Below are positions 1-37,265 of a stretch of 37,265 nt of DNA, in pieces (the first letter of the stretch is position 1; every line of letters starts with the position of its first letter). The DNA lies in assembly GCA_016868055.1 (NCBI GenBank), contig VGHX01000018.1:1-37265 (forward strand), written 5' to 3'. The stretch comes from Betaproteobacteria bacterium. Lineage in GTDB: Bacteria; Pseudomonadota; Gammaproteobacteria; Burkholderiales; Burkholderiaceae_D. Under the pieces are notes generated by a model. It searched no databases. It was not told where the DNA came from and was given only the letters and a program-made list of their open reading frames with translations. Position numbers and translations under genes: made by a program.

Positions 1-50
1 TTCATGCGTTGTCGATGAAGACCTTGACGCCTGAGGAGTATCAGGCCTGA
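1..50 (+). CDS. ibaG: BolA/IbaG-family protein, 3' end only
   Basis: Only the last 15 codons are inside the window. In the frame ending with TGA at 48-50 they read [15 protein letters not shown], which matches the C-terminus expected of BolA-like IbaG (YrbA) proteins; these bind [2Fe-2S] clusters together with monothiol glutaredoxins. The stop overlaps the murA start as TGATG, so the two genes are translationally coupled, and ibaG-murA is a common gene pair in Proteobacteria. The call rests on a short tail plus context. Confidence 0.6.
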
Positions 51-1300
51 TGGATAAGCTACTGATCCGCGGCGGCCGTCGGCTGGCTGGTGAGATCGAG
101 ATTGCCGGCGCGAAGAATGCTGCGCTGCCGATTCTGTGCGCTGGTCTGCTGACCGCCGACACTATCGCGTTGTCGAATGTGCCGAAGTTGCAGGACGTCG
201 CCACCATTCAAAAGCTGTTGCGCCAGATGGGGCTGTCGATTGAAGACAAGGCCGGGGCACTTGCGCTACATGGGCGTGACGTCACCAAGCTGGAGGCGCC
301 GTACGAGATGGTAAAAACCATGCGTGCCTCGATCTTGGTGCTAGGCCCCTTGCTGGCGCGCTTCGGTGAAGCAAAAGTCTCTCTGCCCGGTGGCTGCGCG
401 ATTGGCTCGCGGCCGGTTGATCAGCACATCAAGGGTCTGCAGGCGATGGGCGCCGAGATCCGTATTGAGGCTGGTTATATCTATGCCAAGGCCAAGCGCT
501 TGAAGGGCGCGCGCATCGTCACTGACATGATCACAGTCACTGGTACCGAAAACCTGCTGATGGCGGCAACGCTCGCCGACGGTGTCACGGTGTTGGAGAA
601 TGCGGCGCGCGAGCCTGAGGTCAGTGATCTGGCAAATTTACTGGTGGCGATGGGCGCGAAGATCGAAGGTATCGGTAGCGATCGTCTATTGGTGACAGGC
701 GTACCCGAGTTGCACGGTGCTGCGCATGCGGTGATTGCAGATCGTATCGAGACCGGTACGTTTTTATGTGCAGTTGCTGCCACCGGTGGTGATGTCACAC
801 TCAAGCATACCCGCGCGGATTTACTCAACGCTGTCATCGATAAACTGCGTGATGCGGGAGCGGTGCTGACTTCGGGGCAAGACTGGATTCGCGTTCAGAT
901 GTCCGGCCGTCCAAAGTCAGTCAGCTTTCGTACCACCGAATACCCTGGCTTCCCCACCGACATGCAAGCACAACTGATGGCGCTCAACTGTATTGCGGAG
1001 GGCAGAAGCCGCGTTACCGAGACGATTTTTGAAAACCGGTACATGCATGTACAAGAGCTTAACCGGCTTGGCGCGTCGATTGAGACAGATAGCCACACCG
1101 CTGTGGTGCATGGCGTTAGCAAGCTGATTGGCGCGCCGGTGATGGCAACTGACTTGCGCGCTTCGGCCTCACTCGTGATTGCCGGCTTGGCCGCTGAAGG
1201 CGAGACTCTGGTCGACCGCATATATCATCTCGATCGTGGTTACGATCGCATGGAAGTCAAGCTGTCTGCCGTTGGCGCGGATATACAAAGAATTCGATAA
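50..1300 (+). CDS. murA: UDP-N-acetylglucosamine 1-carboxyvinyltransferase
   Basis: MurA transfers enolpyruvate from PEP to UDP-GlcNAc, the first committed cytoplasmic step of peptidoglycan synthesis and the fosfomycin target. The 416 aa length is normal for the family. Lys22 and Asn23 lie in [15 protein letters not shown], and the catalytic Cys is at about residue 116 in [14 protein letters not shown]; having Cys rather than Asp there predicts the usual fosfomycin sensitivity. The ATG at 50 overlaps the stop of ibaG, and hisG begins two bases after the murA stop, so murA appears to be co-transcribed with the histidine genes. The family call is secure. Confidence 0.97.
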
Positions 1301-1302
1301 GC

Positions 1303-1953
1303 ATGAATCAGAGTCTGACATTAGCTTTATCCAAGGGGCGTATTTTCGACGAGACCTTGCCGTTGCTGGAAGCGGCAGGCATTACTGTCGCCGATGATCC
1401 TGAAAAGTCGCGCAAGCTGATTTTGCCGACGAGCGATACAGCGATTCGCGTAGTGATCGTGCGCGCTTCCGATGTGCCGACTTATGTACAGTACGGCGCT
1501 GCTGACTTCGGCGTGGCTGGCAAAGATGTGCTGCTGGAACACGGCGGTGATGGCTTGTACCAGCCGGTCGATCTGAATATTGCGAAATGCCGTATGTCAG
1601 TGGCCGTGCCCGCAGGTTTTGATTATGTAAGCGCAGTCCGTCAAGGCGCGCGCCTGCGTGTCGCGACCAAGTATGTGAATGTCGCGCGCGAGCATTTCGC
1701 TGCCAAGGGCGTGCATGTGGATTTGATCAAGCTATACGGCTCAATGGAGCTCGGACCCTTGGTCGGCTTGTCGGACGCAATCGTTGACTTGGTGTCGACT
1801 GGTAGCACGCTACGTGCGAATCACTTGGTCGAGGTTGAGCAGATTATGGATATCTCATCGCGGCTGGTGGTCAACCGTGCTGCCCTCAAGACCAAGCGCG
1901 AAAAACTGCAACCGATTATTGAAGCGTTTGAACGCGCTGCACGATCTGAATAA
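1303..1953 (+). CDS. hisG: ATP phosphoribosyltransferase, short form
   Basis: HisG condenses ATP with PRPP, the first and feedback-controlled step of histidine synthesis. The 216 aa protein starts [20 protein letters not shown] and carries the [13 protein letters not shown] phosphate-binding segment near residues 165-177. It ends where the catalytic core ends, without the roughly 80-residue C-terminal regulatory domain of long HisG. Short HisG enzymes are known to need the HisRS-like partner HisZ, and no hisZ is present in this window. It opens the his operon, 2 nt after murA and 8 nt before hisD. Confidence 0.95.
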
Positions 1954-1961
1954 ACAAATTT

Positions 1962-3275
1962 ATGTCCGTCTCTATTCGTCGACTCAACACCACCGATCCT
2001 GATTTCAACGCCAAGCTGTTGGCGGTGCTCGCGTTTGAGGCTGCTGAAGATGAAGCGATTGATCGTGCCGCTGCCAACATTCTCGCTGAGGTCAAGCAAC
2101 GCGGGGATGGTGCCGTACTCGACTACACCCGCCAGTTTGACCGACTGCCAGCTGCCAGCGTCGCTGCATTGGAAATCTCGCGTGCCGAGTTGCAGGCGGC
2201 ACTCGATGGCTTGAGCCCGCAGCGCCGTGACGCGCTTCAGCAAGCGGCTGACCGCGTGCGCGCCTATCACCAGCGACAAAAGGCAGAGTGTGGCTCCGAT
2301 GGCTTCAGCTTTACCGAGGCCGACGGCACCGTACTTGGGCAAAAAGTCACCGCGCTGGATAAGGTCGGTATCTATGTTCCGGGCGGCAAGGCCGCCTACC
2401 CCTCATCCGTACTGATGAACGCCATACCGGCAAAAGTAGCGGGTGTGGGTGAAGTGATCATGGTGGTGCCAACACCCGATGGCGTGAAGAACGCGTTGGT
2501 ACTGGCGGCCGCAGCAATTGCGGGGGTTGATCGCGTGTTCACCATCGGTGGCGCACAAGCGGTGGGCGCACTGGCCTACGGTACTGCAACGATTCCGCAA
2601 GTCGACAAAATTGTTGGTCCGGGCAATGCCTATGTGGCGGCCGCCAAGCGCCGGGTGTTTGGCACGGTGGGTATCGACATGATCGCGGGCCCGAGTGAAA
2701 TTTTGGTTCTGGCGGACGGCAGCACGCCGGCCGATTGGGTTGCGATGGATTTGTTTTCTCAGGCCGAGCATGATGAGTTGGCGCAATCGATACTGGTGTG
2801 CCCCGATGCGGATTATCTGGATCAGGTTGCCAACAGCGTCAACAAGCTGATTGATGCTATGCCGCGCAAAGACGTCATCCGTACCTCGCTGACGAACCGG
2901 GGCGCGATCGTAAAAGTGCGCGACATGAATGAGGCGTGCGAGATTGCGAACCTGATCGCTGCCGAGCATCTGGAAATCTCTGCTGCCGAGCCCACGCAAT
3001 GGGCTGACAAAATACGTCACGCGGGTGCGATGTTTCTCGGCCGTTTTTCATCCGAGTCGCTGGGTGATTACTGTGCCGGGCCTAACCATGTACTACCCAC
3101 CTCACGCACCGCGCGGTTCTCATCACCGCTGGGCGTGTACGACTTTCAAAAACGTTCTTCCATCATCCATGTCAGTGCCGCAGGTGCGCAAACGCTTGGC
3201 AAGGTCGCCGCAGAACTCGCCTATGGCGAGGGGCTGCAGGCGCACGCGCGTTCTGCCGAGATACGGTTCGAGTGA
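1962..3275 (+). CDS. hisD: histidinol dehydrogenase
   Basis: HisD oxidises L-histidinol to L-histidine with two NAD+, the last two steps of the pathway, as a zinc enzyme. The 437 aa length is typical. Recognisable stretches are [36 protein letters not shown] followed by [21 protein letters not shown], and [20 protein letters not shown]. The ATG at 1962 gives the expected N-terminus. The TGA stop at 3273-3275 overlaps the GTG proposed for hisC, consistent with translational coupling. Confidence 0.96.
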
Positions 3276-4369
3276 GTGATATGTCGCGTCTGCTGAGTAT
3301 CGTGCGCGATGATGTACGCGCGCTGGCGGCTTACCATGTGCCGGATGCATCGGGCTTGGTGAAGCTGGATGCGATGGAAAATCCTTACCAGCTGCCACCC
3401 GAATTGCAGCGCCAGCTGGGTGAGCGCTTGGGTGCGGTGGCGCTGAATCGTTATCCGGTGCCGAGCTACGCGGGCCTCAAAGCGGCGATCCGACATCACA
3501 TGGCGATTCCTGCCGGCTTCGATGTCATTCTCGGTAATGGCTCGGATGAATTGATAGCGATTGTCTCGACTGCCTGCGCCAAACCGGGTGCCAAGGTACT
3601 GGCACCGGTGCCGGGATTTGTGATGTATGCGATGTCGGCGCAGCTGGCGGGCATGGACTACATTGGCGTGCCATTACGCGCCGACTTCTCGCTGGATAGG
3701 GAGGCGATGCTGGCCGTCATTCGTGCACAGCGTCCGGCGATCACCTATCTTGCCTATCCGAATAATCCAACCGGTAATCTGTTTGATCTCGATGACATGC
3801 TGGCGATTATTCGCGAGGTCGGCGATACCGGTCTGGTGATAGTCGATGAAGCGTATCAACCATTTGCTGGCACCAGTTTTCTGCCGCAGCTGCCCCATCA
3901 CCCCAACGTCGTGCTGATGCGAACGGTGTCGAAGCTGGGTCTTGCTGGCATACGCTTGGGCTATATGTCGGCTTCAAATGAGCTGTTGGCGGAATTCGAT
4001 AAAGTACGGCCGCCCTACAACGTGAATGTGCTGACCGAGGCGGCGGTAGAATTTGTGCTTGAGCATGCCTCAGTCATCGATGCGCAGGCGGAGGCGATCT
4101 GCGCCGAGCGCAGCCAATTGCTGCAGTCACTTGCCGAGCTGCCTGAGGTGGAATGTTTCCCCTCGGCGGCCAACTTTGTGCTGTTACGCATTCAGCGTCC
4201 TGGCTTGACGGGTACCGACGTGTTTCAGCGTCTCCTGCAGCACAGGGTGCTGGTGAAAAATGTCGGTAAAATGCACACGCTTCTGGAGGACTGTTTGCGC
4301 GTTACTGTGAGTACACCGCAGGAAAACGCCGTGTTCATGTCCGCGCTGCACTCCAGCCTTATGTCCTGA
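3272..4369 (+). CDS. hisC: histidinol-phosphate aminotransferase
   Basis: This is a PLP-dependent fold-type I aminotransferase that converts imidazole acetol phosphate and glutamate to histidinol phosphate. Counted from the GTG start, the protein has 365 aa. YPNNPTGN (162-169) is the substrate and phosphate region, VDEAYQPF (191-198) carries the Asp that contacts the PLP pyridine, and Lys221 in [14 protein letters not shown] is the Schiff-base lysine. The GTG at 3272 overlaps the hisD stop by 4 nt; an ATG at 3281 is an equally usable start and would remove three residues. Confidence 0.94.
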
Positions 4370-4381
4370 CGATCTCCCAAC

Positions 4382-4978
4382 ATGTCGATTCAACGCAAAG
4401 CAGAAGTGGTACGAGACACCAGCGAGACCAAGATCAGGGTCGCGCTCAATCTTGACGGTACCGGCCAGCAAAAACTGGACACCGGCGTTCCTTTTCTCGA
4501 CCACATGCTGGATCAGATCGCGCGTCATGGTCTGATTGATCTTGACATCAGCGCCAAGGGTGATCTGCATATCGATGCCCACCACACAGTAGAAGATGTG
4601 GGTATCACGCTTGGCCAGGCAGTGGCCCAGGCGATTGGCGACAAGAAGGGTATCCGGCGTTACGGTCATGCCTACGTGCCGCTGGATGAGGCCTTATCGC
4701 GTGTGGTGATTGATTTCTCCGGCCGTCCCGGGCTCGAGTTTCATGTGCCCTTCACGCGCGCCATGATCGGACAATTCGATGTCGATCTGACGCATGAGTT
4801 TTTCCAGGGCTTCGTCAATCACGCGCTGATGACACTGCATATCGACAATCTGCGTGGCGACAATGCTCACCATCAGTGCGAAACCGTGTTCAAGGCATTT
4901 GGCCGCGCTTTGCGCATGGCGGCCGAGTTGGATGGTCGCGCCGCCGGCACCATTCCGTCGACCAAGGGTAGCCTCTGA
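4382..4978 (+). CDS. hisB: imidazoleglycerol-phosphate dehydratase
   Basis: This is the monofunctional HisB (198 aa), without the phosphatase domain found fused in enterobacteria. It dehydrates imidazoleglycerol phosphate using manganese bound by histidine-rich motifs. Those motifs are visible as [43 protein letters not shown] and [20 protein letters not shown]. The histidinol-phosphate phosphatase step must therefore be encoded elsewhere. The gene lies 12 nt after hisC. Some relatives carry marC between hisB and hisH; here only 46 nt separate them. Confidence 0.96.
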
Positions 4979-5024
4979 TTCATCTCTCAGCACCGGGCCG
5001 AGGTATTGGCTTGCTGACGCCACC

Positions 5025-5663
5025 ATGAACAGAATCGTCGTTGTTGATTACGGAATGGGCAATTTGCGCTCGGTAGCGCAAGCCCTGATGCATGTTGCGC
5101 CGGATGCCGAGGTCAGCGTCAGCGGCGATCCGCAATCGATCCGCTCAGCCGACCGGGTGGTTTTACCCGGTCAGGGCGCAATGCCGGACTGCATGCGGTC
5201 CTTGCGAGAATCCGGTTTGCTGGAGGCGCTCATGGAGGCGGCGCAATCCAAGCCCCTGCTCGGCGTGTGCGTGGGCGAGCAGATGATGTTCGATTTCAGC
5301 GAGGAAGGCGACGCGCACTGCTTGTCGCTGATGCCGGGGCGGGTCATCCGGTTTCAGCTGGAAGCGCGTCTGCAATCAGATGGCTCGCGCTACAAGGTGC
5401 CGCAGATGGGTTGGAACCGGGTCAGGCAGCGCAGCGCGCACCCGCTTTGGGCTGGCGTGCCGGACGATAGCTATTTTTACTTCGTCCACAGCTACTACGC
5501 GGTGCCCGAAAATTCGGCGCATGTCCAGGGCGAGGCCGACTACGGCGTCACATTTTGCTGCGCCGCCGGGCGCGATAATATATTTGCTACGCAATTTCAC
5601 CCTGAAAAAAGCGCTGCCGCTGGTTTGCAGCTCTATAAAAATTTTGTACATTGGAAGCCTTAG
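5025..5663 (+). CDS. hisH: imidazole glycerol phosphate synthase, glutaminase subunit
   Basis: HisH releases ammonia from glutamine and channels it to HisF. From the ATG at 5025 the product is 212 aa and begins [20 protein letters not shown], the canonical class I amidotransferase N-terminus. The frame is open further upstream, but that extension has no family resemblance. The catalytic triad is visible as Cys82 ([12 protein letters not shown]) and His192 and Glu194 (ATQFHPEKS). The oxyanion strand [11 protein letters not shown] is also present. About 200 nt follow before hisA. Confidence 0.96.
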
Positions 5664-5865
5664 AATCTATCGCGTCAGGCGATTTCAGCGTTGTCAGCAC
5701 CACAGCCGTCCCTCTGTTACTGTATGCGGCAGCTGCGCTGCGATCGACCTGATGAGACAGTTTTAAGCGCCGGCGATATGTGCCGGTAATGCGTGCTGGC
5801 GAACTATGCCGGTTTAAGTTATCGCTTCCACCCAACCCGCTCTTAAGAATATCTCTCCTGCTGTC
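5664..5865. other. hisH-hisA spacer
   Basis: This is the longest gap inside the histidine operon (202 nt). I see no plausible reading frame, no GC-rich hairpin followed by a T run, and no convincing promoter. It contains several short CCGG-centred repeats around 5768-5812 that I cannot assign. Confidence 0.4.
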
Positions 5866-6645
5866 ATGCTTCTGATACCCGCTATCGATCTCAAGGATGG
5901 CCACTGCGTACGCCTGAAACAAGGCGACATGGAGCAGGCCACTGTGTTCTCGGATGATCCTGCAAAAATGGCGCGGCACTGGCTGGAGCAGGGCGCGCGG
6001 CGCTTGCATCTGGTCGATCTGAACGGTGCATTTGCGGGCAAGCCGAAAAATGAGCCCGCCATCAAATCCATTCTCGCGGCTGTGCGTGAATACGCGGAAG
6101 AATTCGATATTGAAGAGATTCCGGTGCAACTGGGTGGTGGTATTCGTGATCTCGATACGATCGAGCGTTTTTTAGACGATGGCATCTCGTACATCATCAT
6201 TGGTACGGCGGCGGTGAAAAATCCCGGCTTTTTGCACGATGCCTGCGGTGCATTTCCCGGCCAGATTATCGTCGGCCTTGATGCCAAGGATGGCAAGGTG
6301 GCGACTGACGGCTGGAGCAAGCTGTCAGGCCATGAAGTGATTGATCTGGCGAAGAAGTTTGAGGATTACGGTTGCGAGGCGATTGTCTATACCGATATCG
6401 GCCGTGACGGCATGATGAAAGGCGTGAATATTGATGCCACCGTCAAGCTGGCGCAAAGCATGACAATTCCGGTCATTGCATCGGGCGGCGTGCACACCAT
6501 CACCGATGTCGAGGCTTTGTGTGCCGTGCAAGATGAGGGCATTGAGGGTGTGATCTGCGGCCGCTCCATCTACGAGGGCACGCTCGATCTGCGGACGGCG
6601 CAAGAGCGTGCCGACGTGCTATCCGACGAGCGAGACGCCGACTGA
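5866..6645 (+). CDS. hisA: phosphoribosylformimino-AICAR phosphate isomerase
   Basis: HisA catalyses the Amadori rearrangement of ProFAR to PRFAR. The 259 aa TIM barrel begins [20 protein letters not shown] with catalytic Asp8; the second acidic residue lies in [16 protein letters not shown]. The phosphate-binding motifs QLGGGIRD and [14 protein letters not shown] correspond to the two half-barrels shared with HisF. It is a little longer than the usual ~245 aa because of a charged tail after the final helix. The stop is one base from the hisF start. Confidence 0.96.
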
Positions 6646-6646
6646 T

Positions 6647-7411
6647 ATGACCCTCGCAAAACGCATCATCCCCTGCCTGGATGTCACTGCAGGGCGGGTG
6701 GTGAAAGGCGTGAACTTCGTCGAACTGCGCGACGCCGGTGACCCGGTGGAGATTGCCCGTCGCTATGACCAACAGGGCGCAGACGAGATAACTTTCCTTG
6801 ACATCACCGCATCCTTCGACGATCGCGATCTGATTCTTCACATCATTGAAGACGTCGCCTCGCAGGTATTCATCCCGCTTACCGTTGGTGGCGGTGTGCG
6901 CCAGGTCGATGATGTGCGCCGATTACTGAATGCAGGTGCAGATAAAGTCAGCATCAACACCTCAGCGGTGACCAACCCGCAACTGGTTGCGGATGCAGCG
7001 GGCAAGTACGGATCGCAATGCATCGTGGTCGCGATTGATGCCAAGCGTGCCGCCGGCGGTCATTGGGAGGTTTTCACGCACGGTGGTCGCAAGCCAACCG
7101 GCCTTGATGCGGTTGAGTGGGCGCGCAAAATGGAATCGCTGGGTGCGGGTGAAATCCTGCTCACCAGTATGGACCGCGATGGCACGCAGGATGGCTTTGA
7201 TTTGATGCTGACGCGCGCAGTGTCTGACGCCGTCGGAATACCGGTGATCGCCTCGGGCGGTGTCGGCGGCTTGCAGGATCTGGCCGATGGGGTCACGCAA
7301 GGCCGCGCCGATGCGGTGCTCGCTGCCAGTATCTTTCATTACGGGCTGCACACAGTGCGGGAGGCCAAAGCCCATATGGCCTCGCAAGGTATACCGGTGA
7401 GGCTTGCATGA
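6647..7411 (+). CDS. hisF: imidazole glycerol phosphate synthase, cyclase subunit
   Basis: HisF uses ammonia delivered by HisH to convert PRFAR to imidazole glycerol phosphate and AICAR. The ATG at 6647 gives 254 aa starting [20 protein letters not shown]. The catalytic acid/base residues are Asp12 and Asp131 (VVAIDAKR). Phosphate loops TVGGGVR and [14 protein letters not shown] are present. The frame is open upstream into hisA, but the family N-terminus fixes the start. Its last four bases overlap hisI as ATGA. Confidence 0.97.
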
Positions 7412-7815
7412 GCGACCAGACCGATTGGTTGGACAGGATCAAGTGGGATCAAAACGGCCTGATACCGGCGATCGCGCAGGAGGTGGGCAGCAATCAAATC
7501 CTGATGGTCGCCTGGATGAACCGTGAGTCACTCACCCGGACCGTGGCATGCGGACAGGCGGTGTACTGGAGCCGTTCGCGCAACAAGCTTTGGCATAAGG
7601 GCGAGGAGTCGGGCCATTTTCAACAGGTGCATAGCCTTCGGCTCGATTGCGATGAAGATGTGCTACTGCTACAGGTCGAGCAGGTTGGGGGGGTGGCCTG
7701 TCACACCGGAAGACATAGCTGTTTTTTTCACGAGCTGCAGAACAACGATGGTGTAACAGGCTGGGTCGAGGTTGAGCCGGTCTTGAAAGATCCGGATGAC
7801 ATCTACAAGAAATGA
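7408..7815 (+). CDS. hisI: phosphoribosyl-AMP cyclohydrolase
   Basis: HisI opens the adenine ring of PR-AMP and requires zinc. It is encoded here as a separate 135 aa protein, not fused to HisE as in enterobacteria. Diagnostic stretches are [48 protein letters not shown], and the metal-binding [14 protein letters not shown] at the C-terminal end. It overlaps hisF by 4 nt and lies one base before hisE. Confidence 0.96.
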
Positions 7816-7816
7816 C

Positions 7817-8185
7817 ATGAGCGATACGCTGCAACGTCTGGCCCAGATTATCGAGACGCGTAAACCTGCGGCAGGCGGTGATCCTGAGAGCTCGTATGTT
7901 GCGCGCTTGTTTGCCAAGGGCGATGATGCGATCCTGAAAAAAATCGGTGAAGAGGCGACCGAGGCGGTGATGGCAGCGAAGGATGTGCGGCAGGGCGCAG
8001 ATTCGAACAAGCTGGTTTACGAATGCGCCGATCTCTGGTTTCACTCGTTGATCATGCTGGCGCAATTTAATCTCACGCCGCAGCAAGTATTAGATGAGTT
8101 GGCGCGACGTGAGGGTGTGTCCGGCATTGAAGAAAAGGCCAACCGAAAACTAATAAGCCGCGAACAAGACGAGGCGGCTAAGTAG
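7817..8185 (+). CDS. hisE: phosphoribosyl-ATP pyrophosphatase
   Basis: HisE hydrolyses PR-ATP to PR-AMP and pyrophosphate, an all-alpha MazG-like fold. From the ATG at 7817 the product is 122 aa, starting [20 protein letters not shown]. The metal-binding core is [16 protein letters not shown] with a downstream [11 protein letters not shown]. The frame extends a little upstream into hisI, but the family N-terminus supports 7817. It is the last histidine gene; 129 nt without a recognisable gene follow before hinT. Confidence 0.95.
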
Positions 8186-8314
8186 ATTGAACGTCGCGAT
8201 TGTGCGTGCGCGCATGCAGCTGACGTTTGTTTTGGCTTTCGAATATTCACCGGGCGTTACGCTTGAAGTCCATAAAAAAATTTAACGACCAGCAGGTCAC
8301 ATCGGAGAGACAAG

Positions 8315-8683
8315 GTGGATAACTGTATCTTCTGCAAAATCGTCGCGGGTACCATTCCGTCAAAAAAAGTCTTTGAAGACGAAGACCTGATTGTCTTTCA
8401 TGACATTAATCCGGCAGCGCCCATGCATTTGTTGATGGTGCCGAGAGAGCACATCGCCACCTTGGCAGATAGCGACGACCGCCATCAGGCGTTGTTGGGT
8501 AAAATGCTCCTAATTGCCCCAAAATTAGCGCAAGCTCATGGCGGCGGCTACCAAAACAGCGCAGACGGTCCGGCAGGGGGCTTCAAGACCCTCATCAACA
8601 CCGGTCCTGATGGTGGCCAAGAGGTGTACCATTTGCACCTCCACCTGATGGGTGGTGCTCGCCCTTGGGGTGGCCAGCGTTGA
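8315..8683 (+). CDS. hinT: HIT-family purine nucleoside phosphoramidase
   Basis: HinT-type histidine triad proteins hydrolyse purine nucleoside phosphoramidates such as adenylated lysine. The 122 aa product has the triad at residues 106-110 (YHLHLHLMGG) and the N-terminal CIFCKIVAG that often contributes a metal site. Translation starts at GTG 8315, preceded by GGAGAGA at 8304-8310. It follows the his operon and precedes tatABC, the usual position in Burkholderiales. Confidence 0.93.
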   Translation: MDNCIFCKIVAGTIPSKKVFEDEDLIVFHDINPAAPMHLLMVPREHIATLADSDDRHQALLGKMLLIAPKLAQAHGGGYQNSADGPAGGFKTLINTGPDGGQEVYHLHLHLMGGARPWGGQR

Positions 8684-8731
8684 TGTGGTGTAAACAGAAG
8701 TTGACGGCTTTCAAGCCGCTAGGAGATTGCA

Positions 8732-8950
8732 ATGGGTTCGTTCAGTATTTGGCATTGGGTCATCGTGCTGGTTATCGTGATGTTGGTGTTCGGCACCAAA
8801 AAGCTCGGCAACATCGGCTCAGACTTGGGCAAGGCGGTTAAGGGCTTCAAAGATGGCGTGAAAGGTTCCGAAGAGCCGGCTGCGCCTGCGCAGCAGGTGG
8901 CTGATAAATCCACTATCGACGTCGAAGCCAAGGAAAAAGCCAAGAGCTGA
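8732..8950 (+). CDS. tatA: twin-arginine translocase subunit TatA
   Basis: TatA oligomerises to form the protein-conducting part of the Tat system, which exports folded proteins. The 72 aa protein has a short N-terminal membrane helix ([16 protein letters not shown]), the hinge, then the amphipathic helix [19 protein letters not shown] and a charged tail. AGGAG lies a few bases before the ATG. A small inverted repeat (GGCTT/AAGCC, about 8707-8718) sits just upstream but has no T run. One likely client, the Rieske protein PetA, is encoded 4.7 kb downstream. Confidence 0.95.
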
Positions 8951-9011
8951 TCCTGTCCCTACCGGCGGGACTCGCCCGTGCCCGCCGCGCCTGTCTGGTT
9001 CATCGCCCGCC

Positions 9012-9542
9012 ATGATTGACCTCGGTCTTTCCAAACTCGCTCTGATCGGTGCGGTCGCTCTCGTGGTGATCGGTCCCGAAAAATTGCCCGCTGTCGCGCG
9101 TATGGCAGGCACCTTATTCGGTCGTGCGCAGCGCTACATCAACAACGTCAAGGCCGAAGTTAACCGCGAGATGCAGATGGAGGAGCTGCAAAAAATGCAG
9201 ACCAATATTGTTGAGGCGGCATCCAAGTTGAACCTGACCATTACCGCTGAAGCAGCAGAGGTGCGCAAAGAGGTTGATGAGGCGGGTAATGCCTTGTCCA
9301 GCTCGCTGAACGAGGCGCACCAATCGTTCGACAACAGCTATGAGTACAGCCCTAGCGTTCCGGCGCTGTGGGAGTTTGATGCCAAGCGCCGCGAGTTTCG
9401 ACGCAAGCGAATGTCTCATACCAGCATGCTGCCGCTCTGGTACAAGCGCCAGCATGGGCTCAAGACGCGGGTGCAATCTGGTGCAGCGCGCGTTGCGCGT
9501 TACCGTCCGACTTCGGGCAAGAGCGTAAAGTTTTTCAACTAA
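9012..9542 (+). CDS. tatB: twin-arginine translocase subunit TatB
   Basis: TatB forms the signal-peptide receptor with TatC. The 176 aa protein begins MIDLGLSKLALIGAVALVVI followed by GPEKLPAVARMAG, with the conserved Glu-Lys-Leu-Pro at the membrane exit. A long amphipathic and coiled-coil stretch follows (about 25-105). The C-terminus is rich in Arg/Lys and aromatic residues (about 120-176). It is encoded between tatA (61 nt) and tatC (4 nt). Confidence 0.94.
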   Translation: MIDLGLSKLALIGAVALVVIGPEKLPAVARMAGTLFGRAQRYINNVKAEVNREMQMEELQKMQTNIVEAASKLNLTITAEAAEVRKEVDEAGNALSSSLNEAHQSFDNSYEYSPSVPALWEFDAKRREFRRKRMSHTSMLPLWYKRQHGLKTRVQSGAARVARYRPTSGKSVKFFN

Positions 9543-9546
9543 GCCC

Positions 9547-10320
9547 ATGTCCGACGACAAACCTTCAGGTATTCAGGAAACCTTCATCTCGCACCTGGTC
9601 GAGCTACGTACCCGTTTGGTACGCGCCTCTGCCGTAGTGCTGGTCATCTTCATTGTCTTGTTTACGGTCTGGCCCGGCGCGGCGACCTTGTACGACTTCA
9701 TGGCCCAGCCCATGCTGCATGCCTTGCCTGAAGGGTCCAAGATGATCGCTACCGGCGTGATCACGCCTTTCATGGTGCCGATGAAAATCACGATGGCAGC
9801 GGCGTTGATGCTATCGCTGCCCTGGGTGTTGTACCAAGCCTGGGCGTTCGTTGCACCAGGCCTCTACATGCACGAAAAGCGTCTGGTGGCGCCACTCATC
9901 ATCTCGTCCACTATCTTGTTTGTGATCGGGGTAGCGTTCTGCTACTACTTTGTATTTGGCACGGTATTCAAATTCATTAGTGATTTTGCGCCAAAGTCGA
10001 TCTCCGTTGCGCCGGATATTGAAAACTATCTCGACTTTGTACTGATGATGTGCCTCGCTTTTGGCATGACTTTCGAGGTGCCGGTGGTAGTGATTGTGCT
10101 GGTGCGGATGGGTATTGTGTCGGTTGAAAAGCTCAAAGCGGTTCGTCCTTATGTCATCGTCGGCGCATTTGTTATCGCCGCCATCGTGACGCCACCCGAC
10201 ATCATGAGTCAGCTGTTCCTGGCGATTCCGCTGTGCTTGTTGTACGAGGTCGGAATTTTGCTCGCGCCTCTGTTTGCGAAAGCGACGCAAGCGCCAGAGG
10301 AATCGGCAGAAAGCTCTTGA
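9547..10320 (+). CDS. tatC: twin-arginine translocase subunit TatC
   Basis: TatC is the polytopic core of the Tat receptor and binds the twin-arginine motif. The 257 aa product begins with the conserved cytoplasmic segment FISHLVELRTRLVRA, then shows about six hydrophobic segments spread from residue 25 to 240. FGMTFEVPVV in the fifth region is characteristic. It ends 42 nt from the end of a convergent protease gene, with no clear terminator between. Confidence 0.96.
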   Translation: MSDDKPSGIQETFISHLVELRTRLVRASAVVLVIFIVLFTVWPGAATLYDFMAQPMLHALPEGSKMIATGVITPFMVPMKITMAAALMLSLPWVLYQAWAFVAPGLYMHEKRLVAPLIISSTILFVIGVAFCYYFVFGTVFKFISDFAPKSISVAPDIENYLDFVLMMCLAFGMTFEVPVVVIVLVRMGIVSVEKLKAVRPYVIVGAFVIAAIVTPPDIMSQLFLAIPLCLLYEVGILLAPLFAKATQAPEESAESS

Positions 10321-10362
10321 ATGATGGGCGGGCTGTAAAAACGCTAGCCGCAGGGCGCAGCC

Positions 10363-11538
10363 TTAGTCGCCTTCTCGGGGTGGTTGCTGTTTCATGCGCG
10401 GCCGCTTGCCAACCACCACACTCAGCTCTGTCTTCTTTGATTTGCGCAGCACGGTAAGTGCTACTTTGTCGCCCGGTGTTAATTGGGCGACCAAGTTCAG
10501 CATGGATACGGTGTCAGACACCGGCTTGTCACCCACCGCAAGCAAGATATCTCCAGGCCTGATGCCGGCCTTGTCTGCCGGGCCGCCGCGCAATACGCCG
10601 GCGATGATGGTGCCAGAGGCCTTCGGAAGCCCGAAGCTCTCCGCCAACTCAGGGGTAATGTCTTGTGGCTCGACACCTATCCAGCCTCGTACGACCTGCC
10701 CGTTTTTGATAATCGCTTCCATCACGGTTTTCACCGTGGTCACGGGAATGGCAAACCCGATACCCAATGAGCCACCGCTACGCGAATATATTGCGGTATT
10801 GATACCGAGCAGGTGGCCATCAGTATCAACCAATGCCCCGCCCGAGTTGCCGGGATTAATAGCGGCATCGGTCTGGATGAAATTCTCGAACGTGTTGATG
10901 CCTAGATGATTACGGCCAAGTGCAGACACAATACCCATGGTGACGGTTTGCCCGACGCCGAACGGATTACCAATCGCTAGCACGACGTCGCCGACTTTGG
11001 TGTTGTCGAGCTTGGCCAGCGTGATCGACGGCAGATTACTGAGTCCGACCTTAACCACAGCGAGGTCAGTGTCCGGGTCCGTACCCACCAATTTGCCTTT
11101 GACTTTGCGGCCGTCGGCGAGCGCAATCTCAATGTCGTTGGCTGATTCGATGACATGATTATTGGTGAGAATATAGCCGTCGGGGCTGATAATAACGCCC
11201 GAGCCCAGGCTGAATTGCCGCTCATCGGGCGCGCCAAAGTTATCGCCAAAAAAACGCCGAAAGAAAGGGTCGTTATCGAAAGGATGGGGCGCTTGTCGCC
11301 CCGCTTTGGTGGTGTATATGTTGACCACAGCCGGCATCGCTCTTTGCGATGCAGCGCGGTACGTGCTGTGTAGCGCAGATCCCGACCCGTCTGCTTCACG
11401 AACAGCAACGGGTGTTGAGATGAGCTGCCCACCGTTAGCAGTTCGCCCCAGCCAATCCGGCTTCAAGGTCGCTACAATGAACCACAGCGCGAGTGCGATA
11501 GTGACGGTTTGCGCGAACAACAACCACAGACGACGCAT
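10363..11538 (-). CDS. HtrA/Deg-family periplasmic serine protease, membrane anchored
   Basis: This is a trypsin-like S1C protease of 391 aa. An N-terminal membrane segment (about 7-24) anchors it with the protease domain in the periplasm. The triad is His128 (TNNHVIE), Asp158 ([11 protein letters not shown]) and Ser232 (NPGNSGGAL). A single PDZ domain covers about 285-380, starting near [14 protein letters not shown]. One PDZ and a membrane anchor resemble DegS/AlgW rather than two-PDZ DegP, suggesting regulated proteolysis in envelope stress; that role is inference. The ATG overlaps the divergent NIF3 start as CATG. Confidence 0.9.
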
Positions 11539-12319
11539 GGCAGATCAAAGAGTAATGGAGACAAGCGGGCAAGGCCTGGCACGTGATGCTTTAGCCCAGT
11601 ATCTTGCAGAGACGCTGGATATTAACCGGTTTCGAGATTACTGCCCAAATGGACTTCAGGTCGAAGGCAAATCACACATCCGTCGTGTTATCAGCGGTGT
11701 GACTGCCAGTCTTGCGCTGTTAGAGGCTGCGATCGAGGTCGAAGCTGATGCGGTACTGGTACATCACGGCTATTTTTGGCGTGGCGAGGATCCGCGAGTG
11801 ATCGGTAATCGTCGCCGTCGTCTGAAACTATTGCTGGACCATGACATCAATCTGTTCGCGTATCACTTGCCATTAGATGCGCATCCCGAGCTTGGTAACA
11901 ATGCGCAACTCGCGCTGCGTCTGGGTTTCACAGCGGACGGTCGATTTGGTGAGCAGGACTTAGGGTGGACCGGTCACAGCACGGCACAAACAGTCGCTGA
12001 GTTGATGCGGGCCGTGCAGCGTGCACTGGGGCGCGAGCCGCAACTCATCGGCGAGGCTGAGCAACAGGTCACACGTGTTGCGTGGTGCACGGGCGCGGCA
12101 CAAAATGCCTTCGAGCAGGCGATAGAGGCTGGCGCCAGTGTTTACATCAGTGGCGAGATTTCGGAGCAAACCGTACATTTGGCGCGTGAGTCGGGTGTTG
12201 CTTACCTCGCTTGCGGCCATCACGCTACCGAGCGTTTTGGTGTGCAGGCTTTAGGTGACGATGTGTCGCGTCGATTTGGGCTGCATCATCAATTCATTGA
12301 TATTGCCAATCCTGTTTGA
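11537..12319 (+). CDS. NIF3-like dinuclear metal centre protein (YbgI family)
   Basis: NIF3/YbgI proteins form toroidal hexamers with a dinuclear metal site; they are annotated as GTP cyclohydrolase I type 2 homologues, but the physiological reaction is not settled. The conserved N-terminal segment is [14 protein letters not shown]. Metal-ligand motifs are [12 protein letters not shown] and the C-terminal [15 protein letters not shown]. From ATG 11537 it is 260 aa; ATG 11555 would give a protein closer to the usual N-terminus. The reading frame continues upstream through the antisense of the protease gene, which I regard as noise. Confidence 0.88.
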
Positions 12320-12440
12320 ATTCATAACACTCGACGCGAGCGGCGTGACGTTGTCATGATGTGTTAGCGTGCACTAGCGGAACTCGGTGCGTCCAATCTT
12401 CACCGAGGAAGCGTTTGTCTACTTGCTTCCCGCATTCATT

Positions 12441-13139
12441 ATGTCCTTAGTTGGCTTCGCTAAGCCATGCAGAGTGATGGTGGTCGAAGACGACCCAGTG
12501 ACTCGACGCCTTCTCTGTCGCGCTATTGAGCGCGAGCCATCATTGATGCTTTGCTCTGCTGTCGGCACGGTGCATGAGGCGCGCAACTATTTATCGCAGT
12601 GGCCGGTTGATATTTTGCTGACCGATTTAGGTCTGCCCGATGGTTCTGGCATCAGCGTGATTCGGGATTGTCGTCAGCTTCGTCCTCGTGCTGACGTTTT
12701 AGTGATCACCATGTCAAGTGAGGAAGAACAAATCCTTGCCTGTATCGAGGCCGGCGCAGCAGGTTACGTGCTGAAAGAGTCGATACAGCTCAACATTGTT
12801 GATGCGATTGTTGATCTGCGCGCCGGTGGCTCACCAATCAGCCCGGTCATTGCGCGCAAAGTGCTTACCCGCATCCGTGTCGGTGCTGCGGTCGCCGAAC
12901 ACCACAGCACAAGCGACGTGGAGCCTGCATTGTTGACCCGTCGCGAGTCTTCGATTCTTGACGCCATCTCGCGTGGCGGCAGCTACGCTAAGGTCGCGCA
13001 GGCGCAGGGTTTGTCCGTTGGCACAGTGCAAACACATATCAAGCATATCTACCCAAAGCTGGGCGTTCATTCGCGCATGGAGGCGATTATCGAGGCTCAG
13101 CGGCGTGGGCTTATCGCATCCACCGCCAGATCGGCTTAG
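12441..13139 (+). CDS. orphan response regulator, NarL/FixJ type
   Basis: The protein has an N-terminal receiver domain and a C-terminal LuxR-type helix-turn-helix. From ATG 12441 (232 aa) the acidic pair is Asp17/Asp18, the phosphoacceptor Asp62 (ILLTDLGLPDGSG), and the conserved Lys is at 112 (GYVLKES). The DNA-binding domain is roughly 165-225 (LTRRESSILDAISRG, VQTHIKHIYPKLGVHSR). It looks fully phosphorylatable. No histidine kinase is adjacent, so its partner is unknown. The frame is open back to a GTG at 12387, and no strong ribosome site decides the start. Confidence 0.85.
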   Translation: MSLVGFAKPCRVMVVEDDPVTRRLLCRAIEREPSLMLCSAVGTVHEARNYLSQWPVDILLTDLGLPDGSGISVIRDCRQLRPRADVLVITMSSEEEQILACIEAGAAGYVLKESIQLNIVDAIVDLRAGGSPISPVIARKVLTRIRVGAAVAEHHSTSDVEPALLTRRESSILDAISRGGSYAKVAQAQGLSVGTVQTHIKHIYPKLGVHSRMEAIIEAQRRGLIASTARSA

Positions 13140-13221
13140 TTTTGTTCTGCAGCCGTGAGTTGCGGCCCAAAATTATCGAAATAACAATAAACCAGTCGCG
13201 CGGTTGATGTCGAGTGCGTGG

Positions 13222-13251
13222 CTTACGGTTCATTGTCGGCTCCGATATAAT
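13222..13251 (+). promoter_or_regulatory. candidate petABC promoter
   Basis: A perfect TATAAT lies at 13246-13251. Eighteen bases upstream is CTTACG (13222-13227), a 3/6 match to the -35 consensus. It lies 155 nt before the petA ATG in a 267 nt non-coding gap. The -10 is strong and the -35 weak, so an activator may be involved. This is prediction only. Confidence 0.45.
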
Positions 13252-13406
13252 GGAAGGTTGCTGGAAGTTCCCTTGAGCTTTCCATCGTCCGTCTGGCGTT
13301 TAATGTGCGACCGCAGCACCCGAGCGGCAATTGGGTGGCGGTGCATGGCGAGCAGGACGACGAGCATGAAGCGTATTGATTTGCAATTTATTTGATTGGG
13401 GTTGTC

Positions 13407-14015
13407 ATGAGTGACGAGAATCAAGTCGACTCGGGCCGGCGCGGCCTGCTAGTTGCTACCGCTGCAGCAGGCGGTGTGGCGGGTGTGGCTGGCGCGGGTG
13501 CGTTCGTGGCCACATTTGAACCGTCCGAGCGAGCGAAGGCTGCAGGCGCACCGGTCGAGGTGGATGTCGCTGATCTGAAGCCAGGTGAAATGAAAACCGT
13601 TGAATGGCGCGGTAAACCCGTTTGGGTTTTACGCCGCACTCCCGAGATGGTCGCGTCGTTGAAAAAAACCGGTAGCGATCTCGCCGATCCCAAATCTGAG
13701 CGTAACGCAGACGATTTAACGCCCGCGTATGCCCGCAATGAGCACCGCTCGATCAAGCCCGAGTTTCTGGTGACGGTGGGTATCTGCAGTCATCTCGGTT
13801 GCTCCCCATCGCCGAAGTTGGAGGCCGGTGCGCAGCCGTCGCTATCGAGCGATTGGCAAGGCGGTTTCTTGTGCCCTTGTCATGGCTCGACGTTTGATCT
13901 TGCAGGGCGCGTCTTCAAGAACAAACCTGCTCCTGATAACTTGCAGGTTCCACGTCACATGTTCACCAGTGATACCCGAATCGTGATCGGTAAAGACGAG
14001 AAAGGCGAGGCCTAA
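13407..14015 (+). CDS. petA: ubiquinol-cytochrome c reductase, Rieske iron-sulfur subunit
   Basis: This is the Rieske protein of the bc1 complex, moving electrons from ubiquinol to cytochrome c1. From ATG 13407 it has 202 aa; the frame also opens at a TTG five codons earlier, which is less likely. Residues 11-31 (RRGLLVATAAAGGVAGVAGA) form a twin-arginine signal-anchor, so export by TatABC is expected. The [2Fe-2S] ligands are Cys127/His129 (CSHLGC) and Cys156/His159 (CPCHGS), with disulfide cysteines Cys132 and Cys158. Confidence 0.96.
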   Translation: MSDENQVDSGRRGLLVATAAAGGVAGVAGAGAFVATFEPSERAKAAGAPVEVDVADLKPGEMKTVEWRGKPVWVLRRTPEMVASLKKTGSDLADPKSERNADDLTPAYARNEHRSIKPEFLVTVGICSHLGCSPSPKLEAGAQPSLSSDWQGGFLCPCHGSTFDLAGRVFKNKPAPDNLQVPRHMFTSDTRIVIGKDEKGEA

Positions 14016-14016
14016 C

Positions 14017-15420
14017 ATGGCATTCCATGAAACTAAATTGCCGGAAGATGCGCCGGTCGCGCAAAAGGCACTTTCTTGGGTTGACGATCGCTTCCCACTG
14101 ACCAAACTTTGGAATGATCAGTGGGGCAAGTATTACGCGCCCAAGAACTTCAACGTGTTTTATTTGTTTGGCTCGCTCGCCGCGCTGGTGCTGGTCATCC
14201 AAATCGTCACGGGTATTTTTCTGGTGATGAACTACAAGCCAGATGCGAATCTTGCATTTGCATCGGTTGAGTACATCATGCGCGAGGTGCCTTGGGGCTG
14301 GCTGGTTCGTTACATGCACTCGACCGGCGCCTCCGCGTTCTTTATCATCGTGTATTTGCACATGACGCGAGCTTTGCTGTACGGCTCGTATCGCAAGCCA
14401 CGTGAGTTGATCTGGTTGTTCGGTGTCGGTATTTTTCTGTGCTTGATGGCTGAGGCATTCTTCGGTTACCTGCTGCCTTGGGGCCAGATGTCTTACTGGG
14501 GTGCGCAGGTCATCGTCAACTTGTTTGGCGCGATTCCGTTCATCGGCCCTGACCTGTCGCTGTGGATTCGCGGCGATTACGTTGTTTCAGATGCTACGCT
14601 GAATCGCTTTTTTGCATTCCATGTGATTGCGATTCCTCTGGTGTTGCTCGGCTTGGTCGTTGCGCATTTGATCGCATTACACGAAGTTGGCTCGAACAAT
14701 CCTGACGGCGTCGAAGTAAAAGAAAATCTCGGCCCGGATGGTCATGGCGTCGACACGATTCCTTCGCACCCTTACTACACCACCAAAGATATCTTTGGCG
14801 TCGCCTGTTTCCTGTTTATTTTCAGCGCAGTTGTGTTCTATGCGCCTGAGTTTGGCGGTTACTTCCTCGAGTACAACAACTTCATCCCGGCAGATCCGCT
14901 GAAGACGCCGGCGCATATTGCGCCGGTCTGGTACTTCACGCCGTTCTATTCGATCCTGCGTGCGACGACGTCTCAGTTCATGTACGCATTGATTATTGGT
15001 GTGCTGGCGTACGGTGCTTTGATCATGACCAAAACCCAACTGCCATCACGCCAAAAGCAAGCGGCGATGGGCATTGCCGTGGTCACAGCGATTTTGATGC
15101 TGGTGTTCGACGCGAAATTCTGGGGCGTGGTGCTGATGGGTGTGTCAGTGCTGATCATTGCACTGATGCCCTGGATTGATCACTCGCCGGCAAAGTCGAT
15201 TCGCTACCGTCCTGATTGGCACAAATGGGTTTACATCGTGTTCGGTATTTCTTTCCTGATTCTCGGGTATCTGGGCGTGCAGGCACCGACCGATGGCCGT
15301 ACGCTGGTGGCACAGATCTGCACCATCATCTACTTTGGCTTCTTCTTGCTGATGCCTTGGTGGAGCAAGATGGGCGAATTTAAACCCGTACCGACGCGCG
15401 TGAGCTTCAAGCCGCACTGA
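14017..15420 (+). CDS. petB: ubiquinol-cytochrome c reductase, cytochrome b subunit
   Basis: Cytochrome b carries hemes bL and bH and both quinone sites of complex III. The 467 aa protein is the full-length, unsplit form. The heme-ligand histidines lie in RYMHSTGASAFFIIVYLHMTR and in FFAFHVIAIPLVLLGLVVAH. The Qo-site motif that is PEWY in many organisms reads PVWYFTPFYS here; I believe this is usual in betaproteobacteria and so not a defect. One base separates it from petA. Confidence 0.96.
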   Translation: MAFHETKLPEDAPVAQKALSWVDDRFPLTKLWNDQWGKYYAPKNFNVFYLFGSLAALVLVIQIVTGIFLVMNYKPDANLAFASVEYIMREVPWGWLVRYMHSTGASAFFIIVYLHMTRALLYGSYRKPRELIWLFGVGIFLCLMAEAFFGYLLPWGQMSYWGAQVIVNLFGAIPFIGPDLSLWIRGDYVVSDATLNRFFAFHVIAIPLVLLGLVVAHLIALHEVGSNNPDGVEVKENLGPDGHGVDTIPSHPYYTTKDIFGVACFLFIFSAVVFYAPEFGGYFLEYNNFIPADPLKTPAHIAPVWYFTPFYSILRATTSQFMYALIIGVLAYGALIMTKTQLPSRQKQAAMGIAVVTAILMLVFDAKFWGVVLMGVSVLIIALMPWIDHSPAKSIRYRPDWHKWVYIVFGISFLILGYLGVQAPTDGRTLVAQICTIIYFGFFLLMPWWSKMGEFKPVPTRVSFKPH

Positions 15421-15437
15421 GCCGTAAAGGATAAATA

Positions 15438-16202
15438 ATGAAACTCATGAAGAAATTGCTCATGGTGCTGGCACTGCTTCCTGCGCTTTCGCTTGCGTCG
15501 GAAGGAGGCTATCCGCTTGATCATGCGCCGGACCGTTCACGCCAGATGTCTTCACTACAAAACGGCGCGCGGCTTTTCGTCAACTATTGCTTGAATTGTC
15601 ACGCCGCTTCGCTGGTTCGCTACAACCGTTTGCGCGATATCGGTTTGTCCGAGCCGCAGATCCGCGACAATCTGCTGTTTACCAGTGACAAAGTGGGCGA
15701 TCTGATGAAGACGGCGATGAACGAGAAGGATGCCAAAGCCTGGTTCGGCGCTGTGCCGCCGGATCTGTCGGTGTTGGTGCGCGCCAAGTCATCCTCCGCA
15801 GGATCTGGTGCTGACTATGTGTACACCTACCTGCGTACCTACTACCAGGACGACAGCCGAGCTACTGGTTGGAATAATTTGGTTTACCCCAATGTCGGCA
15901 TGCCCCATGTGCTATGGGAGTTGCAGGGCGTGCGTAAAGCGAAATTCGTAGAAGAAAAAGACCCGCATGAAGCGGGAAAAATGGTTCACCGGTTCGCCGG
16001 GTTCCAGCAGGTTACTCCGGGCAAGTTGAGCCAGTATGAGTTCGACTCTCAAGTCGGCGATCTGGTCGCGTTCATGGATTGGATGTCTGAGCCGGTTAAG
16101 TCAAAACGGCAGGCCATCGGTTTCTGGGTATTGCTGCTGCTGGCCTTCCTGGTACTGCTTACCTGGCGTTTGAACGCGTCGTTCTGGAGAGAGGTCAAGT
16201 AA
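15438..16202 (+). CDS. petC: ubiquinol-cytochrome c reductase, cytochrome c1 subunit
   Basis: Cytochrome c1 passes electrons from the Rieske protein to soluble cytochrome c. The 254 aa protein has a cleavable signal (KKLLMVLALLPALSLAS), one heme-binding CLNCH (Cys51, Cys54, His55), and a C-terminal membrane anchor of about 20 residues (GFWVLLLLAFLVLLTWRL). A likely axial Met region is NVGMPHVLWEL. It is the last gene of the bc1 operon; a hairpin terminator follows. Confidence 0.96.
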   Translation: MKLMKKLLMVLALLPALSLASEGGYPLDHAPDRSRQMSSLQNGARLFVNYCLNCHAASLVRYNRLRDIGLSEPQIRDNLLFTSDKVGDLMKTAMNEKDAKAWFGAVPPDLSVLVRAKSSSAGSGADYVYTYLRTYYQDDSRATGWNNLVYPNVGMPHVLWELQGVRKAKFVEEKDPHEAGKMVHRFAGFQQVTPGKLSQYEFDSQVGDLVAFMDWMSEPVKSKRQAIGFWVLLLLAFLVLLTWRLNASFWREVK

Positions 16203-16275
16203 GCAGCTCCGCATGTTTCGTCGCTGACGCCAACTGGCGTGCACAGCGGCGCAATGCGCGGAGTATCCCCACACA

Positions 16276-16308
16276 GGGTGAGGCGGTTGACGTCTCACCC
16301 TTTTGTTT
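16276..16308 (+). terminator. rho-independent terminator after petC
   Basis: A 7 bp perfect stem GGGTGAG (16276-16282) / CTCACCC (16294-16300) with an 11 nt loop is followed directly by TTTTGTTT. It lies 73 nt after the petC stop and ends 15 nt before the sspA start, so it could separate or attenuate between the two transcription units. Confidence 0.75.
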
Positions 16309-16323
16309 CAAGGAACGGTAATC

Positions 16324-16935
16324 ATGATGGTTCTTTATTCGGGCACGACTTGCCCGTTCTCGCAACGTTGCCGCTTAGTGCTGTTCGAGAAAGGTATGGA
16401 TTTCGAGATTCGCGATGTTGATTTGTTCAACAAGCCCGAAGACATCTCGACCATGAACCCGTATGGGCAGGTGCCGATTCTGGTGGAGCGAGAGCTGGTT
16501 TTATACGAGTCCAACATCATCAACGAATACATTGACGAGCGCTTTCCTCATCCGCAGCTAATGCCTGCTGATCCGCTGATGCGCGCGCGTGCTCGGCTCA
16601 TGCTATTCAATTTCGAGAAAGAACTCTTCATCCACGTTCATACGCTGGAAAACGAGAAATCACGCTCTGCCGAGAAGGCCCACGGGAAAGCGCGTCAAGA
16701 GATTCGCGATCGACTTACCCAGCTCGCGCCCTTGTTTTTGAAGAACAAGTACATGCTGGGCGAAGATTTCTCCATGCTGGATGTCGCCATCGCGCCGCTC
16801 TTGTGGCGTCTGGACTACTACGGTATTGATTTGTCAAAGACGGCCGCACCCTTGCTGAAGTATGCTGAGCGCATTTTCTCCCGCCCGGCCTACATTGAGG
16901 CGCTGACGCCCTCAGAGAAAGTGATGCGCCGCTGA
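16324..16935 (+). CDS. sspA: stringent starvation protein A, GST-fold RNA polymerase-associated protein
   Basis: SspA binds RNA polymerase and alters transcription under starvation and acid stress. The 203 aa protein has a glutathione-S-transferase fold: an N-terminal thioredoxin-like part (VLYSGTTCPFSQRCRLVLFE, then YGQVPILVERELVLYESNII) and an all-alpha C-terminal domain. ATG 16324 is preceded by AGGAACGG. Upstream in-frame codons fall in the petC terminator and are unlikely to be coding. Pairing with sspB and position after petABC are typical. Confidence 0.93.
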   Translation: MMVLYSGTTCPFSQRCRLVLFEKGMDFEIRDVDLFNKPEDISTMNPYGQVPILVERELVLYESNIINEYIDERFPHPQLMPADPLMRARARLMLFNFEKELFIHVHTLENEKSRSAEKAHGKARQEIRDRLTQLAPLFLKNKYMLGEDFSMLDVAIAPLLWRLDYYGIDLSKTAAPLLKYAERIFSRPAYIEALTPSEKVMRR

Positions 16936-16955
16936 ACCTGACTGACTCACCGGTA

Positions 16956-17438
16956 ATGAGCGAGACTTCCACCAAACCCTATCTGCTCAGAGCACTGTAC
17001 GAGTGGTGTACCGATAACGGTTTCACGCCGTATATCGTGGTGGTGGTTGATGCTTACACCCGCGTGCCAGTCGAGTTCGTGAAGAACGGCGAGATCGTGC
17101 TCAACATCAGCTTCGAGGCCACCGGAAATCTGAAAATGGACAATGACTTGATCACGTTCAAGGCCAGATTCGGTGGTATCTCGCGCGAGATCGAGATCCC
17201 GGTCGAAAACGTCAGCGCCATCTACGCCCGCGAAAATGGCCAAGGTATGGCTTTCGAGGTGAAGCGCGGTGAAGGCGCCACCACCATCGCACCGGCGGCG
17301 GCGTCGCCCAGTCTGAAGGAGCCAAAGCCTACGCCGCTTGCAGCGGTGACGCCTACCGCCGCTGGTGACGGCGACAGCGGCGACGATGAGCCGCCACCGC
17401 AAAAGGGTGGTCGGCCGAGGCTTACCAGAATCAAATAA
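16956..17438 (+). CDS. sspB: ClpXP protease specificity-enhancing factor SspB
   Basis: SspB tethers ssrA-tagged and other substrates to ClpX. The 160 aa protein has the folded substrate-binding domain at about 5-110 (KPYLLRALYEWCTDNGFTPY and FGGISREIEIPVENVSAIYA). A flexible Pro/Ala/Gly-rich linker follows, then a C-terminal ClpX-binding tail ending GGRPRLTRIK. All three modules are intact. The stop is 18 nt before a tRNA gene, whose -10 element starts three bases after it. Confidence 0.95.
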   Translation: MSETSTKPYLLRALYEWCTDNGFTPYIVVVVDAYTRVPVEFVKNGEIVLNISFEATGNLKMDNDLITFKARFGGISREIEIPVENVSAIYARENGQGMAFEVKRGEGATTIAPAAASPSLKEPKPTPLAAVTPTAAGDGDSGDDEPPPQKGGRPRLTRIK

Positions 17439-17440
17439 CG

Positions 17441-17446
17441 TATAAT
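17441..17446 (+). promoter_or_regulatory. -10 element for tRNA-Thr
   Basis: TATAAT starts three bases after the sspB stop, followed by the GC-rich run CGCGCGCG before the tRNA. GC-rich discriminators are typical of stable-RNA promoters under stringent control. No convincing -35 is visible; it would lie inside the end of sspB. Confidence 0.5.
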
Positions 17447-17456
17447 CGCGCGCGTT

Positions 17457-17532
17457 GCCGGCTTAGCTCATCTGGTAGAGCACTTGATTTGTAATCATGG
17501 GGTGGCGGGTTCGAGTCCTGCAGTCGGCACCA
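17457..17532 (+). tRNA. tRNA-Thr (anticodon UGU)
   Basis: This is a complete 76 nt cloverleaf with an encoded CCA. The acceptor GCCGGCT pairs with AGTCGGC (one G-U). The D stem GCTC/GAGC is perfect, and the T stem GCGGG/CCTGC has one G-U. The anticodon loop is TTTGTAA, giving anticodon TGT at positions 34-36. The anticodon stem CTTGA/TCATG has a U28-U42 mismatch; the other four pairs are normal. Confidence 0.93.
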
Positions 17533-17553
17533 CAGTCTCTGAAGTAGCACGTG

Positions 17554-17585
17554 AAAACGCCCGAGTTATCGGGCGTTTTTATTTT
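17554..17585. terminator. terminator between tRNA-Thr and ybdD, probably bidirectional
   Basis: AAAACGCCCGA (17554-17564) and TCGGGCGTTTT (17569-17579) form an 11 bp perfect stem around GTTA. On the plus strand it is followed by a T-rich stretch and ends tRNA-Thr transcription. The A run on the left gives a T run in the other direction, so it probably also ends the convergent cstA-ybdD transcript, which stops at 17585. Confidence 0.85.
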
Positions 17586-17785
17586 TAGCAGCAGCGTGCG
17601 ATTTTGCCATTGCCACCGTAGCGAGCCTCTTGACGTTCGCGGAAGAAAGCCTCGTAGCTCATCGGGGTCTGATCGGGGTGATTGACCTGCATGTGATTCA
17701 GGTAGTTGTCGTAGTCCGGCAGCCCGACCATTAGCCTTGCTGTCTGGCCGAGATATGCGCCGAATTTTCCCAGCTCGCTGAACAT
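17585..17785 (-). CDS. ybdD: YbdD/YjiX-family small protein, pyruvate transport accessory
   Basis: This 66 aa protein of the DUF466 family has the conserved core [20 protein letters not shown] and ends [10 protein letters not shown], the terminal Cys-Cys typical of the family. YbdD-type proteins accompany CstA/BtsT pyruvate transporters and are reported to be needed for transport activity. It begins 16 nt after cstA in the same operon. Confidence 0.9.
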
Positions 17786-17801
17786 ACGCGCCCCCTTCCG
17801 A

Positions 17802-19865
17802 TCAGGCGGATACGGTGTTAATCGGCACGGCCGCCGCTTCTACCGTGGTCGGCTCGCGCTCTCTGAGCGCCAGCAAGCAAGACCGAATACCGAACACCAG
17901 AATAGACAACACCACCGAGATAAATATCGCAGCCAGTGTCGCATCGATGTAGTCATTAAGAATGATTTGCTGCATCTGCTCCGGCGACTTCGCGGGTGCA
18001 AGCACCTCACCTTTTGCGGCGGCGGCTTGGAATTTATTGGCATGCGCCAAGAAACCGATCTTTGGATTTTCGTGGAAGATCTTTTGGTAGCCCGCCGTCA
18101 TGGTGCAGATCAGCAGCCAAACGGTCGGTACCACGGTCACCCACGCGAATCTTTCACGTTTCATTTTGAATAGCACCACCGTGGCGAGAATCAGCGCAAC
18201 TGTCGCCAGCATCTGGTTGGAGATACCAAACAGCGGCCACAAGGTATTAATGCCGCCTAGCGGATCGACCACGCCCTGGTACAGGAAATAGCCCCAAGCG
18301 CCAACGCAAAGCAAGGTGGCGATAATGCTGGAGGCTAAATCTGGCACAGCGCGGAATGGCGGCACCAGCGTACGCAATAAATCTTGCAGCATGAAACGGC
18401 CCACGCGCGTTCCGGCGTCGACTGCAGTGAGAATAAACAGCGCCTCGAACAGAATCGCAAAGTGGTACCAGAACGCCATCAGCGCTTTGCCACCGAACAT
18501 TTCAGAGAAGATGTAGGCCATTCCCACGGCGAGAGTCGGCGCACCACCGGTGCGCGAAATAATGGTGGCCTCGCCAACATCTTTTGCAGTTTGCTGCAAC
18601 ATCTCAGGCGTGACCACGAAGCCCCATTGGCTGATGGCTGCAGCGGCTGACTCAGGCGTGGTGCCAAGTACAGCCGCAGGGCTGTTCATGGCAAAGTACA
18701 CACCCGGCTCGATCACCGACGCGGCCACCAGTGCCATGATCGCAACGAAGGATTCCATCAACATGCCGCCATAGCCGATGTAAGGCATATGACGCTCGTT
18801 TTCCAGTAACTTGGGCGTCGTACCCGAGGAAATCAGCGAGTGAAAACCGGATACCGCACCGCACGCAATCGTGATGAACAAGAACGGGAACAGGGTGCCC
18901 GACCACACGGGGCCAGTGCCGTCGATGAATTTCGTCGTCGCTGGCATTTTCAGATCGGGGGCTACCACCAGAATGCCGATCGCCAGAGCGAAGATCGCGC
19001 CGATTTTCAGGAAGGTCGAGAGATAGTCTCGCGGTGCCAGTAGCAGCCATACCGGTAAGACCGAGGCGACAATACCGTACAGCAGCAGCATGCCGGTCAG
19101 CTGCTTGCCGGTGAACGTGAACGCGGGACCCCAGTAAGGATCAGCAGCAACATGCCCGCCATACACAATCGACGCCATCAGCAGCACGAAGCCAATGATC
19201 GATACCTCGCCGACCTTACCTGGTCGCAGATAGCGGCTGTAGATGCCCATGAAGAATGCGATCGGAATCGTTGCCGCAACGGTAAAGGTGCCCCATGGGC
19301 TTTCGGCCAGCGCTTTCACCACGATCAGCGCCAGAACCGCCAGCAGGATCGTCATGATCATGAAAGTGCCAAATAGCGCGATCACGCCGGGCACGATACC
19401 GAGCTCGCTTTTCACCAAATCACCGAGCGAGCGGCCATCGCGGCGGGTCGAGACAAACAAGATCATGAAATCCTGAACAGCGCCCGCGAGCAGCACACCC
19501 ACGATCAGCCACATCATGCCGGGCAAATAACCCATTTGCGCTGCCAGTACTGGCCCGACCAAGGGCCCAGCGCCTGCGATAGCGGCGAAGTGATGGCCGA
19601 ACAGCACATGCTTGTTGGTCGGGACGAAGTCCAAACCATCATTCAGACGGGTTGCGGGCGTGGCGCGGTTTGCATCCAGCTGCATCACGCGGTTTCCAAT
19701 GAACTGCGCGTAGTAGCGGTAACCAATCAAATAGATCGCGATCGCTGCCACCACGATCCATAATGCATTGATGGTTTCGCCGCGCGCCAGCGCGATTGTG
19801 CCAAGCGCGAATGCGCCCAACACGGCCAGCAAAATCCATCCCGCTTGCTTAATGATTGATCCCAT
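17802..19865 (-). CDS. cstA: CstA-family pyruvate/peptide transporter
   Basis: CstA proteins are large inner-membrane carriers, induced by carbon starvation and implicated in pyruvate and peptide uptake. The 687 aa protein has around 16-18 hydrophobic segments. Recognisable stretches are [39 protein letters not shown] and the C-terminal [18 protein letters not shown]. The start at 19865 is fixed by a strong GGAGGT five bases upstream. An in-frame codon ten residues earlier lies upstream of that ribosome site. Confidence 0.94.
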
Positions 19866-20212
19866 GAAGTACCTCCAGTAACTGAGCCAGCGCAACTTGA
19901 TAACGCCTTGACAAGCCTCAGATTATATCCCCTATGGAGAGGCGATTTTTTAGGCTGTAGGCATGAAAAATTCGGCCCTCACCGATTAAAAACTCCTTTG
20001 CGATCGGGCTTTTTTCGAATTGCTTGGTTGACACTGTAAATCGCAAGCTTGCTTGAAAATTAACATGCTTGCAAAGCGGCCAGGTGCTGCTGTTGGTCCG
20101 CGCTCTTAACAAAAAATTGCGAGCCATGCGAGCGCAGCGCTGCTTGAGGCCGGCCGCAACCGATAGTTGAGCTACGTGCTAAATTCTCATGACTATTTGG
20201 CTTGGGGGCGTA
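19866..20212. other. divergent intergenic region cstA / secreted protein
   Basis: About 350 nt separate the two start codons. On the minus strand TATAAT (19922-19927) lies 57 nt before cstA as a likely -10, with a poor -35. On the plus strand TTGACA (20028-20033) has no good -10 at the right distance. A perfect palindrome GCAAGCTTGC lies at 20043-20052 with GCTTGC again about 25 nt on. A 69-codon minus-strand frame here has no recognisable features and I do not call it. Confidence 0.5.
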
Positions 20213-20800
20213 ATGCGGCTACCGTTTTTGCTATTGCTATTCAGTCTGTACTTCAGCCATCTCTCGCACGCCGACGATAGGATCGAGCATGGGGATTGGG
20301 CTTCGCAGTTTCGCGAGGGTATGGGTGAAGCTTCTACTCACGACAACGGCACTGCCATGTTTGGCATGCTGTGCGCAGATCGACTTTGCCGCTACTACTT
20401 TGCCAATGGCACGCCGTGTGAGGCGGGTAACAATTACCCCATCATGCTCACCACCAAAGTGGGGGCGCTCGCCCTCGATTCAGTGTGCGAGCCTATGCAA
20501 ACTGCAAATGGTGAGGTGATGTTGTACTGGTTCGGTGAATCAGCGCAGCTCAATGATGCGTTTTCGCAGTCGGAGTCGGTGGGTTTTGCGTTTCCGCTGA
20601 CCAGCGGTCATTTCCGTACCAATGTATTTTCGATGTCGGGCTACAGCGAAGCCGTAGGCCGCATGGTGGGCGTGCTGCTCGAGCAGCAAGATCAGTCACC
20701 GCAAGATCAGCCGCAGCAGGAGGCAGGCGCTTCGCCGGTACCTGAGGAAGTGCCGGATGGTGAGCCTGTTCCTACCGAGATCGAAATCAAAAAAATTTAG
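20213..20800 (+). CDS. secreted protein of unknown function
   Basis: I do not recognise this 195 aa protein. It starts with a clear signal peptide, MRLPFLLLLFSLYFSHLSHA, with likely cleavage after SHA. The mature part has four Cys in a compact region (FGMLCADRLCRYYFANGTPC and DSVCEP), suggesting two disulfides. The last ~45 residues are low complexity, rich in Gln, Pro and Glu. GGGGG five bases before ATG 20213 supports this start over an ATG eight codons earlier. It is a single-gene unit, divergent from cstA and convergent with ubiX. Confidence 0.75.
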   Translation: MRLPFLLLLFSLYFSHLSHADDRIEHGDWASQFREGMGEASTHDNGTAMFGMLCADRLCRYYFANGTPCEAGNNYPIMLTTKVGALALDSVCEPMQTANGEVMLYWFGESAQLNDAFSQSESVGFAFPLTSGHFRTNVFSMSGYSEAVGRMVGVLLEQQDQSPQDQPQQEAGASPVPEEVPDGEPVPTEIEIKKI

Positions 20801-20849
20801 TGCCTATCTGGTGTGGGCGCTGCCACCGACTGATGCTCGGTAAAGCCGT

Positions 20850-21419
20850 CTAAGGTTTCAAACCCTGCCACTCGGGCGCCAGGCTTTGTGCAACACCGAG
20901 CATCTCGGCCACCCGTCCGACAGTGTGGTCGATCATGTCCTGAACAGATTGCGGTCGCTGGTACAGCGCCGGCAGCGGCGGGAAGATAATGCCGCCCATC
21001 TCGGTCACTGCCGTCATATTGCGTAGGTGCGCCAGATTGAATGGTGTTTCGCGCACCATCAAAATGAGTCGACGCCTTTCTTTCAGCGTCACATCTGCGG
21101 CGCGCGTGATGAGGTTGTCGCACAGTCCGTGCGCAACTGCAGCCAGCGTCTTCATTGAGCACGGGGCGATCACCATACCATCACTGTGAAACGAGCCACT
21201 GGCGACGCACGCGCCAATGTCACGCACGCTATGAACGTGATCGGCTAGTGCCTCAATATCTTTGCGCTTGAGGTCAAGTTCGTGGTGAAGATTAAGCGCG
21301 GCAGCGTCGGAGATCATCAGATGGCTCTCGACGCCTTCAGTGGCGCGCAGCAGTTCCAGCAGCCGCACGCCGTAGCCCGCGCCTGACGCGCCGGTGATGG
21401 CGACGACCAGGCGCCTCAA
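20850..21419 (-). CDS. ubiX: flavin prenyltransferase UbiX
   Basis: UbiX attaches dimethylallyl phosphate to FMN to make prenylated FMN, the cofactor of UbiD decarboxylase in ubiquinone synthesis. The 189 aa protein shows RLVVAITGASGAGYGVRLLE (FMN binding), APCSMKTLAAVAHGLCDNL and RRRLILMVRETPFN. The apparent start is TTG at 21419, four bases after the grxD stop; I found no in-frame ATG that keeps the N-terminal flavin strand. It is the last gene of the minus-strand block. Confidence 0.93.
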   Translation of the reverse strand: MRRLVVAITGASGAGYGVRLLELLRATEGVESHLMISDAAALNLHHELDLKRKDIEALADHVHSVRDIGACVASGSFHSDGMVIAPCSMKTLAAVAHGLCDNLITRAADVTLKERRRLILMVRETPFNLAHLRNMTAVTEMGGIIFPPLPALYQRPQSVQDMIDHTVGRVAEMLGVAQSLAPEWQGLKP

Positions 21420-21423
21420 GTGA

Positions 21424-21735
21424 TCAACCTTTGAGCAAGGTTTCTAGTTCGCCGGATTGGTGCATCTCATTGAGGATGTCGGCACCACCAATGAATTCAC
21501 CTTTGACATACAGCTGCGGTATGGTTGGCCAGTTGGAGAAGTCTTTGATGCCTTGCCGAACTTCATCGTCTTCCAGCACATTCACGGTCACCAGATTATC
21601 AACACCCACCGATTTCAACAGCTCGATAGCGCGGCCAGAAAATCCGCATTGCGGAAATTGGGCAGTGCCCTTCATGAACAGCACGACCGGATGGGTAGTG
21701 ACGGTTTCTTTGATCCAAGCATGCACATCGCTCAT
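21424..21735 (-). CDS. grxD: monothiol glutaredoxin, Grx4 family
   Basis: Monothiol CGFS glutaredoxins carry and deliver [2Fe-2S] clusters, often with BolA-type partners; one such partner is encoded at the left edge of this window. The 103 aa protein has the signature [11 protein letters not shown] with Cys30, then the [20 protein letters not shown] segment. It lies between prmC (39 nt) and ubiX (4 nt), the usual Burkholderiales arrangement. A TATAAT on the minus strand at 21774-21779 could give it a promoter of its own. Confidence 0.95.
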
Positions 21736-21774
21736 AGACAGAATTCCCCTAAGCTCGCAACAATCGAGGCCACA

Positions 21775-22599
21775 TTATAGGGGTTTGTCGGCGTGGTTGC
21801 CTTCCAGTACCGCTCCGCTGACACGCTCGATACCGGCCAGGTCTTTCCAGCTCTGTGCGTGCTGCCAACCGGATTTTTGCAGCAAGGTGCGGACCGCAGC
21901 GGCTTGATCATAGCCATGCTCGATCAACAGCCAGCCCCCGGGGTTGAGATGTCGCGACGCACCATCGATGATGGCGCTGATGTGCATCATGCCGTTCGCC
22001 TCGTCAGTCAGCGCAGTACGTGGCTCGAAGCGCAGATCGCCGCGCAGCAGATGCGGGTCGCTGGCGGCGATGTAGGGGGGATTGCTGACAATCACATCAA
22101 ACAAATCCTCTACCTTGTCCCACCAGTCGCTGTGCACCAGCTGGATGCTGACCGCGTGCGCCGAAGCGTTACGTCGCGCAACCGCGAGCGCCGCCTGACT
22201 GATGTCGGTGGCAGTGACTTGGGCGTCACGTCTTGCGTGTGCAAGCGACACGGCGATCGCGCCCGAGCCGGTGCCGAGATCAAGCACGCTGCCGCTCTTG
22301 GGTAATTTTTCACTGCCAAGCTCAACCAGCAACTCGGTCTCATGTCTTGGGATGAGCACATCGGGCGTGATCTCGAACCGTAGCCCATGGAATTCGCGCT
22401 CGCCAGTCAGGTAGGCGATCGGTTCGCCTTGCATCCGGCGCATGAGTAGTGCGCTGATCTCAGTCACCTGCTGCGGCGTTAACGGATCTTTGTTGCGAAT
22501 CACGAGTTGTACTCGGGTACATTTCAAAGCGTGCGCCAGCAGCACCTGCGCCTCGAGTGGATCAATCAGCGACAGCTTGAGCAGGTCCTCGATCGTCAT
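21775..22599 (-). CDS. prmC: peptide chain release factor N5-glutamine methyltransferase
   Basis: PrmC (HemK) methylates the Gln of the GGQ motif in release factors RF1 and RF2. The 274 aa protein has an N-terminal helical domain, the SAM-binding LDLGTGSGAIA at about 106-116, and the catalytic NPPY at 173-176 (VSNPPYIAAS). Its substrate gene prfA lies just upstream, separated by dsbB. The start overlaps the dsbB stop as ATGA. Confidence 0.95.
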   Translation of the reverse strand: MTIEDLLKLSLIDPLEAQVLLAHALKCTRVQLVIRNKDPLTPQQVTEISALLMRRMQGEPIAYLTGEREFHGLRFEITPDVLIPRHETELLVELGSEKLPKSGSVLDLGTGSGAIAVSLAHARRDAQVTATDISQAALAVARRNASAHAVSIQLVHSDWWDKVEDLFDVIVSNPPYIAASDPHLLRGDLRFEPRTALTDEANGMMHISAIIDGASRHLNPGGWLLIEHGYDQAAAVRTLLQKSGWQHAQSWKDLAGIERVSGAVLEGNHADKPL

Positions 22600-23087
22600 C
22601 TACGTCGCCAAGACATCACCGCAATCATTGCGCCAAGCACTGCAAAGACAACGAACCAGAGCAGCGCCCACGCCGGAATTGATAGCCCAAGAATTGCCTC
22701 ATACTCGGTGGTGCACAGGCCATCGGCCTGAAACAGCGCAGGGAACCAGCGCGCCGTGATGATCTCGTTCAGAGAGGTCTCGAGCGGATCGATACCGCAC
22801 GAAACACTCGGGTGTGCCTTGACCCACAGATGCCGTGCCGCGATTCCAGCGCCCGCCGATGCCGCCAGGCTAGTCAGTGCTGCACCAAGCCACAGCAGCC
22901 GTGACGACATCGCTACACCCAGCAGCGCACTTACCGCGACCAGGGCAAATGCGTAGCGCTGCAAGATACAGAGCGGGCAGGGCAGCATCTCGAGCTGCAG
23001 CTGAAGATACAGTCCTACTGCGAGCATGCCGATGCAGGCCAGTGAAATCAGAAGCAGTAGCGGTTTGCCGAGTACCGAGATGTTCAT
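22596..23087 (-). CDS. dsbB: disulfide bond formation protein B
   Basis: DsbB is the inner-membrane quinone reductase that reoxidises DsbA. The 163 aa protein has about four membrane segments. It has the first cysteine pair in [13 protein letters not shown] (Cys37, Cys40) and the periplasmic pair Cys97 ([10 protein letters not shown]) and Cys125 (ADGLCTTEY). It overlaps prfA and prmC by 4 nt on either side (ATGA in both cases), so it is embedded in the translation-factor operon. Confidence 0.93.
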
Positions 23088-24169
23088 TGCACCGTGTCCG
23101 ATAGCGCTGCGAGTAGATCCGCCTGATGTTCAGTGGTGAGCGCCGCCATCAGCTCATCCAGATCGCCGTCCATGATGGTCTCGAGTTTATACAGCGTCAA
23201 ATTGATTCGGTGGTCAGTCAGGCGGCCCTGCGGGAAGTTATACGTTCTAATCCGCTCGCTGCGATCACCCGAGCCGACCAGCGACTTGCGGGTAGCGGCT
23301 TCCTTGCTTTGCTGCTCGCGAAGTTGCACATCTTTGATGCGTGCCGCGAGTACTTTCATGGCCTGCGCCTTGTTTTTGTGCTGGCTGCGATCATCCTGAC
23401 ATTCAACCACGATACCGGTAGGCAGGTGCGTGAGTCGCACAGCAGAATCGGTTTTGTTGACATGCTGACCGCCAGCGCCCGAGGCTCGAAAGGTGTCAAT
23501 CCGCAGGTCGGCTGGATTGATATGCACGTCGGCGATCTCGTCTGCTTCCGGCATCACGGCCACCGTGCAGGCCGAGGTGTGGATGCGTCCCTGTGACTCG
23601 GTCGCAGGTACGCGCTGTACCCGGTGTCCACCTGACTCAAACTTCAGCCTGGCATATGCGCCGGCGCCAATGATACGAACGATCACTTCTTTGTAACCGC
23701 CAAGCTCCGAGGGCGATGCCGACATAATCTCGACTTGCCAGCGTTGCCGCTCGGCGTAGCGGGTGTACATGCGCAATAAATCTCCTGCGAACAAAGCAGA
23801 TTCATCACCGCCGGTACCAGCGCGAATCTCCAGAAAGATATTGCGCTCGTCATCGGGGTCTTTCGGCAGCATCATTTTTTGCAGCTCGAGCGACAGCACC
23901 TCGGTACGGGTCTGTGCCGCTGCAAGCTCCTCTTGGGCGAACGCTTTCATCTCTGCGTCGCTCATCAGATCTTCTGCGGCGCGAATATCTTCTTGTACTT
24001 TAAGCCACTGCGCGTGCAGCGCCACCAATGGCTCTAGCTCGGCATGTTCTCGGCTCAGCTTGCGGTACTGATCCATGTCGGCTGTGGCATTTTCTTGCGC
24101 TAGTAGCGCGTTCACTTCGTCGAGTCTTTCCTTGAGCTGCTCGAGCCTGATTAACAATGAAGGCGTCAT
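23084..24169 (-). CDS. prfA: peptide chain release factor 1
   Basis: RF1 terminates translation at UAG and UAA. The 361 aa length is standard. The codon-recognition tripeptide PAT is at 188-190 ([14 protein letters not shown]), and the catalytic GGQ is at 233-235 ([19 protein letters not shown]). Both are intact and distinguish RF1 from RF2, which has SPF. It follows hemA by 66 nt, a common proteobacterial pairing, and overlaps dsbB. Confidence 0.97.
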
Positions 24170-24235
24170 TCGGGGGTATACGTCAGAAGAGGAATGAAAC
24201 GGCCGGTGGGGCCGCGCTTGCCGTGGCGAGGGCCG

Positions 24236-25519
24236 CTAGCGTTTGGTGCGGAACAGTTGCGGTAGTAGCTGCGCGAGTCGAGCGCGCTCGTCAGCGTCGG
24301 CGCTGTGCAAGGCTTGCTGCGGACCGTGAAGGAATTTCGCGGTCAGGCCTTTCGAGAGTGCTTCCAGCACCGCATCGATATCCTCGCCTTTGGCGAGTAA
24401 TTTTTTTGCGCGCTCAACCTCGGCGCGGCGCATCTGCTCACCGCTTTCTTGCAAATCCTGAATCAGCGGCACCATGCTGCGGCTGCTGAGCCAGTGCATG
24501 TACGCTTGCACTCGGGTTTCGATGATGGCCTCGGCTTGTGCAACTGCTAGCTGACGATTTTCCAAGCCAACTTGCACCGCGGCGCCGAGGTCATCCACGG
24601 TGTACAGGAACACATCATTCAGACGCCCAACTTCAGACTCGATATCACGAGGCACGGCCAGATCGACCATGAAAATCGGTTTGCGTCTGCGCGCCTTAAT
24701 GGCGCGCTCAACCATGCCAAGCCCCATGATGGGCAGTGATGAGGCGGTACAAGACACTACCACATCAAAACGTGACAGCTGATCGGGTAGTTCGCCGAGC
24801 CGCATCGCGTGCCCATTGAATCGCTGCGCGAGAATTTCAGCGCGCTCGACAGTCCGGTTGGCGATGGTAAGACTTTTCGGGTGCTGTGCAGCGAAGTGGG
24901 TGATACAGAGATCGATCATTTCACCGGCGCCGATAAAAAGCACGTGCTGCTGTGAGAGATCATCGAAGATTCTTTGCGACAGACGCACTGCGGCAGCCGC
25001 CATCGACACGCTATGAGCACCGATTTCTGTCGTCGAGCGCACCTCTTTCGCCACCGCGAAGGTGCGCTGAAACATCTGGTGCAAATAGGTGCCAAGACCG
25101 CCTGCGGCTTCGGCTTGTCGCACCGCGTCTTTCATCTGCCCCAAAATTTGCGGCTCGCCCAGCACCATTGAATCGAGACCAGAGGCCACGCGGAATGCAT
25201 GACGAACGGCGCTATCGTGCGGCAGGGCGTACAGGTAAGGCCGAAGCTCGGCGTAAGGTAGCTTATGAAAGTCGGCGACAAAATGAGCGGTCTGATCAAC
25301 CACCGCGTCGATATCACCGTCATTGGCGCTGGCACCGTAGATTTCGGTGCGGTTGCAGGTAGACAGAATAGCGTTTTCGAAAGGGCGCTGGTTGGTGTTG
25401 CCGAACCAGGCACAGGCAGAGGCTACCGCCTGACCAAGCTGGTCGGCGGGGAAGGCCACTTTCTCGCGCAATGAGAGCGGAGCCGTGGTGTGGTTGAGCC
25501 CAACCGCAATCAGTTGCAT
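24236..25519 (-). CDS. hemA: glutamyl-tRNA reductase
   Basis: HemA reduces glutamyl-tRNA to glutamate-1-semialdehyde, the first committed step of C5-pathway heme synthesis. The 427 aa protein has the catalytic Cys55 in [12 protein letters not shown], the substrate region [18 protein letters not shown], the NADPH-binding [13 protein letters not shown], and the C-terminal dimerisation helices. It supplies heme for cytochromes such as PetB and PetC encoded in the same window. A TATAAT lies 32-37 nt upstream on its strand. Confidence 0.97.
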
Positions 25520-25550
25520 CCCTGAGAATCCCCGGCAATCGTCGACGTCG

Positions 25551-25556
25551 ATTATA
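25551..25556 (-). promoter_or_regulatory. -10 element for hemA
   Basis: ATTATA on the plus strand reads TATAAT towards hemA, 31 nt before its ATG, in the 56 nt gap after the upstream regulator gene. The -35 position is poor (2/6), so the strength is uncertain. Confidence 0.4.
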
Positions 25557-25575
25557 CCTGCTGTGGCATGCTGGT

Positions 25576-26265
25576 TTACCCCGGAAAATCAGTTGCCTGA
25601 AGCTGATAACCGTAACCGTACACCGGGGTCAGTCGGTAACCCCGGTCAGGCTGGAGCGCAAACTTTAGCCTGACTCGGGCGATATGGGTGTCGAGGCTGC
25701 GCGAGCTGAACTCGGCTTCTTTGGGCCAGACGGCTTCGTGGATGGTCGCGCGTGAGAGCGGCTGTCCCAAGTGGCGAAACAACAGCAGCGCTAGTGAGAA
25801 CTCTTTTTTGGTGAGGGTGATCGGCTTGCCGTCGAGGTAAGCGGTGGCGTTGTCTATATCAAACGCGTAGGCACCAAATTGCAGAACGGAGTGCTGCCCC
25901 TGCGGTGAGACTTGTCGGTGGAGCAGCGTCACTCGTAAACGCAAGTCATGCGCGCGCAACGGCAGAACGAGATAGTCCGCGTGTGGCTTGCTCAGGAGGC
26001 CAGCCAGGGCTTGATCGGGCGCCTGCGCCACTAACACTAGTACCGGCAGCAGCGGCCGCACCTGTCGCACCCGCTGCAGCGCGGGCAAGGCTGAGGGGGT
26101 CGCGGCTGCCTGCCAATGACAAAGCAGCAGATCGCAGTCGACGTCAGTGTCTGAAACCAGCTTTTCAAACCCGCTTAGAGGAGTGCAGCTATGCTGCGCG
26201 TCGCGCAGCATCTGGGTGATGCGTGCGCGCTGCTTCGGGTCGCTGTCGACGATGGCGATACGCAT
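25576..26265 (-). CDS. winged-helix response regulator-like protein with degenerate receiver
   Basis: This 229 aa protein is OmpR/PhoB-like in layout. An N-terminal receiver-like domain ([20 protein letters not shown], about 1-115) is followed by a complete winged-helix DNA-binding domain ([47 protein letters not shown]). In the receiver the phosphoacceptor Asp is replaced: the strand reads CDLLLCHWQ with Cys/His at the expected site (about His50). The conserved Lys position reads VLPLR (Leu101), and the Thr/Ser position is Ala80. It probably works without phosphorylation. ATG 26265 is preferred to a TTG two codons earlier. Confidence 0.82.
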
Positions 26266-26295
26266 AGTCAAAGCGTGAAGCAGATCGGGTCGGCG

Positions 26296-26676
26296 TTATT
26301 CGCAGATATGGTTGAATAACTCTCCGGCGAGTGTATCTGGCGGCGTTGCTGTCCAATCGGCGCTGCTCACTATTTCGACCGACGCGCCTTTAGCCATTGG
26401 CTCGTTATGCAGCAAAATGCTGAGTACGCGACGCTGACGAATCCGGCACTGGTACTCGGTCGCGTGCATGATCGAGCGATAGGTGCGGCCTGTGGCATCT
26501 ACTGCGGGCGTGTTCAGGTCGTGCAGATCCCACACGAAAGCGGTATCGCCCATTTTGCGCGTGCGCAGGCTGTCGAAATACAAGGTGGCAGACTCTGTTT
26601 GTGCGTAACGTATCCATGCCTGCGACCAAGCAGGCAGAGTGGTCAGCAGCAGAACCAGCGTAATAATTTTTTTCAT
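26296..26676 (-). CDS. small exported protein, surface-adhesin E-like
   Basis: From ATG 26676 the product is 126 aa with a signal peptide KKIITLVLLLTTLPAWSQA. The mature domain (WIRYAQTESATLYFDSLRTR, then TAFVWDLHDLN and YQCRIRQRRVLSI) resembles the small beta-rich domain annotated as surface-adhesin protein E. That family assignment is from memory of its pattern and is tentative. Two Cys remain after processing. The frame runs open upstream to 26922 but overlaps the divergent mnmC, and its extension has no plausible protein features. It lies 30 nt before the atypical regulator. Confidence 0.65.
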   Translation of the reverse strand: MKKIITLVLLLTTLPAWSQAWIRYAQTESATLYFDSLRTRKMGDTAFVWDLHDLNTPAVDATGRTYRSIMHATEYQCRIRQRRVLSILLHNEPMAKGASVEIVSSADWTATPPDTLAGELFNHICE

Positions 26677-26802
26677 GACGGGGGCTTTCAGCTCGAGCAA
26701 ACCGCAGTGTGCCAGAGAATGCTCGCACGCCGCACCAGAGCGTGCCATGTATGATCGGCGCTCATGGTGTAAAGCGCTTAGTGCGCGTGTCGGTTGATCG
26801 CG

Positions 26803-28614
26803 ATGTTCTCGAAAAAACTGCAAGCAGCGCGCTGGCGCTGCGATGAGCAAGGCCAGATCTATGCCCCCGAGTTTGGCGACTGCTATGCAAGCCGTGCGGG
26901 TGCGTGGGGGCAGGCTGAGCAAGTATTCCTTGAGGGATGTGATGCATTACGTCGCTGGCAAGCGCAAACCCGTGTGCGCTTGCTGGAGACCGGTTTCGGC
27001 TTGGGCGTCAATTTTCTCGCTACCTGGGATAGCCTCAGGCAAAGTGGCAGCCAGGCACGGCTGCACTATGTGTCGGTCGAGAAGCATCCCTTCACACGCG
27101 ATGATCTGCGTCTGGCACTCAGGCACTCGCTTGCCCAGGCTCCTGATGATAGGCGGCTGCGACTCAGTGCACTGGCTGATCAGCTAATCAAGCCATGGCC
27201 ACCGTTGCTGGAGGGCGTGCATGCCATCGAGCTAAATCAGCGCGTGTCGTTGACTTTGGTTTTCGCTGATATTGTCGATGCCATCGCCGCGATTCAAGGG
27301 CCGTTCGATATTTTTTTTCTGGATGGCTTCGCGCCCGACCGCAATCCGCAGATGTGGTCTTCATCGGTGTTATCGCAATTACCGAGACTAGCCGCGCCTG
27401 GCGCGCAGTTGGCGAGCTGGTGTGTTGCGGGTGTTGTCCGACGCGGCTTGGTAGCGGCTGGATTTCATGTTGAAAAAAGGCCTGGCTTTGGCGGTAAGCG
27501 CGATGCGCTGACTGCACGTTTTCCAGGCGCGATCCGAGCCGCTGACTACCCAACTGCGGCGATTGTTATTGGCGCAGGAATTGCCGGCGCGAGCATGGCA
27601 CGTCAACTGGCGCGGCGCGGTATCGCTGTTAACGTCATCGAGCAGGCCACGCCTGGGGCAGGCGGTTCGGGTAATCCGGTCGCGATCGTTCGCCCAGAGT
27701 TAGGTGCGATTGGTAACCCTGTCACGGAGATTACTGCAGCGGGCGCTAGCTGGTTGCGTCGTTGGATCAGTCATCAACCTGATCGGGTGCCTCACGCATG
27801 GTGTGGCGTTCTGCGCATAGCGCGCGACACGCGTAAGCACGACAAAATGTCGCAGCTGGCTGCAATCGCGAGCGAGGATTGGTTAACACCATTCGACATC
27901 ACATCATCAGCACCACTGTGCGGCTGGGCAACGGCAGCTGACGGGTTTTTTCTGCGCGAGGCAGGTTGGGTGGCGCCGCCTGCGCTAGTGAAGGCGATGC
28001 TGGATCACCCCTTAATCACCGTAAAAAGCGGACTCGCTGTGACCAGCATCACGCGCCATGGTCAGGCCTGGCGAGTGATGCTTTCAGATGCGTCGTCGAT
28101 CGAGACATCGCTGTTGATCATTGCTACCGCATTCGACACAGGGCTCGCGCCCACAAGCGTCAAGACAGGTCGGGCGAGAGGGCAACTCTCGCAGTTAGCG
28201 GGGCGTGAAGATCATCCACTGTCGATGGTTGTTTGCCGCGAGGGTTATGTTTCGCCCGCAGTCGATGGTATGCATACGATTGGAGCGACGATGCAGCATG
28301 ATGACGAAGATGAATCTCCTCGTCGTTCAGACGATGTGGAAAATTTCGAGCGATTGCAGCGGCTGTTACCGGGCTTTGCCAGCGATGCTTCACAACTCAG
28401 CAGTGGCCGTGTTGCCTGGCGCGCGACTACGCAAGACCGTCTGCCCCTCGTTGGCAAATTGGCTCCGGGCTTGTACGCAAGCATGGGGCATGGCGCACGT
28501 GGCATGACCACAGCGCCGCTGTGTGCGGAGTTTTTAGCGGCAATGATCTGTGATGAGCCGCTTCCACTAGGACGCGAATGGGTGGAGCGACTTGATCCTC
28601 TACGCGGTCAATAA
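26803..28614 (+). CDS. mnmC: bifunctional tRNA 5-methylaminomethyl-2-thiouridine synthesis protein
   Basis: MnmC completes the mnm5s2U34 modification of several tRNAs. The 603 aa protein has both halves. An N-terminal SAM methyltransferase domain (about 1-245) contains [16 protein letters not shown] and [17 protein letters not shown]-terminal FAD oxidoreductase starts with the dinucleotide motif [19 protein letters not shown] and ends [19 protein letters not shown] 26803 gives the usual N-terminus; a TTG three codons earlier is possible. Its last 7 nt overlap the end of convergent trpC. Confidence 0.93.
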
Positions 28615-29408
28615 AACAGCTGCGCCAGCTCTGCACCGGGATCTGGCGCGCGCATGAACGCCTCGCCGACCAGGAACGCATGAACCGCATGATCGCGCAT
28701 GCGCTGTACATCGTCGCGTGTGCGGATCGCCGATTCAGTGATCACAAGCTTGTTTTCAGGAATGCGCGGCAGCAGCGTGATGGTGGTATCCAAGGTAGTT
28801 TCAAACGTACGCAGGTTACGGTTATTGATACCAAGTAGCGCAGTTTTCAGCGTCAGGGCTGCCTCAAGCTCGTCAGCATCATGAACCTCCACCAACACAT
28901 CCATGCCAATCTCATGGGCGCAGGCTTCCAGTTCGCGCATCAGGCCATGATCCAGTGCCGCCACGATCAGCAAGATGCAATCCGCGCCCCAGGCGCGCGC
29001 TTGATAGACCTGATAAGGATCAATCATGAAGTCTTTGCGCAGCGCAGGAATGCTGCACGCTGCACGCGCTTGCTTCAAATAGGCGGGAGCGCCCTGGAAA
29101 AACTGCTCATCGGTCAAGACCGATAAACAAGCAGCGCCATGCTGCGCATAACTGGTGGCGATCTCGGCGGGACGAAAGTTTTCGCGCAACACGCCTTTCG
29201 ATGGTGATGCTTTCTTCACCTCGGCAATAACGCCGGCCTTGCCAGCGGCGATCTTGCTACGGAGACTAGCCTCGAAACCACGAATCTGGGCGCGCGCCTC
29301 TGCGTTGCTTTCGACGTCCCGACGCAAGCTAGCGAGGCCTTGCTGTTTTTTTACGGCGCGGATTTCATCCGCTTTAACGTCAAGAATTTTGTTCAGAATA
29401 TCTGCCAC
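28608..29408 (-). CDS. trpC: indole-3-glycerol phosphate synthase
   Basis: TrpC closes the indole ring from carboxyphenylaminodeoxyribulose phosphate. The 266 aa barrel is monofunctional, not fused to TrpF. Key segments are [19 protein letters not shown] (catalytic lysine strand), [25 protein letters not shown] and [13 protein letters not shown]. The start is GTG 29408 with AGGAG seven bases upstream. It is the last trp gene of the cluster, 11 nt after trpD. Confidence 0.95.
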
Positions 29409-29419
29409 GGGCCGGCTCC

Positions 29420-30454
29420 TCAGGCAGATGCAAGCGATTGCGTCAGCTTGGCAAATTGCTCCAGCTTGACGCGCGCCGCACCGGAAGCAATCGCCTCGCG
29501 TGCGCGATCAACACCATCGCCCATACTGCCAGCAATGCCAGCGGTGTAGAGGGCAGCACCGGTATTCAATAGCACGATGTCACGCGCCGGGCCTGCTTGG
29601 TTGTCGATCACTTCATGAATCTTGGCAATCGATTCAGCTGCGTTGGCAACCTTCAAGTTGCGGCTCGAACTCATCTGCAAACCGAAATCTTCCGGGTGGA
29701 TGTCGTATTCACGAATCTCGCCATCCACCAACTCGCCGACCATCGTCGCGGCACCCAAAGAGACTTCATCCATGTTGTCACGCGCCCAGACAACGACCGC
29801 GTGTTTGGCGCCAAGTCGTTGAAGCACCCGTACCTGAATGCCGACCAGATCCGGGTGGAACACGCCCATCATGATGTTGGGCGCGCCAGCCGGATTGGTC
29901 AGTGGACCCAAAATATTGAAGATCGTGCGTACGCCCAATTCTTTGCGAACCGGTGCAGCATGCTTCATCGCTGCATGGTGGTTTGGCGCGAACATGAAGC
30001 CGATACCGGTTTCTTCGATAGTGTGTGCAATCTGCGCTGGCGTGAGATTGATATTCACGCCAAGAGCTTCGAGTGCGTCAGCACTGCCGGAAGAAGATGA
30101 AACACTCCGGCTACCATGTTTCGCTATACGCGCTCCGGCCGCAGCGGCGACGAACATCGATGCTGTCGAGATGTTGAAAGTGTGCGCACCATCACCACCG
30201 GTGCCGACAATATCCACCAAGTTATCGGGGTTCGCCACTTCCACCTTGGCGGCAAACTCGCGCATAACTTGTGCGGCAGCTGCAATCTCACCAACCGTTT
30301 CCTTCTTGACGCGAAGCCCCATCGTGAGTGCGGCGATCATTACCGGCGACATCTCACCACCCATGATCTGACGAAACAGCGCCAACATCTCGTCATGAAA
30401 GATTTCTCGGTGCTCGATACAGCGTAGCAGCGCCTGTTGTGGACTGAGTGTCAT
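29420..30454 (-). CDS. trpD: anthranilate phosphoribosyltransferase
   Basis: TrpD transfers phosphoribosyl from PRPP to anthranilate. The 344 aa product, counted from ATG 30454 (GGAG six bases upstream), has the glycine-rich [30 protein letters not shown], and the [15 protein letters not shown] segment. A GTG at 30469 overlapping the trpG stop would add five residues; the ATG has the better ribosome site. It is a separate protein, not fused to TrpG. Confidence 0.95.
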
Positions 30455-30465
30455 CCTTGTCTCCG

Positions 30466-31029
30466 TCACTGATTGAGAAAGTTCTTCAGCAGCGCGTGGC
30501 CATGCTCTGAGAGGATCGATTCCGGGTGAAATTGCACGCCCTCGATCGGGAACTGTGTGTGCCGCACACCCATGATCTCGCCGTCGTCGGTCCAGGCAGT
30601 GACCTCAAGACAATCCGGCAATGAATCGCGCTCGATTGCGAGCGAGTGGTAACGGATGATGGTGTACGGGCTGGGTAGATTCTTGAATACGCCCACCCCG
30701 GTATGCTTGATCGGGGATGTCTTACCGTGCATGACTTGCTGCGCGCGAATGACCTTGCCGCCAAACGCAGCGCCCATGCTCTGATGGCCGAGGCAAACGC
30801 CCAAGATAGGAAGCTTGCCGGCAAAGTGCTGGAGCACAGGTACCGAGATGCCAGCTTCATGCGGGGTGCAGGGCCCGGGTGAGATACAGATGCGCGAGGG
30901 ATTCAGCTGCTCGATTGCTTCGATCGTGATCTCATCATTGCGAAAGGTACGAACGTCTTCACCCAGCTCGCCGAAATACTGCACCAGGTTGTAGGTGAAG
31001 GAATCGTAGTTGTCGATCATCAGTAGCAT
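30466..31029 (-). CDS. trpG: anthranilate synthase component II, glutamine amidotransferase
   Basis: TrpG supplies ammonia to TrpE; in some bacteria the same protein also serves PabB. The 187 aa protein starts [20 protein letters not shown]. The triad is Cys79 ([12 protein letters not shown]) and His168/Glu170 (GVQFHPESI). Its ATG at 31027-31029 overlaps the TGA of a 49-codon frame ahead of it, which ends in a copy of the TrpE C-terminus. The junction therefore has the TGATG form of a direct trpE-trpG overlap, although trpE itself ends about 300 nt upstream. Confidence 0.95.
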
Positions 31030-31178
31030 CACAGTTCCCCGTCCAGTCCGTCTTGCACCTGCTCCGCCGCACGTAATACCGCGTAGAACTTATTTTGGTT
31101 CCGGCCGCTACGCTTAACCTGCACTTCTTGCAGGTTAGCCTCCACCGAAATAAAGCGCGCTGATTGGTGGGTAAACAT
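31029..31178 (-). CDS. 49-codon tandem small ORF B between trpE and trpG
   Basis: The frame is open from ATG 31178 to TGA 31029. Residues 7-26 read [20 protein letters not shown], followed by NQNK. Residues 31-49 read FY then [17 protein letters not shown], which is the TrpE C-terminus. From the AVLR codons to the stop the DNA differs from trpE at one base. It is joined by TGATG to ORF A upstream and to trpG downstream, and GGAG lies seven bases before the ATG. An in-frame ATG one codon earlier (31181) would avoid the overlap. No known family is recognised. Translation is plausible from the coupling but unproven. Confidence 0.65.
31089..31160. repeat. 72 bp imperfect palindromic repeat, copy B
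   Basis: It matches copy A at 71 of 72 bases. The core is a perfect 8 bp inverted repeat, AACCTGCA (31116-31123) and TGCAGGTT (31129-31136), around CTTCT. The outer ends (TTATTTTGGT and ACCGAAATAA) also pair, so the whole element can fold. It is read in frame by small ORF B. Confidence 0.85.
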
Positions 31179-31327
31179 CATCTTTCTCCATCGAGGCCAG
31201 CTGGTACTTGTCCGGCAGCTCGCAGCATTGCTGTTGCTTTATTTTGGTTCCGGCCGCTACGCTTAACCTGCACTTCTTGCAGGTTAGCCTCCACCGAAAT
31301 AAAGCGCGCTAATCGATGATTGAGCAT
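31178..31327 (-). CDS. 49-codon tandem small ORF A between trpE and trpG
   Basis: The start ATG overlaps the trpE stop as TGATG, and the frame stays open for 49 codons. Residues 7-30 are identical to those of ORF B, and 71 of the 72 bases are the same. Residues 31-49 resemble the TrpE tail (AMLRAAGQVPAGLDGER). Of the 13 residues identical to TrpE here, 11 use a different synonymous codon. The unit length from stop/start to stop/start is exactly 149 nt, as in ORF B. This pattern is hard to explain as random non-coding DNA, but no function can be read from it. Confidence 0.6.
   Translation of the reverse strand: MLNHRLARFISVEANLQEVQVKRSGRNQNKATAMLRAAGQVPAGLDGER
31238..31309. repeat. 72 bp imperfect palindromic repeat, copy A
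   Basis: This is the second copy, displaced by exactly 149 bp. The core hairpin is at 31265-31285. The outer arms CTTTATTTTGGT (31237-31248) and ACCGAAATAAAG (31293-31304) pair at 11 of 12 positions. The end AAATAAAGCGCGC (31297-31309) is a perfect inverted copy of GCGCGCTTTATTT (31381-31393) inside trpE. Confidence 0.85.
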
Positions 31328-32823
31328 CACAGTTCCCCATCCAGTCCGTCTTGCACCTGCTCCGCCGCACGTAATACCGCGCGCGCTTTATTTTCTGTCT
31401 CCAACCATTCCATTTCGGGGATGGAGTCGGCGACAATGCCGGCAGCGGCTTGTGCATACAGCATGCCGTCTTTAATCACGCCGGTCCGGATAGCAATGGC
31501 CAAATCCATCTCGCCACCGAATGACATATAGCCGCAGGCGCCGCCGTAGATGCCGCGTTTAACAGGCTCAAGCTCGTCGATCAATTCCATCGCACGCACT
31601 TTCGGTGCGCCGGATAAGGTGCCCGCAGGGAAGGTGGCGCGCAGCACATCAAGATTACTCATCCCCGCTTTGAGTGTTCCCTCGACATTCGACACGATAT
31701 GCTGCACGTGGGAATATTTTTCGATGACGAATTTATCAGTCACTTTCACACTACCGATCTCGGCAATACGACCGATGTCGTTGCGTGCGAGATCAATTAG
31801 CATCACGTGTTCCGCGATCTCTTTAGGGTCTGCCAATAATTCATCGGCAAGTTTGGCATCCAGCTCGGGTGTCGCGCCACGCGGGCGTGTACCTGCGAGT
31901 GGGCGAATGGTGACCTTACGCTGCCCGTCACGGTTGGTTTCATTGCGCACCAAAATTTCGGGTGAGCTACCAACGATCTGCATATCGCCGAAGTTGTAGA
32001 AGTAAAGGTAAGGCGAGGGATTCAGCGAGCGCAGCGCGCGATACAAAGACAATGGCGAATCTACATACGGCTTACGAATGCGTTGACCCACTTGTACCTG
32101 CATCAAATCACCGGCCATGATGTAGTCCTTGGCCTTCAGCACCGCCGTCAGAAAATCTTCTTTCTTGAAATCGCGAATCGCCTCGGTGCGAACGGAAGCC
32201 GACGTTACCGGCACATCCACCGGACGATGCAGCATGGCGCGCAGATCTTTCAAACGCTGTCGGGCACGGCTATAGGCTTCGGGTCGGGTGGGGTCAGCGT
32301 AGACGATCAAATACAGCTTGCCGGAGAGGTTATCGATGACGGCGAGTTCTTCGGTCAGCAGCAGTTGAATATCAGGCAGCTGCAGCGGGTCGGGTGGCGC
32401 GCTATTTTCGAGTTTGCGTTCGATCATGCGCACCGCGTCGTAGCCGAAGTAACCGGCTAATCCACCGCAGAAGCGCGGCATTCCGGGACTGAGTGCTACT
32501 TTGTAGCGCGCCTGAAATTCGGCAATAAAATCCAGCGGGTTTTGATCGGAGGTCTCGATCACTTCGCCGTTGCGAACAACTTCGGTGTGCTGGCCCGACG
32601 CGCGCAGCAAGGTGTTTGCCGGTAGGCCGATAAATGAGTAGCGACCAAACCGCTCGCCGCCTACGACAGATTCCAGCAAGAAGGTGTTTCGGCCCTGCTG
32701 CTGCGGTTGTGCAAGTTTGAGGTACAGCGTGAGCGGCGTCTCAAGGTCTGCGAATGCCTCGGCGATGAGGGGAATGCGGTTGTAGCCTTGCGCGGCCAAC
32801 GATTGAAATTCGAGTTCAGTCAT
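31327..32823 (-). CDS. trpE: anthranilate synthase component I
   Basis: TrpE converts chorismate and ammonia to anthranilate. The 498 aa protein carries the Trp feedback-site motif LLES at 49-52 ([19 protein letters not shown]) and the chorismate-binding C-terminal domain ([20 protein letters not shown], then [54 protein letters not shown]). ATG 32823 is preceded by GGAGAG. An in-frame upstream codon lies in the leader hairpin and is rejected. The C-terminal ~20 codons are duplicated downstream in two small frames. The gene itself is intact. Confidence 0.96.
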
Positions 32824-32834
32824 GTTTCTCTCCG

Positions 32835-32856
32835 GCTGCCACAACACGGCGGCAGC
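32835..32856 (-). promoter_or_regulatory. hairpin next to the trpE ribosome binding site
   Basis: GCTGCC and GGCAGC form a perfect 6 bp stem around a 10 nt loop, ending one base before the GGAGAG of trpE (32828-32833). It lacks the T run of an intrinsic terminator. A second hairpin, CCAGC/GCTGG, lies at 32876-32892. Together with the Trp-rich leader frame they could form attenuation structures; the mechanism is inferred. Confidence 0.4.
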
Positions 32857-32902
32857 GCCCTAGGCAATAAACCATCCAGCCTGTCCAGCTGGTGATGCAA
32901 GA

Positions 32903-32986
32903 TCAGATCGGCGCGTGCCAGCGTCGCCACAGCCAGGCCTCGAAGGCACCGCGCGGGATCAGTTTGGGTATATTGACGAGAAACAT
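32903..32986 (-). CDS. trpL: candidate trp operon leader peptide
   Basis: This is a 27-codon frame, ATG 32986 to TGA 32903, lying 80 nt before trpE. It contains AWLWRRW: Trp at residues 18, 20 and 23, three in six codons, just before the stop. Clustered Trp codons followed by hairpins are the mark of ribosome-mediated trp attenuation. Weak points: no clear Shine-Dalgarno precedes the ATG, and the downstream hairpin has no T run. TATATT at 33035-33040 on this strand could be the -10. Confidence 0.55.
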   Translation of the reverse strand: MFLVNIPKLIPRGAFEAWLWRRWHAPI

Positions 32987-33111
32987 CGGAAGGAAAGCAG
33001 TCTTGGTTCAACAAAGCGGTTTTGTCACCGCGCGAATATACCATCGGGCGTCGTACCGGTGGCGTCGCCGGCCGAACGCTTCAGCCGGGCCGCACAATCA
33101 GGCTCAGACGT

Positions 33112-33777
33112 TCAGACTTGGGCAAGCTGTTGGCGCATGGCGTCGATGACCGCTTTATAGTCGGGCTTGCCAAAAATTGCCGAGCCTGCAACGAAAGTGT
33201 CGGCGCCTGCCCTCGCTACGTCGGCAATGTTCTCAACTTTAACGCCACCATCAACCTCCAGCATGATCTCGCGACCGCTGGCATCGATCATCTGCCGCAC
33301 AGCAGCGATTTTCTTCAAGGCTTGGTTGATAAAAGACTGACCACCAAATCCCGGGTTGACCGACATGATGAGGATGAGGTCGAGCTTATCCATCACATGC
33401 TCAAGGTAGTGCAGCGGTGTGGCCGGATTAAACACCAGCCCGGCTTTACAGCCATGATCATGGATTAACTGCAATGTGCGGTCGATATGCTCGCTGGCTT
33501 CCGGGTGGAAGCTGATGATATTGGCGCCCGCTTTGGCAAAATCCGGAATGATGCGGTCGACCGGTTTAACCATCAAATGCACATCAATGGGTACTTGCAC
33601 GTGCGGCCGAATCGCCTCGCACACCAGCGGGCCTATCGTCAAATTGGGTACGTAATGATTGTCCATGACATCAAAATGGATGATGTCGGCACCAGCGGCA
33701 ACGACATTTTTGACTTCATCTCCCAAGCGGGCGAAGTCAGCCGACAGGATGCTGGGTGCGATGCGATAAGTGCTCAT
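33112..33777 (-). CDS. rpe: ribulose-phosphate 3-epimerase
   Basis: Rpe interconverts ribulose-5-phosphate and xylulose-5-phosphate in the pentose phosphate and Calvin pathways. The 221 aa barrel shows [31 protein letters not shown] (metal ligands), [25 protein letters not shown] and [12 protein letters not shown]. In many Burkholderiales gph lies between rpe and trpE; here about 290 nt without gph separate them. It is divergent from apaG. Confidence 0.96.
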
Positions 33778-33898
33778 GGGTGTCTTTCTGAGTACGAGTG
33801 CCGCATTCTACTCGCCGGCATCCATGAAGCTGCTTGCAAGTGCCCGTGATTTCGTGTGGAATCGCCATCTTTCTGATCTGACACTGCGACAGGTTGCC

Positions 33899-34273
33899 AT
33901 GGCTGTCTATGAAATGAGCATTAGCGTGAGAACACAGTACCTCGAAGAGCAATCCGAGCCGGATCGTTCGCATTATGTGTTTGCGTACGCAGTGACGATC
34001 AAGAACACCGGGTCGGTCCCGGCCCAGCTGATCTCCCGGCACTGGGTCATTACAGATGCAGGCGGCAAAATCCAGGAGGTGCGTGGCCTGGGCGTGGTGG
34101 GCCACCAACCCTTGCTGCAACCGGGCGAGCAGTTTGAATACACCAGCGGTACATCGCTGGCTACGCCTCAGGGCTCGATGCATGGCGAGTACTTTTGCGT
34201 CGCTGAAGATGGCCATCGCTTTGAAGTGCCGATACCTGAGTTTGGGCTCTCACTACCGCGCACGCTGCACTAG
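33899..34273 (+). CDS. apaG: ApaG protein
   Basis: ApaG is a small Fn3-like beta-sandwich protein (DUF525) with no firmly established biochemical role; it is linked to divalent cation or magnesium homeostasis in enterobacteria. The 124 aa length is exactly typical from ATG 33899. Conserved segments are YVFAYAVTIKNTGSVPAQLI, RHWVITDAGGKIQEVRG, GEQFEYTSGTSLATPQGSM and FEVPIPEFGL. The frame is open upstream but adds no family sequence. mltA starts 4 nt later. Confidence 0.94.
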   Translation: MAVYEMSISVRTQYLEEQSEPDRSHYVFAYAVTIKNTGSVPAQLISRHWVITDAGGKIQEVRGLGVVGHQPLLQPGEQFEYTSGTSLATPQGSMHGEYFCVAEDGHRFEVPIPEFGLSLPRTLH

Positions 34274-34277
34274 TCGA

Positions 34278-35558
34278 ATGCGATCATCGCAGCGCGCCAC
34301 CAGCTTGCCTCTGCTTTGGCTAGTGCTCAGCTTGGTCGCTGGCTGTGCGACCAAGCCGGCGCGGCAGCCGGCTCAGACGCAGACCGTGCCGGCGACGGTC
34401 GTGTCTTCTGGGGCGCCTGTCGCGCCATCCTCTTCATTGCCAACCCCTCCAGCACCGCCCTCATCCGCACCGCCCTCATCCGCAGATTCAACGCGCCCGG
34501 CCGACTTCCTGCAGCGAGCCAATTTTAATGACCTACCTGGTTGGGCGGATGATGACCAGCGCGAGGCGTGGGCGCCCATGCTGGCATCGTGCCGCGCCTT
34601 GGCGGCCAAGCCGGAATGGAAGGCGGTGTGCGCAGCGGCAGGCTTGGTCGACGGCGCTGATGCTGTGGCGGTACGTAAGTTTTTTGAACAGTATTTCGTC
34701 CCGCATCAATTGCGCAACCCGGACGGGAGCACTCAAGGGCTGGTGACCGGGTACTACGAGCCGCTGCTACGTGGATCAAGAAAACGCGGAGGCGTTTTCC
34801 AGACGGCATTACACAAGCCGCCGGCTGATTTGCTGACGATTGAATTGGCCGGGCTTTACCCGGAGCTGAGAAACTTTCGTTTGCGTGGCCGTGTGGTGGG
34901 CAATAAGGTGGTGCCTTACTTCGCTCGTTCGGAACTAGAACAGCAAAGCGCACTTGCTGACACCGCTTTGCTGTGGGTGGATAGTCCGATTGAGGCGTTT
35001 TTTCTGCAGGTGCAGGGGTCGGGTCGTGTGTTTCTTGCTGATACCAATGAGACCGTTCGACTTGCCTATGCCGACCAGAATGGACACCCTTACCGGTCAA
35101 TTGGCCGCTACCTTGTCGACCGCGGCGAGCTCACGCTGGAGCAAGCCTCGATGCAGGGCATACAGGCCTGGGCTGCGAGTAACCCGAGACGTCTGAAAGA
35201 GCTGCTGGATGCGAACCCGAGCTATGTTTTTTTCAAAGAAGAGGCGATCAGTGATCCCAGCGTCGGACCAAAGGGTGCGCTCGGGGTGCCGCTAACGGCG
35301 CAGCGTTCTATTGCGATTGATCCGCAGTTCACCCCGCTTGGAGCGCCGGTGTTCTTGTCTACTACGCGCCCTAATAGCAGCTCGCCGTTGCGGCGTTTGA
35401 TGCTGGCGCAGGATACCGGAGGTGCGATTCGCAACCCGATACGCGCCGATTTTTTTTGGGGCTTTGGCAAAGACTCGGGCGAGCTAGCCGGCAAGATGAA
35501 GCAACCCGCACAGATGTGGGTGTTGCTCCCAGCAGCGCTTGCCGTCAGTGCGCGATGA
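34278..35558 (+). CDS. mltA: membrane-bound lytic murein transglycosylase A, lipoprotein
   Basis: MltA cleaves peptidoglycan glycan strands to 1,6-anhydromuropeptides at the outer membrane. From ATG 34278 the protein is 426 aa with a lipoprotein signal LLWLVLSLVAGCATK (lipidated Cys23). A Pro/Ser-rich linker follows (about 30-75), then the MltA barrel (TGYYEPLLRGSRKRGGVFQT) and a C-terminal 3D domain with the catalytic Asp in LAQDTGGAIRNPIRADFFWG. Its last 14 nt overlap the convergent hemerythrin-like gene. Confidence 0.94.
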   Translation: MRSSQRATSLPLLWLVLSLVAGCATKPARQPAQTQTVPATVVSSGAPVAPSSSLPTPPAPPSSAPPSSADSTRPADFLQRANFNDLPGWADDDQREAWAPMLASCRALAAKPEWKAVCAAAGLVDGADAVAVRKFFEQYFVPHQLRNPDGSTQGLVTGYYEPLLRGSRKRGGVFQTALHKPPADLLTIELAGLYPELRNFRLRGRVVGNKVVPYFARSELEQQSALADTALLWVDSPIEAFFLQVQGSGRVFLADTNETVRLAYADQNGHPYRSIGRYLVDRGELTLEQASMQGIQAWAASNPRRLKELLDANPSYVFFKEEAISDPSVGPKGALGVPLTAQRSIAIDPQFTPLGAPVFLSTTRPNSSSPLRRLMLAQDTGGAIRNPIRADFFWGFGKDSGELAGKMKQPAQMWVLLPAALAVSAR

Positions 35559-35961
35559 AACTTGCTTCGTGCGGCTGCGTTTGCTTATTGAGCAAGCCGT
35601 TATCGCAATAACTCATCCAAATCGTGAACACTGCATGCATGGTGTCGCGGTGCAGAGTTAACCAATCCAACAGCAACTTTCCGCCCGCATGTCGCGCATG
35701 TGCCACTGAGCCTCTCAATACCGCGCTGTGGGCACAGTGCAGCCCACGCAATACCCGCGCATGTTGCTCAAGATGGCTTTGCCGTGACGGGAAGTCGTAA
35801 GCTTCCATGAGCTCTTGCTCCAACCAGAAAAGATGCTCGATGGTTCTTATCACGGCATGGTACGCATCGGGTACGCTGATATCGGGGCAATGCTGAAGCA
35901 GAGCAACGGACGACCGCAGCGCCTGCTCTGTTGCACTAATTTCATCGAGTTGTTTGCACAT
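35545..35961 (-). CDS. hemerythrin-like four-helix protein, atypical ligands
   Basis: This 138 aa, mostly helical protein resembles bacteriohemerythrins. LEQELMEAYDFPSRQSHLEQ followed by HARVL matches the central helix pair with His63 and His67, and LLLDWLTLHRDTMH matches the last helix with His104. Aligned by eye with the canonical pattern, the early D-x-x-H helix is not recognisable, the first His of the H-x3-E pair is shifted by one (His43, Glu48), and the terminal Asp is His109. It may bind a modified metal site or none. Other helical families cannot be excluded. Confidence 0.55.
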   Translation of the reverse strand: MCKQLDEISATEQALRSSVALLQHCPDISVPDAYHAVIRTIEHLFWLEQELMEAYDFPSRQSHLEQHARVLRGLHCAHSAVLRGSVAHARHAGGKLLLDWLTLHRDTMHAVFTIWMSYCDNGLLNKQTQPHEASFIAH

Positions 35962-36166
35962 AGTTTTTAATAGATGAGAGTCGAAAACGAAAGACGGCTA
36001 AAAAAGCTGTAAAAAATTTGGCGTGCGAGCTGAGGCCCGTGAAGTAAATCGCCAATGAACGTATTAGCCGTGCGGAGAAGTACCCCGAGCACGGTAGATG
36101 AGATTTTGTGGAAAGCTTTAAGTAGACCTTCGATCGATCACAACGATCCATAAAAACCGGAATCTC

Positions 36167-36194
36167 TTGGCGTGATAATCAGCCGGGATACAAT
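36167..36194 (+). promoter_or_regulatory. candidate promoter of the enoyl-CoA hydratase gene
   Basis: TTGGCG (36167-36172, 4/6) and TACAAT (36189-36194, 5/6) are separated by 16 nt and end 37 nt before the ATG. The surrounding 270 nt between the hemerythrin-like gene and this gene hold no other plausible gene. Confidence 0.5.
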
Positions 36195-36231
36195 TTCTGG
36201 TCAGATTCCAAAACTACCGAAGGAGCGAGGA

Positions 36232-37008
36232 ATGCAATACGAAAATATTCTGGTCGAGACCCATGGCAAGGTGGGTCTGGTGAGGCTGAACCGCCCCAAA
36301 GCCCTCAATGCGTTGAATGACGCCTTGATCGACGAGCTGGGTCATGCGCTGCTCGCCTTCGACAGCGATCAGCAGATCGGTTGCATGGTGATTACGGGAA
36401 GTGAGAAAGCATTTGCCGCAGGTGCCGATATTGGTGCTATGGCGAGCTACAGCTACATGGATGCCTTCAAAGGTGAATACATCACGCGTAACTGGGAGAA
36501 GATTCGACAGATTCGTAAGCCTGTGATTGCAGCCGTTTCCGGTTTCGCCTTGGGCGGCGGTTGTGAGTTGGCGATGATGTGTGACTTCATCATCGCAGCA
36601 GAGAACGCAAAGTTCGGTCAACCGGAGATCAAGCTCGGCATCATGCCGGGCGCAGGTGGGACCCAGCGCTTGCCACGCGCAGTTTCCAAATCCAAAGCCA
36701 TGGACATGTGCCTGACCGCGCGCATGATGGATGCCGCTGAAGCCGAGCGCGCCGGCTTGGTGTCGCGTGTAGTTAGCGCGGAGCGATTGATTGATGAGGC
36801 GCTGGAGGCTGCGAACGTGATCGCGTCGATGTCGCTGCCGTCGGTGTTAATGATCAAAGAGTCGGTAAACCGCGCCTATGAGTCTTCTCTGACTGAGGGT
36901 GTCTTGTTTGAACGCCGTATGTTCCACAGCACTTTTGCAACCGACGATCAGAAGGAAGGCATGAAAGCATTTCTGGAGAAGCGTCAGCCGAGTTTCAATG
37001 ATCGCTGA
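36232..37008 (+). CDS. enoyl-CoA hydratase
   Basis: This crotonase-fold enzyme hydrates trans-2-enoyl-CoA in beta-oxidation or a related acyl-CoA pathway. The 258 aa length is typical. The oxyanion-hole segment is [13 protein letters not shown], and both catalytic glutamates are present: Glu112 ([13 protein letters not shown]) and Glu132 ([20 protein letters not shown]). ATG 36232 has GGAG nine bases upstream; upstream codons fall within the predicted promoter. It stands as a single-gene unit, so the substrate pathway cannot be deduced. Confidence 0.92.
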
Positions 37009-37131
37009 GATCAGACAGCGCCGCGGATTTATTGTCAAAAAGCTTACGCGGCAGCTCGCCTTACTCAGAATGAGGCGGCAGCCCCGCGTCGGTTCGGCGC
37101 GCCGTGCCTCGTGGCGAATCTAACGGGCGGG

Positions 37132-37160
37132 TTGACGCAAGTTCAGGATTCGGTCATAAT
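37132..37160 (+). promoter_or_regulatory. strong sigma-70 promoter P1 at right edge
   Basis: TTGACG (37132-37137, 5/6) and CATAAT (37155-37160, 5/6) have the ideal 17 nt spacer. It points out of the window and is followed about 100 nt later by a second promoter with the same hexamers. Confidence 0.7.
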
Positions 37161-37233
37161 TCCGCTTCTTTGCTGATCGCGGGCCATTTCTAAGCAAGTG
37201 CGCCGCTTAGCGAAAGACAAAACAAAGTAGCAG

Positions 37234-37262
37234 TTGACGAAGTTGCTCAGGCAATTCATAAT
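37234..37262 (+). promoter_or_regulatory. strong sigma-70 promoter P2 at right edge
   Basis: TTGACG (37234-37239) and CATAAT (37257-37262) again have a 17 nt spacer. Identical hexamers and spacing 102 nt after P1 suggest tandem promoters, an arrangement typical of rRNA or tRNA operons. The transcribed gene lies beyond the window. Confidence 0.7.
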
Positions 37263-37265
37263 CTC

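Follow-up and report, generated by a model that had tools for sequence, protein, structure and literature searches.

The window analysed here is a 37,265-nt stretch of betaproteobacterial DNA (contig VGHX01000018.1, assembly GCA_016868055.1), on the minus strand of which trpE and trpG are separated by two short open reading frames, ORF A and ORF B, each of 49 codons plus a stop and with 24 residues identical between them. The ATGs of ORF A, ORF B and trpG are found at 31327, 31178 and 31029, respectively, a spacing of exactly 149 nt, and a TGATG stop/start overlap occurs at every step from trpE through ORF A and ORF B to trpG, so that the layout described in the first-pass annotation is confirmed from the sequence. 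Both units lie within one tandem array of period 149, spanning 31025-31394, and comprise the following features:

31327..32847, minus strand: trpE (Pfam Chorismate_bind and Anth_synt_I_N), the 3' end of which is the native copy X1
31391..31395, minus strand: GAAAA target motif in trpE, directly ahead of X1 (read from the sequence)
31327..31390, minus strand: X1, the native trpE 3' end including the stop, with an SD-like GGGGA ahead of the next start
31300..31309, minus strand: arm of unit A, GCGCGCTTTA, a perfect reverse complement of the 10 nt at the start of X1 following AAAA (read from the sequence)
31242..31299, minus strand: structured core of unit A (TTTC...CCAAAA)
31178..31241, minus strand: X2, a diverged trpE-tail copy in unit A
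31178..31327, minus strand: ORF A, 49 codons, with TGATG overlaps with the trpE stop and the ORF B start
31151..31160, minus strand: arm of unit B, GCGCGCTTTA (read from the sequence)
31093..31150, minus strand: structured core of unit B, identical to that of unit A
31029..31092, minus strand: X3, the trpE-tail copy adjoining trpG, approximately the same as X1 save near its start
31029..31178, minus strand: ORF B, 49 codons, with a TGATG overlap with trpG
30466..31029, minus strand: trpG (GATase class I; Pfam)

The C-terminal part of ORF B has residues identical to those of the trpE tail, and that of ORF A is a diverged version of it (ATAMLRAAGQVPAGLDGER); a Pfam search of the two ORFs returned no family at E<=0.001. 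Elsewhere in the window, at 34452-34484, there is a perfect 15-nt tandem repeat of 2.2 copies (GCACCGCCCTCATCC).

The trpE-trpG junction within the genus

Twenty-one genomes of the same genus were compared, 19 of which gave a TrpG hit; among these 19 the junction is empty in seven, filled in ten and occupied by a relic in one, and in one further genome, G001 (L135), the TrpG homologue does not adjoin trpE. In the seven empty genomes a single base separates the trpE stop from the trpG ATG, which means that the units are an insertion, as had been proposed, and their presence in ten of the 19 genomes makes an assembly artefact unlikely. The filled junctions hold one to three units each, 15 in total, with three in G015 and G005 and two in the genome of the window.

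All 15 of these units are open, 14 of them over 49 codons and one over 42 codons following a loss of 21 nt, and the same insert with broken frames was found in none of the same-genus genomes with units. The start of each unit overlaps the preceding stop, as TGATG, ATGA or TAATG, and the last unit is joined to trpG by the ancestral one-base gap in eight of the ten filled genomes and by TGATG in the other two (G000 and G006). The claim that coupling to trpG has been preserved despite the insertion is therefore backed by comparison. The two deletions found, of 21 nt in G005 and of 90 nt in G008, are multiples of three and leave the chain intact; the second concerns the relic, a 19-codon ORF which retains its overlaps and the arm, consistent with a 90-nt loss that would have removed the core and left the arm in place. 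Under a simple model in which substitutions are treated as independent, the probability of no break is 1e-3 with the 102 distinct substitutions observed and 4e-4 with the 87 located outside the core. The off-frames of the units are mostly closed (open in 2/14 and 0/14), and GGAG or GGGG precedes 26 of the 26 starts counted, a count that has no control set.

A dispersed structured repeat

Searching the genome of the window with the 73 nt shared by the units returned the trp copies and short exact matches on the ends of two contigs, C52 and C85, which were identified through Pfam as the ftsW-murG junction. A covariance model of the repeat (R1) gave ten matches in this genome at five places: two at trp, five on the ftsW-murG contig ends, and others at cysH-cysD, downstream of gap and before an Alpha-E-domain gene. 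As C52 and C85 both end inside the ftsW-murG array (L012:1-411 and L013:19-305), the five matches there may belong to a single array, which has a period of 131 nt and consists of 44-codon ORFs, each of which has an FtsW-tail copy at its end and overlaps the next by ATGA. The cysH-cysD copy lies between two PAPS_reduct genes (Pfam), the names being taken from gene order. The presence of the core at these other loci indicates that the shared 24 residues are the translation of a repeat: the segment noticed in the first-pass annotation is thus real, and its being part of a dispersed repeat had gone unnoticed there.

In a collection of species genomes (84,980 species) the exact pattern GGTGNAGGCTAACN{12,42}GGCCGGANCCAAAA matched 67 stretches, the titles of all 67 being betaproteobacterial or, left unresolved, only Proteobacteria; the matching contigs at trpE-trpG apparently belong to the assemblies compared above within the genus, which come from several different sampling projects. 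The same pattern gave 0 matches in viral contigs, and plasmid and phage collections queried with 251 nt around the trp units gave no match. With the covariance model, matches at E<=0.01 were obtained in 22 of 56 relatives, the copy-richest being G050 with 47 matches, and 5 of 299 genomes drawn from the phylum (that of the window included) match at E<=1e-6, one of which (G247) belongs to another order of the class. A literature search by topic and by motif letters, with most subscription literature outside its coverage, found no description of the element; seven papers contain at least one of six motif words, and none of these concerns such an element to judge by its title. ORF A and ORF B appear to be a tandem pair of copies of a small, mainly betaproteobacterial mobile repeat, which arrives with a duplicate of the adjacent gene end and apparently thereby keeps trpE and trpG translationally linked. 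An assembly error, or a simple local tandem duplication of trpE in which no mobile element took part, would be compatible with the array structure taken alone, and is extremely improbable given that the core is found at many unrelated loci in many genera and that ten same-genus genomes have units; local slippage or assembly error was ruled out on the grounds of this dispersal and of the units in other genomes.

The repeat that encodes the 24 residues is structured, with the form GGTGnAGGCTAAC-hairpin-GTTAAG-hairpin-GGCCGGARCC, and its 68 distinct cores measure 54-69 nt. For an alignment of 61 cores, a fold was drawn by hand as a three-way junction with two hairpins and an outer stem containing a 3x3 internal loop. 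In this fold 92.4% of cells are paired and covariation reaches 0.228, compared with 0.073 in shuffles and <=0.044 with slid partners, although two of the five fold measures, pairs changed on both sides (76/500) and further pair types (109/500), do not rise above the shuffles. In the consensus computed by RNAalifold, the outer stem has other pairs and only one hairpin is present. Since this stem is almost invariant, covariation is hardly informative for it; the two predicted hairpins are well supported, the modelled three-way junction less so. The imperfect outer stem, TTTCGGT/ACCAAAA, with 97% of cells paired, amounts to terminal inverted repeats to which target-derived arms are added, and its TTT/AAA is itself partly target-derived. 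Integron attC core sites have the form RYYYAAC...GTTRRRY, and the GGCTAAC...GTTAAGC of the alignment is near this consensus, but its second base is G.

Such a core might be a structured RNA with a regulatory job of its own, e.g., an attenuator, an RNase site or a terminator-like switch, the ORFs being incidental. The conservation of the core, its covarying hairpins and the long same-direction ORFs found on both sides at 43 of the 67 loci favour this explanation, which we nevertheless consider improbable: Rfam gave no family at threshold for the repeat (tRNAs were the only threshold matches, and the two sub-threshold ones had E-values of 0.83 and 1.2), a regulatory RNA would not need open frames, and the unrelated targets, presence and absence within the genus, tandem arrays and tRNA targets (see below) fit a selfish repeat better.

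Insertion sites and candidate machinery

Usable flanks were available at 61 of the 67 loci, and at 40 of these the sequence just after the core (X2) is a direct duplicate of upstream sequence (X1), a duplicate being called at a score >=32 with its start within 12 nt; the other 21 show no clear duplication. At most protein-coding loci with a duplicate, X1 is the end of the upstream gene. Duplicate length is variable, from 20 to 147 nt, with no fixed-length target-site duplication. When the 40 loci are grouped into 28 distinct targets, AAAA stands exactly before X1 in 21 (background 0.003), including one, L121, where it belongs to the neighbouring core, and within 3 nt of slack in 27 (background 0.017). 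The arm, i.e., the ten bases to the left of TTTC, is complementary to the start of X1 at 5.89 of 10 positions over the 28 targets, against a null of 2.67±0.30 with a maximum of 3.86 in 5000 permutations, and its complementarity to X2 is nearly equal (5.61/10, with one locus per target). Scrambling of the initial ten bases of X2, with the bases beyond them conserved, is seen at 8 of the 40 loci.

Some insertions occupy the (G/C)AAAA in the anticodon loop of a tRNA (tRNAs called by ARAGORN, placement by eye), namely of tRNA-Leu(CAA) and tRNA-Phe(GAA) in G050, of tRNA-Leu(CAA) in L086 and of tRNA-Ser(TGA) in L120; duplication affects the 5' half of the tRNA in the two cases from G050 and in L120, and the 3' part in L086. 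In G050 (L183:3130-3531 and L184), tandem cores were observed in the anticodon loop of partial tRNA-Leu(CAA) and tRNA-Phe(GAA) copies, with the intact tRNA directly downstream. In the unit at gap, the core has the ends TTGC...CCACAA and the target is GACAA, the ends having changed together with the target. The first ~10 nt of X2 in this unit are scrambled identically in two species, that of the window (C5, L188 ~1430-1500) and G008 (L194), and the rest of X2 follows each species' own gap sequence, a case of concerted evolution. At the Alpha-E-domain loci of the same two genomes (C10, L189; and L193) a truncated copy of the START of the gene precedes the core and the intact gene lies downstream, the duplication being on the 5' side and not on the 3' side.

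In G273, which served as a test set at a later stage, the 16 stretches retrieved contain 17 matches to the model; the stricter pattern matched 14 times (one match looks spurious), leaving four stretches without a match, and a clear duplicate was present at only 4 of the 14 pattern matches. Several of the G273 copies without a clear duplicate sit inside another dispersed repeat, as is also seen in G050. Dispersed repeats holding one or two cores were observed at L172-L181 and L185-L187 in G050 and at L209, L210, L212 and L213 in G273; many of those in G050 have inverted ends (GGAAACGCTGAA...TTCAGCGTTTCC), and between copies that have the first core and those that lack it the difference is a clean insert. 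A duplicate farther upstream, which would be a sign of longer elements, was sought at loci without a near one, and nothing convincing was found.

The combination of a variable, AAAA-anchored duplication and a target-complementary arm looks, as far as sequence can tell, like priming or guiding at the target. Retrotransposition, with AAAA priming, variable duplication and a snap-back arm, was set aside because RVT_1, matched in 3 of the 22 carriers, is missing in G050 and in the genome of the window. A model resembling IS200/IS605 is attractive because the arm resembles a guide at the foot of a hairpin; it was set aside because Y1_Tnp, which at E<=0.001 has matches in 13 of the 22 carriers, including one in the genome of the window, is missing in G050 with its 47 copies. 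A helper, whether a transposase or a reverse transcriptase, may have acted and then been lost. The puzzle posed by this element is which activity could place a ~58-nt core at AAAA, duplicate as much as 147 nt of a gene end and leave a target-complementary arm.

Proposed translation through the units, tail copies and known systems

Where long co-directional ORFs flank the core on both sides (43 of 67 loci), an unbroken chain, defined by every start lying -4 to +2 nt from the preceding stop, is found in 17 cases, seven of them trpE-trpG and ten elsewhere. The latter are ftsW-murG in four lineages (L064, L082, L101 and L114, by Pfam, and L090), an RNase H gene followed by an exonuclease gene (L079, Pfam), a gene pair ahead of the Wadjet gene jetD (L080 and L103, Pfam, which in L080 covered the downstream gene), ccmE-ccmF (L092) and a pair of branched-chain permease genes (L110), both by Pfam. 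The chains in L080 and L103, which use non-ATG starts, and in L079, where the first ORF has 13 codons, are weak, and the absence of a chain from the other 26 of the 43 loci means that coupling does not characterise the element as a whole. In L080 and L103 the unit is directly before the defence gene, with a TTG- or GTG-started mini-ORF overlapping jetD by ATGA; at ftsW-murG in L064 and L082, a second mini-ORF made of different repeat DNA lies between the core unit and murG and keeps the ATGA overlaps.

We consider it likely that a MIRU-like mobile repeat inserted at the end of trpE has given rise to a chain of mini-ORFs which passes ribosomes from trpE to trpG, the peptides being by-products. 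Each unit consists of a short target-complementary arm, the structured core of ~58 nt and a duplicate of the terminal ~64 nt of trpE. Present in this trpE tail are an SD-like purine run, the stop and its overlap with the following start, so that its copying would recreate the restart junction after every core. Ribosomes finishing trpE would then restart on ORF A, on ORF B and finally on trpG through termination and re-initiation. We infer past mobility of the unit, translation of its frames and coupling, the frame and the chain probably being maintained by selection for this coupling, with the mini-peptides as probable by-products. Because the restart junction is copied along with it, a dispersed repeat could in this way sit in tightly overlapping operons such as trpE-trpG, ftsW-murG and ccmE-ccmF and leave them unbroken. 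The trpE-trpG junction, which within one genus is empty, holds one, two or three units or retains a relic, constitutes a natural experiment on translational coupling, and the repeat explains small ORFs that would otherwise be annotated as unknown genes.

The first-pass annotation had also suggested that the peptides act on the anthranilate synthase complex; as mimics of the TrpE tail they might, for example, bind or tune it. Across the units, the counts of substitutions at codon positions 1/2/3 are 13/8/11 for the arm, 6/5/4 for the core and 10/13/32 for the tail copy, so that from codon positions the arm and core peptide looks unconstrained and the tail copy does not. The changes of the tail copies, mostly at third positions, count against by-product peptides and, together with the open state of all units, in favour of functional ones. 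We nevertheless regard peptide function as very improbable, and action on anthranilate synthase is unsupported, since the core is also found at ftsW-murG, cysH-cysD, gap and tRNAs, the same synonymous pattern is seen at unrelated loci, several of them without an ORF chain, arm and core have no third-position bias, the number of units varies from zero to three between species and G008 retains only its 19-codon, arm-containing relic with overlaps.

The divergence between tail copies is itself a puzzle. Comparing X1 with the later copies within each genome beyond the first 15 nt (14 comparisons in nine genomes, not independent of each other), 85, 16 and 8 differences were found at codon positions 3, 1 and 2, respectively, with 73 synonymous codons and 17 others; at other loci X1 and X2 differ by 53 synonymous codons and 16 others, seven of the 16 coming from L111 alone, whose reading frame may be wrong. 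Such strongly synonymous differences are unexpected for a pure by-product copy without recombination or selection, and three readings fit them: selection on the tail copies, refreshing by recombination with the intact genes of relatives, or the bringing in of a foreign gene end.

According to the last of these readings, the element would be a cassette whose imported X1 became the new end of the gene, the native end being displaced behind the core. The sister genomes G015 and G020 differ by 0.047 in upstream trpE and by 0.133 in X1, and the first arm of G015 (L084) has the same C variant as its X1, which suggests that a foreign X1 arrived along with its arm. The arms also fit X1 a little more closely than X2 (6.4 vs 5.8 of 10), the copy adjoining trpG keeps the empty-site junction in eight of the ten filled genomes (not in G000 and G006), and by eye the X1 of L122 resembles that of L117 more than its own X2. 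Per target, however, the two arm values are about equal (5.89 and 5.61), homologous recombination with empty-site relatives would also yield synonymous differences, X1 and X2 evolve together at gap in G000 and G008, third-position GC over 16 loci (mean distance 0.22 vs 0.19) did not tell a foreign copy apart, and 45-60 nt are too short for a firm tree. A foreign gene end is somewhat doubtful. Tentatively, and as a rather unlikely proposal, the repeat may represent an undescribed class of mobile element, in which an arm of ~10 nt complementary to GAAAA and the following bases helps to choose the site, and a "gene-end cassette" brings a replacement 3' end, stacks in tandem and keeps translation of tight operons going by re-creating the restart junction.

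Several known systems share individual features with the reading preferred here, that of a mobile repeat whose mini-ORFs pass ribosomes on to trpG. REP elements, which are associated with REP-associated tyrosine transposases, are small intergenic hairpins with a short sequence at the hairpin foot, and the present repeat is likewise a small hairpin element between genes with a short sequence at its foot, but it has long duplications and no Y1_Tnp match in the 47-copy genome. In Rickettsia palindromic elements a hairpin repeat is also read in frame as a peptide; these are inserted inside genes, whereas the present mini-ORFs are located between genes that are themselves intact. Some integrative elements restore the 3' end of the gene they enter and so keep the target intact by means of a gene-end copy, as here, though the trp unit is only ~150 nt long, has no integrase gene and forms tandem arrays. 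With MITEs the repeat shares terminal inverted repeats, in the shape of its imperfect outer stem, but not a fixed-length target-site duplication, its own measuring 20-147 nt. MIRU insertion makes a very short duplication, DTGA, and differs in this respect from the AAAA-anchored duplications found here.

For MIRU (mycobacterial interspersed repetitive units; Supply et al. 1997, as described in PMC12548453), a small ORF overlapping the stop and start of neighbouring genes in operons and insertion at start codons are given. The trp unit works alike, with stop/start overlaps at trp and at the 17 chained co-directional loci, but its insertion signature, an AAAA-anchored duplication of 20-147 nt, is not that of MIRU; MIRU is a mycobacterial family, while the present one is mainly betaproteobacterial, has a structured core and target-complementary arms and bears no known sequence relation to it. 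The nearest insertion signature found in the literature searched is that of YPAL/RU-2 of Yersinia, with a length of ~168 bp and variable duplications of 3-26 bp near dyad symmetry (PMC2229807); the repeat described here differs in its cores of 54-69 nt and in its longer duplications, which rebuild a gene end.
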